DNA of 64,000 nt from Methanolinea sp. (lineage in GTDB: Archaea; Halobacteriota; Methanomicrobia; Methanomicrobiales; Methanospirillaceae). The stretch is from the NCBI GenBank assembly GCA_018262855.1, contig JADFDO010000005.1, positions 124,001-188,000 of the forward strand. The letters are read 5' to 3'. The notes below the pieces were generated by a model. That model saw nothing but the letters and a program-made list of their open reading frames with translations. It ran no database searches and was not told the DNA's origin. Both the position numbers and the translations under genes were made by a program. Within the stretch, counting starts at the first letter, position 1. Each line of letters opens with the position of its first letter. Of the stretch, positions 1 to 64,000 are shown one piece after another.

Positions 1-265
1 GATAGTGTTCCTGCGCGTCGGGACTCTTGAAAAGCTTGTCCTCAGGCCTCATCAGGCGGCCGGCATTTACTTTTGGTCCGGCAACGTGAGCATGAACATC
101 GACAGCCCCCGCCATTACGACTTTCCCCTTTGCATCGATCACCTTCGCACCGGATCCGACCTTCTCTACTATCTTGTCGTCTTTAATTGCGACGTCCATT
201 ACGTCGCCGTTTATCTTGCGTGAGGGATCAATCACAAACCCGTTCTTTATCAGAATTTCTGCCAT
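1..265 (-). CDS. fwdA: Formylmethanofuran dehydrogenase subunit A, N-terminal part (runs off window)
   Basis: Only the first 88 or so codons are present; the gene continues beyond base 1. The reading frame starts with ATG at 265, one base after the fwdB stop codon. The translated start (MAEILIKNGF) and the segment AVDVHAHVAGPKVNAGR are typical of FwdA/FmdA, an amidohydrolase-fold subunit. The visible HAH is the first metal-binding motif of that fold. In the family this subunit condenses formate, delivered from the FwdB active site, with methanofuran. It is the last visible gene of the fwdG-D-B-A operon. The family call is secure; the length and remaining active-site residues cannot be judged. 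Confidence 0.93.
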   Translation of the reverse strand, partial: MAEILIKNGFVIDPSRKINGDVMDVAIKDDKIVEKVGSGAKVIDAKGKVVMAGAVDVHAHVAGPKVNAGRLMRPEDKLFKSPDAQEHY

Positions 266-266
266 G

Positions 267-1640
267 CTAGTGCTCCAGTGAAGATGATGCTTTGGCGTGC
301 TCTTTCACGTGGACCCAGATCGGTTCAGTTTGGGTCAGCTCGCACATCCTTGTGTAGACCTTATCAAAGAATTCCTCATCGCTTGGGACTCCTTCCGGAC
401 CATCGATGACCTTTTTGAACTGGATCGGCACGTTATCCATACGATACACGACACCAGGCTCTTCCACGCCGACGACACGGACAGGTACATGGAGGTCAGC
501 TATCTCGCTTGCCATGCAGATATTCGGGTCCACGGTGATAACCGGGTGTTTCTTCACGTGCTTTATCGCGGCGATTGGCCAGTGGGCTCCGGCATCTGTG
601 CCGACATTCACAAAGCAGTCAACCTCGTCCCTCATGGCCAGGTCGACTGAACTGGTCTCGCCGGGATTCATGTGTGCGCGTGTCCCCTTCGACAGGTCGA
701 TACAATAGGGGAACCCAAACTGCCATGACCAGACCTGACCGGGGCCTGCAATATTATAATGGCCCCGCATGGCCATAATCGAGGCCTTGGTATGGGTATT
801 GAGGTCACGGGTAAGGCTGATCGCGATATCGACATTGTGGTTGCGGCCATCGGTGTGGGTGCATCCCATGCCGAAGAAGATCATCACAAACCGTGCATTT
901 TTCATCTTTTCCGCAGCTTCAAGGATCATCTCCCTTTTGCATCCCGCGACTTCTGCAGGAATATCGTGACCTCGCAGAACGGTCCGGAATGCATCAAAGA
1001 GTTCATAGTCATGTCCCTGGTTGAGCATGAAGTGGTAATCTGCCAGTTTTGCGGTATCGGTCTCTCTTGGATCGATAGAGATAATAGTCCGCTGCATCTG
1101 GCCCTTGGTGGTGAAAAAACCTCTTGGGAATATTGAGTAACGTGAAGTATGCCTGGGGTGAGCATGCATCGGGTTACATCCCCAGAAGAGTACCACATCA
1201 GCCCGGTTCTTGACTTCTCCAAGGGTACAACTGGGATAGCCATTGTCGAAAATGGCAAGGAATGAGGGTCCGTGGCAGATAGATGCACAGTTGTCAAGGA
1301 CGGCACCTGCTCTCTCCGCTACCCGGGCGACTGCACTCATACCCTCGCAGTTGGTGGAGCCAAAGCCGTAAATGAGGGGCTTTTTTGCTTTTATAAGGGC
1401 TTTTGCAGTATAATCGACCGCTTCATCATAGGTAACTTCCTTCATTGACCCATCAGGCTGTCTCATGCGTGGTCTCTTTGGGCGGTCCGGGCTCGAGACA
1501 TGGTGGAAGATCTCGTTTCCTATCACGCATGCATTACGGGTCTCAAGGATCTTCTTTCCATCGTCAGAGACGAGGCATTCGATATCGTCACAGGATGATC
1601 CACAGTAGGGGCATCCGACCTGGGTGATCCATTTAGGCAT
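267..1640 (-). CDS. fwdB: Formylmethanofuran dehydrogenase subunit B (catalytic, Mo/W bis-pterin)
   Basis: A 457-residue protein of the molybdopterin oxidoreductase superfamily. It reduces CO2 to formate at a Mo- or W-bis(pyranopterin) centre in the first step of methanogenesis. Cys10, Cys13, Cys17 and Cys38 form an N-terminal iron-sulfur site. The motif DNCASICHGPS (residues 117-127) puts Cys122 at the position that holds Cys or Sec in formate dehydrogenases, so this is a cysteine enzyme. The start ATG at 1640 directly abuts the fwdD stop and fwdA follows after one base, which implies tight co-translation. The sequence does not say whether molybdenum or tungsten is used. Confidence 0.96.
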   Translation of the reverse strand: MPKWITQVGCPYCGSSCDDIECLVSDDGKKILETRNACVIGNEIFHHVSSPDRPKRPRMRQPDGSMKEVTYDEAVDYTAKALIKAKKPLIYGFGSTNCEGMSAVARVAERAGAVLDNCASICHGPSFLAIFDNGYPSCTLGEVKNRADVVLFWGCNPMHAHPRHTSRYSIFPRGFFTTKGQMQRTIISIDPRETDTAKLADYHFMLNQGHDYELFDAFRTVLRGHDIPAEVAGCKREMILEAAEKMKNARFVMIFFGMGCTHTDGRNHNVDIAISLTRDLNTHTKASIMAMRGHYNIAGPGQVWSWQFGFPYCIDLSKGTRAHMNPGETSSVDLAMRDEVDCFVNVGTDAGAHWPIAAIKHVKKHPVITVDPNICMASEIADLHVPVRVVGVEEPGVVYRMDNVPIQFKKVIDGPEGVPSDEEFFDKVYTRMCELTQTEPIWVHVKEHAKASSSLEH

Positions 1641-2054
1641 TCAGTTACCTCCTTTCCAGATTCCGACAGCTCCCTGGACGAGTTCCAGGGCACTCTTAAT
1701 TTTCTCATTGATTGCAGGCTCGATGGTTACCGGGAAACCACTATACTGTGGTACCCCTGTTGACTGGGTTCGCGGTGGGACCACCTGGTTCGCCCACACC
1801 CCCTGTCGTATGTGTGCAAGCCCCGGTGGGCAGTATTGCGTTGGTTCAATCGCCTTGACGATGACGCTTCCCGCCTCGCTCGTGACCCTGACGTTGGTGT
1901 TCCTCCAGATTCCGAGCCTCTTCATGTCTTCGGGATTCATTTCACAGACCGAGCAGGCAGCGAAATATTCCGGGGTCGTTTTTCCCTTCTCCATCGCCTG
2001 GCCTTCCTCGACAGCACGCTGGGTAATCATGTTCAGGATAATTTTTTCAGCCAT
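1641..2054 (-). CDS. fwdD: Formylmethanofuran dehydrogenase subunit D
   Basis: A 137-residue protein matching the molydopterin dinucleotide-binding domain that in many oxidoreductases is the C-terminal part of the catalytic chain. In formylmethanofuran dehydrogenases it is a separate subunit that binds the pterin cofactor together with FwdB. Seen: a beta-rich segment around residues 50-70 (NTNVRVTSEAGSVIVKA) and a conserved CPPGLAHIRQGVWAN stretch near residues 75-90. It lies between the ferredoxin-like subunit and fwdB, with the fwdB start immediately after its stop. Cellular site: cytoplasmic enzyme complex. Confidence 0.93.
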   Translation of the reverse strand: MAEKIILNMITQRAVEEGQAMEKGKTTPEYFAACSVCEMNPEDMKRLGIWRNTNVRVTSEAGSVIVKAIEPTQYCPPGLAHIRQGVWANQVVPPRTQSTGVPQYSGFPVTIEPAINEKIKSALELVQGAVGIWKGGN

Positions 2055-2110
2055 GGTTGTACCTCATCAATTTTTCTGACACTTATGCACTCAATCAGCA
2101 ACTGCCTGTT

Positions 2111-2374
2111 TCAGGTTGCGGCCTTCTGGGCAAATTCCCCGCGTCCGCTCAGCGTGATGACCTTGTAGGGGCAGGCCTCGACGCATACGCCGCATCCTGC
2201 ACAAAGCTCTGTCTTCAGATCAAGGCTGATTGACTTGCCGTCCCTGACTGCATAGATCTTCTCGCTTGTCACCGGATCAATAGTGTAGATTTCCAGTGCA
2301 TTGACAGGGCAGGCGGCCACACAATTTCCGCAGCCCGTGCATCGTTCCATGTTTACATGTACGCTGAATGCCAT
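2111..2374 (-). CDS. fwdG: Formylmethanofuran dehydrogenase ferredoxin-like subunit (2x[4Fe-4S])
   Basis: About 87 residues with two complete CxxCxxCxxxCP motifs (CTGCGNCVAACP and CAGCGVCVEACP), as in the small polyferredoxin subunits that feed electrons to FwdB. The ATG at 2374 was chosen because a GGGG element sits 6 bases upstream; an in-frame TTG at 2380 adds only two residues. It is the first gene of the fwd operon and has an AT-rich promoter region upstream. A closely related subunit (FwdF-like) is possible, but the length fits FwdG. Confidence 0.85.
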   Translation of the reverse strand: MAFSVHVNMERCTGCGNCVAACPVNALEIYTIDPVTSEKIYAVRDGKSISLDLKTELCAGCGVCVEACPYKVITLSGRGEFAQKAAT

Positions 2375-2589
2375 GTACAACCCCGTTTAGTAAGCATTAT
2401 TAGTTAAACATTGTGAAAAGGGAAGTGTAAATTAACTTAATATAATTAACTAAAAAAAATTTTTTTGACACCTAATTAACATCATCAGAAAAAGTCCTGA
2501 TCTACTGTTAATGTCAACCAACGAACATTATGTAGGATATGCCTTAAAAAAAGGGGAGAAGCCTTCTGTTCTTTTTTAATACAGGACTT
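2375..2589 (-). promoter_or_regulatory. fwd operon promoter region with repeated TTAATT elements
   Basis: This 215-base gap is strongly AT-rich and carries no gene. Read on the minus strand it contains a TTAATTATATTAAG segment suited to be a TATA box. It also has several TTAATT repeats and the 11-mer TTTAGTTAATT (plus-strand 2444-2454) that recurs upstream of fdhA1 at 10700-10710. The transcription start is not determined. Function as promoter is inferred from position and composition. Confidence 0.5.
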
Positions 2590-3492
2590 TCACGCAGGAC
2601 TTTCAGTACCATCTTCCCCAAACTCCCTGATGATTCTGGTCTGAAAACCGCTGAAATCCATTGCATCCATCTGGTCAGTCAGGATTTTTCCACTGTAGGC
2701 ATACCTGTAGATCCAGTCCACCACCCGGCTGACAATTTCAACAGCAGCATCTTCGGATGACACCCTTATTAATTCGCGGCCAAGTTGCGGATGGCGACCT
2801 CTCCTCCCTCCTACCGTGATCAGATAATGGGGGATGGTCCCCTGGATGATATGAAATGGGCAACTGTCAATGCACATCCCACATTCCATGCATTTATTTT
2901 TATCAAGGGTGAAACGGCCATTGACCGTTATGATTGCTGTCTCCTTGCATGTGTGTGCGCAAGTCCCGCACCCTGTACATTTTCCCTCGTTTCGGATGGG
3001 CACGCGGAGGCCGGTTATGCCAATCTCGCTCAGGCGTTCGCTGGTACATCCATTTGGGCAGGCGGAAACCGCAATTCTCACGCGTATAGGCATTCCTTTT
3101 CCAAAATGAATCCTATCCAGCTTCCCTAGGATCTCACCTGTTGCAATATTGGCCAGCCGGCAGCGTTCTGTTCCGGGACAGGTGGTAATATTGACGACTT
3201 CTTCATGTTCAGCACCCAGCCCGATCCCGATTTTCTCCATAGCCAGGATGAGAGATGGTATTTTGCCCTTTTCAACATGGGCGATCTCAATCGTTTGCCG
3301 AGTGGTGATATGAAGCGAACTGATTCCAAACCTGCGGCTGATCCTTCCAATGGCCGAGATCTGTTCGGGAGTGATACTTCCTCCCGGAAGCCTCAAGCGG
3401 ACGGTGGAGAAGTTGGGATCCCGCTCATTGATAACCCCACCACTTCGTTCGATTCGTTCATTAATACGGATCATTTCGGACTTAGAAGGCAT
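2590..3492 (-). CDS. Small siroheme sulfite/nitrite reductase-like protein with inserted ferredoxin domain
   Basis: A 300-residue protein of the dissimilatory-sulfite-reductase-like family found in methanogens. Cys105, Cys111, Cys145 and Cys149 (CX5C and CX3C) form the siroheme/[4Fe-4S] site. Two further CxxCxxCxxxC clusters at residues 172-182 and 201-211 form an inserted ferredoxin domain. It is about half the length of full sulfite reductases and has a single catalytic unit. It lies just upstream of the fwd operon on the same strand, separated by a 215-base promoter region, so probably a separate transcript. The substrate is unknown; roles in sulfite or nitrite handling or another siroheme reaction are inference. 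Confidence 0.85.
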   Translation of the reverse strand: MPSKSEMIRINERIERSGGVINERDPNFSTVRLRLPGGSITPEQISAIGRISRRFGISSLHITTRQTIEIAHVEKGKIPSLILAMEKIGIGLGAEHEEVVNITTCPGTERCRLANIATGEILGKLDRIHFGKGMPIRVRIAVSACPNGCTSERLSEIGITGLRVPIRNEGKCTGCGTCAHTCKETAIITVNGRFTLDKNKCMECGMCIDSCPFHIIQGTIPHYLITVGGRRGRHPQLGRELIRVSSEDAAVEIVSRVVDWIYRYAYSGKILTDQMDAMDFSGFQTRIIREFGEDGTESPA

Positions 3493-3854
3493 GTAACTCT
3501 CTCACTGGTGTGTATACTCCAAGTATTTAACTTTAGAGAATTGTACACATGCCTTTCTGATTAGATCCAGGGGAATTGTCTCTCCGGTGCCTATCGGTTC
3601 CAAAAAGGAGTAACCATACATATCCATGAATGATTACAAATGCATGAAAATGAAGCGATATTTCCATTACTGTCAATATTAACTGCCAGATCTTTTGTAA
3701 GATGAATCATAAAGCAGTGTAGTATCAATATCTTTAGTTGCAGTTATCCTGTCCCATTAATACAGGAAATCACAATACCTATGGAAAAATACTTCACATA
3801 TTTCCAGCCACTCCGCTGGTGATAAAGTGAAGAGAATTTGTGGAAAGAACAACC
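3493..3854. other. Divergent intergenic region with promoters
   Basis: A 362-base AT-rich gap between two divergently transcribed genes. On the minus strand TTAAATAC near 3519-3527 could serve the sulfite-reductase-like gene. On the plus strand a short perfect hairpin (CCAGC/GCTGG, about 3806-3821) lies some 35 bases before the DUF364 start. No open frame with protein-like composition and no RNA gene were seen. Confidence 0.4.
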
Positions 3855-4607
3855 ATGAGCGATTCGCACATTCTTGACGACCTGCTTTCAAACCTCCCGG
3901 AAGAACCAGTCCCGGTCCGGTCGGTTCTTGTCGGGGTGCACTGGACTGCAGTATGCAGCCGGCATTGTGGTCTTGCCACGACCATTATTTCGAGTAAACC
4001 GCATGATCACACGACTTTTGTCCGAGGGGTCGGGAATCTGCATCACAAGTCTGCACAGGAGCTGGCTGAATATTCGCGTTCCGAAAACAGACTGGAGGCA
4101 AGTATCGGCGTCGCAGCAATCAACTCCCTTCTTTTCATGGACGACCGGGATGCGGTTGAGATGAATGCATCCGAAGTGCTTGTAAAGAAGGGCGCCGGAA
4201 AAAACGTGGCACTTGTGGGACATTTCCCTTTTATACCCAAGTTGCGCAGGTCTGTGAAAAATCTCTGGGTGATCGAGCAGCAACCTGCTGAAGGTGATTA
4301 TCCTGCTCACTCCGCTGCGGATTTTATCCCTCAGGCAGATATTGTCGCACTCACCGGCAGTGCCCTGATCAACCATACCCTTGATGATCTGCTCTCATTG
4401 TGCCGCCCTGATGCACTGGTTATGGTACTTGGACCGAGTACGCCAACCTCAGAGGTGATGTTTGATCACGGGGCGGCCATTATTGCCGGTACACAGGTGA
4501 TTGACGAGGACGCTGTGATGCAGACTGTCGGACAGGGTGCAACCTTCCAGCAGGTCAAAGGTGTGCGAAAACTGGCCTACACCCGCAAAGGAACATTCCA
4601 GGCCTGA
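3855..4607 (+). CDS. DUF364/DUF4213 family protein, putative heavy-metal chelation
   Basis: About 250 residues matching the family annotated as putative heavy-metal chelation (an N-terminal DUF4213-like segment followed by a DUF364 Rossmann-like domain). Seen: HWTAVCSRHCGLATT near the N-terminus, GHFPFIPKLR in the middle and a GPSTPTSEVMFDHGAAIIAG stretch near the C-terminus. The ATG at 3855 was preferred; an in-frame GTG at 3840 would add five residues. The gene converges on the molybdate/tungstate transporter operon, so a role with molybdate, tungstate or a cofactor precursor is possible but only inferred from position. No biochemical function is established for most members. Confidence 0.75.
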   Translation: MSDSHILDDLLSNLPEEPVPVRSVLVGVHWTAVCSRHCGLATTIISSKPHDHTTFVRGVGNLHHKSAQELAEYSRSENRLEASIGVAAINSLLFMDDRDAVEMNASEVLVKKGAGKNVALVGHFPFIPKLRRSVKNLWVIEQQPAEGDYPAHSAADFIPQADIVALTGSALINHTLDDLLSLCRPDALVMVLGPSTPTSEVMFDHGAAIIAGTQVIDEDAVMQTVGQGATFQQVKGVRKLAYTRKGTFQA

Positions 4608-4700
4608 ATAAAATGACCCCTCATTCCGTTTTCAATTAAAATACAATAGGAATCTGATCCTGGTTGAAATGCATATTCTGGGCAGATTCCCGGTATATAA

Positions 4701-5762
4701 CTAATCACCATTGACCGGAATCACATGAACCGCGGTCGCCTTGAACGTTGCATACACCTTCTCTCCCTGCGCAAGATGAAGGTCGGCGCAGCTTTCCCTT
4801 GTGAGGAGCGCCATGAGAGGGAATCCCACGTCAAGAATTACCCTCACGGTATTCCCGAACGGGATAATCTCCGAAACGGTTCCAAACAGGCTATTGCGTG
4901 CGCTGGATGCAAATGGCGCTTCCGATACGATGACATCCTCGGCATGGAGTGTTGCCACCACTTCTCCCGAGACAGGGGAGACGGCAAAGAACTCCGGTCC
5001 GGTGCGGGGAGTGATCCGGGCAATACTCCCCTTACTGGATGCGTTACCCCGGATCATATTTCCAATTCCAAGGAATTCTGCAACGAACGTATCAGAAGGA
5101 TGCAGGAACACGTCAGACGTATCCCCCACCTGTACAATCCGCCCTTCACGCATGATGGCAATTCTGTCGGCGATTGCATAGACATCGTCAAAATGGTGGG
5201 TAATCTGGATGATGGTCGTCCCCGTTATCTTCCGGACTCGGGAGAGTTCGCTCCTCATCCGCTCCCTCGTGCGGCTGTCGAGTGCACTCAGGGGTTCATC
5301 AAGTAACAGCACTTCCGGTTTGAGTATCAGGGCTCTTGCCAGGGCAACCCGCTGCTGTTCACCTCCTGAAAGGGACCCCGGATACCTCCGGAGGAGGTGC
5401 GAAATCTCGAGCATGGTGCATATCTCAGCCACCATGGAGTGCTGCTCATCCTTTGGTATTTTTCTCTGCTGCAATCCGAACGCGATATTCTGTTGAACGG
5501 TAAGATGGGGGAAGAGCATGTAGTCCTGGTAGACCATCCCGATGTTCCTTAGACGTGGTCCGATGGAGGTAATCTCCCGGTCATTGAGGTAAATCCTTCC
5601 GGATTCGGGAATATGAATGCCAGCAATTGTCTCAAGGAGCACGGTTTTCCCCGCGCCTGTAGGGCCGAGGATGATAAAATATTCATTATCCCTGATTTCC
5701 AGTGATGCGTCCCGTACGGAGAATTCACCCAATGTGATCGAGAGAGACTCAATTCTCAGCAA
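4701..5762 (-). CDS. modC: Molybdate/tungstate ABC transporter ATP-binding protein
   Basis: A 353-residue ABC ATPase. Walker A is GPTGAGKT (residues 33-40), the signature is LSGGEQQRVALARAL, and Walker B is VLLLDEPLSALD. The C-terminal 110 residues form a TOBE-like domain (segments GTVSEIIPFGNTVRVILDVG and GEKVYATFKATAVHVI), which in ModC/WtpC proteins binds oxyanion and regulates transport. It follows modB after 12 bases and is the last gene of the transporter operon. Molybdate and tungstate cannot be told apart from sequence, so WtpC or TupC are alternatives. Confidence 0.9.
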   Translation of the reverse strand: MLRIESLSITLGEFSVRDASLEIRDNEYFIILGPTGAGKTVLLETIAGIHIPESGRIYLNDREITSIGPRLRNIGMVYQDYMLFPHLTVQQNIAFGLQQRKIPKDEQHSMVAEICTMLEISHLLRRYPGSLSGGEQQRVALARALILKPEVLLLDEPLSALDSRTRERMRSELSRVRKITGTTIIQITHHFDDVYAIADRIAIMREGRIVQVGDTSDVFLHPSDTFVAEFLGIGNMIRGNASSKGSIARITPRTGPEFFAVSPVSGEVVATLHAEDVIVSEAPFASSARNSLFGTVSEIIPFGNTVRVILDVGFPLMALLTRESCADLHLAQGEKVYATFKATAVHVIPVNGD

Positions 5763-5774
5763 AGGTAGGTCCTC

Positions 5775-6548
5775 CTAAAACACGTGCACGCCCCTGTCGA
5801 AGTATTCAACTGCGCACAGGGTAGCAAGGGATATCATAATGAGTATCGTCGCAGCCGCCACTGCAAGACTCAGGTCCCCTGTCGATATATTCAGGTAGAG
5901 TGCAATGGGCAGCGTTTCGGTTCTCATGGTTGTAGCCCCTGCAACCAGCAATACCGCACCGAATTCCCCCATGGCTTTTGACCAGGTTATGACCGTCCCG
6001 GCAAGGAGCCCGGACCTGGCCATTGGCAGAGTAACATGGAAGAATGCACCTGTATCCGTGCAACCGAGTGTTTTTGCAACATTTTCGTACCTTGGGTTGA
6101 CAGTGCTGAAGGCCGATCGCAAAATCCGGATCATATAGGGAATATTCACGAACACCTCTGCCACAATGATGCCAAGCGGGGTAAAGATCACCGCAAAGCC
6201 CGCAGCGTCGAGTGCCTTTCCCCATGGGGTCGTTCCAAAAAAGAGAAGGAGGGCTATCCCCGCGACCAGAGGTGGAAGGGTAAGCGGGAGGGTTAATGCA
6301 AGGGTTGCGATCCTTTTTCCGAGAAATTGGTAGCGAGCAAGGGCATACGCGACGGGAACCGCGATCGCGATGCATATCCCGGTCGATGCCATACTTGTCA
6401 GAAGGCTGAGCAGGATCGCAAACCGTATCTCAGGACTCGACACACTGGCTATCAGCACGGGGAGAGGAGAATACAACACCAGGCCTACGAGGATGGCACT
6501 GATGGTGAGGAGCACCAGATAGGTAAGGACGAGGGAGAATCTTTTCAT
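5775..6548 (-). CDS. modB: Molybdate/tungstate ABC transporter permease
   Basis: A 257-residue membrane protein with about six hydrophobic segments. It carries the binding-protein-dependent transport signature around residues 160-180 (ENVAKTLGCTDTGAFFHVTLP), the EAA-type loop that contacts the ATPase. It sits between the TrmO-like gene (26 bases upstream) and modC (12 bases downstream). The late motif KAMGEFGAVLLVAG is characteristic of ModB/WtpB permeases. It forms the oxyanion channel in the cytoplasmic membrane. Confidence 0.92.
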   Translation of the reverse strand: MKRFSLVLTYLVLLTISAILVGLVLYSPLPVLIASVSSPEIRFAILLSLLTSMASTGICIAIAVPVAYALARYQFLGKRIATLALTLPLTLPPLVAGIALLLFFGTTPWGKALDAAGFAVIFTPLGIIVAEVFVNIPYMIRILRSAFSTVNPRYENVAKTLGCTDTGAFFHVTLPMARSGLLAGTVITWSKAMGEFGAVLLVAGATTMRTETLPIALYLNISTGDLSLAVAAATILIMISLATLCAVEYFDRGVHVF

Positions 6549-6574
6549 CAGAGATATCCGGGTATCATGCGACC

Positions 6575-7072
6575 CTACTGTCCTATCTCAATATCACCGG
6601 TGGCAAGGAGACTTGCTTTCCTGATCTTCTCGATATGTTGTGCTGATACCCATCCCGTTCCAGCATCGGCGATACAGTCAAATGCCGGGATATACGGTTT
6701 GATGTCGAGAACCGGAGTTCCATCAAGGAGATCCATGCCATTGACATACAGCATCCCATCAGTTACCTTTTCCAGCTTGACGTAGGAGATCCCGATCGGA
6801 TTGGGACGGTTGAAATGGCGGGTGGAAAAAATGCCGTGTGGTGTTTCGCCATCCACCAGAGGCGGCTCTGTCAGGGCTTTCCGGGTTGCACGGTCAAAAT
6901 GATACAGGATAATGAGATGGGAGAATCCATCGATGCTCCCGAGGCCTTCCCGGAATTCCGGGAAGATCTCGATGGTTCCTTTCGCAAGCGTAAAAGTACT
7001 GTGAACGGGTGGAGCACCGGCATTGCGGAACGGGGAATGAGCAACGCCGATTTGTGTGTACGTGATCACCAT
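6575..7072 (-). CDS. TrmO-like (UPF0066) SAM-dependent methyltransferase embedded in the mod operon
   Basis: About 165 residues of the TrmO/YaeB beta-barrel family. Seen motifs are QIGVAHSPF at the N-terminus, the SAM-binding GIFSTRHFNRPNPIG stretch and DGTPVLDIKPY. Characterised bacterial TrmO methylates N6-threonylcarbamoyladenosine at tRNA position 37. The ATG at 7072 was chosen because it follows modA by 28 bases with GGAG upstream; a longer frame to 7150 would overlap modA. Its place between modA and modB argues for co-expression with metal uptake, so a role outside tRNA modification should be considered. The substrate is therefore open. Confidence 0.82.
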   Translation of the reverse strand: MVITYTQIGVAHSPFRNAGAPPVHSTFTLAKGTIEIFPEFREGLGSIDGFSHLIILYHFDRATRKALTEPPLVDGETPHGIFSTRHFNRPNPIGISYVKLEKVTDGMLYVNGMDLLDGTPVLDIKPYIPAFDCIADAGTGWVSAQHIEKIRKASLLATGDIEIGQ

Positions 7073-7100
7073 GACTTGTCCGCTCCATCGATATTTCTCT

Positions 7101-7937
7101 TTACGGTTTGACATCCGCGTATGCCGGGTCCGGGTAGCTCGGGAAACCATGCTTTACAAAGATCGCCTTCCCCTCATCTGATGCCACGAAATCTGCAAAT
7201 TTCCTCGCATTATCCTGGTTTTTCGAAAAGGTCGTTACACCGACGGGGACGATTAATACTTCATTGATAGTGGTCGGAATTGCGATCGAATCCATGGTCT
7301 TGAGATCGACATTGTCAAGCGTGAGGAGAGAGGCATCGGCCTGGCCGGTATTCATGAGGACAACGAGTTCATTGATTGTCGGGGTCCTGGTAATGACATT
7401 CTTCTCAACCGCATTGGTGATGTTGAGTTTCTTAAAAATTTTCGCACCTGCTTTACCAATGGCGGTTGCATTCACGTCACCAAGGGCAATCTTTAAACCC
7501 GGCCTGCCAAAGTCCTGGAGCGTTGTGATATTTTTCGGATTTCCTTTCTGCACGGCAATTACAGGAACGTGATAGGCAACCAGCTGATATGGGCCTGCAA
7601 GACCCTGATTCATCGCGGTATTATACTCAACCGTGGAACCCGTAATAAACACATCGCCTTTTCTTGTGAGGTTCATCTGGCTGATGAGAAGCCCGCTTCC
7701 GGCATAGTTATACTGGACCTCAATACCATATTTCCGGGTAAACTCCTGGCCGATATCATCCATCGCAGCTTTAAGTCCTGCCCCGGAATACACAAGAATG
7801 GCAGCCTGGGAAGATGCAGGCGAGGGTGTTGCATCCTGTGGGGTGATGCATCCCGGTACTACCGCAGCAATGATGAGGAAGAGAGATATGATAAATCCCA
7901 TCCTGGCACATGGCATATGGAACAGTTCCTTTTTCAT
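7101..7937 (-). CDS. modA: Molybdate/tungstate-binding lipoprotein of ABC transporter
   Basis: A 278-residue substrate-binding protein. A hydrophobic signal segment (residues 13-28) ends in the lipobox-like VPGC, so Cys30 is the probable lipid-anchored N-terminus. A Thr/Pro/Ser linker follows, then the ModA-type domain with LVYSGAGLKAAMDDIGQEF, which contributes oxyanion ligands, and GDVFITGS. It is the first gene of the operon modA-trmO-like-modB-modC. Specificity for molybdate versus tungstate is not decidable here. The presence of Mo/W enzymes on both sides supports the assignment. Confidence 0.88.
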   Translation of the reverse strand: MKKELFHMPCARMGFIISLFLIIAAVVPGCITPQDATPSPASSQAAILVYSGAGLKAAMDDIGQEFTRKYGIEVQYNYAGSGLLISQMNLTRKGDVFITGSTVEYNTAMNQGLAGPYQLVAYHVPVIAVQKGNPKNITTLQDFGRPGLKIALGDVNATAIGKAGAKIFKKLNITNAVEKNVITRTPTINELVVLMNTGQADASLLTLDNVDLKTMDSIAIPTTINEVLIVPVGVTTFSKNQDNARKFADFVASDEGKAIFVKHGFPSYPDPAYADVKP

Positions 7938-8112
7938 GGGAAAAAGTCACAAAACCATGCATGATTAATAATTTCATTTTATTGCAGGTTTCAATCAATT
8001 TACCATTATTGACATATAAAAAACAGCGTTGAGATAAAAGTACTTAACTTGAAAAGAAATATGATAAACGCGCACAGGTACCATTCGTAAAACCGTGATT
8101 GGCAGGGTGGTT

Positions 8113-8916
8113 ATGATACCGGAGATCGAGGATCAAGATTACGATTCCAGACCGATGAAACGCGAATATGACGTGATTTCCATCGATGGAGACACTCATT
8201 GTATTCGGAATGTCCAGGTCTGCCGTGAGGTGAGGGTGAATCTTGAGGTAAACGGGGTTCACATAGCATCACTGACAGCAAGTCCCCGCGAACTTGCGGA
8301 ATTTGCGTGCGGTTATTGCATCACCGAAGGTATCGTGAGACAGATATCGGACATCGTGAAGGTAGAAACTGATGGGAATCATATCCGGATTACGGTTTTT
8401 GATATCGACAAGTCCACCCTCTCCCGCCCCAAGGAGATACGTACCTCGGGGTGTGTGGGAATTGTCCAGGATGCCGGAGAATTTGGGATCGAGCTGCCCA
8501 CGGGCACCAGGGTATCCCGGGCTGTCATTTTTTCTGCAATGGAGTGTCTCAATGACCACGCTGTTCTGTGGAGGGAGACTGGAGGCACACACTGTACCGT
8601 CCTGTATGACAGTCACGGAACTGCTGTGTCCCATGCAGAAGATGTGGGCAGGCACAATTCGGTTGACAAAGCGATAGGAAAGGCACTGCTTTCGGGGATT
8701 GACACCGGCAAGACTTTTCTCTGCTGCTCGGGCAGGATGCCCGAGGGAATGGTGAGTAAAGTATACCACGCAGGGATCCCCATCGTAGTTACGAATAATG
8801 CCCCTTCGGCGGCGGGCATAGATCTTGCAAGGAGAGTCAACCTGACTCTCGCCGGGTTTGTTCGTCCCCCTAGGATGAATATCTACAGTGCTCCTGAACG
8901 TATTCTCGTGGACTGA
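8113..8916 (+). CDS. fdhD: Formate dehydrogenase accessory protein FdhD (sulfurtransferase)
   Basis: A 267-residue FdhD-family protein. In bacteria FdhD passes sulfur from a cysteine desulfurase to the molybdenum cofactor of formate dehydrogenase. Seen: FACGYCITEGI, the loop RTSGCVGIV, GTHCTVLYD, EDVGRHNSVDKAIGKAL and SGRMPEGMVSK. In Escherichia coli FdhD the loop carries CxxC; here only the first cysteine (Cys114) is present, followed by VGI. ATG at 8113 is preferred with GGGTGG just upstream; GTG at 8095 is an alternative. The context of fdhAB and fwd supports the role. Confidence 0.9.
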   Translation: MIPEIEDQDYDSRPMKREYDVISIDGDTHCIRNVQVCREVRVNLEVNGVHIASLTASPRELAEFACGYCITEGIVRQISDIVKVETDGNHIRITVFDIDKSTLSRPKEIRTSGCVGIVQDAGEFGIELPTGTRVSRAVIFSAMECLNDHAVLWRETGGTHCTVLYDSHGTAVSHAEDVGRHNSVDKAIGKALLSGIDTGKTFLCCSGRMPEGMVSKVYHAGIPIVVTNNAPSAAGIDLARRVNLTLAGFVRPPRMNIYSAPERILVD

Positions 8917-8927
8917 AGGACCACAAC

Positions 8928-9761
8928 TCAGGTCCTACAAATGCGTGCTGAAAAGAGATCCTCATCCCTGCAGGAGAGGATGAACGGAATATCCCCGGGT
9001 AATTCTGTCAGGATGAAATCAACCCTGCATCCCACTGCGGATAATCCTAAGTATTCAAGCCCTTTTCTTCTCTCATCGGGAATGATGTGCAGTCTCCCAT
9101 TCCCATAGCGTGCTGCCGTAATCCCGATAATGCTGTCCGAGATGCAGGGATGATTCCCCATAGAGAGATACACTTCTTTGAGGTTGAGATCTCCTCCAAG
9201 GATGCTGGTGGCGTGCTCAGCGATCCTGACGGCAACCGCCGCCCCCGGACACCATTCTCCATGGTAATTCACAGCCTCCCGGATGAGCATTTCGCGGTAT
9301 TCAGACTGCCCCATTTTCTGTATCTTGTCTGATCGGTCATGATGGGTAGCAGAAAAAACACAGTCCCAGCCTCGTTGATAAGGCTTGATATCAATCACAG
9401 GTGTGCCCTCAATACAGTCTATGTTTTCGACATCAAGGATCCCTTCCCGGGGTATTCCCAGGAGCCTGACAACGCTCACAGAAATGGGATTCGGCCTTGA
9501 CGGCGACCGGAGAGAGAAGATCCCTTTTTCGGGAAGTTCTTCGGAGATCTTCCTTGCTCTCGCCCGTAACAGGTCCCGCTGACCGTGATGCATCCAGGCG
9601 AGGACGATAAGATGGGAGCTGGTCTCCACCCCGTCAAGAGCGGGGAGGTATGGGGGAAAGACCTCGATCTGCCCTCTCACTCCCTGAACAGGCATCTGGC
9701 CTTTTTCGACGATAGGGCAATGGACTACTCCTATGGGCACGAGTTCGATCCGGTCTTTCAT
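8928..9761 (-). CDS. TrmO-like domain fused to an FmdE-like domain
   Basis: A 277-residue two-domain protein. Residues 1-145 match the TrmO family (PIGVVHCPI, GIFSLRSPSRPNPIS, EGTPVIDIKPY). Residues 155-265 resemble the FmdE family. They contain HGEWCPGAAVAVR, equivalent to the HGHxCPG signature, and GNHPCISDSIIGITAARYGNG, equivalent to the second cysteine-containing FmdE segment. FmdE proteins were first linked to molybdenum formylmethanofuran dehydrogenase, but their reaction is unclear. The gene converges with fdhD and lies next to a second FmdE-like gene. The function is unknown; a methyl-transfer or metal/pterin-related step is speculation from domain content. Confidence 0.78.
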   Translation of the reverse strand: MKDRIELVPIGVVHCPIVEKGQMPVQGVRGQIEVFPPYLPALDGVETSSHLIVLAWMHHGQRDLLRARARKISEELPEKGIFSLRSPSRPNPISVSVVRLLGIPREGILDVENIDCIEGTPVIDIKPYQRGWDCVFSATHHDRSDKIQKMGQSEYREMLIREAVNYHGEWCPGAAVAVRIAEHATSILGGDLNLKEVYLSMGNHPCISDSIIGITAARYGNGRLHIIPDERRKGLEYLGLSAVGCRVDFILTELPGDIPFILSCRDEDLFSARICRT

Positions 9762-9821
9762 CCCTCTTCCCGGTTCCTGGCATCCTGCTTTTTTTTCATC
9801 TTCAGTAAACCGAAGAGATAC

Positions 9822-10469
9822 TCATGTTATTTTCTCATAATATGCCATGCTACCGCATGCAGCACATTTATCGCCCTCCATCATGTATTCAGGAACCTGG
9901 TCTCCACATACAGGACACGTGACAGAATTCCATTTCTTCTTGTGGGTTACTCTCATCTTTATCCGTTCATGAGAGAACATACCCTGCCCCGCTGCCAGAA
10001 TCTCGTCTGCCAGTTGCTTTTTCATGGTCGCAGGTTTAAATGAAGGGCTGTTGTCATACCAGGAGGAGATGGTCGGATATTTTTTTAACTTCTCCTTGTC
10101 GAGATAGACACGGATACCCTCTGCAGACTCCTTTGCAGAGAAGGGGGTCAGTGTCATGGCAAATTTTCCGATGGGGAGAACCCGGAGACGGTGATTCCCT
10201 GTCGTCGCATGCATGATTATCTGGGGGGGATCGGGGAGGCACTTGGTGGTCTCGCACGTGACAAAGATCTTATCTTCGGGCTTTTTGCCGAGGAGGGTGA
10301 GTGCATAGTCCACCATAAACACTCCGATCAGCATTCCAGGGGCGGCATAGGTATGGAAGTCGATGCATTTCCGAAATGATTCACGAAGTTCATTCGGCAT
10401 TCCCATTGCATCCATCTTTGAAAGAAGTTCAGCCGATGAATATTCAGGTATGGCTGGCATGTGTACCAT
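9822..10469 (-). CDS. FmdE-family protein with C-terminal zinc ribbon
   Basis: A 215-residue protein. Residues 30-130 match the FmdE fold (FHTYAAPGMLIGVFMVDYAL, ETTKCLPDPPQIIMHATTGN). The usual HGHxCPG signature reads HTYAAPG, so the second His and the Cys are missing. The C-terminus carries two CxxC pairs (CPVCG and CAACG), a zinc ribbon as in FmdE/FmdD-like proteins of methanogens. It lies about 60 bases upstream of the TrmO-FmdE-like gene on the same strand and is divergent from the fdhA1 operon. A second in-frame ATG three codons downstream is also possible. Confidence 0.75.
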   Translation of the reverse strand: MVHMPAIPEYSSAELLSKMDAMGMPNELRESFRKCIDFHTYAAPGMLIGVFMVDYALTLLGKKPEDKIFVTCETTKCLPDPPQIIMHATTGNHRLRVLPIGKFAMTLTPFSAKESAEGIRVYLDKEKLKKYPTISSWYDNSPSFKPATMKKQLADEILAAGQGMFSHERIKMRVTHKKKWNSVTCPVCGDQVPEYMMEGDKCAACGSMAYYEKIT

Positions 10470-10965
10470 ATTGGTAAAAAAAATGCTTAAATGTTCACAA
10501 TAAAGGAATAGTAAACCTTGTTAATTTTACTTAATCTCCGCGCAAGAATTCAACGTTTTTCTTCCTTTGAAATTCAAATACCAAAGAATTTATTCCGGGA
10601 CAATCATCCCGGTCAACCACAAACACCTTTAAATAAGGATATTTTCCAAATTTACTGAGTATAATTACTTCTTTTAATATGGTGTGCATATAAATTTAAT
10701 TTAGTTAATTTTTTCTTTGAGTGGAGTATATTCAATGATTGTCAGGGGGGTTTGATGCCCTCTCCCCAGGCACTTACCGTTTCACCAGGAAACAATGCCC
10801 TGAGACTGGATAGGGTGTGGAGAGATGATCCAGATTGTATCTCCACGTATCAACCTGACTTCAACAATTTCAAAAAAAAACCAAAGTGTGTTACAGGCGA
10901 ATCGCATGAAACTCCTGTCTTTCTTAAGAGGAGAACAATCTGGAACAGAGAAGGAGAACATTACA
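10470..10965 (+). promoter_or_regulatory. fdhA1B1 promoter and long leader region
   Basis: A 496-base AT-rich gap between two divergent genes. A TATA-like CATATAAAT lies at 10687-10695, followed by the 11-mer TTTAGTTAATT at 10700-10710 that also occurs in the fwd promoter region. If this TATA is used, the leader before the fdhA1 start is roughly 245 bases. Weak open frames within it have no protein-like character. Close to the FmdE-like start an interrupted inverted repeat (TACCA-TAT-TGGTA, 10464-10476) is present. Confidence 0.5.
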
Positions 10966-13038
10966 ATGGCTAAAGCATCTGAACCAGTCTTGAAATATGT
11001 ACCCACTACCTGCCCGTACTGCGGCGTCGGATGTGGGCTCAACCTCGTAGTCAACGAGGGAAAGGTGGTTGGCGTCGAACCCAACAAGCGCACTCCCATA
11101 AACGAGGGCAAGCTCTGTCCCAAGGGAATGACCTGCTGGGAACATGTCCACAGCCCCGATCGGCTGACAAAGCCGAAGATCAAGAAGGGCGGCAAGTTCG
11201 TGGACGCATCCTGGGATGAAGCCATCGACCTGATTGCAAAGAAGTTCAAGGAGATCTCGGACAAAAACGGGCCCAAATCACTTGGCTTCCAAACATCCTG
11301 CCGTACGGTTAACGAAGACTGTTACGCGCTACAGAAGTTCGCCCGCGTTGGCTTCCAGACCAACAACGTCGATAACTGTGCCCGTATCTGCCACGGACCA
11401 TCAGTTGCAGGGCTCTCGCTGTCGTTCGGCTCTGGTGCCGCAACCAACCCGTTCGAGGATGTCCTGAACTCCGACCTGATCATCATGTGGGGGTCCAATG
11501 CCGTAGAAGCTCACCCGCTCGCCGGTCGGCGCATCATGCAGGCCAAGAAGCGTGGCATTCCGATTATTGTGATCGACCCGCGGTTCAGTACATCGGCACG
11601 GCTCGCCGACCATTATGTCCGGTTCAATCCGTCGACACACATAGCACTTGCCAATTCCATGATGTACTGGATCATCAAGGAGGGGCTCCAGAACACGGCG
11701 TTCATCAACGAGCGTACTAAAGGCTTCGACGACCTCAAGAAAACGGTCGAGAAGTATGCTGACTGCACGGAGATTCATGGTGTCCCGCTCGAAACTGTCA
11801 AGGACGTTGCTCGAAAGTATGCGAGGGCAAGGAATGCAGTCATCATCTACTGCCTCGGCATCACCGAGTTAACCACCGGTACCGACAACGTCCGTTCGAT
11901 GGGCAACCTCGCGCTGCTGACTGGGAACGTTGGCCGCCCGGGCGTTGGTGTCAACCCTCTCCGCGGCCAGAACAACGTGCAGGGTGCCTGCGACATGGGT
12001 GCGTACCCGAACGTCTACTCCGGTTACCAGGCCTGCTCCGTTCCTGACAACCGTGCCAAGATGGAGAAGGCATGGGGCATGAAGGAAGGCTCCCTGCCCG
12101 ACTGGTATGGATCAACACTGACCGAGCAGATTAATGATGCCGGAAACCCGATCAAGGCGATGTACTTCCTGGGATTGAACCCGGTTGTGTCATATCCCGA
12201 TTCGAACCATGTCATGAAGCAGCTGGAAAAGCTTGACTTCTGCGTCATGCAGGACATTTTCTGGAATGAGAGCTGCGAGTATGCTGACGTGGTCCTGCCA
12301 GGCACCTGCTTTGCCGAGAAAGACGGGACGTTCACCAGTGGTGAGAGGCGGATTAACCGTGTCCGCAAGGCCGTCGACGGCCCGGGCGAGTCGAAGTACG
12401 ACTGGGAGATCATCGCGATGGTCGCAAAGAAGCTGGGCCTCAAGGGTTTTGACTGGAAGACCGCCAACGACGTCTGGGATGACATGCGGGCATGTACGCC
12501 GAACATGTTTGGGTGCACCTACGAGAAGATGGGGAAGCCCGAGTCAGTCCACTGGCCATGCCCGGCAATCGACCACCCCGGCACCCCGATTCTCCACATC
12601 GGGAAGTTCTCGGCCGCGGATGGCAAGGGAACGATGTTCGGCCTCGAGTACCGCCAGCCCGCGGAAGTTGCGGATGATGAATATCCGTTCACCCTCATGA
12701 CCGGACGTGTCATATTCCATTATCACACGAGGACACAGACCGATCGTGCAAAGCAACTGCACTATGAGGTGCCCGAGTCCTATATCCAGATCAACACCAT
12801 CGATGCAAAGAAACTGGGCATCAAGGAGAACGAGAAGATCAAGGTTTCAAGCCGGCGTGGTCATATTGAGACCCTTGCACGTATATCCGACGATGTTGCG
12901 CCTGGTGTTACTTACATGGCCATGCACTTCCACAAGGGTGCAAACACGCTCACCAACACAGCACTCGACCCGCTCTCCAAGATGCCGGAGCTGAAGCACT
13001 GTGCGATAAAGATCGAAAAGATTGCGGGGGCGAAGTAA
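10966..13038 (+). CDS. fdhA: F420-type formate dehydrogenase alpha subunit, copy 1
   Basis: A 690-residue catalytic subunit that oxidises formate to CO2 at a Mo/W-bis(pterin) centre. Cys16, Cys19, Cys23 and Cys51 bind the [4Fe-4S] cluster. DNCARICHGPS places Cys142 at the position occupied by selenocysteine in Escherichia coli FdhF, so no UGA recoding is needed. The ATG at 10966 was chosen for AAGGAGA nine bases upstream; the frame extends 47 codons further upstream, but that part is not protein-like. fdhB starts directly after the stop. A close paralogue lies at 15203. Confidence 0.95.
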   Translation: MAKASEPVLKYVPTTCPYCGVGCGLNLVVNEGKVVGVEPNKRTPINEGKLCPKGMTCWEHVHSPDRLTKPKIKKGGKFVDASWDEAIDLIAKKFKEISDKNGPKSLGFQTSCRTVNEDCYALQKFARVGFQTNNVDNCARICHGPSVAGLSLSFGSGAATNPFEDVLNSDLIIMWGSNAVEAHPLAGRRIMQAKKRGIPIIVIDPRFSTSARLADHYVRFNPSTHIALANSMMYWIIKEGLQNTAFINERTKGFDDLKKTVEKYADCTEIHGVPLETVKDVARKYARARNAVIIYCLGITELTTGTDNVRSMGNLALLTGNVGRPGVGVNPLRGQNNVQGACDMGAYPNVYSGYQACSVPDNRAKMEKAWGMKEGSLPDWYGSTLTEQINDAGNPIKAMYFLGLNPVVSYPDSNHVMKQLEKLDFCVMQDIFWNESCEYADVVLPGTCFAEKDGTFTSGERRINRVRKAVDGPGESKYDWEIIAMVAKKLGLKGFDWKTANDVWDDMRACTPNMFGCTYEKMGKPESVHWPCPAIDHPGTPILHIGKFSAADGKGTMFGLEYRQPAEVADDEYPFTLMTGRVIFHYHTRTQTDRAKQLHYEVPESYIQINTIDAKKLGIKENEKIKVSSRRGHIETLARISDDVAPGVTYMAMHFHKGANTLTNTALDPLSKMPELKHCAIKIEKIAGAK

Positions 13039-14196
13039 ATGGCAAAGAAAGGCGATATGCTCTATGCATGGACCACCGATTCCGCACTTGCAAAGAAGGC
13101 GGAGTGCGGAGGCGCAGTCACAGAGCTACTGAAGTATGCACTCGAGAGCAAGACTGTGGACGCAGTACTTGCTGTAAAGAAGGGTTTTGACCTGTACGAC
13201 GCAGTCCCGACCATCGTGACAGATCCGAAGGACCTTGACGAATGCGCAGGTTCGCTCCACTGCGGAACGATTCTTCTCTCCAAGCTGGTGATGGAATACG
13301 CACCGAAGCTGTCCGGTAAAAAGATTGGGATGGTTGTCAAGGGTTGCGACATGATGGGCCTTCTGGAGATGGCGAAGCGAAACCAGGTTAACCTTGACAA
13401 CATCGTCATGATCGGTGTCAACTGCGGGGGGTCGGTCAGCCCGGTTGCCGCACGGAGGATGATCAAGGAGAAATTTGGCGTCGATCCAGATAAGGTCACC
13501 AAGGAAGAGATCGACAAGGGTCAGTTCATCATCGAGTACGAGGGCGGCCACAAGGGGATCAAGATGGACGACCTCGAGGATGAAGGATACGGCCGCCGCA
13601 GCAACTGCCGCCGCTGCAAGGCGAAGATCACCCGTCAGGCTGATCTCGCCTGCGGGAACTGGGGCGTCATCGGCGACAAGGCCGGAAAGGCCACTTTCGT
13701 CGAGGTCTGCTCCGACAAGGGTGCAAAACTCCTCGACGGAGCAGTGAAAGCGAAGAAACTTACCACGGAACCGGCAGACCCCAAGGGCATCGAGATCAGG
13801 GCAAAGACCGAGAATGCGATGCTCAAACTTGGCGACAAGTGGCGCAAGCGCGACTTTGAGGCACTCAGGTCCAACCTTTGGGAGTCTATTGCCAAGGAGA
13901 CTGCACGCTGCATGAAATGTGGGGCCTGCATCGCACATTGCCCTGTCTGTTTCACCCGTGCTGACAAGTATGAGCAGTCCGAGCCCGATATAATGGTCCG
14001 TGCAGGTTTCATACCGGCAGACCCGATGTTCCACCTGCGCCGCTTCGCGCACATCTCGGACTCCTGCGTAAACTGTGGGCAGTGCGAGGAGAATTGCCCC
14101 TGTGAGATACCGCTTGCGCTCTTCTCGCATGCGATCCGCACAGAGGCAGACAAGTTCTTCGAGCCGAAACTCGGGAAGTCGGCCTACACCAACTAA
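13039..14196 (+). CDS. fdhB: F420-type formate dehydrogenase beta subunit, copy 1
   Basis: A 385-residue FrhB/FdhB-family flavoprotein that moves electrons from FdhA to coenzyme F420. Seen: HCGTILL, KGCDMMGLLEM, GVNCGGSVSP, GYGRRSNCRRCK and ACGNWGVIG, the F420/FAD and iron-sulfur core. The C-terminal bacterial-ferredoxin part has CMKCGACIAHCP and CVNCGQCEENCP. Compared with FdhB2 it is 30 residues shorter, the stretch after the first cluster differs, and a C-terminal tail is missing. Its start codon directly follows the fdhA stop. Cytoplasmic. Confidence 0.95.
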   Translation: MAKKGDMLYAWTTDSALAKKAECGGAVTELLKYALESKTVDAVLAVKKGFDLYDAVPTIVTDPKDLDECAGSLHCGTILLSKLVMEYAPKLSGKKIGMVVKGCDMMGLLEMAKRNQVNLDNIVMIGVNCGGSVSPVAARRMIKEKFGVDPDKVTKEEIDKGQFIIEYEGGHKGIKMDDLEDEGYGRRSNCRRCKAKITRQADLACGNWGVIGDKAGKATFVEVCSDKGAKLLDGAVKAKKLTTEPADPKGIEIRAKTENAMLKLGDKWRKRDFEALRSNLWESIAKETARCMKCGACIAHCPVCFTRADKYEQSEPDIMVRAGFIPADPMFHLRRFAHISDSCVNCGQCEENCPCEIPLALFSHAIRTEADKFFEPKLGKSAYTN

Positions 14197-14204
14197 TTTT
14201 TTTT
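14197..14204 (+). terminator. Oligo-T terminator after fdhA1B1
   Basis: A run of eight T directly follows the fdhB1 stop codon. Archaeal transcription commonly ends at such U-rich tracts. No stem-loop precedes it. A functional terminator is inferred. Confidence 0.5.
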
Positions 14205-14386
14205 CCGAATCAGATTCTGAACTATCCCTTTCACGTTAAAGTCCAGGAAAGTTGCATCCGGACCACTATACAGGATTCATTCACAAATTCAATTCCGAGA
14301 GGAATGAAATACTAAGATCAAAAGATTCACAACCGGTTATTGCAGACCTACCGACCAGAAAAAAAAATAGTACAATCAGGTCTCTT

Positions 14387-14956
14387 TCACGAGTGGGGGT
14401 CAACAGTTGTTCCTCCTGACGAGGGATAGTTACACGCACGAAGAAGCACTGATGCATCTACCCGGTGTCCCTCATGCAACCCCACAGCAAGAGAAGAGAG
14501 GGAGACAATCGACAGGGGTATCATGAACCCGAACATGTCTATTGAGGGAATCGTGCGGCGGTTTTTCCACACATAGTTACGCACGCTCCAGCGGTCCACG
14601 ATAATTCCCATATCTGCCAGGCAGGATGATACCCGGGAGTATGGCATGGTCTTGCTGAGGGTGATGCAGAGATCTACAACAGGAGACCCTATCCGGGTGC
14701 CGGGGTAAAAAGGCTGGTTGGCAGGAGATATTTGTCTGCAATCATGACAGAGAAACCGTTTTACGAGTACGTATACGACTCTCTTCTTCGCATTCTCCAT
14801 CACAATTGCAAACTGCCTTTTTTTGACATCATACCCGGAGAGTTCTCCACCGCAGTGCAGGCACCCCTTATGTTCATCAAACAGGACCCCATCACACAAC
14901 GGGAGGGTCGTCTGTAAAAGGTCAGAAAGTAATGGGGGTATCCGGGGTTTTTTCAA
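14387..14956 (-). CDS. Zinc-ribbon/helix-turn-helix protein, transposase-like N-terminal half
   Basis: A 189-residue protein I do not recognise as a characterised family. Seen: two CxxC-type pairs (CLHCGG near residue 32 and CHDCRQ near residue 68) that could bind zinc. A helix-turn-helix-like stretch follows (DLCITLSKTMPYSRVSSCLADMGI, then VDRWSVRNYVWKNR). This layout is like the N-terminal region of some transposases or transposase-derived regulators, but no DDE catalytic domain follows. The last 30 residues are of different composition. It sits alone between the two fdhAB operons on the opposite strand. It could be an IS remnant, a domesticated DNA-binding protein or an unrelated regulator. 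Confidence 0.55.
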   Translation of the reverse strand: MKKPRIPPLLSDLLQTTLPLCDGVLFDEHKGCLHCGGELSGYDVKKRQFAIVMENAKKRVVYVLVKRFLCHDCRQISPANQPFYPGTRIGSPVVDLCITLSKTMPYSRVSSCLADMGIIVDRWSVRNYVWKNRRTIPSIDMFGFMIPLSIVSLSSLAVGLHEGHRVDASVLLRACNYPSSGGTTVDPHS

Positions 14957-15090
14957 GGCTCCGTCTCCTTTTCAGTACAAGGAGGAGTATATTCCCATTT
15001 TTTTTCACTCCAGCATAGTTACGGGATTGTTGGTTTTAAGAGTTTATAAACCCACTTTTAATCACCAAATTTCGCAAAAATTTCAAAACT

Positions 15091-15132
15091 CTTATATCAT
15101 ATTTTGGTAAATACTCAGTTAGTAACCAAAAT
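15091..15132 (+). promoter_or_regulatory. fdhA2 promoter with inverted repeat operator candidate
   Basis: A TATA-like CTTATATCAT (15091-15100) is followed at once by an inverted repeat. The left arm is ATTTTGGT (15101-15108) and the right arm ACCAAAAT (15125-15132), eight matching bases each with a 16-base spacer. A further half-site ACCAAAT lies upstream at 15064-15070. Placement between TATA and the expected start site suits a repressor operator. The regulator is not known. Confidence 0.45.
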
Positions 15133-15202
15133 CATTTGACAAACTGGTTATTAAAACCTGTTTTCATTAATAGGTTTTCGATGTAGTATCGGTGATCAAA
15201 GC

Positions 15203-17269
15203 ATGAGTGATGAAAAAGCACCACTGAAATATACCACGACAACCTGCCCGTACTGCGGAGTAGGCTGTGGCCTGAACCTCGTATCAAAGGGGAACACGCT
15301 CGTTGGTGTCGCACCGTTCAAAAGGAGCCCGATCAACGAAGGGAAGCTCTGCCCGAAGGGTGCGACCTGCTGGGAAACGGTCCAGAAGCCGGGCCGTCTG
15401 ACCAAGCCCCTGATCAAGAAGAATGGCAAGTTCGAGGAAGCATCCTGGGACGAAGCCCTTGACCTGATTGTCAAGAAGTTCACAGAGATTTACAAACAGG
15501 GTGGCCCCAAGTCGGTTGGCTTCCAGACATCCTGCCGTACCGTGAATGAGGACTGTTATGCGCTTCAGAAGTGGGCCCGGTGCGGGTTTTTGACCAACAA
15601 CGTGGACAACTGCGCCCGTATCTGCCACGGACCTTCTGTTGCAGGGCTCTCGCTCTCGTTCGGATCGGGTGCGGCTACCAACCCCTTCGAGGATGTCCTG
15701 AACTCTGACCTGATCGTGATGTGGGGTTCCAATGCTGTCGAGGCCCACCCGCTTGCCGGGCGCCGCGTCATGCAGGCCAAGAAAAAAGGAATCCCGATCA
15801 TCGTGGTTGACCCGCGGTTCAGCCCAACGGCACGTCTTGCCGACAAGTATATCCGCTTCAACCCCTCGACCCACATTGCGCTCGCCAACAACATGATGTA
15901 CTATATCATCAAGGAAGGGCTCGAGGACAAGGAGTTCATCAAGGAGCGGACAAAAGGATTCGATGACCTGAAGAAAACTGTCGAGAAGTATGCAGATGCC
16001 ACGAATATCCATGGTGTCGACCAGGAGACGGTCAAGGACTTTGCCCGCCAGTATGCGAAAGCAAAGAACGCAGTCATCATCTACTGTCTCGGTATCACCG
16101 AGTTAACCACCGGTACCGACAACGTCCGTTCGATGGGCAACCTCTCGCTGCTCACCGGTAACATCGGCCGCCCCGGTGTGGGTGTCAACCCGCTCCGCGG
16201 CCAGAACAACGTCCAGGGTGCCTGTGACATGGGTGCATACCCGAACGTCTTCTCCGGGTACCAGGCCGTCGCCGTGCCGGAGAATCGTGCCAAGCATGAA
16301 AAGGCCTGGTTCCTCAAGGAAGGGTCCCTTCCGGATTGGTATGGCGTGACCCTGACCGAGCAGATCAACCAGGCCGGCGACCCGATCAAAGCTATGTACT
16401 TCCTCGGCCTGAACCCGACAGTCTCCTACCCTGACTCGAACCATGTAAGGCGACAACTCGAGAAGCTCGATTTCTGCGTGATGCAGGATATCTACTGGAA
16501 CGAAAGCTGCGAGTATGCTGACGTGGTCCTTCCAGGAACCTGCTTTGCCGAGAAGGATGGCACGTTCACCAGCGGCGAGCGGCGTGTCAACCGTGTCAGG
16601 AAGGCCGTTGACGGTCCCGGGGAATCCAAATACGACTGGGAGATCATCGCCATGCTCGCGAAGAAGATGGGCCTCAAGGGATTCGACTGGAAGAGTGCCA
16701 AGGACGTCTGGGACGACATGCGTGCAGTCACGCCCGGTCAGTTCGGAGTCACCTACGAAAAGATGGAGAAGCCCGAGTCGGTCCACTGGCCCTGCCCGAC
16801 CATAGAGCACCCGGGGACTCCCATCCTCCACATAGGGAAGTTCTCTGCAGCCGATGGCAAGGGAACGATGTTCGGCCTCGAGTACCGCCCACCGGCGGAA
16901 GTTGCGGATGCAGAGTATCCGTTCACCCTCATGACAGGGCGTGTAATCTTCCACTATCACACGCGGACCCAGACTGACCGGTCCCCAACCCTGCATTACG
17001 AGGTGCCCGAAAACTGGGTCCAGATCAACACGCAGGATGCGAAGGAACTCGGTATTGCCCAGCACGAGAAGATCAAGGTGACGAGCCGCCGTGGAGAATC
17101 CATCGCAGTTGCACGCGTGACTGATGAAGTCGGCCCCAAGGTAATGTACATGCCAATGCACTTCTACCTGGGTGCAAACAACCTCACCAACACCGCGCTC
17201 GACCCGCTCTCAAAGATGCCGGAGCTCAAGCACTGTGCTGTCAAGGTTGAGAAGATCAAGGAGGCCTGA
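15203..17269 (+). CDS. fdhA: F420-type formate dehydrogenase alpha subunit, copy 2
   Basis: A 688-residue paralogue of the copy at 10966, with the same motif set: CPYCGVGC near residue 15, KLCPKG, and DNCARICHGPS with active-site Cys141. Most of the protein is nearly identical to copy 1. A 51-base block is identical between the genes (11860-11910 and 16094-16144), which suggests recent duplication or gene conversion. It has its own promoter region with a different operator-like sequence, so the two copies are probably expressed under different conditions. It is followed after five bases by fdhB2. Confidence 0.95.
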   Translation: MSDEKAPLKYTTTTCPYCGVGCGLNLVSKGNTLVGVAPFKRSPINEGKLCPKGATCWETVQKPGRLTKPLIKKNGKFEEASWDEALDLIVKKFTEIYKQGGPKSVGFQTSCRTVNEDCYALQKWARCGFLTNNVDNCARICHGPSVAGLSLSFGSGAATNPFEDVLNSDLIVMWGSNAVEAHPLAGRRVMQAKKKGIPIIVVDPRFSPTARLADKYIRFNPSTHIALANNMMYYIIKEGLEDKEFIKERTKGFDDLKKTVEKYADATNIHGVDQETVKDFARQYAKAKNAVIIYCLGITELTTGTDNVRSMGNLSLLTGNIGRPGVGVNPLRGQNNVQGACDMGAYPNVFSGYQAVAVPENRAKHEKAWFLKEGSLPDWYGVTLTEQINQAGDPIKAMYFLGLNPTVSYPDSNHVRRQLEKLDFCVMQDIYWNESCEYADVVLPGTCFAEKDGTFTSGERRVNRVRKAVDGPGESKYDWEIIAMLAKKMGLKGFDWKSAKDVWDDMRAVTPGQFGVTYEKMEKPESVHWPCPTIEHPGTPILHIGKFSAADGKGTMFGLEYRPPAEVADAEYPFTLMTGRVIFHYHTRTQTDRSPTLHYEVPENWVQINTQDAKELGIAQHEKIKVTSRRGESIAVARVTDEVGPKVMYMPMHFYLGANNLTNTALDPLSKMPELKHCAVKVEKIKEA

Positions 17270-17274
17270 GTACC

Positions 17275-18522
17275 ATGTCTAAGAAAGGCGATTTACTCTA
17301 TTCATGGACCAACGACCCGGAGATCCAGAAGAAAGCGGAACTCGGCGGTGCAGTCACCACCCTGTGGAAGTATGCACTCGAATCCAAGATGGTTGATGCA
17401 GTCTTCGTGGTCACCAAGGGTGTTGACCTCTATGATGCCAAGCCGGTTCTGGTCACCGATCCCAAGGATCTTGCCAGTACTGCCGGATCGCTCCATTGCG
17501 GCACGCTTCTTTTGCCCAAACTCATCAAGAAATTCTATAACGGGGCAAGGGACATGAAGATCGGTGTCACGGTCAAGGGCTGCGATATGATGGCGTTCTA
17601 CGAACTCGCCAAGCGCCAGCAGATCAACCTTGACAATATCATCATGATTGGGGTCAACTGTGGAGGATCGGTCAGCCCGGTCGTTGCCCGGAAGATGATC
17701 AGGGAAAAATTTGAAGTCGACCCGGACAAGGTGCACAAGGAGGAGATTGACAAGGGACAGTTCATCATCGAGTACGAGGGAGGCCACAAAGGCATCTCTG
17801 TTGACGAGCTCGAAGAGGCTGGATATGGTCGCCGCAGCAACTGCCGCCGCTGCAAACTCAAGATCCCCCGGCAGGCAGACCTTGCCTGCGGGAACTGGGG
17901 CGTCATCGGCCCCAGGGCAGGAAAGGCCACCTTCATCGAGGTCTGTTCTGAGAAAGGTGCGAACCTGCTCGACGGTGCGGTCAAGAAAGGGATGCTTGCA
18001 ACAGAACCAGCAAATCCCAAGGGAGTCGAGATACGCGCCAAGGTCGAAAACGCGATGTACAAGCTCAGCGACAAATGGCGCAAGCACGATTTCGAATCAC
18101 TCGGCGAGGGCAAGGACCGCCTGAATAAGATCATGAGCGAAACCTCCCGGTGCATCAAGTGCTACCAGTGCATCGAGGAATGCCCCATCTGCTACTGCGT
18201 GGAATGCACGACTAAGAATCCGACGTATGTTCCGCCCGGGGAACTCCCGGTCAGTTTCATGTTCCACCTTATCAGGTACGCCCACATAGCTGACTCATGT
18301 GTGAACTGCGGGCAATGCGAAGAGGTCTGTGCCGCCGAGATACCGAACGCACTCTTCATGCATTCCCAGCAGGTTGAGCTCGAGAAGATGTTCGGACACA
18401 CCCCTGGAATCAACATGGAACTGCCACTCCTGGCATATGTCGAGGAGAAGGAGGAGAGATTAAGGCTCCACAACACCGGCAGCGATATGATCTACGAGAA
18501 CGTGTTCAAACCGTTAAAGTAA
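17275..18522 (+). CDS. fdhB: F420-type formate dehydrogenase beta subunit, copy 2
   Basis: A 415-residue F420-reducing subunit, paralogue of the copy at 13039. The core (HCGTLLL, KGCDMMAFYEL, GVNCGGSVSP, GRRSNCRRCK, ACGNWGVIG) is shared. The first C-terminal cluster reads CIKCYQCIEECPICYCVEC with extra cysteines and the second CVNCGQCEEVCAAEIP. A C-terminal extension of about 45 residues follows that copy 1 lacks. The longer tail is the usual FdhB form. The differences may alter partner choice, for example association with heterodisulfide reductase; this is inference. Confidence 0.95.
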   Translation: MSKKGDLLYSWTNDPEIQKKAELGGAVTTLWKYALESKMVDAVFVVTKGVDLYDAKPVLVTDPKDLASTAGSLHCGTLLLPKLIKKFYNGARDMKIGVTVKGCDMMAFYELAKRQQINLDNIIMIGVNCGGSVSPVVARKMIREKFEVDPDKVHKEEIDKGQFIIEYEGGHKGISVDELEEAGYGRRSNCRRCKLKIPRQADLACGNWGVIGPRAGKATFIEVCSEKGANLLDGAVKKGMLATEPANPKGVEIRAKVENAMYKLSDKWRKHDFESLGEGKDRLNKIMSETSRCIKCYQCIEECPICYCVECTTKNPTYVPPGELPVSFMFHLIRYAHIADSCVNCGQCEEVCAAEIPNALFMHSQQVELEKMFGHTPGINMELPLLAYVEEKEERLRLHNTGSDMIYENVFKPLK

Positions 18523-18585
18523 TACTCAACCTTTCATCCATTCCTTTTTCTTTCCATGAGATTCAGGGTGCAAGGGTTAGCCCCC

Positions 18586-18591
18586 TTTTTT
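18586..18591 (+). terminator. Oligo-T terminator after fdhA2B2
   Basis: A CCCCC-TTTTTT tract about 65 bases past the fdhB2 stop, suited to archaeal termination. No clear hairpin was seen. The assignment rests on position only. Confidence 0.35.
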
Positions 18592-18694
18592 ATTTCTTCC
18601 CTCCATTCGGAAGCGCCATGAAAATACAGAGATGAAACGCTGGGATCCTTCACGTCAGCTCTGTTTCAATGGGTGAAAAGTCAAGTGGTGTGCG

Positions 18695-19543
18695 TTAATC
18701 CCGTATTATTTCCAGGCTCACATCAAAATTCCTGACACTGTGGGTGATGGCACCCATGCTTATGTAATCAACTCCCAAAAGCGCATAATTTGGGATATTT
18801 TGCTCGGTGATACCCCCCGAAACTTCGATTGTGGGGAATTCGCGGAGGTCTGCCTCTTTGAGGAGGGAAAGGGTCTTTTTTAATATCCCAGGAGACATAT
18901 TATCGAGGAGAAGGATATCCGCCCCAGCCCTTGCGGCAACGAGAGCTTCCTCCGGGGTCTCAACTTCCACTTCGATCTTCTTTTTTGTTATATGAGCCCT
19001 GGCACGATGGATGGCCGTTTCAAGGGGAACTAGGATGAGATGGTTGTCCTTGATCATCACGCCATCTGAGAGCGTTATCCTGTGTGCATACCCTCCACCG
19101 AGCACGACCGCTTTCTTGTCAAGGAGCCGGAGACCCGGGGCTGTCTTCCTGGTAGACGCAATTTTGCATCCCGGCTGAATCCGGTCGAGGACCGACTGAA
19201 TGCGATGCGTCATGGATGCTATCCCACTCATCCTCCCGATAATGTTGAGAGCAGTCCGCTCAACGAAGAGGATCGACCTCGCATGCCCTCCAAGGGATGC
19301 GAGGATTGTACCGCGGTCCACCTCTGATCCGTCTTTGACGCTTATCTCCATCGAGACACCTTGTGCATCAAAGAGTATTGCCGCTTCATCGAGACCTGCG
19401 ACAACTCCTTCTTGACGCGCAATGATGCGTGCCCTGCAGAGTTCGTTCCCGACGACTGACTCTGAGGTAATGTCGCCTGAAGGGGCATCCTCGTTGAGGA
19501 AAGAGATGAGCATGTCACGGGTGACCTGTGGAACCTGGTTCAC
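18695..19543 (-). CDS. nadC: Nicotinate-nucleotide pyrophosphorylase (quinolinate phosphoribosyltransferase)
   Basis: A 282-residue enzyme that joins quinolinate and PRPP to give nicotinate mononucleotide. Seen: EDAPSGDITSE near the N-terminus, ERTALNIIGRMSGIAS, the substrate-binding STRKTAPGLRLLDKKAVVLGGG region split by HRITLSDGVMIKDNH, and IEVSGGI near the C-terminus. The start codon is GTG at 19543 and overlaps the nadA stop as GTGA, so translation is probably coupled. It is the last gene of the NAD operon. Confidence 0.96.
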   Translation of the reverse strand: MNQVPQVTRDMLISFLNEDAPSGDITSESVVGNELCRARIIARQEGVVAGLDEAAILFDAQGVSMEISVKDGSEVDRGTILASLGGHARSILFVERTALNIIGRMSGIASMTHRIQSVLDRIQPGCKIASTRKTAPGLRLLDKKAVVLGGGYAHRITLSDGVMIKDNHLILVPLETAIHRARAHITKKKIEVEVETPEEALVAARAGADILLLDNMSPGILKKTLSLLKEADLREFPTIEVSGGITEQNIPNYALLGVDYISMGAITHSVRNFDVSLEIIRD

Positions 19544-20445
19544 CTTCCAATCACCAGCATCCGTTCGATTGCGCCCCTGGCCTTCTGCATGATATCAGGA
19601 GGAATGACGACCTCGAACTGTTCCTTTTCGAGCGAAGCAAGGAGATTTGCGAGTGTGGTCTTCTTCATATCCTTGCAGATGGCATCATCCTTGACGTTGA
19701 AGGTATGGTCAGGGTAGAGCGTCTTCAACCGGTACCCCATCTCCTTCTCGGTGAAAATGTTCCACGCGCCCACGCTCTCGTGTTCCCGGACCACCCTGAT
19801 CATGCCGCCGGTGGAAGCCACGATGTCGGATCCCCGCTGAACCTCGGGTCTGCATTCAGGATGGCTGATGATAGTCCCGCCACGTGCCCGAGCCGCTTCA
19901 AGGTCTTTTTGAGAAAAGCAGTCATGGACATAGCAGTGTCCCCCTGGTGGAATAGCGATGATCTTCTTATCAGGAACCTTACCCTGGATGTAGGCCGCCA
20001 GGTTCGCATCAGGCCCTACGATGACCTCTTGCTCAGGAAGAGCTTTTACGACAGTTACGGCATTCGCAGAGGTGCAGATTACGTCGGCATGAGCCTTACA
20101 GGCTGCAGTGCTGTTGATATAGAGCACCACGGCAGCGCCCGGGTGACGCTTTTTCGCGTCTCTGATCATAGCCGGTGTAAGCTGGTCAGCGAGCGGGCAT
20201 GTGGCATCCCTGACAGGAATCAGGACTTTCTTTTCGGGGTTGAGGATCTTTGCGGTCTCAGCCATGAACAGCACACCGCAGAACACAATCACGGACGAAT
20301 GGGTATTTCGTGCCTCCCGGGCGAGTTCATAACTGTCTCCGACCACGTCTGCAAGCTCCTGGATCTCCGGCAGCTGGTAGTTATGGGCAAGGATGGTAGC
20401 ATCCCTGGCTTTTTTGAGTGCAATGATCCGTTCTTTCCTGCTCAT
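19540..20445 (-). CDS. nadA: Quinolinate synthase
   Basis: A 301-residue [4Fe-4S] enzyme that condenses iminoaspartate with dihydroxyacetone phosphate. Seen: HNYQLPEIQELADVVGDS at the N-terminus, FCGVLFMAETAKILNP with a cluster cysteine, CPLADQL and YINSTAACKAHADVICTSANA. Later motifs are PDANLAAYI and HPECRPEVQ. Both ends overlap neighbours by four bases (ATGA with nadX, GTGA with nadC). The iminoaspartate comes from NadX rather than from a NadB oxidase, as is usual in anaerobes. Confidence 0.96.
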   Translation of the reverse strand: MSRKERIIALKKARDATILAHNYQLPEIQELADVVGDSYELAREARNTHSSVIVFCGVLFMAETAKILNPEKKVLIPVRDATCPLADQLTPAMIRDAKKRHPGAAVVLYINSTAACKAHADVICTSANAVTVVKALPEQEVIVGPDANLAAYIQGKVPDKKIIAIPPGGHCYVHDCFSQKDLEAARARGGTIISHPECRPEVQRGSDIVASTGGMIRVVREHESVGAWNIFTEKEMGYRLKTLYPDHTFNVKDDAICKDMKKTTLANLLASLEKEQFEVVIPPDIMQKARGAIERMLVIGR

Positions 20446-21200
20446 GTCCCTACCACCAGAGGCTGATCAAGGTTCTTGAGCAGGGTGAGGATTGAGAGGG
20501 CAGCAAGGTAACTGGTGGCAGGGTTGTCGGGGCTTGGAAGATTGCTGACGCGGATATAGAGATCTCCGAATTCTCCTTCAGCCTCGATCTCGTGGATGTT
20601 CCTCTCCACATCGGGGTCAGCATACAGTTCCACGTCGACTTCGCGGCCTGCCGCAAGGCTCAGGGCCACAGACACGTTGACATTCTTTGGGAATTCCTTG
20701 ATGCATTCATGCGACTTGCCCTTGAAGATAAGGGTCCTTTTTTGTGCACCTATTCCCAGTGATTGAGGGCTCTTGGTGGTCCGGAGCAGGAGTTTCCTGA
20801 ATTGGGAGATCTGTCCTACCTTGAGGTTGTCGAGTCCCACGATGGCCCCGCTCGGGATAAAAATCCGCCTTTCTGCGGCTCGAGCGACTGAGAGAAGATC
20901 ATTTCTGAAGATTGGATCTGCAAGCGCACCAACCGAAAGGAGGATGAGGTGCTTGTCATGGGCGAGTACATTCTCGGCATACTGACGTACTGCCCTGACA
21001 GAAGCTGCTTCAACAACGTAATCGAAATCGGCTGTGATAAAGGAGTCAAAGTCCTGGTATGCATTCCCTCCGCAGACAGATGCAAGTCCAAGGGCTTTTG
21101 AGTAGACCTGGTCAAACAGGGCCACGATCTCGCAATTTTCCCTGCGATTTGCGATGATGTGGCCAATATTCCCACAACCAAGCACCCCGATCCTGATCAT
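20442..21200 (-). CDS. nadX: L-aspartate dehydrogenase
   Basis: A 252-residue NAD(P)-dependent enzyme giving iminoaspartate for NAD synthesis. The Rossmann motif GVLGCGNIGHIIA lies at residues 5-17. The segments VVEAASVRAVRQYAENVL, SVGALADP, IPSGAIVGLDNLK and LSLAAGREVDVELYADP are characteristic of the family. It is first in the operon nadX-nadA-nadC and ends inside the nadA start. The oxygen-independent route fits a strict anaerobe. Confidence 0.93.
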   Translation of the reverse strand: MIRIGVLGCGNIGHIIANRRENCEIVALFDQVYSKALGLASVCGGNAYQDFDSFITADFDYVVEAASVRAVRQYAENVLAHDKHLILLSVGALADPIFRNDLLSVARAAERRIFIPSGAIVGLDNLKVGQISQFRKLLLRTTKSPQSLGIGAQKRTLIFKGKSHECIKEFPKNVNVSVALSLAAGREVDVELYADPDVERNIHEIEAEGEFGDLYIRVSNLPSPDNPATSYLAALSILTLLKNLDQPLVVGT

Positions 21201-21381
21201 CGTACACAGTTATTGATATCATTGATTAATCATTTTCCTCTTCCCTGTAAGAGTCATCCTGTTCAACCAGCCAAAAAGGCCGTAACACCGCGGTGAGGAA
21301 GGATCACCCGTATCAGAGCATCCGGTATAGCATGAGAGTGAACCATCATCATTCCAGACAGAGCATCTAAGGAGCAGGCGT

Positions 21382-22635
21382 ATGCATGAGGATGCTGAGG
21401 ACCGTCATCCAGGAACGAACCTGATCGGAAGTATCAGGGAAAAGAGAGTCCACATCAGGACATTTGGATGCACCTACAACATGGGAGACACCCTGAAACT
21501 GCGGGAAGTCCTGAAACACCAGCAATGCACTCTTGTTGATGATCCTAGAGACGCCGACACAGTCATCGTGAATACCTGCATGGTAATCGGTGCGACCGAA
21601 CGAAAAGTACTCCGGCAGCTCCGGGCTCTCCGTCACCACCCCCTCTATGTCACCGGATGCATGGCCGTGGTCGGACAAGAGACTATCAAATCGGCATGCA
21701 ACGCGAGTATTATCCATCCGGATGAGATCAGCGCTGCATACAGGAAGATCGGGACTATTCCCGTAAGATCACCCGGCATTGTCCAGGTTTGCCATGGATG
21801 TCAGGGTCACTGCACTTATTGTATCACACGGAAAGCCCGCGGCCGGCTTGTCAGTCAAGGGATTGAAGAAATTGCAGGTGAGATAAGGGCACTGGCAGGG
21901 AATGGAGCAGTAGAGATCCAGCTGACTGGGCAGGATCTGAGTGCATGGGGTGCAGATATTGGATCTGACTTCGGCCAGCTTCTGTCAGAGATCAATTCCA
22001 TTCCAGGAAAATTTATGATCAGAGTGGGCATGATGAACCCTGCAACCCTGTATCCGGTTCTTGATTCGATTGGGTCCGCTTTCAAGGGAGAAAAGATATT
22101 CTCGCTTATCCACGTGCCTGTCCAGTCAGGCTCTGATACGGTACTTGGTCGGATGAAACGTGGATATACCTGCGATAAGGTCATCGAACTTGTGCGACGA
22201 TTCCGGACTTTCATACCAGATGTATCGCTTCACACCGATGTGATATGCGGATACCCTGGCGAGACAGAAGAGGATTTCGTCGAGACCCTGGCACTATTAT
22301 CCAGGATTCAGCCCGACAAGGTGAACATAACAAGGTTTTCCCCGAGACCTGGCACGCCTGCATCCCTTGAGAAGGATATGCCCGACAGGTTCAAGAAAGA
22401 GAGATCGAGGGCTCTCCGGATCCATGCGGAGGCAATCGCCAGGCAGAAAAACGCGTCACTGCTGGGTCAGGAAGTCCAAGTCGTCATCACCGAGCATCCC
22501 CGCGAAGGTTCATCGATGGGCAGAACTGCAAATTATACAGGGGTAGTCATCCCGTGCTATCTCGAACCCGGGACTGTCAGGAATGTTCGCCTCGTTGAGG
22601 ACAGGATTTATTATTTCCTTGGTGAGCTGGGTTGA
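21382..22635 (+). CDS. Threonylcarbamoyladenosine tRNA methylthiotransferase (MtaB/CDKAL1 type)
   Basis: A 417-residue radical SAM enzyme that converts t6A37 to ms2t6A37 in tRNA. The N-terminal UPF0004 domain holds cluster ligands Cys30, Cys66 and Cys93. The radical SAM cluster is CQGHCTYC with Cys140, Cys144 and Cys147. A TRAM-like RNA-binding domain fills the last 60 residues (GQEVQVVITEH to GTVRNVRLVED). ATG at 21382 follows AAGGAG by seven bases. It is monocistronic. The archaeal/eukaryotic subtype is inferred from the overall sequence. Confidence 0.92.
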   Translation: MHEDAEDRHPGTNLIGSIREKRVHIRTFGCTYNMGDTLKLREVLKHQQCTLVDDPRDADTVIVNTCMVIGATERKVLRQLRALRHHPLYVTGCMAVVGQETIKSACNASIIHPDEISAAYRKIGTIPVRSPGIVQVCHGCQGHCTYCITRKARGRLVSQGIEEIAGEIRALAGNGAVEIQLTGQDLSAWGADIGSDFGQLLSEINSIPGKFMIRVGMMNPATLYPVLDSIGSAFKGEKIFSLIHVPVQSGSDTVLGRMKRGYTCDKVIELVRRFRTFIPDVSLHTDVICGYPGETEEDFVETLALLSRIQPDKVNITRFSPRPGTPASLEKDMPDRFKKERSRALRIHAEAIARQKNASLLGQEVQVVITEHPREGSSMGRTANYTGVVIPCYLEPGTVRNVRLVEDRIYYFLGELG

Positions 22636-22811
22636 GTTCCAGTCGTGTGTATAGTCCGTAATGGCATCAATCCAGGCATGGTTTCATATAGCATTATGTA
22701 GTTTATCTCAGTCCTACAGAAGAAAAGACAACAATTAATGCGGAGGCTGTCCACTCATCATCTGCGACCGGGAATACACTGGCAGCATACCAGAAGAAGG
22801 AGGAGCCATAG

Positions 22812-23339
22812 ATGGATATTATTGAGAAGGGTTACGAGGCATTGCTCAAGAAGATCGATGAAATGGACCAGAAGAGGGATACCCTCACTGATGAGATACG
22901 AGCCCACGAGGCGGATCTGATGGCCCGGATGGGAGAGATGACCGGGCCGCTTGTTGGGAGGATCGGGATGAACATGCTCATGCGGGGAAAGCAGGACACC
23001 AAGGGCGAGATGTATGACACGGCATTCTACCCGAAGAAGATGATTCTCCTCGGAAAAACCGATCCCATTGAACACAGGCCCGATGACATCAACAAGAAGG
23101 TGGTAGACCAGTTCTGTGTCCTTTCAGAAGAAGGGAAATTCTTCGAACTCATGTACAGCTCCGATGGTATGATTGTCGACTCATATCAGAATCCCCTCTC
23201 ACCTGCAGATGCCCTCCAGATCTATGGCCATGATATCATGGTCATGCTATACCGGGCAATGCGGGATTACCTGGAGGGCCAGAAGGATCTCCTTGATGCA
23301 ATGGAAAAGACGATAGCATTTGCCCTGGCCGGGAAATAA
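22812..23339 (+). CDS. Conserved-looking hypothetical protein, helical N-terminus
   Basis: A 175-residue protein I do not recognise. It starts at ATG 22812 with AGGAGG about nine bases upstream. The first 45 residues are rich in charged residues and probably form a helix or coiled coil (IIEKGYEALLKKIDEMDQKRDTL). A mixed alpha/beta part follows, then an acidic C-terminal helix. No signal peptide, membrane segment or cysteine cluster is seen, so it is probably cytoplasmic. It converges with the membrane protein gene at 23356. Good ribosome binding and codon use support a real gene. Confidence 0.7.
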   Translation: MDIIEKGYEALLKKIDEMDQKRDTLTDEIRAHEADLMARMGEMTGPLVGRIGMNMLMRGKQDTKGEMYDTAFYPKKMILLGKTDPIEHRPDDINKKVVDQFCVLSEEGKFFELMYSSDGMIVDSYQNPLSPADALQIYGHDIMVMLYRAMRDYLEGQKDLLDAMEKTIAFALAGK

Positions 23340-23355
23340 GGGAAAGTTCGGTTCT

Positions 23356-23814
23356 CTACTTCCACTTGAACATGGGAAAAGCCGGTTTCAGAATGTCTTC
23401 TTCCGGCCGGTCGAGCGGTGAGAGCGTGAAGGTCTTCTCATATGAGTTGCCTTTCTCGTTCTTATATTCGGCCATGACCTTGACCCTCTCTATCATCGAA
23501 TCTGTGGCAAAACCTGTGTGATCGTCCTCTTCGAGAACAGGAATGGAATAGGTGAGATCGTGCGGGATGAGTGTGAGGCGGATGGAGAGCGCCTTTGCAT
23601 TTCCACGGTTCCTCACAACGATCCCCCTGGCATCCTCTTTTAAGGTCACTACCAGGTCAGGGGTCATCACACTGTCCTCCATGATGAAGAACGACATTGC
23701 AAGGGCAATGACAAGTATGAGGGCGATGAGGCTTGCGTAGATGTCGACGATAAAGAAGAGTGCCACGCAGACAATCAGACCCAAAACGACCACAATTACG
23801 TGGTTTCTTTCCAT
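23356..23814 (-). CDS. Small membrane-anchored protein with extracytoplasmic beta domain
   Basis: A protein of 152 residues. Two hydrophobic segments (about residues 5-24 and 27-45) form a hairpin anchor. The remaining 100 residues look beta-rich and resemble a CARDB/immunoglobulin-like domain (RGIVVRNRGNAKALSIRLTL). ATG at 23814 was chosen because the longer frame runs into the upstream tRNA-Ile gene. No enzymatic motif is seen; the function is unknown. Confidence 0.7.
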   Translation of the reverse strand: MERNHVIVVVLGLIVCVALFFIVDIYASLIALILVIALAMSFFIMEDSVMTPDLVVTLKEDARGIVVRNRGNAKALSIRLTLIPHDLTYSIPVLEEDDHTGFATDSMIERVKVMAEYKNEKGNSYEKTFTLSPLDRPEEDILKPAFPMFKWK

Positions 23815-23855
23815 GAAAAGGTATACGCAGGGATCAATAATAAGGAGTGTGTAAG

Positions 23856-23929
23856 TGGGCCCGATGTGATTCGAACACATGACCTCCCGGTTATCAGCCG
23901 GGCGCACCACCGGGCTATGCTACGGGCCC
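23856..23929 (-). tRNA. tRNA-Ile (GAT anticodon)
   Basis: A 74-base cloverleaf on the minus strand. The acceptor stem is GGGCCCG/CGGGCCC. The anticodon stem-loop is CCCGG-CTGATAA-CCGGG with anticodon GAT, and the T-arm contains GTTCGAATC. The discriminator base is A and CCA is not encoded. No intron is seen. Confidence 0.95.
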
Positions 23930-24063
23930 TCTGATTGCCCATTAATGTAATTCTCTGACCCTATTATAAGTTTTGAATCGACGGATCTCCACATGAGGTA
24001 CCGTTACATTAAATGTGCGGGTGCCCAAGAATGTGTGAAGGATAACAATTTGGTGGTGGAGTT

Positions 24064-25833
24064 TTGACAACGCAGTATCTCCTTGGGAATGAAGCAATAG
24101 CCAGGGGCTGCCTCGAATCGCCCCTGCACTTCGTGACAGGGTATCCCGGTACGCCGTCTTCTGAGGTGATCGATATTCTCAGATCCCTCCCGGAACGTGA
24201 TTATTACATCGAGTGGTCGGTCAATGAGAAGGTAGCCCTGGAGAACGCCCTTGCCGCTGCATGGTGCGGGCAGCGGGCGCTCTGCACGATGAAGCACGTG
24301 GGGTTGAATGTTGCAGCGGATCCCCTGATGACAAGCGCATATACCGGGGTCACGGGAGGCCTTGTGATCATGAGCGCTGACGATCCCTTTGCGCACAGCT
24401 CTCAGAATGAGCAGGACAGCCGCTGCTACGCCCTTTTTGCACGGATACCGTGCCTCGATCCAGCCACCATCCAGGAAGCCCACGATATGGCAAGGGATGC
24501 ATTCTCCCTCTCTGAAGAGTTCTCCATCCCTGTCATATTCAGGCCGACCACCCGGATCTGTCACTCTAAGGGGGACACTATCCTTGGTGAACGGGTTATC
24601 TCACCGAGGAAGGGCGAGTTCCATAAAAACCCGCAGCAATATGTGGTGATACCTGCGCACACGCGGGTCCTCCATAAAAAGCTGAACCAGAAACAACCGC
24701 TCATCAAGAAAGCCCTCCTCGCGAAAGGATATAATCAGGCAAGGGAACGGGGTCGGGTCGCGGTGGTTGCAAGTGGCATTGCCGCTTCCTACGTCCAGGA
24801 GATCCTGCCCCCTGACATCTCGTTCATGAAGATCGGTGCCTACCCTATCGATGAAGAGTGGCTTGGGGAGTTCATACGAAAGCATGAGAGAGTCCTCGTG
24901 ATCGAGGAGCTTCATCCTGTGGTGGAAGAGGCCGTGCGGCAGGTTGCCGGATGCGTTCCGGTACATGGAAAGAAGGATGGCATGGTTCCCTACGAGGGGG
25001 AACTCTCGACGATGGCGGTTGCTGGAATCATGCAGAAGTGCGGAATCACTCCCGCGAGGTCATTTCCCGAGACAGTCCCCGCAGGAGACCTTCCCGGGCG
25101 ACCTCCAATCCTCTGTGCGGGGTGCATGCACAGGCCGGTCTTTTATTCCATGCGGAAAGTATTCAAGGATGGGATCTTCCCGAGCGATATCGGCTGTTAC
25201 ACCCTGGGGCTGCAGCTTGGTGCGGTTGACACGACAATCTGTATGGGGGCTTCGATTACTATAGCAAGCGGTATCTCGCACTCAGGCGAGGAGCACGAGG
25301 TGGTGGCAACTATTGGGGATTCCACATTCCTGCATGCCGGGATTCCAGGGCTCCTGAATGCGGTGTACAACGGCGCAAGGATGATCCTGATTATCCTCGA
25401 TAACCGGATTACCGCGATGACCGGCCACCAGCCCAATCCCACTACCGGGGAAACAGCATGCGGGATCGCCACCCCCCCGGTATCGCTGGAGGCATTATGC
25501 CGGGCATGCGGCGTTGCACATGTAGAGACTGTGGATCCCTATGACCTGACCTCTCTCCAGGCGGCCCTCAAGGAAGCCAGGGAACGCCTCGGGGTCAAGG
25601 TGATCATCGCCAGGCAGCCCTGCGTAATTATCGCGAGGAGGGCCGGCATCCGCAGGGGGCGCTTCCAGGTTGATCCCGACACCTGTACGGAGTGCGGGCT
25701 CTGCATAAAATTTGGATGCCCTGCTCTCGAGAAGGCTGGCGAGAAGGCCTATATTAACGACCTCTGCAGCGGGTGCGGGGTCTGTGCCCAGATATGTCCA
25801 TCAGGGGCTATCGGTAAGGAGGTGAAGAGATGA
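24064..25833 (+). CDS. iorA: Indolepyruvate:ferredoxin oxidoreductase alpha subunit
   Basis: A 589-residue TPP- and ferredoxin-dependent 2-oxoacid oxidoreductase for aryl pyruvates, acting in aromatic amino acid breakdown or synthesis. Seen: GNEAIARGCLE and TGYPGTPSSEV at the N-terminus, and a TPP-binding GDSTFLHAGIPGLLNAVYN region followed by NRITAMTGHQ. Two C-terminal ferredoxin clusters read CTECGLCIKFGCP and CSGCGVCAQICP. The start codon is TTG at 24064 with GGTGG upstream. The stop overlaps the iorB start by four bases. Confidence 0.94.
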   Translation: MTTQYLLGNEAIARGCLESPLHFVTGYPGTPSSEVIDILRSLPERDYYIEWSVNEKVALENALAAAWCGQRALCTMKHVGLNVAADPLMTSAYTGVTGGLVIMSADDPFAHSSQNEQDSRCYALFARIPCLDPATIQEAHDMARDAFSLSEEFSIPVIFRPTTRICHSKGDTILGERVISPRKGEFHKNPQQYVVIPAHTRVLHKKLNQKQPLIKKALLAKGYNQARERGRVAVVASGIAASYVQEILPPDISFMKIGAYPIDEEWLGEFIRKHERVLVIEELHPVVEEAVRQVAGCVPVHGKKDGMVPYEGELSTMAVAGIMQKCGITPARSFPETVPAGDLPGRPPILCAGCMHRPVFYSMRKVFKDGIFPSDIGCYTLGLQLGAVDTTICMGASITIASGISHSGEEHEVVATIGDSTFLHAGIPGLLNAVYNGARMILIILDNRITAMTGHQPNPTTGETACGIATPPVSLEALCRACGVAHVETVDPYDLTSLQAALKEARERLGVKVIIARQPCVIIARRAGIRRGRFQVDPDTCTECGLCIKFGCPALEKAGEKAYINDLCSGCGVCAQICPSGAIGKEVKR

Positions 25834-26438
25834 GCAGGAGCTACGACATCCTCATGGTGGGAATTGGAGGTCAGGGGATCATCCTTGCATCCAATATCCT
25901 TGGTGAAGCCAGTCTCATCGAAGGGCGAAGTATCAGGGGGGCGGAGACCCACGGCATGGCACAGAGAGGAGGATCTGTTGAGGGACATATCAGGATCGAC
26001 GGCAAGTACGGACCCCTCATCGCACCCGGCACGGCAGACCTCATAATCGCGTTTGACATGCTTGAAGCTCTCAGATATGCTCATTATCTTGCACCCGGCG
26101 GGAACATGGTGATAAACAGCCATGTTGTAATCCCGACGTCAGTCTTCATGCAGGGTGCAACAGCACCTTCAAAAGAAGAGATCCTGGCGCGACTCGGGAG
26201 CGGGCGAACCATATGCCTTATCGATGCGGACCACCTCGCTGAGGAGGCTGGAAGCCTTCTCGCCCAGAATGTCGTCATGATTGGGGCTGCTTCCTGGTCC
26301 ATGCCTATCGCTGCAGAATCGCTCTCGGGAGCGGTGGGACGTCTGGTCCCGAAGAAGACCATCGAGATCAACAGGAAGGCATTCGAGCTTGGAAGGGCGG
26401 CAGGGAAGAGATGTAAAGAAGGGAGCAAAGAAACGTGA
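25830..26438 (+). CDS. iorB: Indolepyruvate:ferredoxin oxidoreductase beta subunit
   Basis: A 202-residue gamma/beta-type subunit that pairs with IorA. Seen: the glycine-rich VGIGGQGIILASNIL (residues 10-24), the RGAETHGMAQRGGSVEGHIRI stretch split after residue 50, and ADLIIAFDMLEALRY. It starts within the iorA stop codon and ends within the start of the DNA methyltransferase (GTGA), so all three genes appear to form one operon. Confidence 0.94.
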   Translation: MSRSYDILMVGIGGQGIILASNILGEASLIEGRSIRGAETHGMAQRGGSVEGHIRIDGKYGPLIAPGTADLIIAFDMLEALRYAHYLAPGGNMVINSHVVIPTSVFMQGATAPSKEEILARLGSGRTICLIDADHLAEEAGSLLAQNVVMIGAASWSMPIAAESLSGAVGRLVPKKTIEINRKAFELGRAAGKRCKEGSKET

Positions 26439-27220
26439 GCCTTCCTGATCTTGGTCCCTTTTCTCCCGATACACTCTGCCATGGCGATGCACTGGATCTC
26501 CTTCCGAGGCTCCCCTCCCAGAGTATAGATCTGCTGGTGACCGATCCCCCCTTTGCCATTGATTTCCAGGCGCAGCGTCTGAACTATCACCGGACCGGAT
26601 CGAATGTCCTTGAGGGTTACAGGGAAATACCGGCAGGAGACTATGCTGATTTCACCACCAGGTGGATTGAGGAGGCATTCCGCGTTCTTTCCCCGGCTGG
26701 GAGCCTTTATGTCTTCTCGGGGTGGAACCGGTTAAAGGAGGTGCTCTGCAGCCTTGACGATTCAGGCTTTACCACCATCAACCACCTGATATGGAAATAC
26801 CAGTTCGGCGTCTTCACGCGGAAGAAATACGTCACCAGCCATTACCATATCCTGTTCGCAGTAAAAGATCCCAGGCATTACACGTTCAACAAGGTCGACC
26901 ATTACCCGGAGGATGTCTGGGTGATCAACCGCGAATACTGGAAGGGCAGGAAAAAGACTCCCACAAAGCTTCCCTACCAGCTCGTTGAGAGGATACTCTC
27001 ATTCTCGAGCAACCAGGGTGACATGGTCCTGGATCCATTCCTCGGTTCGGGAACGGTTGCTATGGTCAGCAGGGATATGGGGAGGCACTTTCTCGGGTTC
27101 GAGGTCGTGGATGAATATTATTCTTTTGCCCTGGAGAGGCTGCAGAAAGGGATGCGGAACCCGCAGCATGGAAAAGGAACGCCCTCCGGAGAAAAGAAGC
27201 ACGCTGAGGGGGAGAATTGA
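26435..27220 (+). CDS. Orphan site-specific DNA methyltransferase (amino-methylating, beta-type order)
   Basis: A 261-residue N6-adenine or N4-cytosine DNA methyltransferase. The catalytic DPPF (residues 37-40) precedes the SAM-binding DPFLGSGT (200-207), which is the beta-class order. No target-recognition domain beyond the core, restriction nuclease or specificity subunit is nearby, so it is an orphan enzyme, perhaps regulatory. The GTG start at 26435 overlaps the iorB stop. The last six codons overlap the 3' end of the tRNA-Ser gene on the other strand. The target site cannot be read from the sequence. Confidence 0.85.
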   Translation: MSLPDLGPFSPDTLCHGDALDLLPRLPSQSIDLLVTDPPFAIDFQAQRLNYHRTGSNVLEGYREIPAGDYADFTTRWIEEAFRVLSPAGSLYVFSGWNRLKEVLCSLDDSGFTTINHLIWKYQFGVFTRKKYVTSHYHILFAVKDPRHYTFNKVDHYPEDVWVINREYWKGRKKTPTKLPYQLVERILSFSSNQGDMVLDPFLGSGTVAMVSRDMGRHFLGFEVVDEYYSFALERLQKGMRNPQHGKGTPSGEKKHAEGEN

Positions 27221-27285
27221 ACTCCCGAGGGGCCGAAGCCCCACAGGCTCTCCAGGCCTGCGCCGTACCGCTAGACTACCTCAGC
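27202..27285 (-). tRNA. tRNA-Ser (GGA anticodon)
   Basis: An 84-base class II tRNA on the minus strand. The acceptor stem is GCTGAGG/CCTCAGC. The anticodon stem-loop is CAGGC-CTGGAGA-GCCTG with anticodon GGA, and the long variable arm GGGGC-TTCG-GCCCC is typical of serine. The T-arm has GTTCAATTC and the discriminator is G. Nineteen bases of its 3' end lie inside the converging methyltransferase gene. Confidence 0.95.
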
Positions 27286-27418
27286 AAAAAGGTGTATCCA
27301 TACTATGGGGCGGGGTTTTTTTTAATGCTATCCCCCCCGCATCAGGAGCCAGTGGAGAAGAGGAAGCCCGAGTATTATCCAGTGCAGTGAATTCTTCTCT
27401 CTCTCCTGTGTTCGATAC

Positions 27419-28318
27419 TCAGGCTTTGTGTCCCTTTTTCCATCCCCGTGGGTAAGTCCCCGGAGGCAGGAATACACTTCTTGGCGCCGCCACAAGCCCG
27501 TGCATACCCGGTGTTACCATCGATGAGGATACAATTGCTTCCCCTATACAGACCAGTTCGCCTTCCGAGGTGAGCATGGCGACCACATCCCCTCGTTGAA
27601 AAGGATCCTGACGGATAACCCCGACACCGGCGAGAGCGGCACCATGGCAGAGCGCATCCACTGCCGTATCCCGGATAACCAGCGTGGGAAGCCCTCCTGC
27701 AACCATCCCTGGGGGCATGATCATCGTGGTCAACGCCTCAAACTTCCCCTGCCTCGCAAGTGCGGCCGCATCTTTCAGCTCAGCCAGTGTATGTGCCGAG
27801 TCTTCAGAGAATACGCCGGACCTGGTCCTCCTGAGTTCTTCCATGTGGGCTCCGCAACCCAGTGACAGGCCCATATGGTGGCAGAGCGACCTGATATAGG
27901 TCCCTGCATCGCAGGTGATGCGAAGCACTGCCAGCCTCTCTCCCACCTCAAGCACATCGAGCGCGTGGATGGTCCGAATGCGGAGGTTCCTTGCAACCGC
28001 GCTTTTAAGAGGGGGCCTCTGATAGATGCGGCCTGTAAACTCTTCTGCGACACTCCTGACTGCAGTCTCTCCAACATTTTTATGGAATCGAATCACCGCA
28101 ATGTATTCCTTCTCCTCCGAGAGAAGGACGGGGGCGAGGCGTACGGCGTTTCCTATCATCACGACGAGAACTCCGGAGACACCCGGGTCGAGCGTTCCTG
28201 CATGACCCACCCTTTTCCCAAGTATCTCCCCTGCCCAGGCGGTGACCTGGTGGCTCGAAGGTCCCCTTGGCTTATCAAGCACCAGAAGGCCATGGTTTGG
28301 GATCGGTGTTGTCATCAT
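27419..28318 (-). CDS. truB: tRNA/rRNA pseudouridine synthase, archaeal TruB/Cbf5 type
   Basis: A 299-residue pseudouridine synthase. The catalytic aspartate is in HAGTLDPGVSGVL (Asp44). TYIRSLCHHMG is the conserved TYIRsL motif. A C-terminal PUA domain spans about residues 220-290 (FQRGDVVAMLTSEGELVCIGEA). In archaea the enzyme works with H/ACA guide RNPs on rRNA and alone on tRNA U55. It overlaps hemD (ATGA) and is not at the end of the ribosomal operon, where cbf5 is found in some archaea. Confidence 0.92.
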   Translation of the reverse strand: MMTTPIPNHGLLVLDKPRGPSSHQVTAWAGEILGKRVGHAGTLDPGVSGVLVVMIGNAVRLAPVLLSEEKEYIAVIRFHKNVGETAVRSVAEEFTGRIYQRPPLKSAVARNLRIRTIHALDVLEVGERLAVLRITCDAGTYIRSLCHHMGLSLGCGAHMEELRRTRSGVFSEDSAHTLAELKDAAALARQGKFEALTTMIMPPGMVAGGLPTLVIRDTAVDALCHGAALAGVGVIRQDPFQRGDVVAMLTSEGELVCIGEAIVSSSMVTPGMHGLVAAPRSVFLPPGTYPRGWKKGHKA

Positions 28319-29022
28319 GTCCTTTGATTCAGTCCTGCGCTGTCATTCTTTTCCAGGAATTCGTTCAGGGTCCTGAGGGCCCCTTCGAGTGATCCGTCCC
28401 CTGATACATCAGGAGGGTGATCCCCGTGCTCCATCTCCTTTGCGGTCACCCTGCCGATTGCAATTTTGATAAGATCGGGCCGGTCTTCCCAGACAGCCTC
28501 CTTAAAGGACATGGCGCTTGTGAAGAGGATAGCATCTGCATCTTTTATCTGCAGGGGCTCACGAGTCGGGACCAGCGAGTAGCACCTGTACTCTGTTACC
28601 CTCCCTCCCGCGGCCTCGATTGATGAAATGAGACCGGGATTCGGGACATCTGCCCGGGGAATTCCTATAATTTTTCCGGCGATCCAGTCACCTACGTAAG
28701 GTACGAAATCGTGGCTGTAGAAACTGTCCAGGACTTCTGCATCGATCCCAAATTTACCGAGTTCCCTCTGTGTCTGGGGGCCTATAGCAATTACCCTTGG
28801 CCAGCGCGAGAGATGGGGTCCGATCAGCCTTGCAGGGAGGGCGCTGGTGAAAAAGATACAATCAAATGTGCACCGGTCTGCTTCCCGGACGAACCTCGAT
28901 ATTTCGTCCTGGTTGATCCGTGCAGCAAGGGGAGATACGGCTATACAGCGATGCCCGAACCTCTCACACCGTTCACCGTCATCGGTGCTTTTTTCCTCCA
29001 GCCTCGTGATGGCGATCAACAT
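28315..29022 (-). CDS. hemD: Uroporphyrinogen-III synthase
   Basis: A 235-residue protein with the loose HemD two-lobe pattern. Seen: FFTSALPARLIG, AIGPQTQRELGKFGI, SIEAAGGRVTEYRCYSLVP and ILFTSAMSFKEAV, followed by AIGRVTAKEM. It closes hydroxymethylbilane to uroporphyrinogen III, the precursor of siroheme, F430 and cobamides in methanogens. Other hem genes are not adjacent. The stop overlaps the truB start by four bases, indicating an operon of unrelated functions. HemD sequences are poorly conserved, so confidence is a little lower. Confidence 0.85.
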   Translation of the reverse strand: MLIAITRLEEKSTDDGERCERFGHRCIAVSPLAARINQDEISRFVREADRCTFDCIFFTSALPARLIGPHLSRWPRVIAIGPQTQRELGKFGIDAEVLDSFYSHDFVPYVGDWIAGKIIGIPRADVPNPGLISSIEAAGGRVTEYRCYSLVPTREPLQIKDADAILFTSAMSFKEAVWEDRPDLIKIAIGRVTAKEMEHGDHPPDVSGDGSLEGALRTLNEFLEKNDSAGLNQRT

Positions 29023-29101
29023 GATTCGAACCTTTTCTCCCGTCAGATGTGTTCTATCTGTTTCGATTCCTTTATCTTAATTCCCCACCACCTTGGCGAG
29101 G

Positions 29102-30313
29102 ATGATCGAGATCCTGGCAGGGACTGCCGCCGGAGTTGCCCTTGGGCTCGTTTCAGGGATCCTTCCCGGGATCCATGTAAACACCCTTGCAGGGATCATG
29201 CTTGCATCGCTCTCACTTCTTCTTCCTCTCTTTGGCCCCTTTTTCCTTGCTGCAGCACTTTTTTCCGCTCTCATCACGCATTGCTTCCTCGACGCCATCC
29301 CCAGTACATTCCTCGGGATCCCCGATGCAGACACCGCGCTCGCAGTCCTCCCCGCCCATGCTCTTTGCATGGAAGGGAAGGGAGAGGAGGCAGTGCGTAT
29401 CTCGGCGCTCGGGAGCGTTGCAGGACTCGTCCTTGGAATACCGCTCTGTGCAGTGCTGCTGGTCATGATGCCTCCACTCCAGTCAGCCATTGACTGGGGC
29501 AGCGGGATTATCCTTGTTGCGGTCACCGGATTCCTTCTTGTACGAAGCGAATCGCCTGCCTGGGGATTCCTGACCTTCTGCGCATCAGGGATCCTCGGGA
29601 TCTTTGCGTTCCGGTATTCCTACCTGGCCCCGCCCCTTCTCGGTGAGGGAGCGGTCCTCATGCCTCTTCTGTCCGGCCTTTTCGGGATATCGGTTCTCCT
29701 CCATTCCGGGAAGGGAGCCATACCCCCTCAGCATTTTTCAGGACTGGAAATACCCCGAAAAGGGATACTGAAAGGGACGCTTCTTGGGGGGGCGGCAGGA
29801 CTGGTGGTGGGATGGTTGCCGGGGCTTTCGAATGCAACTGCGAACGGAGTGCTTGCATCCGCAGTGAATTATACCCGCGACAGGAGAGGGTATCTCCTGG
29901 CCACCAGTGCGGCGAATACGATGAATTCGGTGGTTGGCCTTGCAGCGTTTTTCGCGGTTGAAAGGACCAGGAACGGTGTGGTCGCGGCACTTTCCATGAT
30001 AGAATACCCATCATTCCCGCTCCTCATGGTTTCAGGAACGCTGTCAGGGCTTGCTGCTTACCTCCTCACAATCCGGCTCTCCGGTGTGGCAAAGATTCTT
30101 GAGGGGCTGGATCGCTCACGATTGAACACCATTGTAATAGCATTCGTTGCCGTCGTTTCATTCCTCTCTGCCGGAGTGTTCGGGATTTTCCTGCTCGTTC
30201 TTGCTGCAGCCGTTGGGTTCATCCCGCGCCTCGTCAACATCCCGCAGGTATTCTGCATGGGATCGATCATGATACCGGTTATGCTCTATTCGTTTGGCAT
30301 TGGCGGTATCTGA
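29102..30313 (+). CDS. TctA-like (DUF112) multi-pass membrane protein
   Basis: A protein of about 403 residues with some ten hydrophobic segments, matching the tripartite tricarboxylate transporter TctA family. The glycine/proline signature near the N-terminus is GLVSGILPGIHVNTLAG, repeated in the second half as GLVVGWLPGLSNATANG, which shows an internal duplication. Archaeal members have no TctB or TctC partners nearby, as here, and their substrate is unknown. ATG at 29102 was chosen; TTG at 29093 would add three residues. The gene is divergent from hemD and upstream of the NOP5 gene. Confidence 0.82.
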   Translation: MIEILAGTAAGVALGLVSGILPGIHVNTLAGIMLASLSLLLPLFGPFFLAAALFSALITHCFLDAIPSTFLGIPDADTALAVLPAHALCMEGKGEEAVRISALGSVAGLVLGIPLCAVLLVMMPPLQSAIDWGSGIILVAVTGFLLVRSESPAWGFLTFCASGILGIFAFRYSYLAPPLLGEGAVLMPLLSGLFGISVLLHSGKGAIPPQHFSGLEIPRKGILKGTLLGGAAGLVVGWLPGLSNATANGVLASAVNYTRDRRGYLLATSAANTMNSVVGLAAFFAVERTRNGVVAALSMIEYPSFPLLMVSGTLSGLAAYLLTIRLSGVAKILEGLDRSRLNTIVIAFVAVVSFLSAGVFGIFLLVLAAAVGFIPRLVNIPQVFCMGSIMIPVMLYSFGIGGI

Positions 30314-30345
30314 TATCTCCATCTCCCACGCGATGTATTTCTCAG

Positions 30346-31242
30346 ATGGGTATAATACTGGTCCCGCATCCAGATCTTCTGATGGTCATGTACTGGTTCG
30401 GGGAAGTGGCCGGGAATACCCTGACACCCTGCCCCTCACGTGATCCAAAGTACCTGTCTGACAGGCTCGATTCGCCCGGTGCTGATATCGAAGAGTATAC
30501 CCCGTTTTCATGGGAGTCTGCAAGAGACTGCGGTTTCATCAGTTCAAGGGAGGAATATATCCGTATTCTCCGTTCGCTCTGCATATTCCGCGCAGAGCGT
30601 GATCTCGCTCTGATATCCTGCCACCCGGGGCAGGAGATTATTCAGATGGTGCGGATGCTGGACCAGGTCGACGAGGCAGTGAATCTCCTGACCGAGAAAG
30701 CACTCGAATGGCACGCTGCAAGAGATCCCACCTTCTCCCGGAAGTACCGGCAGGTGAGAGGTCGCAGGGCCCGGGAGATCCTTTCTGGCAGTGAGAATCA
30801 GATGATGCAGGCGATTGTTCTTGAGTTAAAGAACCTGTCAGGTCTTAGAGAGACTCTTTCAAAGGAGATCACAATCCTGGCTTCAGACACCATGCCGAAC
30901 AGCAGTACCCTTGTAGGAGGTGTTGTTGCAGCTCGCCTCCTCTCTGCAGCAGGAGGCTTATCCCGCCTGGCAACACTTCCTGCAGGAGCTATCCAGGTGC
31001 TGGGTGCCGGGCAGGCGCTCTTCTCCCACCTGAATTTGGGGACCCCAGCCCCGAAACACGGAATTATCTATCAGCACCAGCGTGTGCACTCGGCCGCAAA
31101 AGAGCGGAGGGGAAAGGTCTCGAGAACCCTTGCAGCAAAACTTGCAATCGCCGTGAAGATCGATTACTACCGTGGCCAGAAAGACCCGGAATTTCTGGAG
31201 TCCGCGGACAGGGCAATCAGGAACGCTGGCGGGAGACCATGA
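30346..31242 (+). CDS. NOP5/NOP56-related C/D box RNP protein
   Basis: A 298-residue protein with the Nop domain. Seen: SLLCIFRAERDLALISC-like coiled-coil entry, LVGGVVAARLLSAAGGLSRLATLPAGAIQVLGAGQALF split around residue 195, and HGIIYQHQRVHSAAKERRGKVSRTLAAKLAIAVKID. It bridges L7Ae and fibrillarin in the box C/D ribonucleoprotein that 2'-O-methylates rRNA and tRNA. The N-terminal region is shorter than in many archaeal NOP5 proteins. Its stop overlaps the fibrillarin start by four bases. Confidence 0.9.
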   Translation: MGIILVPHPDLLMVMYWFGEVAGNTLTPCPSRDPKYLSDRLDSPGADIEEYTPFSWESARDCGFISSREEYIRILRSLCIFRAERDLALISCHPGQEIIQMVRMLDQVDEAVNLLTEKALEWHAARDPTFSRKYRQVRGRRAREILSGSENQMMQAIVLELKNLSGLRETLSKEITILASDTMPNSSTLVGGVVAARLLSAAGGLSRLATLPAGAIQVLGAGQALFSHLNLGTPAPKHGIIYQHQRVHSAAKERRGKVSRTLAAKLAIAVKIDYYRGQKDPEFLESADRAIRNAGGRP

Positions 31243-31844
31243 TCTGGATCGACGGGATCCTGGTTTCTGAGGGGGAGTGCGGTGTGTATGGTGAGCGGAC
31301 ACTCAGGGGATTTCGGGTATGGAACCCATACAGGAGCAAGCTTGCCGCGTATTATTATCTTGGGGGTGATCTGGAGATCGAGCCTGAAATGCGGGTGCTC
31401 TACCTTGGTGCTGCGCATGGAACCACGGTCTCCCATGTTGCAGATTATTCGGAGATTACATATGCCGTGGAGAACGCGTATGCACCCATGCGGGACCTGA
31501 TCGCGGTGGCATCCCGCAGGAAGAATATCATACCGATCTTCGCGGATGCAACATTGCCCCTCTTTTATGCACCACTCGTGGAGTCTGTGGACATGCTGTT
31601 CCAGGATGTAGCTCATCCTGACCAGGCCGGCATTGCCATGAAGAATTCAATGTTTATCAGACCTGAAGGCCATGCCCTGATCGTCATCAAGGCCCGGAGC
31701 GTCGATGTCTCAAGAAACCCCGGAGATATTGTGGATGAGGCCTGCAGGGTTCTTGATAATTCACTTCTTGCCGTCAGGAAGGTGATGTGGCTTGAGCCAT
31801 ATCACCATGACCATGCCATGCTTGTCTGCAAAAAAGTGCCCTGA
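31239..31844 (+). CDS. flpA: Fibrillarin-like rRNA/tRNA 2'-O-methyltransferase
   Basis: A 201-residue SAM-dependent methyltransferase. Seen: ERTLRGFRVWNPYRSKLAA at the N-terminus, the SAM-binding VLYLGAAHGTTVSHV (residues 53-67), AVENAYAPMRDL, IPIFADATLP, LFQDVAHPDQAGI and VIKARSVDVS with the catalytic lysine. It is the catalytic subunit of the box C/D complex and is translationally coupled to the upstream NOP5 gene. Confidence 0.96.
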   Translation: MIWIDGILVSEGECGVYGERTLRGFRVWNPYRSKLAAYYYLGGDLEIEPEMRVLYLGAAHGTTVSHVADYSEITYAVENAYAPMRDLIAVASRRKNIIPIFADATLPLFYAPLVESVDMLFQDVAHPDQAGIAMKNSMFIRPEGHALIVIKARSVDVSRNPGDIVDEACRVLDNSLLAVRKVMWLEPYHHDHAMLVCKKVP

Positions 31845-31866
31845 TGCCCTGCCATGAGAAGAGAAG

Positions 31867-31939
31867 TAGCCCGGAGCAGATTCGAACTGCTGTCGCGGGA
31901 TCCAGAGTCCCGCATGATTGACCGCTACACTACCGGGCT
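31867..31939 (-). tRNA. tRNA-Gln (CTG anticodon)
   Basis: A 73-base cloverleaf on the minus strand. The acceptor stem is AGCCCGG/CCGGGCT. The anticodon stem-loop is CGGGA-CTCTGGA-TCCCG with anticodon CTG, and the T-arm has GTTCGAATC. The discriminator is A and CCA is not encoded. Confidence 0.94.
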
Positions 31940-32010
31940 ATAGCACCCTATATTATACGTCTTTTCCCGTAATTAACCTGACTGATTTATTGGGGAGTTC
32001 CGAGTGCTGG

Positions 32011-32733
32011 TCATTCACGCGGCATGCACTTCCCACAGGCGCGGCATACTTCAGGGATGGGCCTGAATAATTCCCCCCTGCCGCAGAAAGGCTCGATATC
32101 GGAGGAATCACGGCGATAATACACGTGAGGCACGAGCGATATATGGGTATATGAGCCGCATCCAAGGTTGAGCGAACTGGCAATATGCTGCTGAAGCGAG
32201 ACGAGCGCATACATATTCGCCCCGGCCGCAGTCAGCATATCGTTGCTGCGAAAGACGACTTTCATATGCAGGAGACCTTCACGGGAGAGGCATTGAACAA
32301 GCTGGAGGCAGGGGCAGTCATCAAGGTCTTCATCATATGCAGGATTCCAGGTAATTGCAATGGCCCTCCGGCTGACAGGAGATTTTCGAATCTTCTCCGT
32401 GATGTACCGTAGCTGGTCAACATGGACCTCAGAACCATCACTCCGGAACAGGTTTTCCCCCCAGTTGAAGAGCCTGTCATGGTAATCGTACTCGAATGTA
32501 GAGTCAGAACCCTCGATCAGGTCCCTTGCATAGTGATCCATAAATCTCTTCTGGAAGCGCGATTTCGGGCTGACCATGGGGGAGCTGGTCGGGCGCTCAA
32601 TTCTCATGGTAACCTCTTCAAATTCAACCGTGGCCTCCTGGTCTTCTGTCGTAAGAATCCAGCCTTTTTCAAGGATCATCCTCACAACCTGCTCGTGGGC
32701 TGATGCCAGGTTAGGGGCCTTGATGATGCGCAT
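32011..32733 (-). CDS. thyA: Thymidylate synthase, archaeal type
   Basis: A protein of 240 residues resembling the short archaeal ThyA group. It converts dUMP to dTMP with a one-carbon donor, which in methanogens is thought to be a pterin other than folate. Seen: DCPCLQLVQC, which holds the nucleophilic cysteine, and FRSNDMLTAAGANMYALVSLQQHIA, split at the RS-ND substrate motif. A cysteine-rich CRACGKC tail is present. The ATG at 32733 was chosen because the 26 residues before it in frame are not conserved-looking. The gene lies between tRNA-Gln and the S-layer promoter. Confidence 0.85.
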   Translation of the reverse strand: MRIIKAPNLASAHEQVVRMILEKGWILTTEDQEATVEFEEVTMRIERPTSSPMVSPKSRFQKRFMDHYARDLIEGSDSTFEYDYHDRLFNWGENLFRSDGSEVHVDQLRYITEKIRKSPVSRRAIAITWNPAYDEDLDDCPCLQLVQCLSREGLLHMKVVFRSNDMLTAAGANMYALVSLQQHIASSLNLGCGSYTHISLVPHVYYRRDSSDIEPFCGRGELFRPIPEVCRACGKCMPRE

Positions 32734-33273
32734 AGTTGTAATATGGCATGGAAATGTAGTTAAGTTAGTGCAGGGGGGCTGCAGGGTCGATATGGAAAAA
32801 ATGGGATCCAATGTATCCGGTATTATCGGTTCATCGGGCCCAGAACCGTATTTCTAGTTCACGATGTGAACGTGATCTAGTTTCGTATATATGTATTAAA
32901 CATTAGTGTACTATGTTGTATTCGTATAACTCTAACTAAGTCATTATTATTACAGGGTATTATTTATATGCGCGTAAGTCGAGAAGGGAGAATTCCCTGT
33001 TCAAAAATAGGGTATACGGGAGTTTGGTAGGTGTGAGCGGTAAAAACCGGCATTCTTATTTTCTTTGTGGAATTGAACGCCTTCTTATTGGTTTCTTTCC
33101 AGTAATCCGACCAAAAAGGATATATTAAGCGTTCCACAAATATTGAATCATATTCCGTTAATCGGAGTATGGAGCACGGTTGAATTGCCATTCGACAGGT
33201 GTCGATGGCGAAACGTACGTGTGCATTGGATTCGAACGTTCAGGATTTGGACATGAGTAAGGAGGACAAAAAG
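32734..33273 (+). promoter_or_regulatory. Long AT-rich upstream region of the S-layer gene
   Basis: A 540-base gene-free region. Three TATA-like elements lie on the plus strand: TATATAT (32886-32892), TTTATATG (32963-32970) and GATATATTAAG (33119-33129). They may be tandem promoters for the S-layer gene; the nearest would give a leader of about 125 bases. An AAGGAGG ribosome-binding site lies at 33259-33265. No other gene is visible. Promoter use is inferred. Confidence 0.45.
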
Positions 33274-35808
33274 ATGATTAAGCGTTTTAGCCTTGCACTG
33301 ATCGCAGTAGTTGTGCTGGCTGCACTGATGCTTCCCGCATCCGCCGCAACAATTGCTGTCGTTCCGGCAGGCGGAGATGTGTTCATCGGTGAAGAGGGTC
33401 TCGATATATCTGCCGGGCTCGGAGGAGCTACCCAGATGGCATATTGGGCACCAGGCTCTTCAACATCCGATCAACCAGACTCGACTGTATCCGTAGGAAC
33501 CCCAACCAGTTTCTACGTCTCCCCGCAGCTCTTTGTGGGCAAGACCGGAACCTGGTACCAGTGGACCGGTGTCCGTGGAGCAGCCGTTATGAATGTCGTG
33601 GACCCTGCCCTCGCAGTGAAGGTCTGGGACAACACCGCGGCCAAGGATGTGACCGGCAAGTCTGTACCGCCGGGCAACTATCTGAACTTCAGGATTGAGA
33701 CCAACACCTATTCCGTCATGAGCAGGCCGAATTCAACGGGATACGTTGATGTTCGTGTGAAGACTGCCGATGGTGCAACCTATACTGCACTCTTCCAGTC
33801 AACCACCACGTCATTCGGTATCACCGGGCTCGGACCCACCAGCGACCTGTGGTACTGGAGACCCACCGCCAACGGAAACGGTTGGTTCACTGAAGCCCTT
33901 GATGCAAGCGGCGTCAGGATGTACAAAGCCGGTACCTATACCGTCTTCGCCGAGTTGAACCTGAACAAAATCAAGGACAACTACAAGGCAGCTGACGGCA
34001 CCGACTACACCGGAAAGACCATCTCAAGCACCCAGACTGTGAACATCGCAGCCTCCACTGTCAAGGTCGAGGCCAGCAAGGATGTCGTAGTCCGTGGCAA
34101 CCCGTTCTCGGTGACCATTACCGGCCAGCCGAACACCTACTACGTGATCTGGGCCAAGGGAACCGGCCAGATGACAGGTCTTGCACTTGACCAGCCCCCG
34201 ATGCTTGTTGAGAGCCAGAAAGATATTACCTCGAATGCAGCGATCGGAATGTACCAGTACGAGGGTGGCGCAAGCTACGACCTCGTTGACGATGTACCGG
34301 TCAACCCGAGTGCATACCGCTACTTCGCAGCTGCAAAGACCTCCAACAGTGGAACCATCACTGTGGGATGGGTCACTTCACAGGAAACCAAGGACAAGAA
34401 GTACACCTTCCGTGTAGAGAGGGGCCCCGGTGCAAACGCAATTACCGATGCAACCTGGCGCGACCGCCTCTATGCAGATGCATACAAGTCCGATGAGGTC
34501 GACGTCAAAGTCGAGAAGGGAACCGTGACCGTTGTCGCCGCAGGCGATGCGAGCTACTTCCTGGGCCAGGAAGTCAAGCTGACCGGTACCAACTCCGAGA
34601 CTGACACCGTCTACCTGTTCGTCACCGGTCCGAACCTCCCCTCCCAGGGTGGCAAGCTGACCGAGCCGGCACAGGGTGTCGTGAACGGGGTCGCAAGCTC
34701 CTTCACCACCACCGATGTCCTTGACGACAACACCTTCGAGTACAAGTGGCAGACCGCCAACCTGAACATCGACGCAGGTACCTACACCGTGTACGCAGTG
34801 GCAACCCCATCTGACAAGAACAACCTCGCCGACACCCAGTATGCCACCGTCTCCATCATCATAAGGAAACCGTTCGTGACCGCAGTTGCATCCCAGTCCA
34901 CCATCGCCCAGGGTGACAAGTTCTACATCCGCGGCGTTGCAGAGGGACAGCCCTCCCAGGGTGTCCAGGTCTGGATCATGGGTAAGAACTACGTGCGGGT
35001 TGACACCGAGAGCGTCAACAACGACGGAAGCTTTGAGAAGGAAATCAACCAGGGAATCACCTCTGACATGGCAGCCGGCCAGTACTTCGTGGTCGTCCAG
35101 CACCCGATGTACAACGACAGGCTCGATGTCAACCCCATGACCTACGCTGACGGCATGTATGCAGTAGGACCCTACCCGGTCGCCAACTCCAAGCTGTTCA
35201 AGCTTTCCGGAGCAGGCAGCCTGCAGGGCTCTGACGCCGCAGAGGCACTGGTCGTAGCACTCGACAACGCAATGGTTGACGATACCTACACCAAGCTGCA
35301 GTTCCTGGTCGAAGCACCCACGATCAAGTTAGCCGCCGTCACTGAGAAGGCTGTTGGTGAGAAGTTCGAGATCAAGGGAACCACCAACCTGGCCGTCGAT
35401 GACGAGGTCCTGGTCGAGGTCGTCTCTTCGTCCTTCGCACCCACTCAGAAGACACAGAGTGGCGAGTTCAGCGGTGCCACCGGCACCGTGAAGGTTGTGA
35501 AGGGAACCGAGGGCTTCAACACGTTCTCCTTCCCGGTTGACACCACCACCTTCAAGCCCGATGAGTATATCATTCAGGCCTCTGGTGTGACTGTAGACGT
35601 TACCACGACTGCACTCTTCAATGTAGTCGAGAAGCCGGTACCGACCACTGTTATCACCACTGTTGCAACCCCGGTTCAGACCACCGTTGCAACCCCCGTT
35701 CCGACTACCCCGACCCCGACCCCGAGCCCAACCGCTCCCGGATTCGGAGCCCTCGTAGCCCTGATCGGACTTGGTGCAGTGGCCTTCCTCATCGTGCGCA
35801 AGCACTGA
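33274..35808 (+). CDS. S-layer protein with PGF-CTERM sorting signal
   Basis: A protein of 844 residues. The signal peptide (MIKRFSLALIAVVVLAALML) ends near PASAA. The mature part is acidic and beta-rich with repeated segments such as TVSVGTPTSFYVSPQLFVG and repeated Thr/Tyr blocks, typical of Methanomicrobiales S-layer proteins. A Thr/Pro-rich stalk follows (residues around 785-820), then a C-terminal PGFG motif, a hydrophobic span and RKH. That tripartite tail is the PGF-CTERM signal recognised by archaeosortase A. ATG at 33274 follows AAGGAGG by eight bases; in-frame upstream codons are not used. It is probably a major cell-surface protein. Confidence 0.88.
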   Translation: MIKRFSLALIAVVVLAALMLPASAATIAVVPAGGDVFIGEEGLDISAGLGGATQMAYWAPGSSTSDQPDSTVSVGTPTSFYVSPQLFVGKTGTWYQWTGVRGAAVMNVVDPALAVKVWDNTAAKDVTGKSVPPGNYLNFRIETNTYSVMSRPNSTGYVDVRVKTADGATYTALFQSTTTSFGITGLGPTSDLWYWRPTANGNGWFTEALDASGVRMYKAGTYTVFAELNLNKIKDNYKAADGTDYTGKTISSTQTVNIAASTVKVEASKDVVVRGNPFSVTITGQPNTYYVIWAKGTGQMTGLALDQPPMLVESQKDITSNAAIGMYQYEGGASYDLVDDVPVNPSAYRYFAAAKTSNSGTITVGWVTSQETKDKKYTFRVERGPGANAITDATWRDRLYADAYKSDEVDVKVEKGTVTVVAAGDASYFLGQEVKLTGTNSETDTVYLFVTGPNLPSQGGKLTEPAQGVVNGVASSFTTTDVLDDNTFEYKWQTANLNIDAGTYTVYAVATPSDKNNLADTQYATVSIIIRKPFVTAVASQSTIAQGDKFYIRGVAEGQPSQGVQVWIMGKNYVRVDTESVNNDGSFEKEINQGITSDMAAGQYFVVVQHPMYNDRLDVNPMTYADGMYAVGPYPVANSKLFKLSGAGSLQGSDAAEALVVALDNAMVDDTYTKLQFLVEAPTIKLAAVTEKAVGEKFEIKGTTNLAVDDEVLVEVVSSSFAPTQKTQSGEFSGATGTVKVVKGTEGFNTFSFPVDTTTFKPDEYIIQASGVTVDVTTTALFNVVEKPVPTTVITTVATPVQTTVATPVPTTPTPTPSPTAPGFGALVALIGLGAVAFLIVRKH

Positions 35809-35823
35809 ACACCAAAACCTACC

Positions 35824-35829
35824 TTTTTT
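35824..35829 (+). terminator. Oligo-T terminator after the S-layer gene
   Basis: A CCTTTTTTC tract lies 16 bases after the S-layer stop codon, well placed for archaeal transcript termination. No hairpin was seen. Confidence 0.4.
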
Positions 35830-36049
35830 CTGGAATTTCCTTTCAGGGAAGAATTATCGCTGATTCCCTGTTGTTTTGGGTTTTAAAAGCAGTTATGCTC
35901 GCCAAATTGCCAGACGGGCATGGCAGAAACCAATTATAGGATACGCCGCCAACGTATCTACTGCCAGACGCGGCATCCAAGGATCGATTTGTGGGGACTC
36001 CTTAAAAGGATGGAAGGATGCGCCTGCGACCTGCCCGGAGACAGACCAT

Positions 36050-37579
36050 ATGAAGCTTACAGCCAAGCTGGTAGATATCGGCACACGGGAAGTCCTCATG
36101 CATATCGAGGACTCGAGAAATATTGGAGTGCTCCCCGGCGATCGGGTACAGATCATCAACGAAGCGACGGGTATATCCGTTGCCGCGTTTATCGATACAA
36201 CTCCTACCCTCCTTCCCCAGGGGACGATCGGCATCTACCAGGTCACCAACACGCGACTCCGGATCGTCGATGGAGTGTCCGTTGAGGTCAGGAAAGCAGA
36301 GAGGCCAATTACCCTCGATTATATCAAGAAGAAGATGGATGGGGAGCACCTTTCAAAGGATGAGACGCATGCCATCATCAGGGATGTCGTCTCAGACAAC
36401 CTGTCCCCCGCGGAACTTACCGCATACATTACAGCCTGTTATATTAACGGGATGGACATGGATGAGGTCGAACATCTCACCCGGGCGATGGTGGATACCG
36501 GTGAGCGGCTTACCTTCCATTCCCATCCTATCGTTGACAAGCATTCCATAGGAGGGGTCCCGGGGAACAAGATCTCTCTTCTCGTTGTCCCGATTATCGC
36601 CGCGAGTGGTCTCAAGATTCCGAAAACCAGTTCCCGTGCGATAACAGGAGCAGGGGGAACCGCAGACCTTATGGAAGTGCTTGCCCCCGTCGATTTTTCA
36701 GCCGGGGAAGTCCAGCGGATGACCGACAAGATAGGCGGGGTGATCGTGTGGGGTGGTGCCACGAACATTGCACCTGCTGATGACAAGATCATCATCCAGG
36801 AGTATCCCTTCCGGATTGATGCCAGGGGTCAGATGCTTGCCAGTGTTATGGCCAAGAAGTATGCAGTCGGAGCAGACCTCGTGGTGATCGATATTCCCGT
36901 CGGGGCCCATACAAAGGTGGCCACTGTCCAGGAAGGGAGAAAGATGGCCCGTGAATTCATCGACCTCGGTGAACGCCTCCATATGCAGGTAGAGTGTGCC
37001 ATAACTTACGGGGACTCTCCGGTTGGACGGAGTATAGGGCCGAACCTCGAGGTGATGGAGGCTCTCCGGATCCTTGAAGGAGGCGAGATCCCGGGGTCGC
37101 TCCTCCAGAAGAGCCTGGCCATTGCGGGGATTTCACTCGAGATGTCGGGAAAAGCAGCCAAGGGAATGGGAGCCCAGATGGCATCGGAAATCCTGAAAAA
37201 AGGCGACGCACTCAAGAAATTTCTCCAGATCATTGAGATCCAGGGTGGCGATCCGAAGATTAAGTCCGATGATATAGAGCCTGGCAAGCACAGGTTTGTG
37301 GTCAATGCCCCGGTTTCAGGCTATGTGATCGAGATGAACAATAAGTCCCTGATAAGCCTTGCAAGGACTGCAGGGGCACCTCATGACCGGGGTGCCGGAA
37401 TCCTTCTCCATGCCAAGAAGGGAAGCAGGGTGGAAAAGGGGGCACCGATCTTTACGATCTTTGCTGACCGGAGCTGGAGGCTCCAGAAGGCGATAGAGGA
37501 AGGCAGGCAGCTGATGCCGGTGCTCGTTGAGGGTATGCTTCTCGATAGGGTTCCCCGTGAGGAGACGCGCTGGGGATAG
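36050..37579 (+). CDS. deoA: AMP phosphorylase (archaeal DeoA-like)
   Basis: A 509-residue enzyme matching archaeal AMP phosphorylase. It releases adenine from AMP to give ribose 1,5-bisphosphate, which enters the isomerase/type III RuBisCO pathway. An N-terminal extension domain (residues 1-85) is followed by the thymidine-phosphorylase core: [13 protein letters not shown] with the phosphate-binding loop, [32 protein letters not shown] and a C-terminal lobe with [14 protein letters not shown]. The ATG at 36050 follows CGGAG and gives a family-typical length. An A/T-rich TTTTAAAA (35881-35888) may be the promoter. Confidence 0.93.
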
Positions 37580-37665
37580 CGCTGCCTTCGGGAGTATTCC
37601 CTGAATAATCTGGACACTCCCGCCTTATCCTGGCAGCACCATACATTCAAGGCAGGATCATTCCC

Positions 37666-37671
37666 TTTTTT
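37666..37671 (+). terminator. Oligo-T terminator after the AMP phosphorylase gene
   Basis: TTCCCTTTTTTATTTTTC, about 85 bases past the stop, contains a T6 and a T5 run. It may end transcription before the next gene. Position-based inference. Confidence 0.3.
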
Positions 37672-37739
37672 ATTTTTCAACGCTGGTTTCCAGGCGTTCT
37701 ACCAATGCACTAATAATGAGAAAACGCGGATATACAAAT

Positions 37740-39131
37740 ATGCGAAGAACCTGGACCTGCGTAGTCATTGTGCTCCTCGCCCTGTTTCTCTTTACTGTAA
37801 CTGCAGCCGGAGTGACGGTGCTGGTGAATGTCTACGAAAAGGAAGGTAACATCACGCCTCTTTCCAGTGCATCGCTGTACGCAAACGGTGCACTGGTAGG
37901 AAAGACGAATGACGAGGGTAGCATTGAATTCACCCACCCGGATACGGAGAATGTTGGGATACTCGTCCAGAAACTAGGATATTCTCCATGGGAAGGTGAG
38001 ATAGGGGGGAATACCACGTCGCTCGTCGTGGAGATGACCCGAAAGAAGGTCCCCCTCATCGTGCAGGTCTATGACACTGATACGATGACACCAATACCAG
38101 GGGCAAAGGTGAGCATAAAGGACAATAGCTGGGAAAATACCACATCGACGGGCAGCATCGGGATAGCATCATGGAATATAACGGTTGAATCTGTGTATAA
38201 TGTCAGGGTAGAGGTACCAAACTACCATGGTTTCAGTTCCCAGGTTGAGGTGGGGCTCGAGCAGAAGACGGTCCAGGCCTTGCTCTTTCGAGATGACCGG
38301 TTCTCAGTTATTGTGAAGGATGGTGGGGGCGACTCTCCCCTTCCAGGTGCCACCGTTCTCGTGGACGGTGTCAATAAAGGTGTCACTGACCTGAAAGGGA
38401 TCGTTATCCTTGCATTGCCCCGGGAGAAAGTCTACACGATACTGGTGCGGTTGGAGGGATATGAAGATTACAACCAGCAGCAGATAGTCGGGAAAGACCA
38501 GGCATTCATCACTGTTTCGCTCAGGAAAACTCCATACAGTGTGTTTTTATCGGTGTATAATGAGGAGAAAGATCCAGTCGAAGGTGCATCGGTGTACCTG
38601 AATGGTGCCAAACAGGGGACCACCAGCAGGTACGGACGATTGCAGTTAACCAATCTCACGTTTGGCAATTATTCCCTCGAGATAAGGGATCCGGGCTATG
38701 TCACTCTCCGTCAGTCATTGCAGGTCTCCGCACAGGGAGAAGATATCCCGGTTGAACTGGGGTACCAGCATCTCAACGTTTCTGTAAAAACCCTCGAGGG
38801 AGGGTCAGTCCCCGTCTCCGGAGTGAAAATTTTCATCAACGGTCAGGAGAACGGTCAGACAGATGGGGAAGGGACGCTTCCCGTCAGTTTGAGGCTGAAC
38901 ATATCCTATGAATTCTCAGCTGAGAAACCAGGGTACAATCCAGTCAGGGTTGTGAAGAATGTGACATCGTTCAATGAGACCGGTCCCCTGCTCATCCCCA
39001 TGGAAAGAAGCATTGATTGGTTCCTGATCGGAATACTGTGTGCTGTTGTTGCTGCAGCGGGTCTTGCAGGAGTCATTTTCTGGAAGAGGAGAGGTACTGG
39101 AAGATTGCATGGACGCGGAAGGGGTCTTTGA
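37740..39131 (+). CDS. Surface protein with five carboxypeptidase-regulatory-like repeats
   Basis: A protein of 463 residues. A signal peptide (RRTWTCVVIVLLALFLFTVT) is followed by five tandem beta-sandwich repeats of 70-80 residues. Each repeat has a pattern like PLPGATVLVDGVNKGVTDLKG and ends in LEGYEDY- or LGYSPWEG-like glycine-tyrosine motifs (PEGA/carboxypeptidase regulatory-like type). A C-terminal membrane anchor (WFLIGILCAVVAAAGLAGVIFW) ends in KRRGTGRLHGRGRG. It lacks a PGF-CTERM signal, unlike the S-layer protein. ATG at 37740 fits the signal peptide; ATG at 37716 is an alternative. It is probably an adhesin or envelope structural protein; the binding partner is unknown. Confidence 0.75.
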   Translation: MRRTWTCVVIVLLALFLFTVTAAGVTVLVNVYEKEGNITPLSSASLYANGALVGKTNDEGSIEFTHPDTENVGILVQKLGYSPWEGEIGGNTTSLVVEMTRKKVPLIVQVYDTDTMTPIPGAKVSIKDNSWENTTSTGSIGIASWNITVESVYNVRVEVPNYHGFSSQVEVGLEQKTVQALLFRDDRFSVIVKDGGGDSPLPGATVLVDGVNKGVTDLKGIVILALPREKVYTILVRLEGYEDYNQQQIVGKDQAFITVSLRKTPYSVFLSVYNEEKDPVEGASVYLNGAKQGTTSRYGRLQLTNLTFGNYSLEIRDPGYVTLRQSLQVSAQGEDIPVELGYQHLNVSVKTLEGGSVPVSGVKIFINGQENGQTDGEGTLPVSLRLNISYEFSAEKPGYNPVRVVKNVTSFNETGPLLIPMERSIDWFLIGILCAVVAAAGLAGVIFWKRRGTGRLHGRGRGL

Positions 39132-39310
39132 TGCAGGGGTGAAAAGATACAATGCTGAATTTTCTCTACCTGAATTTTTCCGGATACCTCCCGGGAGTAA
39201 GAGGAGACCAAATCCCCGTTTTTTACAACACGAACCGTGGAATCTCTGGATATGCCGGGAGATCGTTCACAATCCAGATCAGACTGTGAGTGCAATCCCC
39301 CGTGATAAAG

Positions 39311-39382
39311 CGGACCCAGCGGGAATCGAACCCGCGTCCTTGGGTCCGAAGCCCAAGAGGATATCCTCTACCCCATGGATCC
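39311..39382 (-). tRNA. tRNA-Arg (TCG anticodon)
   Basis: A 72-base cloverleaf on the minus strand. The acceptor stem is GGATCCA/TGGGTCC with one T-G wobble. The anticodon stem-loop is TTGGG-CTTCGGA-CCCAA with anticodon TCG, and the T-arm is GCGGG-TTCGATT-CCCGC. The discriminator is G. Confidence 0.93.
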
Positions 39383-39439
39383 GTCACAGGCATTGGCAGG
39401 ATAACCTATTAAGCGTTTTCTGTGGTAATTATCTGTACG

Positions 39440-39877
39440 ATGATCCTGTCGTCATCCGAGATTACCAGGCGCCTTAAGAATAACGTGGATGAGGGGGATC
39501 TGGTCATTGATCCATACAGCATCGAATGCCAGCAGCCTGCATCCTATGACCTGAGAGTTGGCGGTGATTTTGTCCTCCCTCCAGGAATATGCACTCTCGT
39601 GAATTCCCTGGAGAGAGTTGAACTTCCATCTGATCTTGCCGCAACATTACGATGCCGCTCTTCCTATGGGAGAAGGGGTGTTCTTATCACAGCGGGTTTT
39701 GTGGATCCAGGTTTTCGTGGCCAGCTGACGCTCTGCCTGGTCAATATGGGTTCCGAGCATCTCACGATAAGGAAATACGAACGGGTGGTCCAGATGATCC
39801 TGCATCAGGTTACGGATGGAGAGGACCAGTATTGCGGAAGGTACCAGGACAGCACAGGAGTAATTGGGGCGAGATGA
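39440..39877 (+). CDS. dCTP deaminase/dUTPase-like protein lacking the deaminase glutamate
   Basis: A protein of 145 residues of the Dcd/dUTPase fold. Seen: MILSSSEI at the start, PASYDLRVGGDF, LRCRSSYGRRGV, AGFVDPGFRGQLTLCLVN and the C-terminal RYQDSTGVIGAR. In dCTP deaminases the segment reads G-x-I-T-L-E-L and the glutamate is catalytic; here it is TLCL, with cysteine in that place. The protein is also shorter than usual dCTP deaminases (about 170-200). It may act as dUTPase only, or on another nucleotide. ATG at 39440 was chosen; the gene may be leaderless. The next gene begins directly at its stop codon. Confidence 0.8.
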   Translation: MILSSSEITRRLKNNVDEGDLVIDPYSIECQQPASYDLRVGGDFVLPPGICTLVNSLERVELPSDLAATLRCRSSYGRRGVLITAGFVDPGFRGQLTLCLVNMGSEHLTIRKYERVVQMILHQVTDGEDQYCGRYQDSTGVIGAR

Positions 39878-40825
39878 ATGATCCGGACTGAACGAAAATA
39901 TATCGAGATTCTGCGTATACTCAAAGAACACCGGGAACCGCTGGGCGCAAAACGCCTCTCAGAGATGATGGCCGAACGCGGGTTCGTCCTAAGCAATCGT
40001 GCAGTGCAGTATTACCTCCGGTACCTTGATGATGTGGGGTTCACTGAGAAGATCGGGAACACGGGCCGGATCCTCACTCCATTCGGGCTTGAAGAGACAG
40101 AGAGTGCCCTTGTCGGGGACAGGATAGGGTTCATCATCTCCAAGCTCGAGCGCCTTGCGTTCCGGAGCACATTCGATCCCGATACCAGCACAGGGGATAT
40201 TGTCTACAATCTCTCCATCGTACCTGAAGAACGCCTCCCGGATGCACTCATGGCATTCGATGAAGTGAAAACAGCCCGTTGCGGGTTTTTTTCCGGTTAC
40301 CGTGTCATCGACCGGGACCCCCGCATCCCCCCCGGCAGTTCGGGGATCATGACAGTCTGCAGCATCACCATGGACGGGGTATTCCAGCGCAGGGGTATAC
40401 CAGTGAGGATGGCGTATGGAGGCCGCCTGGCCATCCAGCACGGAGAAGCGACCCGGTTCGTCGATCTGATCGGATACCGCGGGACCACCATCGACCCCCT
40501 CCAACTCTTCATCTCCGCAGGGCTTACTTCATTCTCATCGCTTGTCTCGAGCGGATCGGGGACTGTGCTTGCGAATGTCCGCGAGATCCCCGCACTGGCT
40601 GAGGGGAATGCCCGCGAGGTGTCTGCACAGATGAAGAGAGCGGGTTTTGTGTTCCCTGTGGGAATGGGAACGTCTGTATTCAACCTTGTCACGGACCCTT
40701 ACCGTCTCTCTATCGTGGCATTCTCCGGGATGAATTATATCGCAAACACCTTTGAGAAAGGTATTCCCATCAGTACAGAGATCGGTGCTGGAAATATCCC
40801 ATTCTCCCGGATCCTCCAGGAATGA
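39878..40825 (+). CDS. NrpR-type transcriptional regulator, single regulatory domain
   Basis: A 315-residue protein. Residues 1-65 form a winged helix-turn-helix (KYIEILRILKEHREPLGAKRLSEMM, then NRAVQYYLRYLDDVGF). Residues 80-310 match the NrpR/DUF128 domain (IVPEERLPDALMAFDEV, IPPGSSGIMTVCSITMDG, YGGRLAIQHGE, YRGTTIDPLQLFISAG, GMGTSVFNLVTDPYRLSIVAFSGMN). NrpR represses nitrogen-assimilation genes in methanogens and responds to 2-oxoglutarate. Several species have one or two NrpR domains; this has one with its own HTH. It begins right at the dcd-like stop (TGAATG), so the two are likely co-translated. Confidence 0.88.
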   Translation: MIRTERKYIEILRILKEHREPLGAKRLSEMMAERGFVLSNRAVQYYLRYLDDVGFTEKIGNTGRILTPFGLEETESALVGDRIGFIISKLERLAFRSTFDPDTSTGDIVYNLSIVPEERLPDALMAFDEVKTARCGFFSGYRVIDRDPRIPPGSSGIMTVCSITMDGVFQRRGIPVRMAYGGRLAIQHGEATRFVDLIGYRGTTIDPLQLFISAGLTSFSSLVSSGSGTVLANVREIPALAEGNAREVSAQMKRAGFVFPVGMGTSVFNLVTDPYRLSIVAFSGMNYIANTFEKGIPISTEIGAGNIPFSRILQE

Positions 40826-40871
40826 CCGGGGTACCTTTCATCTTTCTACGGGAATAGGGGTCCGCGAGTAT

Positions 40872-42089
40872 TTATTGGATAATTGTGGTATCATCAGGAT
40901 CGGCTCCCTGGTCTGCGCCAGAGCTCTTATCACCGACTCCCCGCACACGGTTACGTATCGCCCTGATTTCTTCAACCCTGGGGAGGGTTTCCATTCCTGC
41001 GAGAATGATGAAGATACCAAGAAAGCGGCTCCCTTTTACAGGATAGTCTCCCGATCTCATCTCCAGCCCGGCAATGGTCCGATCAATCCATTTTCTCACG
41101 GTCATGAATCCTTTCATGGACATCTCATGGGATGGGCCGGTGATCAGGATAAGCGCTTTTCTCGCATTTTCCAGCTCCGCAGGGGCTGACATCTCATCGA
41201 ACACGGCTCTTTTTGCGAGGGTCACCACCCTTGAAGCTTTCAGGTGCTGATCATCCACCGCAGGTTTCCCCGGACGGAGCCGGGAGATAAATTCAAGGGA
41301 TCCCTGTTCCGCGACCTCGTCACGCGCGTACCCGATGGTGATAAGGCCCATACCCTCTATCGTGTTCAGAATCTCGCCGGCATCGAGCACAACCTGTGGC
41401 AGATCCAGGGGCTCTTTCTCAGAATATTCGCCAGCCCTGAACAGGAGAGTGATCCGACGTGCTATGAGTTCATTCATGCCAGAAAAAAATCGATCTGTCG
41501 CGGATACAGGAGGGGGTGGAACAGCCCTCCTCTGAATCAGGCCCGCAAAATCACCCGGCCGCAAGGGATACTCATCGAATTTCATGAGTGCTTCCTTTCC
41601 CCTCCAGGACTCGTTATCAAAGAGGATTACCCCGTCAAGAACGGCAAGCAGACCATCGAGCTGATCTGCCGCAATACTTGCACGTTCGTCCCCTTCACGG
41701 CGACAGGGGAGCGTGCAGAGGCCGAAGATGGGTTCGCTGACAGACTTTTTGAGGTGAACCGCCAGTTGGGAGGCGGTCCCGCCCAGCGTCCCGCCAAGTC
41801 CCATGCACAGGAAAAGAGCATCGATATCCCCGTCGTCCATGGACTGGAGTTTCGTGAGTATCTCATCAGAGGGCAGATGGGATGCGAGATCTCCATGATG
41901 GGATATATCCAGGGGCTGGAAGAAGATCCTCTGGTCAGGAGGCACAACCTGGAGTGAATTCAGCAATTCTGCATCATTGTCCACCGCGATCCCATTGATG
42001 CAGTGGTATGGATTTTTGAGATCGTGAGCATGCAGCTGGTCAGTTATCCTGCAGCCCGCTCCGCCCAATCCAACGGTGAGTATTCGCAT
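40872..42089 (-). CDS. Divergent tubulin/FtsZ-superfamily protein, CetZ-like
   Basis: A 405-residue protein. The N-terminal VGLGGAGCRI (residues 6-15) and a later LFDNESW are like CetZ proteins of archaea. The usual tubulin signature GGGTGSG is changed to GLGGTLGGTA around residue 97-106. The GTPase-like half is followed by a second alpha/beta half, and the last 25 residues are acidic and probably disordered. CetZ proteins affect cell shape and motility in haloarchaea. Whether this variant binds GTP or polymerises is unclear. It converges with the NrpR-type gene. Confidence 0.78.
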   Translation of the reverse strand: MRILTVGLGGAGCRITDQLHAHDLKNPYHCINGIAVDNDAELLNSLQVVPPDQRIFFQPLDISHHGDLASHLPSDEILTKLQSMDDGDIDALFLCMGLGGTLGGTASQLAVHLKKSVSEPIFGLCTLPCRREGDERASIAADQLDGLLAVLDGVILFDNESWRGKEALMKFDEYPLRPGDFAGLIQRRAVPPPPVSATDRFFSGMNELIARRITLLFRAGEYSEKEPLDLPQVVLDAGEILNTIEGMGLITIGYARDEVAEQGSLEFISRLRPGKPAVDDQHLKASRVVTLAKRAVFDEMSAPAELENARKALILITGPSHEMSMKGFMTVRKWIDRTIAGLEMRSGDYPVKGSRFLGIFIILAGMETLPRVEEIRAIRNRVRGVGDKSSGADQGADPDDTTIIQ

Positions 42090-42600
42090 GATCGGATCTT
42101 TTACCTCTGGGAATTGCTGAAATCGGGTGGATCCGGGAAGAGATCCGGACCTTTTTCTCCGGGAGAGGGTGAATGGGATCGTTATCGTTGGCGCTCACCA
42201 TTTCATCCCGGAGTTTTAAGGAGAGATTTCATCCCCTCCTCCTCACTCTCTTCCCTATACTCGCTTCATGTCAATTTTTCCCTGTTATAATAAAGCACTT
42301 CTGCTGTTACAGGCCGTCAAGGGAAGGATAAGGTATCCGGAGAGAACAAAAGCGCGGAACACCGGATCCGCTGCGTATCTCGTGATCCCCCGTGAGTGGA
42401 GACAGGTATCGAAGGGTATTCCTCTCTCCTAGCTACGAAATCTCCGTGCGTTATGGATAAAAATGAGGATTCGGATACCTTATCGGAACTCAATTCGGGG
42501 TTATTTTCCGGTGATTCCCGGGTTAACCTCACATTCTCCGGAAAAAAATGATAATGTATTTAAATCTACGTTCGATATTATTCCATGAGGTGAACGTACC
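42090..42600 (+). promoter_or_regulatory. Gap before mer with mer promoter
   Basis: A 511-base region without a credible gene. A TATA-like TATTTAAAT lies at 42557-42565 and GAGGTGA at 42587-42593, eight bases before the mer start, which implies a very short leader. The remaining part up to about 42540 shows no clear RNA structure, repeat or coding frame. It may hold the start of the cetZ-like gene's promoter on the minus strand. Confidence 0.5.
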
Positions 42601-43590
42601 TTGACAACTTATGGAATAGAATTTGTGCCTGGCAATGTGAATGTCAAGCAGGTGGTCAATTTCTGCAAACTCGCTGAGTCAAAGGACATTGACTATGCGT
42701 GGATCACCAACCACTACAACAACCGCCACTGCTACCCCACCCTTGCCGCCATCGCTCAGGCGACAACCACCCTGAAAATGGGTCCAGGGATCATGAACTC
42801 CTTCACTGACACCCCGGCAGCCATGGCCTCGTTCTTCTGCACGCTGAACGAGATCTCCGACGGAAGGGCAGTACTGGGTATCGGACCGGGAGATCTCTCA
42901 ACCCTTCCGAAGCTGGCCATCAACCCTGTGAAACCTGTTGCGAGGCTCGGAGAGGCCGTCACACAGATCCGCAAGCTTTGTGCGGGAGAAGAGGTCAAGA
43001 AGTCAGGACTCGAGTTCTTTGACTACAACGGTGCCAAGCTCACTGGTGTTACCCTCCCCGGTAAGAAGGGAGTCCCGATCTACATTGGTGCACAGGGACC
43101 CAAGGTTCTCGAGCTCGCCGGGACAGTAGGGGATGGTGCACTGATCAACGCATCCAACCCGAAGGATTTCGGAGTTGCTATCCCGATCATCAAGGCAGCC
43201 TGTGACAAGGTTGGCAAGAAGGGCTTTGATGTGGGTGCCTACACTGCCATGTCCATTGACATGAACGAGAAGAAGGCCCGAAACGCCGCGAAGATCGTTG
43301 CAGCATTCATTGCAGCCGGATCCCCGCCTGAACTCCTCCAGCGCCATGGTCTGGATGCTGCAAAGGTTGCAAACATCAAGGCAGCACTGGCCAAGTTCGA
43401 CTTCAAGACTGCCGGAGAGAACGTGGATGACAAGACCATCGATGCATTCACCATTGCGGGAACCCCCGACACGGTGAAGCAGAAGTGCGAGGACCTGGCT
43501 AAGGCCGGTGTCACCCAGATCATCTTCGGATCCCCTCTGGGACCGGACATGACGACCTCAATCCGGCTGCTCGGTAAGTATATCGTCTGA
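42601..43590 (+). CDS. mer: F420-dependent methylenetetrahydromethanopterin reductase
   Basis: A 329-residue enzyme of the bacterial-luciferase-like TIM-barrel family. It reduces methylene-H4MPT to methyl-H4MPT with F420H2. Seen: TYGIEFVPGNVNVKQVV, WITNHYNNRHCYPTLAA, GRAVLGIGPGDLSTL, VPIYIGAQGPKVLELAG and ITFGSPLGPD-like IIFGSPLGPD near the end. The start codon is TTG at 42601 behind GAGGTG. An oligo-T tract follows the stop. It is monocistronic with a strong-looking promoter, as expected for a core methanogenesis gene. Confidence 0.97.
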   Translation: MTTYGIEFVPGNVNVKQVVNFCKLAESKDIDYAWITNHYNNRHCYPTLAAIAQATTTLKMGPGIMNSFTDTPAAMASFFCTLNEISDGRAVLGIGPGDLSTLPKLAINPVKPVARLGEAVTQIRKLCAGEEVKKSGLEFFDYNGAKLTGVTLPGKKGVPIYIGAQGPKVLELAGTVGDGALINASNPKDFGVAIPIIKAACDKVGKKGFDVGAYTAMSIDMNEKKARNAAKIVAAFIAAGSPPELLQRHGLDAAKVANIKAALAKFDFKTAGENVDDKTIDAFTIAGTPDTVKQKCEDLAKAGVTQIIFGSPLGPDMTTSIRLLGKYIV

Positions 43591-43618
43591 ACGTGTCGCG
43601 CTGAGCACCAGTCTCTAC

Positions 43619-43626
43619 TTTTTTTT
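43619..43626 (+). terminator. Oligo-T terminator after mer
   Basis: A run of eight T begins about 28 bases after the mer stop codon. This is suited to archaeal termination; no hairpin precedes it. Confidence 0.45.
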
Positions 43627-43677
43627 CATTTTCAGGGCACAGTGATAAGTGATGCCTCAGGGTACACCAGGGTGAAC

Positions 43678-44607
43678 ATGTTCAGTACAACCGTGATCCG
43701 GTCCGGGAATGGTGTGATTGAGGTACGGGAAGAGAAGATCTCCGGTCTCCGGTGCAAGATCTCTCCTGAACGAATACACAGGAGGCTCGACGCTGACTAC
43801 ATCTCACTCCCGGGCGAGGTGCCATGCCCGTTCTGCCAGGAAAAAGTTGAACAGGTCACACCCACCTTTGCTGACGGCACCCGGATCAGGGTAGGCGAAA
43901 GCCTCACGTTCCCCAACCTCTTTCCATTTGCTGAATGGCACACCGTGACAGTGATCACCAGGGATCACATGGTCAGTGAGTTTGAACCACGCCAGCTCCA
44001 GGATGCATTCAGGGGTCAGATTATCTCCCTCTCCCGGTCTGAAGGTTATCCCAGTCTCAACTGGAATTACCTGACCTCTGCAGGAGCATCAATTGTTCAT
44101 CCCCACCTGCAGGGAATGGTCGATCGCCGCCCGTCAGCCCTTGCCGAACGATACATGAAGGGGAGTTATCAATACCTGATGAGGCATGGGCGATCATACT
44201 GGGATGATCTGCTCGAAAAGGAGCGCCAGAGTGAGCGATACCTGTTTGGCGACGAGATCATCTGGATCGCCCAGGCGGTGCCCCTTGGAGAACGTGAGAT
44301 CCGTGCTGTCCTTCCGGTCTCAGGCCTCGATGATTTCGAACCGTACCTGGATACCTTTATTGAAGGACTCCTTTCTGTCATCGCCATGTACAGGAGTCTT
44401 AGCACACACGCCTACAATATGTCACTCTTTTTCGATCGCAGGAATTCATCCCGCGGATTTTCAGCTTTCTGTTCGATAATATCCCGTATGAACCCGAATG
44501 CATCCTCATTGAGCGATACGGCCTTCATGGAAAGACTTCATTTGGAGCCTGTGATACTGACACTCCCCGAGGAACTCGCCGCGTATTACAGGCAAGGCAC
44601 CGGTTAG
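43678..44607 (+). CDS. Galactose-1-phosphate uridylyltransferase-like HIT superfamily protein
   Basis: About 309 residues. Seen: CPFC near residue 50, which may bind zinc or iron as in GalT, NLFPFAEWHTVTVITRDH, the nucleotide-transfer motif IVHPHLQGMV (HxHxQ of the GalT/HIT group), and a second domain. The family transfers nucleoside monophosphates between sugar phosphates. No galactose pathway gene is adjacent, so the substrate is unknown; it could act in envelope glycan or cofactor-related metabolism. ATG at 43678 is preferred over GTG at 43642. It follows mer but has a terminator-like tract between. Confidence 0.8.
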   Translation: MFSTTVIRSGNGVIEVREEKISGLRCKISPERIHRRLDADYISLPGEVPCPFCQEKVEQVTPTFADGTRIRVGESLTFPNLFPFAEWHTVTVITRDHMVSEFEPRQLQDAFRGQIISLSRSEGYPSLNWNYLTSAGASIVHPHLQGMVDRRPSALAERYMKGSYQYLMRHGRSYWDDLLEKERQSERYLFGDEIIWIAQAVPLGEREIRAVLPVSGLDDFEPYLDTFIEGLLSVIAMYRSLSTHAYNMSLFFDRRNSSRGFSAFCSIISRMNPNASSLSDTAFMERLHLEPVILTLPEELAAYYRQGTG

Positions 44608-44698
44608 AGGTACTGAAAGAGTTCTTGTTCCGGGTCCATTCTCATCCCTGAAGAAAGGTTCCGGGAGTTCTTCAACGAGTTCAGAAAAGGAAAAAGGG

Positions 44699-45538
44699 TT
44701 ATTCAGGCTTGCTGATCAGCTTGGTCTTGGCGACGATGACTCCGTCCTTCTTGTGGGGCTTCCGGATTACGCCGTCAACACTCTTCTCAAGCTCGCGGGC
44801 CTCGTCGCATAGTGCGGCAGCAACCCTCATCATCTCGTGGGCACTGGAAACGATCGGGATATACTTCTCCCATTCCTTCGTCATGAAGCAGCCCTTCACA
44901 TTGACCATTGCCACCGCTGAGGCAATTTCAAAGGCTGCACGGGCCTTTGCCATCGCGTAAGGATTCGTGAACTCTCCTTCAACAGCCTTGTCAGACGTGA
45001 TTACGAGTTTGGGCATTACTACTTCGGCACCCTTCTTACCGGCCTTTATCTGGTCGGTTACTCCGTCAAGGGCGGTCTGGAGCTTGCGGAATGCGCCTGT
45101 AACTGCGAGTACCTTGACGAGGTTCCCGTTATAATCGGCCATTTCAATGGGGTCCAGGAATTCCCTGCGGGCACCTATCATGGCGTCCGCCTTCATGATG
45201 ATGTAGCCGAATTTCCCGTCCTTGATCTCAGCCCACTCCTTCTTTGTCGTCACGTCATCGGTGATGAAGAGTGTAGGGATACCGGCTGCAGCGAGTTGCT
45301 CGCGGGCGCCTGTCGGTCCTGGCAACACTCCATTTGGTGATACAACAATACAGTAATCTGGTTTCCATGCCTTCAGAACTGAAACAACACGATCAACATC
45401 CGCCGGCTCGAGTTTTGTACCGCTCGTGGCCATGAATGTCTGCATGTCTTCACGGTCTGCCCTCTCGTCCAGAAGGAGCTCAGCCATGACTCCGCTGGCG
45501 ATATTCCCTAATTTGGCAACTCCTACTTTTACAACCAT
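44699..45538 (-). CDS. mtd: F420-dependent methylenetetrahydromethanopterin dehydrogenase
   Basis: A protein of 279 residues, a methanogen-specific enzyme. It reduces methenyl-H4MPT to methylene-H4MPT with F420H2. Seen: [60 protein letters not shown] and [16 protein letters not shown]. The ATG at 45538 follows GAGGTG by six bases. It has its own promoter and lies near mer, which catalyses the next step. Cytoplasmic. Confidence 0.97.
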
Positions 45539-45586
45539 GTAATACACCTCATTGTTGGTTATAACAGGTTACTATCTGCCGGCGCT

Positions 45587-45594
45587 CATATAAA
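45587..45594 (-). promoter_or_regulatory. mtd promoter TATA box
   Basis: Read on the minus strand, TTTATATG lies about 49 bases upstream of the mtd ATG and is preceded by an A-rich stretch. The spacing suggests a leader of roughly 20-25 bases. Identified by position and sequence only. Confidence 0.45.
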
Positions 45595-45753
45595 CGTTTT
45601 GAAATCTTTTTTTTGTAAAAAAAAGGCAGAATCCGCGTTTGATCAGGAATTGGTGAGTAGGTTTCTTTTTGCATCGGGCAGTGCCAGTTCGGGTCCGCAA
45701 AATTGCAGGAAGTTAACGAAAAGTGTTTAAGTCCATGTGACCTACGGAGTTAT

Positions 45754-46158
45754 ATGAAAGACGGGCTGCTGACTGATCGGCAGAAGGAAGTACTCCGTTA
45801 CCGAAAACAAGGCCTTACACAGCAGCAAATTGCGGATATCATCCATACCTCAAAGGCAAATGTCTGCACAATCGAAAAATCGGCCGTGGAAAACGTGAAG
45901 CGGGCAAGGGAGACGCTGGAGTTCCTCTATACCCTCGATGCAACCCACCTCTGTACCATCAAAATTGATACAGACCTCCTTGAGGTAGCACCGTTCATCT
46001 ACCAGGAAGCCGAGAAGATGGGAATCAAGGTGAAATACGACACCATCTCCCTCATCAATAAATTGCGGGATGCAGTCCCGGAGCGTTTCAAGGCACGGTT
46101 CGTGAAGGAAGACGTCGAGGTCTACATCAACGAGGATGGAGAACTCTATTTTGGATAA
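45754..46158 (+). CDS. Tfx family DNA-binding protein
   Basis: A protein of 134 residues matching Tfx. In Methanothermobacter, Tfx binds the promoter region of the molybdenum formylmethanofuran dehydrogenase operon. Seen: an N-terminal helix-turn-helix (LTDRQKEVLRYRKQGLTQQQ then ADIIHTSKANVCTIEKSA) and an acidic C-terminal domain. The ATG at 45754 follows GGAG by four bases. It is 43 kb from the fwd operon in this window, so a role in regulating fwd or other Mo/W genes is plausible but inferred. Confidence 0.9.
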   Translation: MKDGLLTDRQKEVLRYRKQGLTQQQIADIIHTSKANVCTIEKSAVENVKRARETLEFLYTLDATHLCTIKIDTDLLEVAPFIYQEAEKMGIKVKYDTISLINKLRDAVPERFKARFVKEDVEVYINEDGELYFG

Positions 46159-46186
46159 ACCGCCGTCCGCCTGCAAGGGAAGAAGG

Positions 46187-46640
46187 TTTATATTCATTTC
46201 TCTCGTATAATAAAGGAAGCCTATATGAGGATACGTCAGGATCCATGGTGCATCCCACCATGTTGATGGATCTTCATCAAGGGTCGGGGGCATGAACCAC
46301 AAGGGTTTCATGCCTTTGTATGAGTGCGTGGTGAGTAATCACCACCAGCTGACGTGGTGGATCTGAAAGTGGCGTTCAAGGGTGGACGTAAATCCCCTCG
46401 CGGGATATGTGCCCATTCCCTGCCATTCCGATGGCAAGGGAAACGCCCACATCAGGATCTCTTTGCGAGACAGGTCAAGGTGGAGCAGCACAACAGAAAC
46501 ACGCTGTGCTTCTTCCAGAAAACTGCACCTGAAGAGGGATTTCCCCTCTTCATTCTGCGGGGCAGGCAGGCATAAATCCGCGGGTAAACCCGGGCATTCT
46601 GCCGCTCCCTCGCAGGCAAAAACCCGAGGAGCCTCACTCA
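46187..46640 (+). ncRNA. Candidate structured RNA region, hairpin-rich, unidentified
   Basis: This gene-free stretch has many strong hairpins. They are 46240-46272 (GATCCAT arm), 46289-46314 (GGCATGAA/TTCATGCC), and 46328-46345 (GTGGTGA-GTAA-TCACCAC, a GNRA loop). Further ones are 46392-46406, 46416-46442 (about 11 bp with TCCG loop) and 46531-46551 (GAAGAGGG/CCCTCTTC). TTTATATT near 46185-46193 could be the promoter. The match to SRP or RNase P RNA consensus elements is not good enough to assign either. It could be a stable RNA, a leader of the ribosomal operon, or a decayed gene. Boundaries are approximate. Confidence 0.35.
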
Positions 46641-46649
46641 TCTCCGGTG

Positions 46650-46690
46650 TATATCGGCCGATATAGGCGAATTCAACCGGTATACCGGTT
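46650..46690 (+). promoter_or_regulatory. Twin 16-bp perfect palindromes upstream of the ribosomal operon
   Basis: TATATCGGCCGATATA (46650-46665) and AACCGGTATACCGGTT (46675-46690) are both perfect palindromes. Their centres are exactly 25 bases apart. The first contains a TATA-like half, so the second would lie over the expected transcription start of the rpl3 operon. A third, interrupted repeat GTGGC-CAGGT-GCCAC follows at 46695-46709. They may be operator sites; the binding protein is unknown. Confidence 0.6.
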
Positions 46691-46743
46691 TGCAGTGGCC
46701 AGGTGCCACAATACCAGGAACAAGTGCAGGAATTGATTGAACC

Positions 46744-47757
46744 ATGCCAAAAATTAACCAGCCACGAAAAGGATCCCTTGCGTTCAGTCCCCGCAAGAGG
46801 GCCAAGAGCCCGGTACCCCGGTACCAGTCATGGCCTCCATACCAGGGTGACCCGGTACTGCAGGGGTTTGCCGGCTACAAGGTAGGCATGACCCATGTGA
46901 TCATGGTCGATGATCATAAGAACAGCCCGACTGAGGGGAAGGACATTATGGTCCCCGTCACGGTTGTTGAGATACCGGCCATGAAGGTTGCAGCCATCCG
47001 GGCATACAGCCGGGATTCATACGGGAAACACCCGCTTACGGAGGTCTGGGCACAGGATCTTGACAAAGTTCTGGAAAAGCGCATCACTCTCCCCGGGGAA
47101 TATGACGGGTCAGCAGCAAAGGATGCCATCAAGGACGCGATTGCCAAGGGCACTGTCGCCGAACTCTTTGCTGTAATGCACACGATGCCTCACGAGGTAT
47201 CGGGTGTGCCCAAAAAAGTCCCTGAAATCATGGAAGTGAGGGTTGCGGGTGGTAGTGTCGAACAGCAGTTTGAGTTCCTTTCCGGGCTTCTCGGAAAAGA
47301 GGTTGATTTGAAGAACGTGATACAGGCAGGGGCATATGCCGATATCACCGCAATCACTACCGGGAAAGGCACCCAGGGCCCGGTCAAGCGCTGGGGGGTC
47401 AAGCTCAGGAAGCGAAAACATTCCCGCGGCGGGAAGAAGCGCCATGTCGGGACGCTTGGCCCGTGGAACCCTCACCACATCCGCTGGCAGGTTCCACAGA
47501 TGGGTCAGATGGGATACCAGCAGAGGACGGAGTTCAACAAGCGCATTCTCAAGATCGGCGAGGATGGTTCCGAGATCAATCCCGCGGGAGGTTTCCTGCA
47601 TTACGGAGTGCTCCGGAATCCTTACGTCCTGATCAAGGGCTCCATCCCCGGTCCTGTCAAGCGCCTTGTTCGTATCCGCCCGGCAATCAGGCAGGGAGAG
47701 CACGTCATAAGGCAGCCGGCGATAGAATTTACGAGCGTGGAGAGTAAGCAGGGGTGA
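46744..47757 (+). CDS. rpl3: 50S ribosomal protein L3 (uL3)
   Basis: A 337-residue archaeal uL3. It binds the 3' domain of 23S rRNA near the peptidyl-transferase centre. Seen: [20 protein letters not shown] at the start, [33 protein letters not shown]-like basic loop split at [10 protein letters not shown], and [12 protein letters not shown]. It is the first gene of the long ribosomal operon and follows the twin palindromes. Confidence 0.97.
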
Positions 47758-47764
47758 GCAGGCA

Positions 47765-48511
47765 ATGAAAGCACAGGTATTCTCAATTGACGGATCGGTG
47801 GCAGGCGATATTGACCTCCCGGATGTATTCTCCGAAGAGTTCAGGCCGGACCTGATCAAGAAAGCGGTCATTTCCCTCCAGAGCACGCGCCGCCAGCCCC
47901 ACGGAACATACCCCTACGCAGGTATACTCTCATCTGCGCACAGCTGGGGTTCAGGACGTGGCGTAGCCCAGGTGCCGAGGATCAAGGGAGGCTCCAGGGT
48001 TGCGAAGATTCCCCAGGCGAGGGGAGGACGCGAGGCACACCCGCCCGTTGTCCAGAAGATACTGGTCAAGCAGATCAACAAGAAAGAGAAGCAGAAAGCC
48101 TTCCGTTCCGCACTGGCTGCAACAGTGTGCGAAGAGATTGTAAAATCAAGGGGCCATGCGTTCTCGTGTCCGGTCCCACTCGTCATGGAGGATCGTTTCG
48201 GAGAGCTCCAGAAGACCAGCGAGATCATATCGGCTCTCTCCGCAGTCGGAGTATTCCAGGACGTGGAACGTTCGAAGGCAAGCAAGAAAGTCCGTGCCGG
48301 GCGGGGCAAAATGAGAGGCAGGCGATACAAGCAGAGGAAGAGCCTCCTGATCGTGACTGCCAATGCACCACTCCGGGCAGCCGTGAACCTTGCCGGTGTT
48401 GATGCGGTCACCGTTGACCAGCTCAACTGCGAACTCCTGGCTCCAGGGACCCATGCAGGCAGGCTAACTGTATGGACAGAGGGGGCTCTCATGAAACTGG
48501 GAGGGCAGTAA
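47765..48511 (+). CDS. rpl4: 50S ribosomal protein L4 (uL4)
   Basis: A 248-residue archaeal uL4 with VFSIDGSVAGDIDLPDVF at the N-terminus and the long basic tunnel loop (QSTRRQPHGTYPYAGILSSAHSWGSGRGVAQVPRIKGG, here cut at natural breaks). It helps form the exit tunnel. It lies seven bases after rpl3 and is followed by rpl23 after one base. Confidence 0.97.
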   Translation: MKAQVFSIDGSVAGDIDLPDVFSEEFRPDLIKKAVISLQSTRRQPHGTYPYAGILSSAHSWGSGRGVAQVPRIKGGSRVAKIPQARGGREAHPPVVQKILVKQINKKEKQKAFRSALAATVCEEIVKSRGHAFSCPVPLVMEDRFGELQKTSEIISALSAVGVFQDVERSKASKKVRAGRGKMRGRRYKQRKSLLIVTANAPLRAAVNLAGVDAVTVDQLNCELLAPGTHAGRLTVWTEGALMKLGGQ

Positions 48512-48512
48512 T

Positions 48513-48761
48513 ATGGTGCTCAGTTATCCGTTCGTGACGGAAAAGGCCATGATGATGCTCGAGAACCAGAACAAGCTCCAGTTCATAGTGGATAGCAAGG
48601 CCACGAAGAGTCAGATCAAGAAGGAGATCGAGCAGGCATTCGAGCAGGAAGTCACCCATGTGTCCACGATGATGACCATGAGTGGCCAGAAGAAGGCGGT
48701 AATCAGTTTCGCCAATGAAAAAGCGGCCGAGGAGATTCTCAGCCGGCTTGGTATCATGTAG
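48513..48761 (+). CDS. rpl23: 50S ribosomal protein L23 (uL23)
   Basis: An 82-residue uL23 at the tunnel exit, where it meets the signal recognition particle and translocon. Seen: YPFVTEKAMMMLENQNKLQF and VTHVSTMMTMSGQKKAVISF. It begins one base after the rpl4 stop. Confidence 0.97.
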   Translation: MVLSYPFVTEKAMMMLENQNKLQFIVDSKATKSQIKKEIEQAFEQEVTHVSTMMTMSGQKKAVISFANEKAAEEILSRLGIM

Positions 48762-48770
48762 GTGGGGAAT

Positions 48771-49487
48771 ATGGGACATCGTATAACCACACAGAGCCGG
48801 GGGAAAGGAGGTCCGACCTACCGGGCTCCATCCCACCGGTACAAGGCAGCGCTGCGGCACGTGGACTCCGGTGAGACCACGGTACGCGGGATCGTCGAGG
48901 ACATCGAACACGATCCTGCACGGCATGCCCCTATAGCCCTGGTGAGGCTCGAGAGCGGGACCAAGACGTACGTTCTCATCACCGAGGGTATGGGCGTCGG
49001 AGATTCCGTTGCCTGGGGAGCCGAGGCAGAGATCAGGAACGGGAACACACTTCCTCTTGGGGCTATCCCGACGGGGACGTTCATCTGCAATATCGAGGCA
49101 CAGCCTAACGACGGAGGCAAGTTCGTCAGATCCGGAGGGGTCCAGGCTGTGGTCGTCGACAAGAGCGAAGGACGTGTCGGCGTCACCATGCCCAGCGGCA
49201 AGACAAAGTGGTTCAACCACCGCTGCCGGGCCACCGTGGGAATTGTTGCCGGCGGAGGCAGGGGAGAGAAACCCTTCGTCAAGGCCGGGAAGAAATACCA
49301 CAAGATGCGGAACAGTGCCTCCAACTGGCCCAGGGTGAGGGGTGTTGCGATGAACGTGATCGACCATCCCTTTGGCGGCGGAGGTCACCAGCATCCCGGG
49401 AGGCCCAAGACTATTGCACGTGGCACTTCGCCGGGAAGAGCCGTCGGACACATGGCCGCAAGGAGAACGGGCCTGTCAAAGAAGTGA
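48771..49487 (+). CDS. rpl2: 50S ribosomal protein L2 (uL2)
   Basis: A uL2 of 238 residues starting MGHRITTQSRGKGG. The conserved HPFGGGGHQHPGRP region near the C-terminus is the peptidyl-transferase-proximal loop with the functional histidine. ATG at 48771 follows GGTGGGG; an in-frame GTG at 48762 would overlap the signal. It is ten bases upstream of rps19. Confidence 0.97.
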   Translation: MGHRITTQSRGKGGPTYRAPSHRYKAALRHVDSGETTVRGIVEDIEHDPARHAPIALVRLESGTKTYVLITEGMGVGDSVAWGAEAEIRNGNTLPLGAIPTGTFICNIEAQPNDGGKFVRSGGVQAVVVDKSEGRVGVTMPSGKTKWFNHRCRATVGIVAGGGRGEKPFVKAGKKYHKMRNSASNWPRVRGVAMNVIDHPFGGGGHQHPGRPKTIARGTSPGRAVGHMAARRTGLSKK

Positions 49488-49497
49488 GGGATAAAAC

Positions 49498-49911
49498 ATG
49501 GCAAAGAAGACTCAAAAGAGACTCCCGAGGCGGCGCGAGGAATTCACTTACCGGGGATTCCGGCTGGATGATCTGCGTGCCATGGGCATGTCAGAACTCA
49601 TCCCTCTCATGCCATCGCGTGCCCGCCGGAAGGTGGTCCGCGGCCTCACAAGGGGCGAGGAGCACCTCCTTACCCAGTTCAGGAAGGGAAACAGCGCGAT
49701 CCGGACTCACCTCCGTGACATGATCATCATGCCCGAGATGGTTGGGAAAATGGTCGAGATCCACAACGGAAAGGAGTTCCAGAAAGTCGAGCTGCAACCA
49801 GAAACCCTCTTCCATTACCTGGGTGAATTTGCCCTGACGAGGAGAAAGGTCAGCCACGGAAGCGCCGGTATCGGTGCTACCCGGTCAAGTAAGTATGTGC
49901 CGCTGAAGTGA
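49498..49911 (+). CDS. rps19: 30S ribosomal protein S19 (uS19)
   Basis: A 137-residue archaeal uS19, longer at the N-terminus than bacterial forms. Seen: [36 protein letters not shown]-like [31 protein letters not shown] and [13 protein letters not shown]. It binds the head of the small subunit. Downstream rpl22 follows closely. Confidence 0.97.
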
Positions 49912-49916
49912 TTGAC

Positions 49917-50378
49917 ATGGCGAGAACACTTTATTCCCAGAACATCGGGGGCGACAACGTTGCCAGGGGGAAGGCGAACGAACTTCCCATCTCCCCAAAG
50001 CACGCCATGGAGATTGCCAGCTTCATCAAGTCCAAGCGGACGAACGAGGCCATTTCCTACCTGGAGCAGGTCATCGACGAGAAGAAGGCCATTCCGTTCC
50101 GGCGTTTCAACCGTAAGGTCGCTCACAAGCGTGGCCTTCCCGGGTGGGATGCAGGACGCTATCCCAAGAAGGCATCCCATGCATATATCAGGCTCATCCA
50201 GTCTGTCGTCAAGAACGCCGAGTACATAGGTCTCGATACCGACAACCTGGAGATCGTCCATGTTTCAGCGAACAGGGGCCGAGGCCTCCGTGGTATCTTC
50301 CCAAGGGCAATGGGCCGGGCAACTCCCAAGCGCAGGGAGACGGTGAACATCGAGATCGTGGTCAGGGAGGTACAGTAA
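49917..50378 (+). CDS. rpl22: 50S ribosomal protein L22 (uL22)
   Basis: A uL22 of 153 residues, lining the exit tunnel. Seen: [40 protein letters not shown] and [23 protein letters not shown] at 49917 is preferred; GTG at 49908 overlaps the rps19 stop. The stop codon overlaps the rps3 start by one base. Confidence 0.96.
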
Positions 50379-51091
50379 TGGCAGTCGAAAGGAAATTCGT
50401 GCTGGAAGGGATCCGCCGGGCCCGGGTCGAAAAGCACCTCAAGAAGGAGCTGAAACGTGCCGGGTACGGGGGCATGGACCTGCAGAGAACCCCCCTGGGA
50501 ACCCAGGTCACTATATTTGCAGAGAAGCCCGGTATCGTGATCGGTAAGGGCGGCAAGGTGGTCCGGCAGCTTACCCAGGATCTCGCAACCGACTTTGCGG
50601 TGGAATCACCGCAGATCGAGGTGCAGCAGGTTCCCAACCCCAGCTTCAACGCCCAGATCATGGCAGAGAGGCTTGCAAACGCACTTGAGCGCGGCTGGTA
50701 CTTCCGTAAAGCCGGCCAGAGTATCATCAGGAGGGTCATGGAGGCCGGGGCGCTCGGATGCGAAGTGGTCATTGCAGGGAAACTCACCGGAGCCAGGGCC
50801 CGCGTCCAGAAATTCTCGGACGGTTACGTCAAGCACTGCGGTGAGCCATCCAATACCATCGTTGAGAAGGGCTACGCAGTCGCGGTCAAGAAACTCGGGG
50901 TCATCGGCGTGCAGGTCAAGATCATCCCCGCAGGTGCCAAGATTCCCGATCACTTCGAAGTGACCGCAAAACGGGAGAAGCCCCGCATCACATCCGAGAT
51001 CACCGTCACTACGGTCGGAGATGATGTTCTTGAGGACCTCCCGGATGAGCCCGATGAGTTTAACGAAGAGGAGATCCTGGGGAGGAAATAA
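50378..51091 (+). CDS. rps3: 30S ribosomal protein S3 (uS3)
   Basis: A uS3 of 237 residues with an N-terminal KH domain (PGIVIGKGGKVVRQLTQDL, the GxxG loop in IGKGG) and the C-terminal S3 domain. It sits at the mRNA entry channel. Start is ATG at 50378, inside the rpl22 stop. An acidic tail ends the protein (DLPDEPDEFNEEEILGRK). Confidence 0.97.
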   Translation: MAVERKFVLEGIRRARVEKHLKKELKRAGYGGMDLQRTPLGTQVTIFAEKPGIVIGKGGKVVRQLTQDLATDFAVESPQIEVQQVPNPSFNAQIMAERLANALERGWYFRKAGQSIIRRVMEAGALGCEVVIAGKLTGARARVQKFSDGYVKHCGEPSNTIVEKGYAVAVKKLGVIGVQVKIIPAGAKIPDHFEVTAKREKPRITSEITVTTVGDDVLEDLPDEPDEFNEEEILGRK

Positions 51092-51093
51092 GA

Positions 51094-51297
51094 ATGGCGA
51101 TATTCCGTGCCCAGGAAGTCCGGCAGCTCTCCGATGTGGAACTGCAGGAGCAGATGGAGAAACTCAGAATAGAGCTCATCCAGCATTACGGGAAGGTCAG
51201 CGCAGGGGGTTCGACAGAGAACCCGGGCCGCATCAGGGAACTGCGCCGGACCATAGCCCGAATAAAGACCGAGGCGAACAGCAGGAGGAATCGCTGA
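51094..51297 (+). CDS. rpl29: 50S ribosomal protein L29 (uL29)
   Basis: A 67-residue, mostly helical uL29 (FRAQEVRQLSDVELQEQME and IRELRRTIARIKTEAN). It starts two bases after rps3 and is one base before rnp1. It lies near the tunnel exit. Confidence 0.96.
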   Translation: MAIFRAQEVRQLSDVELQEQMEKLRIELIQHYGKVSAGGSTENPGRIRELRRTIARIKTEANSRRNR

Positions 51298-51298
51298 A

Positions 51299-51580
51299 AT
51301 GATCTCCCCACGGAACGTTCTTCGGCACGAACTGATCGGCCTTGACGTTACCGTGGTGGAGGCCAGCAATCCTGCGCTGTCCGGCCTTTCGGGGCGGATT
51401 ATCGATGAGACCAGGAACACACTGGTCATCCTTGGCAACCGCGGGAGAAAACGGGTCCAGAAGCACAGGACCCGCTTCCGTGTCACACTGCCGGATGGTG
51501 TCCTGGTGGAGATAGACGGCTCCGCACTGGTCATGGCACCAGAAAGACGGATCAATGCATTGCATACAACCAGAGGTTAA
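51299..51580 (+). CDS. rnp1: Ribonuclease P protein component 1 (Rpp29/POP4)
   Basis: A 93-residue protein with [20 protein letters not shown] and [13 protein letters not shown], an SH3-like fold of archaeal RNase P. It helps the RNA process tRNA 5' ends. Its place between rpl29 and rps17 is the normal archaeal order. Confidence 0.95.
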
Positions 51581-51582
51581 TA

Positions 51583-51909
51583 ATGGCAAAAAACATCGGA
51601 TTGAGCGTCAGGCAGCCTGAAAAAGACTGTAATGACGCAAATTGTCCGTTTCACGGCACTTTACCGGTGCGCGGCCAGGTGATCACCGGTAAGGTCGTGA
51701 GCGACCGGATGATTGGAACGGTGGTAGTAGAGCGGGCATACCTGCACTACGTGGGCAAATACAACCGCTACGAGAAGCGGAACAGCAAGATCCATGCCCA
51801 CAACCCACCCTGCATTCAGGCGAAGACCGGTGATACCGTGCGCATCGCTGAGTGCAGGCCGCTCTCTAAGACTACCACCTTTGTCGTGGTGGAGGTGCAG
51901 CCATCATGA
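51583..51909 (+). CDS. rps17: 30S ribosomal protein S17 (uS17)
   Basis: A 108-residue archaeal uS17. Seen: [19 protein letters not shown] with archaeal-specific cysteines, [22 protein letters not shown] and [10 protein letters not shown]-like segments at the end. The stop overlaps the rpl14 start by four bases (ATGA). Confidence 0.97.
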
Positions 51910-52304
51910 AGGCAAAGCAGTCGAACATCCCGCGGGCACTCTCGACCGGGACCCGGATGATCTGTGCAGACAACACCGGGGCCAGGGAAGTCCAGATTGT
52001 CTCCGTGTTCGGGTACCATGGTGTCCGGAGGCGGCAGCCAAAGATGGGGCTCGGAGATATCGCCACCGTGAGCGTGAAAAAGGGTACTCCCGACATGCGC
52101 CGCAAACTTGTAAGGGCAGTCGTAATCCGGCAGAAGAAGGAGATGCGCAGGCCCAGCGGACTCCGGGTGAGTTTCGAGGACAACGCGGTTGTTGTCGTGG
52201 ATGAGAAGAACGAGCCACGCGGAACAGAGATCAAGGGTCCCGTAGCCAGGGAAGTAGCCGAGCGGTTCCCGAAGATTGGCTCCATGGCCACCATCATCGT
52301 GTGA
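51906..52304 (+). CDS. rpl14: 50S ribosomal protein L14 (uL14)
   Basis: A 132-residue uL14 in the intersubunit and factor-binding face. Seen: [40 protein letters not shown] and [20 protein letters not shown]. It is coupled to rps17 and leads to rpl24 ten bases later. Confidence 0.97.
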
Positions 52305-52314
52305 GGGAAAGGCT

Positions 52315-52680
52315 ATGGTGCGAATCGAGAGTTCACAACCAAGAAAACAGAGGAAGGCCAGGTATACCGCGGCTATCCACACCCGTGGCCGTTTCCTGAA
52401 TGCACCTCTAGCACCTGCTCTCCGCGAGCAGTATCACACCCGCAGCATTCGCGTGGTTGTCGGTGATACCGTTAAGGTGCTCAGGGGCGAGTCAGCCGGG
52501 ACGGAGGGACCAGTGGATGAGGTGGATGTCAAGAGATCCGTGATCGTGGTCCAGGGAGTATCGATCCCCAAGTCCGACGGCACGGAAATGCCGAGACCCA
52601 TCTCGCCTTCCAACGTGCAGATCACAAAACTAAACCTGAAGGACCCGCGAAGGGCGGCAACCCTGGGGGAGAGTGAATAA
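52315..52680 (+). CDS. rpl24: 50S ribosomal protein L24 (uL24)
   Basis: A uL24 of 121 residues with a KOW motif (VVVGDTVKVLRGESAGTEG). The ATG at 52315 gives the typical archaeal start MVRIESSQPRKQRKARY; the frame open to 52276 overlaps rpl14. The stop overlaps the next start by one base. Confidence 0.96.
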   Translation: MVRIESSQPRKQRKARYTAAIHTRGRFLNAPLAPALREQYHTRSIRVVVGDTVKVLRGESAGTEGPVDEVDVKRSVIVVQGVSIPKSDGTEMPRPISPSNVQITKLNLKDPRRAATLGESE

Positions 52681-53405
52681 TGTCGGATCATTTAAAGAGG
52701 CTCAATGCCCCCGAATCCTGGCATATATCGAGGAAAACGGAGAAGTTCATCACGAAGACCTCGCCAGGCCCGCACAATGCCAATGCCATCCCGGTTGCGG
52801 TATGGTTGCGGGAGCACATGCACTTTGCATCCAACTTAAAAGAGGTCAAGCAGATCCTCGTCCAGAAGGATATCATCATCAACGGGAAGCCGTGCAGAAA
52901 TCCCAGGATGGGAATCGGGATCTTTGACATCATCTCCATCCCACGGATCGGGAAACATTACCGCATCCTCCGCGATAAAAGAGGCCGGCACAAGACCATC
53001 GAGATAGATGCCGAGTCAGCGAAGAGCAGACTCGCCAAGGTGCGGAACAAGACCATTATCCCTGGCGGAAAGGTCCAGCTCAACCTCAGGTTCGGTGCGA
53101 ATGTCCTGGCTGATAATGCCTATAAAACCGGCGATTCAATTGTGCTCTCCCTTGAACCGGAAAACCGGTTTGCGATCCTTGACCATTTCCCGTTCGCGGT
53201 TGGCAACATGGCAATGGTGATTGGTGGGAAGCACTCCGGCAAGGTTGCCAGGATCGTGGGGATAGAGAAGGTCCCGGGCAGTGTACCGAACAGGGTGATC
53301 CTGGAAGATCAGGAGAACAATACCCGTTTCGAGACCATCGACGATTATATCTACATGGTAGGCCGTGAAAAGCCTGCGCTTGCAGAATGGGGGATTGAAG
53401 AATGA
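52680..53405 (+). CDS. rps4e: 30S ribosomal protein S4e (eS4)
   Basis: A 241-residue archaeal/eukaryotic protein with no bacterial counterpart. It has an S4 RNA-binding segment (KEVKQILVQKDIIINGKPCR), a central domain and a KOW region (NMAMVIGGKHSGKVARIVGI). Position between rpl24 and rpl5 is typical for Archaea. Confidence 0.97.
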   Translation: MSDHLKRLNAPESWHISRKTEKFITKTSPGPHNANAIPVAVWLREHMHFASNLKEVKQILVQKDIIINGKPCRNPRMGIGIFDIISIPRIGKHYRILRDKRGRHKTIEIDAESAKSRLAKVRNKTIIPGGKVQLNLRFGANVLADNAYKTGDSIVLSLEPENRFAILDHFPFAVGNMAMVIGGKHSGKVARIVGIEKVPGSVPNRVILEDQENNTRFETIDDYIYMVGREKPALAEWGIEE

Positions 53406-53908
53406 ACCCTATGCGCAATCTCTTTGTAGAGAAAGTTGTCGTGCACATGGGTGTCGGCGAGGCCGGCGACAAGCTCACCAAGGCTGTCGACCTCATGAAG
53501 ACGATCACCGGGGGAACACCGGTCCGGAGCGTCGCAAAGCAGACCAACACGACGTTTGGGATCAGGAAAGGTGCCCCGATCGGCTGCCGTGTCACCCTCC
53601 GGGGAAAGCCTGCCGAGAAGTTTCTCGAAACAGCGCTTGATATTGTTGAACGGAGGATCATGGGGAGCCAGATCGACCGCCGCGGGAATTTCTCATTTGG
53701 AATTGAGGAGCATACCGATTTTCCGGGAATGAGCTACGATCCGCAGATTGGTATCTACGGCATGGATGTCAACGTGGTCCTTGCCCGGAGGGGAGTCCGC
53801 ATCACCCGGAGATCCATCGAGCAGCGCAAGCTTCCACAGAAACAGCATGTGAACCCAGAGGATGCCATTGCGTACCTCAAGGGGACCCACAAGGTGGAGG
53901 TGCTCTGA
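53402..53908 (+). CDS. rpl5: 50S ribosomal protein L5 (uL5)
   Basis: A 168-residue uL5 that binds 5S rRNA. Seen: [37 protein letters not shown] and [20 protein letters not shown]. It starts four bases inside the rps4e end. Confidence 0.97.
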
Positions 53909-53909
53909 C

Positions 53910-54065
53910 ATGGGTGGCGAGAAGACCAAGAAATATGGCCGTGGAGCCAATGAATGCAAGATGTGCGGCCGTAAACAGGCCCTGGTGCGGCGCTACAACA
54001 TCATGTTCTGCCGCCAGTGTTTCCGTGAATGGGCACAGAAAATGGGCTTTAAGAAGATGAACTAG
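53910..54065 (+). CDS. rps14: 30S ribosomal protein S14 (uS14), zinc-ribbon form
   Basis: A 51-residue uS14 with [22 protein letters not shown], the four zinc-binding cysteines of the C+ form. ATG at 53910 lies one base after rpl5. An upstream in-frame start at 53862 lies inside rpl5 and is not credible. Confidence 0.95.
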
Positions 54066-54081
54066 AGGGGAGATTCGGCAT

Positions 54082-54474
54082 ATGGCAAGACTCAATACAA
54101 TCGCAGATGGCATGTGCGCCCTCAAGAACGCGGCAGACGGAGGGAAGTCCTCGGTGATCATAGAACCGGCCAGCAAACTGCTCGGAGCAATGTTCCGCAT
54201 TATGCAGGACGCGGGCTATATCAACGGCTTTGAGTTCATCGAGGATGGACGTGGCGGCCAGTTCATGGTGCACCTCTCAGGAAGAATCAACCGTTGCGGG
54301 GCCATCTCCCCAAGGTACTCAGTGCAGCTCTCAGAGCTGGAATACTGGGAGACCCAGTTCCTCCCGGGAAAGAACTTCGGCTTACTCATCCTCTCCACTT
54401 CAAAGGGGGTCATCACCCATGAACAGGCCCGCCGCGAAGGAGTGGGTGGAGAACTGCTGGGGTACGTCTACTAG
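54082..54474 (+). CDS. rps8: 30S ribosomal protein S8 (uS8)
   Basis: A 130-residue uS8 binding helix 21 of 16S rRNA. Seen: [35 protein letters not shown] and [26 protein letters not shown], cut here at the GG. It is 16 bases after rps14. Confidence 0.97.
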
Positions 54475-54491
54475 AGGGGTGCGAGGAAGCA

Positions 54492-55016
54492 ATGGCAACA
54501 GAACGTAAAGTGCGCATCCCGCAGGGTGTAAAAGTGGAGATCGCCGGTCCAGTCGTGAAGGTGAAAGGGAAGAAAGGCGAGCTTGAACGTATATTCAGGT
54601 TCCCCCAGATCACCATGGGCGTTGACAAGGACGAGGTGGTCATCTCGACAGATGTTGACCGTAAAAGGACGGTCGCCATGGTCGGGACCATACAGGCGCA
54701 CATCTCAAACATGTGCAGGGGAGTGTCCGAGGGATTCGAGTACCGCATGAAGGTGGTGTACAGTCACTTCCCCATCCAGCTGAAGCTTGCGGGGAACCGG
54801 CTGGAGATCAACAATTTCCTCGGTGAGAAGAAACCGCGGTATGCCAGTATCAGCAATGGCGTCACCGCGAAGGTGAGCAACGACGAGATCGTCCTTACCG
54901 GAATCGATCGGGAGATGCTCGGGATCACCTCCGCGAACATCGAGCATGCCACCAGGATCCGGGATCGTGATCCCCGTATCTTCCAGGACGGCATCTACAG
55001 GGTCCAGAGGGGATGA
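54492..55016 (+). CDS. rpl6: 50S ribosomal protein L6 (uL6)
   Basis: A 174-residue uL6 near the factor-binding site, with two similar halves. Seen: VKVEIAGPVVKVKGKKGELE and VTAKVSNDEIVLTGIDREML and VYSHFPIQLKLAGN. It lies 17 bases after rps8. Confidence 0.97.
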   Translation: MATERKVRIPQGVKVEIAGPVVKVKGKKGELERIFRFPQITMGVDKDEVVISTDVDRKRTVAMVGTIQAHISNMCRGVSEGFEYRMKVVYSHFPIQLKLAGNRLEINNFLGEKKPRYASISNGVTAKVSNDEIVLTGIDREMLGITSANIEHATRIRDRDPRIFQDGIYRVQRG

Positions 55017-55021
55017 GGATC

Positions 55022-55468
55022 ATGGTTGACGATAAAATCCGACTTATCCGTGTAAGGGTCCAGAAGTCTGCCCGTTTCAAGCGGGACGGTGCAGGGAAGA
55101 AGGAGCAGCTTGCCGAGACCTGGAGAAGGCCACGAGGGCTGCATCACAAGCAGCGGAGACAGAAGAAGGCCAAGGGTCCGATGCCCACCCCCGGGTATGG
55201 GAGCCCGGTTGATGTGCGGGGTATGCATCCCAGCGGATACCGGGATGTCCTGGTCCACAACTCCGAGGAACTCGAAGGTCTTGACCCGTCTGTCGACGCG
55301 GTACGGATCGCGGCATCGGTGGGGGCAAGGAAGAGAGGAGCCATCCAGGAGAAAGCTCTTTCAGAGGGGCTTAAAGTCCTCAATTCCAGGGACCTCTCGA
55401 TGAAGAAGAAAGCGCCCGCACCTGAAGAAGAGGCACCTGAAGACGAGGAGGTTGAAGAGGATGACTGA
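55022..55468 (+). CDS. rpl32e: 50S ribosomal protein L32e (eL32)
   Basis: An eL32 of 148 residues. Seen: SARFKRDGAGKKEQLAETWRRPRGLHHKQRR region (split after TWR) and PTPGYGSPVDVRGMHPSGYR. A Glu/Asp-rich tail of about 25 residues ends it, which is unusually acidic for a ribosomal protein. ATG at 55022 is preferred; ATG at 55013 would add three residues and overlap rpl6. Confidence 0.95.
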   Translation: MVDDKIRLIRVRVQKSARFKRDGAGKKEQLAETWRRPRGLHHKQRRQKKAKGPMPTPGYGSPVDVRGMHPSGYRDVLVHNSEELEGLDPSVDAVRIAASVGARKRGAIQEKALSEGLKVLNSRDLSMKKKAPAPEEEAPEDEEVEEDD

Positions 55469-55913
55469 TCTCACCACTCAAAGGCGGATCTCGGCATCCA
55501 TTCTCAAATGCGGTGTGAACAGGGTCCGGTTCGATCCCGAACGAATCTCTGATATCCAGAATGCCATCTCGAGGGAAGATCTCCGTGCCCTTATTGGCGA
55601 GGACGCTATACAGGCTATCCAGGCGAGAGGCAACAGCAGGGGAAGGGCCCGGGAGAAGATGGCCAAGCGGTCGTATGGCCACTGCAAAGGCCCAGGGCGA
55701 CGAAGGGGGGCGGCAGGAGCCCGGAACCCCCGCAAACGCCAGTGGATACAGAAGATCCGCGCTATCCGGAAGACTCTTGTAGAACTCCGGGATAACGGAG
55801 AGATCAATCCTCATCTCTACAGGATGCTCTACCGGCAGGCTGCCGGCGGGCAATACAGGAGTGTCGCGCATCTGAAGGCCCATCTGGCTCTCATCACCGG
55901 GAGGATGAAGTAA
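55461..55913 (+). CDS. rpl19e: 50S ribosomal protein L19e (eL19)
   Basis: A strongly basic eL19 of 150 residues. Seen: ISASILKCGVNRVRFDPERI, the Arg/Lys-rich GRAREKMAKRSYGHCKGPGR region and RKTLVELRDNGEINPHLYRM. It overlaps the rpl32e end by eight bases. Confidence 0.96.
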   Translation: MTDLTTQRRISASILKCGVNRVRFDPERISDIQNAISREDLRALIGEDAIQAIQARGNSRGRAREKMAKRSYGHCKGPGRRRGAAGARNPRKRQWIQKIRAIRKTLVELRDNGEINPHLYRMLYRQAAGGQYRSVAHLKAHLALITGRMK

Positions 55914-55914
55914 C

Positions 55915-56442
55915 ATGGCAACAGGACCGCGTTACTTTATTCCTTTCCGCAGAAGGAAGGAGGGCAAGACCAACTACCACGCCCGGACGAAACTGGTGAT
56001 GTCAGAGAAGCCACGCATGGTAGTACGCCGCTCGAACCGTCATATCACCATCCAGATGGTGACCGCGGAGATGGACGGCGACAGGACGCTCGTGACAGCG
56101 CATTCGAGCGAGTTGTCCCGTTACGGGTTTACAGGATCGACCTCAAGCACCCCTGCCGCATATCTGACAGGAGTACTCTTTGCAGTAAAATCCCTGAACG
56201 CAGAACACGATTCAGCCATACTGGATATCGGCCTTCACCGGGCAACCCCCGGAGGCCGCGTGTTTGCGGCCCTCAAGGGTGCCGTTGTTGCGGGGCTCGA
56301 TATTCCGCATGGTGAGGAGATCCTCCCTGATGATGACCGGGTGAAGGGTGCTCATATCGCGGCATACGCACCTGACCGTGCAGGGGGGCTCGTGCAGAAC
56401 GTGGAACAGACTATGGACGCCATCATGAAGGAGCTGGAGTAA
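55915..56442 (+). CDS. rpl18: 50S ribosomal protein L18 (uL18)
   Basis: A 175-residue uL18 that binds 5S rRNA with uL5. Seen: [40 protein letters not shown] and [12 protein letters not shown]-like [12 protein letters not shown]. It is one base after rpl19e. Confidence 0.97.
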
Positions 56443-56443
56443 C

Positions 56444-57061
56444 ATGGCATACGAGAAAGAGGAATGGGTTCCACTGACCGGTCTTGGCAAGATGGTTGCC
56501 TCCGGACAGTTCTCCAGTATCGACCAGGTGCTGGAAAGCGGCCGTCCCATCAAAGAACCCGGCATTGTGGATGCATTCCTCCCCGACCTCGAGGACGAGG
56601 TGCTGGATATCACCATGGTGCAGCGGATGACTGACTCCGGCCGAAGGGTGAAGTTCCGCGCTGTCGTGGTGGTCGGGAACAGGAACGGGTACATCGGGTT
56701 TGGCCAGGGTAAGGATTCCCAGGTGGGCGACGCCATCAAGAAGGCGATCGTCCATGCCAAGACCAACCTTATCAAAGTGCAGAGGGGTTGTGGCAGCTGG
56801 GAATGCGGTTGTGACACCACCCACTCAATACCTATGGTTGTTGAGGGGGCGGCCGGGAGCGTCAGGGTCACCCTGAAGCCCGCGCCACAGGGCATTGGCC
56901 TTGTGACCGGTGAGATCAGCAAGAAGGTGCTGGAACTGGCCGGCATCAGGGATGCATGGACATTCTCCCGCGGTCAGACAAGGACCACGATCAACTTTGC
57001 CAAGGCAACATTCAACGCACTCAAGGCAACGAATATGATCCGGACGGGAGGCAAGGAGTAA
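56444..57061 (+). CDS. rps5: 30S ribosomal protein S5 (uS5)
   Basis: A 205-residue archaeal uS5 with the dsRBD-like and S5 fold domains. Seen: [20 protein letters not shown]-like segment, [20 protein letters not shown] and [20 protein letters not shown]. Its stop overlaps the rpl30 start by one base. Confidence 0.97.
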
Positions 57062-57522
57062 TGTACGCCATCGTGCAGGTCCGCGGGATTGTGAACACGA
57101 GGCGCGACATCAAGGATACCTTAAAGATGCTCCGCCTTCACCACATCAATCACTGCGTGCTTGTCCCCGACACCCCGGAGTACCTGGGCATGATCCGGAA
57201 GGTCAAGGACTTTGTAGCTTATGGCGAGGTGGACACCGAGACAATCGAGACCATCCTCAGGACGCGTGGCAGGTTGGAAGGAAACCGGCCACTCACGGAT
57301 GAATACGTGAAGGAGAACTCCAACTACCCCGGTATCTCAGAATTTGCACGGGCACTGGCATCCGGTGAAGCCCGTCTGATGGATGTCCCCGGAGTCAAAC
57401 CCGTACTCAGGTTGCATCCTCCACGGAAAGGGTACCGTACCATCAAGAGAACCCATCCCCAGGGTGGGGCTCTCGGGTATTACGGGAAGGAGATCAACGA
57501 ACTCCTTATCAAGATGAGGTGA
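57061..57522 (+). CDS. rpl30: 50S ribosomal protein L30 (uL30)
   Basis: An archaeal-length uL30 of 153 residues. Seen: YAIVQVRGIVNTRRDIKDTL, LHHINHCVLVPDTPEYLGMI and HPPRKGYRTIKRTHPQGGAL. ATG at 57061 follows GGAG within the rps5 end. Confidence 0.97.
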   Translation: MYAIVQVRGIVNTRRDIKDTLKMLRLHHINHCVLVPDTPEYLGMIRKVKDFVAYGEVDTETIETILRTRGRLEGNRPLTDEYVKENSNYPGISEFARALASGEARLMDVPGVKPVLRLHPPRKGYRTIKRTHPQGGALGYYGKEINELLIKMR

Positions 57523-57526
57523 AGCG

Positions 57527-57952
57527 ATGCCAGTGAATAAACGATCCAAATTCCGCGGCTCAAGGACATGCGGTGGCGGAACTCACAAGAACCGCCGGGG
57601 AGCAGGGAATCGGGGAGGCAGGGGTCGGGCGGGTCACCGCGACCACCGCTTCTCACACTATCTGCTCTACGGAGAAGTCCACAACGGCAAACACGGCTTT
57701 GTGAACAAGACCCCGGACTGTATGAAAGTTCTCTCTGTAGGGAGACTCGATGAGATGATCGAGGAGCTCATTGCAGCCGGGCTTGCCTCCCGCAAGGACG
57801 ATGCAGTCGTGATCTCCGCGGATCAAATCGGTATCGATAAGATACTTGGCAACGGAAAAGTCACTCAGAAGATGCACGTCTCGGCACGGGCATTTTCAGG
57901 ACAGGCAAAACAGAAGATAGAGGCGATGGGTGGCCAGACCCTGGTTATCTGA
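57527..57952 (+). CDS. rpl15: 50S ribosomal protein L15 (uL15)
   Basis: A 141-residue uL15 with a Gly/Arg-rich N-terminus (KFRGSRTCGGGTHKNRRGAG), which enters the ribosome core, and a compact C-terminal domain. It precedes secY by 20 bases, as in most prokaryotes. Confidence 0.97.
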   Translation: MPVNKRSKFRGSRTCGGGTHKNRRGAGNRGGRGRAGHRDHRFSHYLLYGEVHNGKHGFVNKTPDCMKVLSVGRLDEMIEELIAAGLASRKDDAVVISADQIGIDKILGNGKVTQKMHVSARAFSGQAKQKIEAMGGQTLVI

Positions 57953-57972
57953 TCCCTTTTTGTGGTGAAAAA

Positions 57973-59406
57973 ATGGGAGAACTTCTGGACCGAATGGAAC
58001 CGCTGCTTGCAGCGATGCCCACGGTGAAAAGCCCTGAAGGCCATGTCCACTTCAAGAATAAGCTGGTCTGGACTGCGGGGATCCTCATACTGTATTTTGT
58101 GCTTACCAACATCCCCCTGTTCGGCCTTGATCCGAACTCCCAGGATATTTTCTTTTACTGGCGTGCCCTGCTGGCAGGAGCCAGCGGATCACTCGTCCAG
58201 CTCGGTATCGGCCCCATCGTCACGGCTTCTATCGTCCTGCAACTCCTGAAAGGGGCGGATCTGATCCACATCGATACTGCCGATATCCGTGGCCAGATCC
58301 AGTACATGGGATTGCAGAAGCTCCTGATCTTCGTCATGATCATTATCGAAGCTGCCCCGAACCTCGTGGGCGGTTTCCTTATGCCGGATCCGGTCATCGC
58401 GAATGCATTCTTCGGAGGAAATCTCTTCCTCGTGTCGTTCATCATTTTCATCCAGGTCTGTATTGGCGGAGTCCTGGTTGTCTTCATGGATGAGGTGGTC
58501 ACAAAATGGGGTATAGGATCCGGGGTCGGGCTCTTCATCATCGCAGGTATCTCTCAGGCTATCGTGAACGGGTTCATCAACTGGGCCCCTGTGAGCGACC
58601 AGTACCCCGTTGGTTTCATCCCACGGATTGTGGCGGTGATCATGGACGGGGCAAATTTCCTCCAGTACATGGGAACTGACCTGATTGCGCTGATCACCAC
58701 AGTTGCCATTTTCCTGGTGATTGTATACGTTGAGTCCACGAGAATCGAGATCCCACTGGCCCACGCCCAGGTGCGGGGAGCCCGTGCGAGGTTCCCGGTG
58801 AAGCTGATCTACGCCAGTGTGCTCCCGATGATCCTTGTCAGGGTGCTGCAGGCGAACATCCAGATGATCGGGCTCTTCCTGAACAACATCGGCATCACCG
58901 TCCTGGGGACGTTCCAGGGCGCCACACCTACAGGTGGCCTGATGTGGTTCCTTGCCCCAATAAATGGCCCGGAACAATGGATGTGGTGGATCTACGATCT
59001 CGGTCATGCACCCTGGGAAGTCCTCACGAGAATGGGAATCGATATCCTGGTAGTGGTGGTTGGAGGTGCCATCTTCGCTCTGTTCTGGGTCAAGACTGCA
59101 GGAATGGACTCAAAGGATGTTGCCCGCCAGATCCAGAACTCAGGGATGTCTATCCCCGGGTACCGGCGAAATCCCCAGGTACTGGAGAAGTACCTGGATC
59201 GCTACATCCCCAGGGTCACCATCATCGGCGGAGTATTCATTGGTGTGCTCTCGGTTTTTGCCAACCTCTTCGGTATCATCGGTGCGGTGAGCGGGACCGG
59301 TCTCCTACTGGCAGTCTCCATCACCTACAGGCTTTATGAGGAGATTGCGAGCCAGCAGATCATGGAAATGTACCCCTTCATGAGGACATTTTTCGGAAAG
59401 GAGTAA
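57973..59406 (+). CDS. secY: Preprotein translocase subunit SecY
   Basis: A 477-residue channel subunit with ten predicted membrane segments. Seen: GILILYFVLTNIPLFGLDPN, the plug and pore region ALLAGASGSLVQLGIGPIVTA split here, and the cytoplasmic loop YVESTRIEIPLAHAQVRGAR that contacts the ribosome. The S-layer and surface proteins of this window would depend on it for export. Confidence 0.97.
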   Translation: MGELLDRMEPLLAAMPTVKSPEGHVHFKNKLVWTAGILILYFVLTNIPLFGLDPNSQDIFFYWRALLAGASGSLVQLGIGPIVTASIVLQLLKGADLIHIDTADIRGQIQYMGLQKLLIFVMIIIEAAPNLVGGFLMPDPVIANAFFGGNLFLVSFIIFIQVCIGGVLVVFMDEVVTKWGIGSGVGLFIIAGISQAIVNGFINWAPVSDQYPVGFIPRIVAVIMDGANFLQYMGTDLIALITTVAIFLVIVYVESTRIEIPLAHAQVRGARARFPVKLIYASVLPMILVRVLQANIQMIGLFLNNIGITVLGTFQGATPTGGLMWFLAPINGPEQWMWWIYDLGHAPWEVLTRMGIDILVVVVGGAIFALFWVKTAGMDSKDVARQIQNSGMSIPGYRRNPQVLEKYLDRYIPRVTIIGGVFIGVLSVFANLFGIIGAVSGTGLLLAVSITYRLYEEIASQQIMEMYPFMRTFFGKE

Positions 59407-59408
59407 GA

Positions 59409-59981
59409 ATGACAGGGCGGAGAGTGATTATCACTGGTGTCCCGGGCGTTGGGAAGACCACGGTAGTGACCGGTGCACTGAAGCTCCTGGAACAGGAGGG
59501 AATCTCTTACAAATCCCTCAATTTCGGGACCTACATGTTTGAGACTGCACAGAAGGAAGGACTCGCAAAGGACAGGGACGAGATGCGACGGCTCCCCGGG
59601 GATGTTCAGAAGAAGCTTCAGCAGAGTGCTGCCCGGGCAATGGCACGGGAGAGCGGAAACATCCTCGTTGACACCCATGCATCGGTCAAGACGCCGAAAG
59701 GGTTCCTTGCCGGACTTCCGGAATGGGTGCTCCGTGAGCTGATGCCTGACACCATCATCCTTGTCGAGACCGACGAGGACCAGATCCTGATGCGGCGACT
59801 CTCTGACGAAACCAGAATCAGGGACAGGGAGGGATCCGGGGCGATCCGGGCTCACCAGCAGTTCAACAGGTCAATCGCTGCCTCATACTCCATGATGACG
59901 GGATGCACGATCGCGTGCATCACCAATGCTGACCTTCTGCTCGATCATGCGGTAGAAGAGATGGCTGCGGTCCTCAGGTGA
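59409..59981 (+). CDS. adkA: Archaeal adenylate kinase
   Basis: A 190-residue archaeal-type adenylate kinase, AMP + ATP to 2 ADP. P-loop GVPGVGKTT is at residues 10-18; DTHASVKTPKGFLAGLP is a substrate segment and TIILVETDEDQI follows. It lies two bases after secY, a standard archaeal neighbour, and overlaps the DUF106 frame. Confidence 0.94.
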   Translation: MTGRRVIITGVPGVGKTTVVTGALKLLEQEGISYKSLNFGTYMFETAQKEGLAKDRDEMRRLPGDVQKKLQQSAARAMARESGNILVDTHASVKTPKGFLAGLPEWVLRELMPDTIILVETDEDQILMRRLSDETRIRDREGSGAIRAHQQFNRSIAASYSMMTGCTIACITNADLLLDHAVEEMAAVLR

Positions 59982-59986
59982 CCCTG

Positions 59987-60580
59987 ATGAATAAGAAATA
60001 CCAGGGGTTCATTGCCATGATCGTGGCAATGGCCATGATCTTCACATACAGCATCGCCCCGATTCGAAGTGGGGTAGGAGCTGCGCTGGATGTGGTGCTT
60101 GGACCCCTGGCCGGTATGATGCCCTTTTACATCCTGATCATCTTCCTCTCAGCAGTGACAGGAATTTACTCTTCGATTATCCAGAAATACACCATCGATT
60201 ACGAGCGGATGACCGAATCCCAGGAGAAGATGAAGATCTTCCAGCGGGAATTCCGCGAGGCCCAGCTCTCAGGTGATGAAAAGAAGATCAAGAAGCTGGA
60301 TGCCAAGAGGGACAGGGTGATGAAAGAACAACTTGAGCTCTCCCAGCAGCAGTTCACACCGATGGCCTATATCCTCATCATCACGGTTCCGATCTTCTTC
60401 TGGCTTCTCTTCAGGATGGGTGTTACCCCTGATGCTGTGATTACCCTGCCGTTCTTCGGGTCACACACGCTGACGGATGCAATACTTGGCCCGGTTCCGG
60501 CATGGATCCTCTGGTACATGATCTGCTCCCTCTCTATCAGCCAGGTGGTCAGGAAAGCCCTTAACATCGGGGGCATCTGA
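59987..60580 (+). CDS. DUF106 membrane protein (EMC3/TMCO1-like insertase family)
   Basis: A protein of 197 residues with about three membrane segments and a central coiled-coil (YERMTESQEKMKIFQREFRE). Family members resemble the Oxa1 superfamily insertases and eukaryotic EMC3/TMCO1. Its place after secY fits a membrane-protein insertion role, which is inference. ATG at 59987 was chosen; GTG at 59978 is an alternative. Its stop overlaps the cmk start by one base. Confidence 0.88.
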   Translation: MNKKYQGFIAMIVAMAMIFTYSIAPIRSGVGAALDVVLGPLAGMMPFYILIIFLSAVTGIYSSIIQKYTIDYERMTESQEKMKIFQREFREAQLSGDEKKIKKLDAKRDRVMKEQLELSQQQFTPMAYILIITVPIFFWLLFRMGVTPDAVITLPFFGSHTLTDAILGPVPAWILWYMICSLSISQVVRKALNIGGI

Positions 60581-61122
60581 TGCGGATCACGGTGAGCGGG
60601 CTTCCCGGAAGCGGGACTACCTCGCTCGCCCGGCACCTGGCAGCAACCCACCATTACACACTCATCTCGGCAGGGGAAGTTTTCCGGCAGATGGCGAAGG
60701 AGAAGAACCTCGATATCGCTGAGTTTGCGACGATAGCAGAGCAAAATCCCTCCATCGACAAGGAGATCGATGCCCGCCAGAGAGAGATTGCAGAAGGACA
60801 GGATGATATCATCGTCGAGGGGCGGCTCTCCGGCTGGTGCGTGCGGAACGCTGATCTGAAGATATGGATCCAGGCATCGATGGAATGCCGTGTTGAGCGG
60901 ATCTTTTCCCGGGATACCCTGGAGGACATGGAGACGGCGCTTTCCCTGACCAGGGAGAGGGAAGCTTCCGAAGCCCGCCGCTACAAGGAGTACTATTCTA
61001 TAAAGATCGATGACCTGTCACCCTATCATATAGTCCTCAACTCCGAGAAGTTCGGCGTCGAGGATCTCTCATCCCTGGTAGATACTGCACTCAGGTGCAT
61101 CACGGAAAAGCGCAACGTGTGA
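60580..61122 (+). CDS. cmk: Cytidylate kinase
   Basis: A 180-residue archaeal CMP kinase. The P-loop GLPGSGTTS is at residues 7-15. IIVEGRLSGWCVRNADLKIW is the nucleotide-binding region and RRYKEYYSIKIDDLSPYHIV is typical of the archaeal form. It is the last gene of the ribosomal operon here; rpl34e, rpl14e and cbf5, which follow in some archaea, are absent. Confidence 0.93.
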   Translation: MRITVSGLPGSGTTSLARHLAATHHYTLISAGEVFRQMAKEKNLDIAEFATIAEQNPSIDKEIDARQREIAEGQDDIIVEGRLSGWCVRNADLKIWIQASMECRVERIFSRDTLEDMETALSLTREREASEARRYKEYYSIKIDDLSPYHIVLNSEKFGVEDLSSLVDTALRCITEKRNV

Positions 61123-61312
61123 GTGCCGGGACGATCGCTCCAGGGAAAATCCTCTCTGGAGGCCGGGATAAGGACTCAGTTCAACCTTTCGGTTTTCCAA
61201 CCATTATTTTCCGTAGTATTCCTGGAAGCGCGAATATTATAGTTGAGTATCCTGGAATACTATAGATCATGCCAATATGCGTGGTGAAGTTCTCATGGTG
61301 GGAGGCGCTCTG

Positions 61313-62155
61313 ATGAGAGTCCGTGTGCTCACCGATAATTCCACCCTTACAGACCGTTATTTTCTCGCAGAGCCAGGGTTTTCCGCCCTTCTTGAGGTAG
61401 AGGAGGGAAAGGTGCTCTTTGATCTCGGGTATTCCGATGTATTTTTGAAGAATGCCAGAAAAATGGATGAAACACTCCTCGATCTCACGCATGTGGTGCT
61501 CTCACACGGTCACCTTGATCACACATGGGGGCTCGTCCACCTGATCATGACTCTGACAGAGGCAGAGATTGAGAAAAGATCCTATCTCAGGCCTGACCTT
61601 ATTGCTCACCCTGACGTGTTTTTCACCAAGAGATCAGGTGGCACCCTCCCTGAATCAGGGTCCTTGCTATCAGAAGAGAAATGCCGGGAACAATTCAGGC
61701 TGGTCCTTTCTAAGAAACCTATGTGGCTCTCCAAAGACCTGGTGTTCCTGGGCGAGATTCCACGGAGATATGCCTTTGAATCCCCTGAACCGGCGCGGAA
61801 ACTTTGCAGAAACGGCATCCTTGAGCCCGATCGCATGGCAGACGACAGTGCCCTGGTATGGAGAGGTGAAGATGGCCTCGTGGTGATCACCGGATGCTCG
61901 CATTCGGGCATCTGCAATATTGTTGCGTATGCTCGTGAGGTGTGCCGCGAAGAGCAAATCCAGGACATTATCGGGGGATTTCATCTTCTCCGTGCCACCG
62001 ATGACCGGCTGAATGCAATAGTTGCAACCCTCACAACACTGGGGGTCTCCCGGATGCACCCCTGCCATTGCACTGGTTTCCATGCGAGGCGGAGGCTCTC
62101 TGAGGCGTTTTTTGTCGAGGAAGTGGGATCGGGGCTTGTGTGTGAGTATACCTGA
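61313..62155 (+). CDS. Metallo-beta-lactamase-fold protein, MptB/RFAP-related family
   Basis: A protein of 280 residues with the metal-binding HGHLDH (residues 65-70), a later GCSHSGICNIV, and a C-terminal HPCHCTGF. The arrangement matches the family annotated as dihydropterin-ribofuranosylaminobenzene-phosphate-like metallohydrolases, several of which act near methanopterin or folate metabolism. The substrate is not established. ATG at 61313 follows GGGAGG; the longer frame from 61277 is possible. It is a single-gene unit with its own leader. Confidence 0.75.
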   Translation: MRVRVLTDNSTLTDRYFLAEPGFSALLEVEEGKVLFDLGYSDVFLKNARKMDETLLDLTHVVLSHGHLDHTWGLVHLIMTLTEAEIEKRSYLRPDLIAHPDVFFTKRSGGTLPESGSLLSEEKCREQFRLVLSKKPMWLSKDLVFLGEIPRRYAFESPEPARKLCRNGILEPDRMADDSALVWRGEDGLVVITGCSHSGICNIVAYAREVCREEQIQDIIGGFHLLRATDDRLNAIVATLTTLGVSRMHPCHCTGFHARRRLSEAFFVEEVGSGLVCEYT

Positions 62156-62306
62156 CATGAAGAGCCGGGTATCCCGAGTCCGGTCTTATCAGGAGATTCG
62201 TGAACGAATGCCGCGCGTATGGCATCCCACTCCGGAATGTCCTGAGAAGCAATTTTGATAGGTAAACACGAATATTTTCCACGACTTTTTGGAAGGGAGG
62301 ACGATC

Positions 62307-62744
62307 ATGGAGGGAGATGGAGATGTGGACTTGTTTCTTGTAAAGGAATGGGATACAATAGCCCTCGTTGATCTCTATAGGGCTGGAGGCTGGTGGAAGG
62401 AAGGATGGGATCCCGCGCATATTCCATTCCTGATCCGGTCAACATTCCTCTTCCTCGTTGCCGTGGACAGGCAGAGCGGCAGGACCGTAGGCATGGGGCG
62501 GGCGATCTCTGACGGCATCTCCGATGCATATATCCAGGACCTGGTTGTCCTTCCCGAGTTCAGGCGTAAGGGAATCGGGAAGGCAATCGTACGGCGTCTG
62601 GTCGAGGTATGCAAGTCAAGGGGACTGACCTGGATAGGCCTCGTTGCGGAGCCCGGGACCCTCGATTTTTATGAAGGTACGGGGTTTGATCGCATGGACG
62701 GGTATGTCTTCATGCTCCACAGGGAGGAGAAGAGCGGATGCTGA
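62307..62744 (+). CDS. GNAT-family N-acetyltransferase
   Basis: A protein of 145 residues with the GNAT core: YIQDLVVLPEFRRKGIGKAI holds the acetyl-CoA-binding R/Q-x-x-G-x-G/A loop (RRKGIG), and GLVAEPGTLDFYEGTGFDRM follows. The acceptor is unknown. ATG at 62307 follows GGAAGGGAGG; TTG at 62289 lacks support. Its end overlaps the next gene by seven bases, so the two are probably co-translated. Confidence 0.85.
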   Translation: MEGDGDVDLFLVKEWDTIALVDLYRAGGWWKEGWDPAHIPFLIRSTFLFLVAVDRQSGRTVGMGRAISDGISDAYIQDLVVLPEFRRKGIGKAIVRRLVEVCKSRGLTWIGLVAEPGTLDFYEGTGFDRMDGYVFMLHREEKSGC

Positions 62745-63646
62745 CGCTCGCGCAGTTCAAACCCGTTTCCCTGGAAGAGCAACCGCTCTTTACCGCTCAC
62801 TATGCCCGGTATCCTCAGGTACACAGTGATAATCTCTTTACCAATATGGTCTGCTGGAATCACTTTGCCAGGTATTCGTTTCTGATTGCCGGGGATTCCA
62901 TTGTCCTTTCCAGTACCATCCTCGGGAAGACCAAGTTCCGACCCCCCATCGGCCCCCGTGATCCCGATCTCCTTCTCGAAGTGTTTGATCTCGCTGTGAG
63001 AGAGGGAGATGAGGCACCATTCGGCCTTGTGGATGCCTCAACAAGGGAATGGATTCACTCCCTGTATCCCGATCTCCCCTTGCATGGTGATCGAGATTAT
63101 TACGAGTATGTCTACCGGTTGGAAGACCTTGCACGACTTTCCGGGGGCAACTACCTCTCAATACGGCGGCAGCTCAACAAGTTCCGGAAGAATTGTCACC
63201 CGGAAATGGAGGAGATGTCCCCGGCAAATATCGACGAGGTGAAAGTGTTCCTCCAGAAATGGTGTGAGTGGAAGCAGTGCAAAGATCACCCTTTCCTCTC
63301 CTTTGAAAAGGATGCGGTGCTCTTTGCCATCGCGCATATGGGAGAACTGCCGCTCTCAGGGCTGCTGATCAGAGTCAGGGGAGAAGTGGGAGCAATGGCA
63401 ATCTTCGAAGAGCTGAACCAGGATACCGCGGTGATCCATTTTGAGAAGGGGCTGCCCGACTGCGAGGGTATATACAAGGCGATCAATGCACAGACAGCGG
63501 CATTCCTTGAGGACCGTTACCAGTTTATCAACAGGGAGAGCGATATGGGGGAACCAGGATTGCGGGAGGCCAAGACAAGATACCATCCACACCATATGGT
63601 GGAAGTATCCTACGCACTCAAAGAAGATATTGCCAGGATTCTTTGA
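62738..63646 (+). CDS. DUF2156 protein, FPG/aminoacyl-lipid-transferase-like
   Basis: A 302-residue protein of the DUF2156 family (GNAT-related, related to the C-terminal part of MprF lysyltransferases). Seen: DNLFTNMVCWNHFARYSF, GNYLSIRRQLNKFRKNC, GEVGAMAIFEELNQDTAVIH and EKGLPDCEGIYKAINAQTA. No membrane segment is present. The overlapping GNAT gene suggests a joint function, perhaps modifying a polar lipid or peptide; this is inference. Confidence 0.82.
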   Translation: MLTLAQFKPVSLEEQPLFTAHYARYPQVHSDNLFTNMVCWNHFARYSFLIAGDSIVLSSTILGKTKFRPPIGPRDPDLLLEVFDLAVREGDEAPFGLVDASTREWIHSLYPDLPLHGDRDYYEYVYRLEDLARLSGGNYLSIRRQLNKFRKNCHPEMEEMSPANIDEVKVFLQKWCEWKQCKDHPFLSFEKDAVLFAIAHMGELPLSGLLIRVRGEVGAMAIFEELNQDTAVIHFEKGLPDCEGIYKAINAQTAAFLEDRYQFINRESDMGEPGLREAKTRYHPHHMVEVSYALKEDIARIL

Positions 63647-63994
63647 GGCTTCATCCCCCGCGGTTCCCCCGGCACCGCGATATGCAACCGGATCCCCTCA
63701 TGGCAGCACTATTCCGGAATAAATGGTATCTAGTCTCCTATATTCCAAAAAAATACGTGAACTCCGGGCGTTATTTTTTCTTTTGATGAATGGTGCGCGT
63801 TAAGAATCTGGGTTTTTCTGTGCCTTTTTTCAATAAAGACCATTTTTGTCATATTTCATGAAAAAAGGCTCAATATTTTCCTATGTTATCTGAAAAGGAG
63901 AGCGCAAAGTGATTGGAATAAGGCAAAGCTTTAAAATCGGGAGATTTAACTTCTTAGATAGTAGTTCCGCGGGAACTATTGTGGGAGAATTACA
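63647..63994 (+). promoter_or_regulatory. Terminal gap with promoter and inverted repeat leader
   Basis: A 348-base gene-free region. Oligo-T tracts after 63770 may be a terminator. CTTTAAAATC (63929-63938) is a TATA-like box. TAGTTCC-GCG-GGAACTA (63962-63978) is a perfect inverted repeat in the expected leader, and GGGAGA (63983-63988) is a ribosome-binding site for an ATG at 63995. The gene starting there is cut by the window edge. Confidence 0.5.
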
Positions 63995-64000
63995 ATGCTT
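63995..64000 (+). CDS. Start of an unidentified gene, cut by window edge
   Basis: Two codons only (ATG CTT). The ATG follows GGGAGA by seven bases and a TATA-like box and inverted repeat lie upstream, so it is a likely translation start. The product cannot be named from this window. Confidence 0.45.

Follow-up and report, generated by a model that had tools for sequence, protein, structure and literature searches.

Why should a gene of the TrmO family, in which only tRNA enzymes have been characterised (PMC4132733), be found inside an operon for molybdate or tungstate uptake? This arrangement occurs in a stretch of 64,000 nucleotides from Methanolinea sp. (hereafter the window), in which a preliminary description had noticed a TrmO-like gene lying between modA and modB. 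The features of the locus are the following:

3840-4607, plus strand: DUF4213/DUF364 protein, putatively involved in heavy-metal chelation (context in PMC2954201), convergent with modC
4701-5762, minus strand: modC/wtpC-type ATPase with a TOBE domain (profile matches)
5775-6548, minus strand: modB, TIGR01581-type permease, of the score band that bears an upstream TrmO gene in relatives
6575-7072, minus strand: TrmO_N (UPF0066) gene of the mod-linked clade, 165 amino acids, without the C-terminal DPRxxY domain
7101-7937, minus strand: modA, molybdate/tungstate-type substrate-binding protein (TIGR01256, above cut-off)
7938-8094, no strand: divergent intergenic region between modA and fdhD, with a palindrome and a TATA-like stretch
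8095-8916, plus strand: fdhD, formate dehydrogenase sulfurtransferase (profile match), divergent from modA
8928-9761, minus strand: fusion of a second TrmO_N domain with an FmdE domain, of a separate clade linked to moeA, fdhD, fdhA and fmdE
9822-10469, minus strand: stand-alone FmdE protein (profile match)

Along the minus strand, the open reading frames of the window give the order modA, TrmO-like gene, modB and modC, with successive gaps of 28, 26 and 12 bp, in agreement with the 12-28 bases first described. The transporter genes keep the usual order of ModABC and WtpABC systems, from which the operon differs by the additional TrmO gene that separates modA from modB, by an ATPase nearest to WtpC and by a ModB of the TIGR01581 (hypothetical-equivalog) type. 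Among the NCBIfam profiles, TIGR01581 fitted ModB best (234 bits for a cut-off of 210), TIGR02141 being barely passed (182.9 bits for a cut-off of 182.6). The ATPase reached 429.5 bits with WtpC (cut-off 440) and likewise stayed under the modC cut-off; because it falls between WtpC and ModC, below both cut-offs, the transporter may serve either molybdenum or tungsten. The modA/fdhD intergenic region contains the palindrome AAGTACTT (around 8038-8045), which is kept in two Methanolinea genomes, and a TATA-like stretch (around 8013-8024), and either of them could have a regulatory role. Two closely alike fdhA-fdhB pairs also follow one another in the window (10825-14196 and 15203-18522).

The TrmO-like protein matched the Pfam profile PF01980 with 127.4 bits (cut-off 26.8) and the NCBIfam profile TIGR00104 with 131.3 bits (cut-off 93.25). 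Its predicted structure (pLDDT 76) has the class VIII beta-barrel TrmO fold, and the fold search retrieved AF0241 with bound SAM (PDB 2nv4; Z 14.7, rmsd 2.9, 114 residues), followed by the Pseudomonas TrmO (Z 14.6) and, past the TrmO structures, by nothing but middling ribosomal-protein matches. In the alignment, the SAM-contacting Arg92, Asp125 and Lys136 (E. coli numbering) correspond to R85, D114 and K125, and the best reading of the sequence is that the protein would bind SAM. It shares with AF0241, an archaeal UPF0066 protein, the fold, a single-domain organisation and about 40% identity, but AF0241 belongs to another clade and has no His-Phe signature (see below).

With the E. coli TrmO (YaeB, the tRNA m6t6A37 methyltransferase), the window protein shares the TrmO_N beta-barrel and the three SAM-contacting residues. 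It differs by its location in a mod operon, by the loop H-F-N instead of S-T-F, by His24 in place of the SAM-contacting Gln25 (a change common to the Methanolinea copies), by its acidity (pI 5.9, with a clade domain median of 5.55 versus 8.8 for the E. coli N-domain) and by the lack of the C-terminal DPRxxY domain, since the sequence stops at residue 165 and contains no DPR anywhere. This C-terminal domain is needed by the E. coli enzyme for tRNA methylation and is found in no archaeal TrmO, and m6t6A has not so far been seen in archaeal tRNA (Kimura et al., PMC4132733). We thus did not file the window protein as a tRNA m6t6A enzyme, because of the missing DPRxxY, the change of Gln25 to His24, the acidic domain and the undetected archaeal m6t6A. 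An RNA methyltransferase, acting on t6A37 or on another site of tRNA, whose position in the operon would tune translation to the Mo/W supply, could still be suggested by the family name, the fold and the activity of the characterised members, but, although a serious rival, it appears rather improbable in view of these same differences, including the altered active-site loop, and of the presence of an AF0241-type paralogue among the four TrmO_N genes recovered by profile search in the window's genome. The authors who discovered TrmO suggested that the archaeal proteins may act on another RNA or on a protein, and left their role open while noting many copies in several archaea, with seven in one of them (PMC4132733).

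Is the association peculiar to this genome? For an unbiased count, we joined all TrmO_N matches to all ModB matches in 59 genomes of the family to which the window's genome belongs. In this set, 33 of 124 TrmO genes had a ModB-type permease within 4 kb, for about one expected, the binomial figure for this excess ignoring shared ancestry and thus not being a probability. For 20 of the 29 ModB genes whose scores fall in the same band as the window's ModB (165-195 bits), a same-strand TrmO gene lay no more than 600 bp away, in every case on the upstream side; none of the 34 higher-scoring ModB genes had one. Since ModB of this band also occurs without TrmO in some of these genomes, TrmO is dispensable for transport. 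The modA-TrmO-modB arrangement is kept at two Methanolinea loci (79-81% identity) and at six Methanoculleus loci (55-59% identity), and several loci from these genera have another TrmO gene upstream of their modA. At locus L111 (6573-7113), an extra TrmO copy, broken into two overlapping partial frames, adjoins the intact one.

The wider survey covered 194 TrmO genes in three samples. ModB was found within 3 kb of TrmO for 43 of 111 genes in Methanomicrobiales (a descriptive fraction, because this sample was hand-picked from hit lists, the unbiased figure being the one obtained above with the 59 genomes), for 6 of 43 in other Halobacteriota and for 0 of 40 in Desulfobacterota. The exact order modA-TrmO-modB was observed for 31 of the 47 TrmO genes near mod genes, other families included, and many of these loci exhibit the 4-bp overlaps that are typical of coupled translation. 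The preliminary description had called for a survey of archaeal genomes and had held that the metal link would fall if the association were unique to one genome; this is not the case, because the link is kept in several families and with several transporter types, and the TrmO-like gene is very probably co-transcribed with the metal-uptake genes, as had been proposed from the gene order.

Two broader interpretations were rejected. A general bacterial link between TrmO and mod genes is contradicted by the Desulfobacterota, in which none of the 40 TrmO genes was near modA or modB, and by the ordinary neighbours of the bacterial single-domain matches (loci L043, L044 and L050-L054). Nitrogenase supply was discarded as the general reason for the association, nifD being missing from the window's genome (no match over cut-off, the best one reaching 122 bits) and, by our reading, from about half of the genomes with a mod-linked TrmO.

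In the TrmO-domain tree, the window protein branched within a clade in which 38 of 46 members have mod neighbours (local support 0.88). The same 46-leaf clade, with 38 mod-linked members, was recovered in an unfinished maximum-likelihood tree (IQ-TREE, without support values). The mod-neighbour label required 13 changes on the TrmO-domain tree versus 42 when shuffled (shuffle minimum 34), and some TrmO genes outside the clade likewise adjoin mod genes. Within the clade, the alignment exhibited strong conservation of R85 and D114 (100% each), of K125 (97%) and of Gln at position 24 (97%). The SAM-contacting arginine is immediately followed by a clade-specific His-Phe-Asn (H86-F87-N88) in place of the usual residues, with H86 present in 98% of the clade versus 3% elsewhere and Phe87 in 87% versus 0%. 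Of the 49 genes with His86, 38 were mod-linked, versus 9 of the 141 genes without it. Both motifs quoted in the preliminary description, DGTPVLDIKPY being one of them, are present in the window protein; the label "SAM motif" given to the other is justified for R85, which contacts SAM in homologues, but H86-F87-N88 is a signature of the mod-linked clade. The corresponding loop (84-88) is a low-confidence part of the predicted structure, so that its geometry is not readable from the model.

Operon membership combined with a conserved active-site signature of its own suggests, therefore, that the protein probably participates in metal handling rather than in tRNA modification. From these comparisons of sequences, we tentatively favour, with a confidence that stops just short of even, that it may be a specialised SAM-binding TrmO_N paralogue made together with the Mo/W ABC transporter, and a methyltransferase whose substrate would take part in Mo/W handling. 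According to this proposal, Methanomicrobiales and some other Halobacteriota would produce a class VIII beta-barrel paralogue alongside the molybdate/tungstate transporter, which would most likely methylate a small molecule binding or carrying the metal after its entry, for instance a dithiolene pterin or a thio-oxometalate ligand. The preliminary description had suggested a SAM-dependent step in pterin or oxyanion metabolism, which is a candidate role beside regulatory or RNA roles. The His24 of the window copy, at the place of a SAM-contacting Gln, and the occurrence of ModB of this score band without TrmO count against the proposal. The identity of this substrate is the weakest step, and the gene neighbours point to a shared pathway, not to a substrate. 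Methylation within Moco metabolism has a precedent, because the formation of urothione from Moco in humans requires thiopurine methyltransferase (PMC9607355). For DUF364, both heavy-metal chelation and pterin-like synthesis have been proposed from structure and context (PMC2954201).

Other TrmO paralogues are also located among Mo/W genes, their neighbours being tupA or tupABC, MOT1-type molybdate transporters, moeA, fdhD and fdhA, as well as FmdE with FecBCD-type transporters, DUF364 and FeMo-co-domain proteins. The second TrmO-like domain reported as fused to an FmdE-like domain was indeed recovered from the window, on its minus strand. The idea that two TrmO genes are tied here to Mo/W thus holds for the neighbourhood of the fusion, which is beside moeA, fdhD and fdhA, but this copy formed its own clade, separate from that of the mod-linked protein. 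Its architecture is that of the published FmdE-UPF0066 fusion (PMC2954224), described as an architecture only, to which the present analysis adds the link with moeA, fdhD and fdhA; its predicted structure (pLDDT 36 from three sequences) was unusable. The remaining copy in the window's genome, besides the AF0241-type one, branched in the His86 clade and is adjacent to radical-SAM and MinD-type ATPase genes.

Several other neighbourhoods were encountered in the survey. In a genome of another family, a 17-kb Mo/W island (L220:1636-17976) contains three TrmO_N genes together with moeA, two fdhD matches, a fwdB-like gene, FmdE, MOT1 and two modABC sets. In other Halobacteriota, fusions join TrmO_N to a dCTP-deaminase-like (DCD) domain (L202:6787-7641, L233:6307-7281 and L235:6718-7584), and a DJ-1/PfpI domain precedes TrmO_N in a single fused protein adjoining moeA (L223:6749-7786). 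TrmO genes located amid MinD-type ferredoxin ATPases, FeMo-co-domain proteins, DUF134 or DUF364 (L168:2135-9084, L073:7414-9965 and L225:6890-7345) form clusters reminiscent of the neighbourhoods of orange-protein (Mo-Cu) genes in anaerobes. A conserved protein of about 110 amino acids recurs near mod, tup or MOT1 genes and TrmO (L113:8216-8560, L109:9916-10263, L150:9171-9536, L151:10816-11151, L154:9135-9593, L155:9063-9542 and L156:6261-6689); it had no Pfam match over cut-off and a weak resemblance to GntR-type helix-turn-helix proteins, and is a candidate Mo/W regulator.

These paralogues bear on the possibility that the protein acts without catalysis, as a SAM sensor or accessory subunit that gates ModBC, for instance via the TOBE domain, and couples Mo/W import to the methyl-group status. 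The tightly coupled position of the gene, with the binding protein on one side and the permease on the other, and the crystallisation of the homologues AF0241 and RPA0152 with endogenous SAM (PMC4132733) are consistent with such a role, which, although a serious rival, we nevertheless consider rather unlikely, given that paralogues with the same SAM residues occur beside moeA, fdhD or FmdE where there is no transporter, or form fusions with FmdE, DCD or DJ-1 domains, and that the SAM residues are very strictly conserved throughout the clade. Neutral hitchhiking of a gene that entered an ancestral mod operon and has since been passed on with it, although compatible with the concentration of most mod-linked genes in one clade and with the existence of TrmO-free mod operons in this ModB score band, is very improbable considering the TrmO genes that adjoin mod genes outside the clade, the association of other paralogues with unrelated Mo/W genes and the conservation of the clade-specific active-site signature.

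The FmdE-UPF0066 architecture (PMC2954224) and the abundance of archaeal TrmO paralogues (PMC4132733) are already known. Within the open-licence literature, we found no earlier report of the position of TrmO in mod operons or of its clade signature, nor any publication linking TrmO, UPF0066 or COG1720 to molybdate transport; the publications consulted on Methanothermobacter and Methanothermococcus mention mod genes with no link to TrmO. In Methanothermobacter, the locus numbers given in PMC3087415 imply that modB and modC are separated by at least one gene.

The equivalog label that automatic annotation assigns is probably misleading for the mod-linked subfamily. The methyltransferase favoured here could be extended to Halobacteriota, in the form of a SAM-dependent methylation, hitherto unrecognised, that serves Mo/W handling and is performed by the TrmO_N subfamily with the His-Phe-Asn active site, a more doubtful proposition which, if true, would also assign a role to the multiple TrmO paralogues of archaea. 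The conserved operon and the clade-specific signature make the role of archaeal TrmO a testable Mo/W question in methanogens.

Follow-up and report, generated by a model that had tools for sequence, protein, structure and literature searches.

A 64,000-nucleotide stretch of Methanolinea DNA, hereafter the window, encodes on its minus strand, from an ATG start, a 277-residue protein in which a TrmO_N domain is fused to an FmdE domain. The gene lies beside formate dehydrogenase genes, which hints that it performs an uncharacterised step in making or controlling a Mo/W enzyme. The explanation that best accounts for the observations as a whole, and which we hold tentatively, is that the fusion is an accessory factor for the biogenesis of the Mo/W formate dehydrogenase in the Methanomicrobia, one that would bind both S-adenosylmethionine (SAM) and a metal. 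The way in which molybdenum or tungsten is loaded into the methanogen formate dehydrogenase is only partly known, and the annotation names carried by archaeal TrmO_N and FmdE proteins are probably misleading; with the neighbourhood data, a vague annotation becomes a testable claim, that of a SAM-dependent, metal-linked factor encoded beside fdhAB, FmdE, MoeA and FdhD.

An earlier reading of this DNA, made from the sequence only, had described a fusion of these two domains with HGEWCPG and GNHPCISDSI motifs. Both motifs are present, and the domain assignment is confirmed by Pfam matches to TrmO_N (PF01980; E 8.7e-27, 94.1 bits, curated cut-off 26.8) and to FmdE (PF02663; E 2.6e-8, 34.5 bits, curated cut-off 22.9), and by a match between a C-terminal profile built from 20 orthologs and the FmdE structure 2glz (E 6.7e-7). 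That reading had staked the second domain on residues 150-270, and the FmdE match falls at residues 167-228. It is restricted to positions 2-63 of the 133 in the FmdE profile, that is, to the first half of the domain. Profile-profile comparison with hhalign also aligns the fusion with the neighbouring standalone FmdE (E 5e-7), and the closest solved relative on the TrmO side is AF_0241 (2nv4; E 2.2e-22). Two C-terminal elements are absent from the 277 residues: the DPRxxY domain of E. coli TrmO, in place of which the FmdE domain stands, and the treble-clef zinc finger found in many, although not all, FmdE members. An AlphaFold model made from two sequences had a pLDDT of 30 and was unusable.

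The fusion is real. Of 199 genomes sampled from the order Methanomicrobiales, 42 contain the same fused frame, and pairwise dN/dS values are below 0.41 in both halves, which rules out an assembly artefact. Specifically, dN/dS is 0.09-0.14 in the TrmO half and 0.18-0.40 in the FmdE half, values that indicate purifying selection and thus that both halves are maintained. The 42 matches, obtained by searching with the C-terminal part, are all strong (E <= 6e-11), and the next-best match among the 199 genomes has an E of 3.7e-6. When the phylum was searched with a profile, at least 100 bits were reached in 26 of 393 genomes, likewise a sample and not an exhaustive set. All 26 belong to families f1, f2 and f5, which lie within the order, or to f14 and f7, two families outside it; a profile search in other methanogens, as the earlier reading had proposed, does recover the same fusion. 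The matches below 100 bits were an f14 fragment at a contig end, with 59 bits, followed by standalone FmdE and other matches, none above 54 bits. In a tree that includes 32 fused proteins, their TrmO domains all fall into one clade (support 100/99), showing a single origin of the Methanomicrobia fusion. The nearest named relative comes from a Methanolinea metagenome-assembled genome and is 77% identical. At one locus (L052, genome G046) the fusion gene is broken into two frames, either by a frameshift or by an assembly error.

The architecture of the fusion has been reported before. The combination of PF02663 and PF01980 was listed in 2010 in Acta Cryst F (PMC2954224), and an archaeal fusion survey published in mSystems in 2024 contains the FmdE-UPF0066/TrmO fusion as cluster 663.1, with four assemblies from Methanosarcinales and three from Archaeoglobales (PMC11237513). 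In the passages of these two accounts that deal with the fusion, no tested function is reported. The proteins share the joining of FmdE to a UPF0066/TrmO domain; unlike what those passages describe, the clade studied here has a short and diverged FmdE half, lacks a zinc finger and is common in Methanomicrobiales, and the same passages do not contain its fdhAB/FmdE/MoeA/FdhD neighbourhood. We found no link between TrmO and molybdenum in the open-access papers searched, and the recent work on W/Mo maturation that we searched does not mention TrmO or FmdE.

The residues expected at a SAM site are conserved in the fusion. AdoMet is contacted in AF0241 by Gln22, Arg82, Asp111 and Lys122 (PMC4132733), which align with Gln26, Arg85, Asp115 and Lys126. 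Of these, all but Gln26 are invariant across 22 fusion orthologs, and Gln26 itself is mostly kept and replaced in a few. By analogy with its solved relatives, we predict that the TrmO_N half binds SAM. The fusion thereby resembles the class VIII proteins TrmO/YaeB of E. coli, AF_0241 and RPA0152 (3okx), which have a TrmO_N domain with AdoMet contact residues; unlike these proteins it carries an FmdE domain and no DPRxxY domain, and it is probably no tRNA enzyme.

The metal site is partly retained. In FmdE structures, Zn or Ni is held by His15, His17, Cys19 and Cys55 in 2glz numbering (PMC2954224), and three of these four ligands are kept in the fusion, where His167, Cys171 and Cys206 align with His15, Cys19 and Cys55. 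The position of His17 is taken by Glu169, a Glu in most orthologs and not conserved. His167, Cys171 and Asp209 are invariant among the orthologs, and position 206 is either Cys or His, the latter in the f7 copies. Judged from this pattern, the FmdE half would hold a metal, probably Zn, through His167, Cys171 and Cys206, the remaining coordination place being variable. The fusion shares HGxxC, CxxD and the three aligned ligand positions with the FmdE core proteins 2glz (Desulfitobacterium) and 2gvi (Thermoplasma); it differs from both in the Glu at the His17 position of most orthologs, in a second domain half that profiles do not recognise and in the attached TrmO_N domain.

In the window, profile matches bear out the surroundings named in the earlier reading, namely fdhD, modABC and fwd (Table 1). 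The standalone FmdE whose gene immediately precedes that of the fusion keeps His39, Cys77 and Asp80, carries Tyr and Ala in place of the other two ligands and ends in a CxxC...CxxC tail. Its family profile is closest to 3d00, a zinc-finger FmdE from Syntrophus whose structure lacks the core metal (PMC2954224); 3d00 resembles this upstream protein and not the fusion. Between FwdB and the DUF364 gene lie a gene for an Fwd-associated ferredoxin-like protein and then one for a sulfite-reductase-like protein. The true start of the first FdhA is probably inside its ORF, and the two loci used to name the second fdhAB pair, L005 and L047, are the same locus. Between the two pairs, a minus-strand region at 14387-14956 gives a weak DUF6431 match (E 0.0039, below cut-off) and is possibly the remnant of a mobile element. 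A search for riboswitches and other RNA elements in the window returned only four tRNAs at the Rfam threshold.

Table 1 Positions of the fusion, its domains and neighbouring genes in the window
Feature	Position	Strand	Basis
FwdB/FmdB, formylmethanofuran dehydrogenase subunit B	267..1640	-	TIGR03129 over cut-off
DUF4213/DUF364, putative heavy-metal chelation protein	3840..4607	+	Pfam
ModC, ATPase with TOBE domain	4701..5762	-	Pfam
ModB, permease	5775..6548	-	BPD_transp_1 and position
Second, standalone TrmO_N protein, between modA and modB	6575..7150	-	Profiles; clade separate from the fusion
ModA, molybdate-binding protein	7101..7937	-	TIGR01256 over cut-off
FdhD, formate dehydrogenase sulfurtransferase	8095..8916	+	Profiles; convergent with the fusion, gap about 12 nt
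TrmO_N-FmdE fusion protein, 277 aa	8928..9761	-	ORF list and Pfam/NCBIfam profiles
FmdE core domain, first half, residues 167-228	9078..9263	-	Pfam; alignment to 2glz
TrmO_N (class VIII SAM-binding) domain, residues 25-133	9363..9689	-	Pfam; alignment to 2nv4
Standalone FmdE, 215 aa, Cys-rich zinc-finger-like C-terminal tail	9822..10469	-	Profile; directly upstream of the fusion, gap about 60 nt
FdhA, formate dehydrogenase alpha	10825..13038	+	TIGR01591 over cut-off; divergent from FmdE-fusion
FdhB-like F420-linked subunit	13039..14196	+	FrhB-family matches below cut-offs; position after FdhA
Second FdhA copy	15203..17269	+	ORF; likeness to the corresponding gene at orthologous loci L005/L047
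Second FdhB copy	17275..18522	+	ORF; likeness to the corresponding gene at orthologous loci L005/L047

Much of this neighbourhood recurs in other genomes. The 25 fusion loci outside f7 (Methanomicrobiales and f14) all have a standalone FmdE no more than 10 kb from the fusion, and in 23 of them the distance is at most 2 kb; FdhA is within 10 kb in 23 and within 2 kb in 21, FdhD is within 10 kb in 22, ModA is within 10 kb in 3, and MoeA, identified by the Pfam domains MoeA_N, MoCF_biosynth, MoeA_C and PBP_like, is within 2 kb in 21. In a set of 30 genomes FdhD lies within 10 kb of 14 of 16 fusions, where chance, with about two FdhD genes per 2.5 Mb genome, predicts well under 1 of 16; this expectation assumes random placement, and neighbour counts inside one order are not independent, and synteny there partly reflects shared descent. 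The layout in Methanomicrobiales is fdhB-fdhA in one direction and FmdE, the fusion and usually MoeA in the other. Two f14 loci (L075, L076) keep MoeA, FdhD, FwdB and FmdE in a different arrangement, which argues against plain inherited synteny, and in a third f14 genome, where the fusion is a fragment at a contig end (L162), MoeA and two FdhD genes are found.

The tie to formylmethanofuran dehydrogenase that had been suggested is the looser one. The tight link is with formate dehydrogenase and MoeA; fwdB lies within 10 kb in just 7 of 25 loci, never adjacent, and the fusion is not within an fmd/fwd operon. The wider proposal of a Mo/W link stands for the Methanomicrobiales/f14 fusion, of which it is a feature, and does not extend to f7, where the seven fusion loci (L077-L083) have no Mo/W gene within the stretches scanned, or to f9, where a second type of fusion lies beside transporter genes. 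The idea that all fusions occupy Mo/W neighbourhoods is rejected by the f7 subclade; FdhD is present elsewhere in six of the seven f7 genomes that carry the fusion. Neighbours of the f7 fusions, as read from the sequence, include a P-type ATPase, a TPR-like protein and a helicase-like gene. In genomes where the fusion was not found, five FmdE regions (L150-L154) keep fdhAB, FmdE and/or MoeA, and FdhD is retained as well. The fusion is therefore accessory, and formate dehydrogenase in general does not need it.

These observations suggest how the fusion may act. We propose that it serves the biogenesis of the Mo/W formate dehydrogenase, and perhaps of formylmethanofuran dehydrogenase too. Its partner is probably the zinc-finger FmdE of the gene immediately upstream, because FmdE proteins of known structure are dimers (PMC2954224). 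The TrmO_N half would use SAM for the methylation of a substrate, which might be a thiol or a pterin-linked ligand at the metal, and this methylation would take place at the stage at which MoeA inserts Mo/W and FdhD carries out sulfuration. The proposal also draws on the placement of standalone TrmO genes next to ModA and on the recurrence of TrmO-FmdE coupling, both described below. Should the methyl group go onto a cofactor or onto a maturation protein, a step of the Mo/W pathway has so far been overlooked.

A broader version of this idea, which we consider doubtful, would make one family of all TrmO_N proteins of the Methanomicrobia, fused or not: SAM methyltransferases that do not act on tRNA but, in Mo/W uptake, cofactor insertion and formate dehydrogenase maturation, on a metal-bound thiol or pterin ligand; if true, a methylation step is missing from the known Mo/W cofactor pathway. 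The 30 genomes contain 114 TrmO_N sites, of which 16 are fusions, and among the other 98 a ModA-type binding protein lies within 3 kb of 34, against 0.5 expected under random placement. One of these 34 is the standalone TrmO_N gene in the window, whose product has His in place of the AdoMet-site Gln and whose genome has four TrmO_N genes. The adjacency of TrmO and ModA is not general in the phylum: as far as inspection of two tables by eye shows, no TrmO site of 25 genomes from other orders lies within 10 kb of an SBP_bac_11 match above 100 bits. In another clade, at L103-L107, L110 and L111, standalone TrmO genes are near an NBP35/Mrp-type ATPase, with aldehyde ferredoxin oxidoreductase and MoaD/SAMP also present at some loci, and at L087 (9800-12823) a TrmO gene has as neighbours a DUF134 regulator and two MinD-type ATPases that contain ferredoxin inserts.

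Two further explanations are serious rivals. The divergent arrangement of the FmdE and fusion genes relative to fdhAB in the window, with a few hundred bp between them, speaks in favour of the fusion being a regulator and not an enzyme, its TrmO_N domain sensing SAM and its FmdE half sensing metal, that controls the fdhAB operon together with the zinc-finger FmdE. Zinc-finger FmdE proteins have been proposed as transcriptional regulators (PMC2954224), and the region between fdhA and fmdE contains AT-rich repeats. However, these repeats are few and imperfect, the fusion has no known DNA-binding domain, and the f14 loci keep the gene set without the divergent layout; the invariant SAM-site residues fit catalysis equally well. 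We regard such a regulator as unlikely.

The second rival arises from the recurrence of TrmO-FmdE coupling elsewhere. In two f9 genomes (L158, L159) a longer fusion of 366-391 residues, whose FmdE domain is complete and is accompanied by a Cys-rich tail, is encoded immediately upstream of a gene for a PF01497 binding protein and, in L158, also of FecCD and ATPase genes. The TrmO domain of this fusion groups apart from the Methanomicrobia clade, and a tree that places all fusions together is rejected (AU p 0.035), so that a common origin is disfavoured, although moderately only, and the f9 fusion is probably of independent origin. FmdE and TrmO also occur as separate genes next to each other, at five Methanomicrobiales loci and in eight f8 genomes. 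Four of the five loci (L131-L133, L136) lie within or alongside PF01497/FecCD/ATPase operons, and in several of the f8 genomes the two frames overlap. Such overlaps, as between the FmdE and TrmO genes of L163 (6386-7416) and L164 (6531-7572), suggest translational coupling. The functional coupling of the two domains that the sequence-only reading had inferred from one protein is thus recurrent in several lineages, and the TrmO-FmdE pair is a functional unit used more widely. Since the f7 fusions lack Mo/W neighbours and the f9 fusions lie beside PF01497/FecCD genes, the coupling is not exclusive to Mo/W; the earlier reading had treated fusions at random outside such neighbourhoods as evidence against its link, and f7 and f9 partly bear this out.

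From these data one could propose a general module for metal uptake or for the handling of metal chelates, in which TrmO_N and FmdE modify a metal ligand or chelate that enters by a transporter, Mo/W being one case. It would account for the transporter operons just described, whose PF01497 proteins are most like 2etv (annotated as an iron(III) ABC transporter) with HI_1472 more distant, for the standalone TrmO genes adjoining ModA, and for the report that most FmdE genes adjoin metal transporters (PMC2954224). Against it, ModABC lies within 10 kb in just 3-4 of the 25 Methanomicrobiales/f14 fusion loci, whereas fdhA, moeA and fdhD are nearly always near. We consider this module unlikely as the explanation of the fusion, and continue to prefer an accessory role in formate dehydrogenase biogenesis.

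That the fusion is an ordinary tRNA (t6A37) methyltransferase, with the FmdE half a remnant or recruitment device and the neighbourhood inherited synteny, is very unlikely despite a TIGR00104 equivalog match of 117.3 bits (cut-off 93.25; NCBIfam name tRNA methyltransferase) and the action of bacterial and mammalian TrmO on tRNA (PMC4132733), given the purifying selection and invariant metal residues in its FmdE half, the lack in archaeal TrmO of the DPRxxY domain that E. coli TrmO needs for tRNA methylation, and the fact that no archaeal tRNA is known to contain m6t6A (PMC4132733). The number of TrmO genes also varies widely, from none in some genomes of the phylum to three to seven copies in family f5, seven paralogs having been noted in Methanoculleus marisnigri (PMC4132733); the authors of that 2014 study suggested another substrate for archaeal members. 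A further type of TrmO fusion is encoded on the minus strand of L168 (6276-7457), where a class I methyltransferase domain, closest among NCBIfam models to arsenite methyltransferase (below cut-off), precedes TrmO_N; this gene follows directly on an FmdE gene, and a FecCD-type transporter is encoded nearby.
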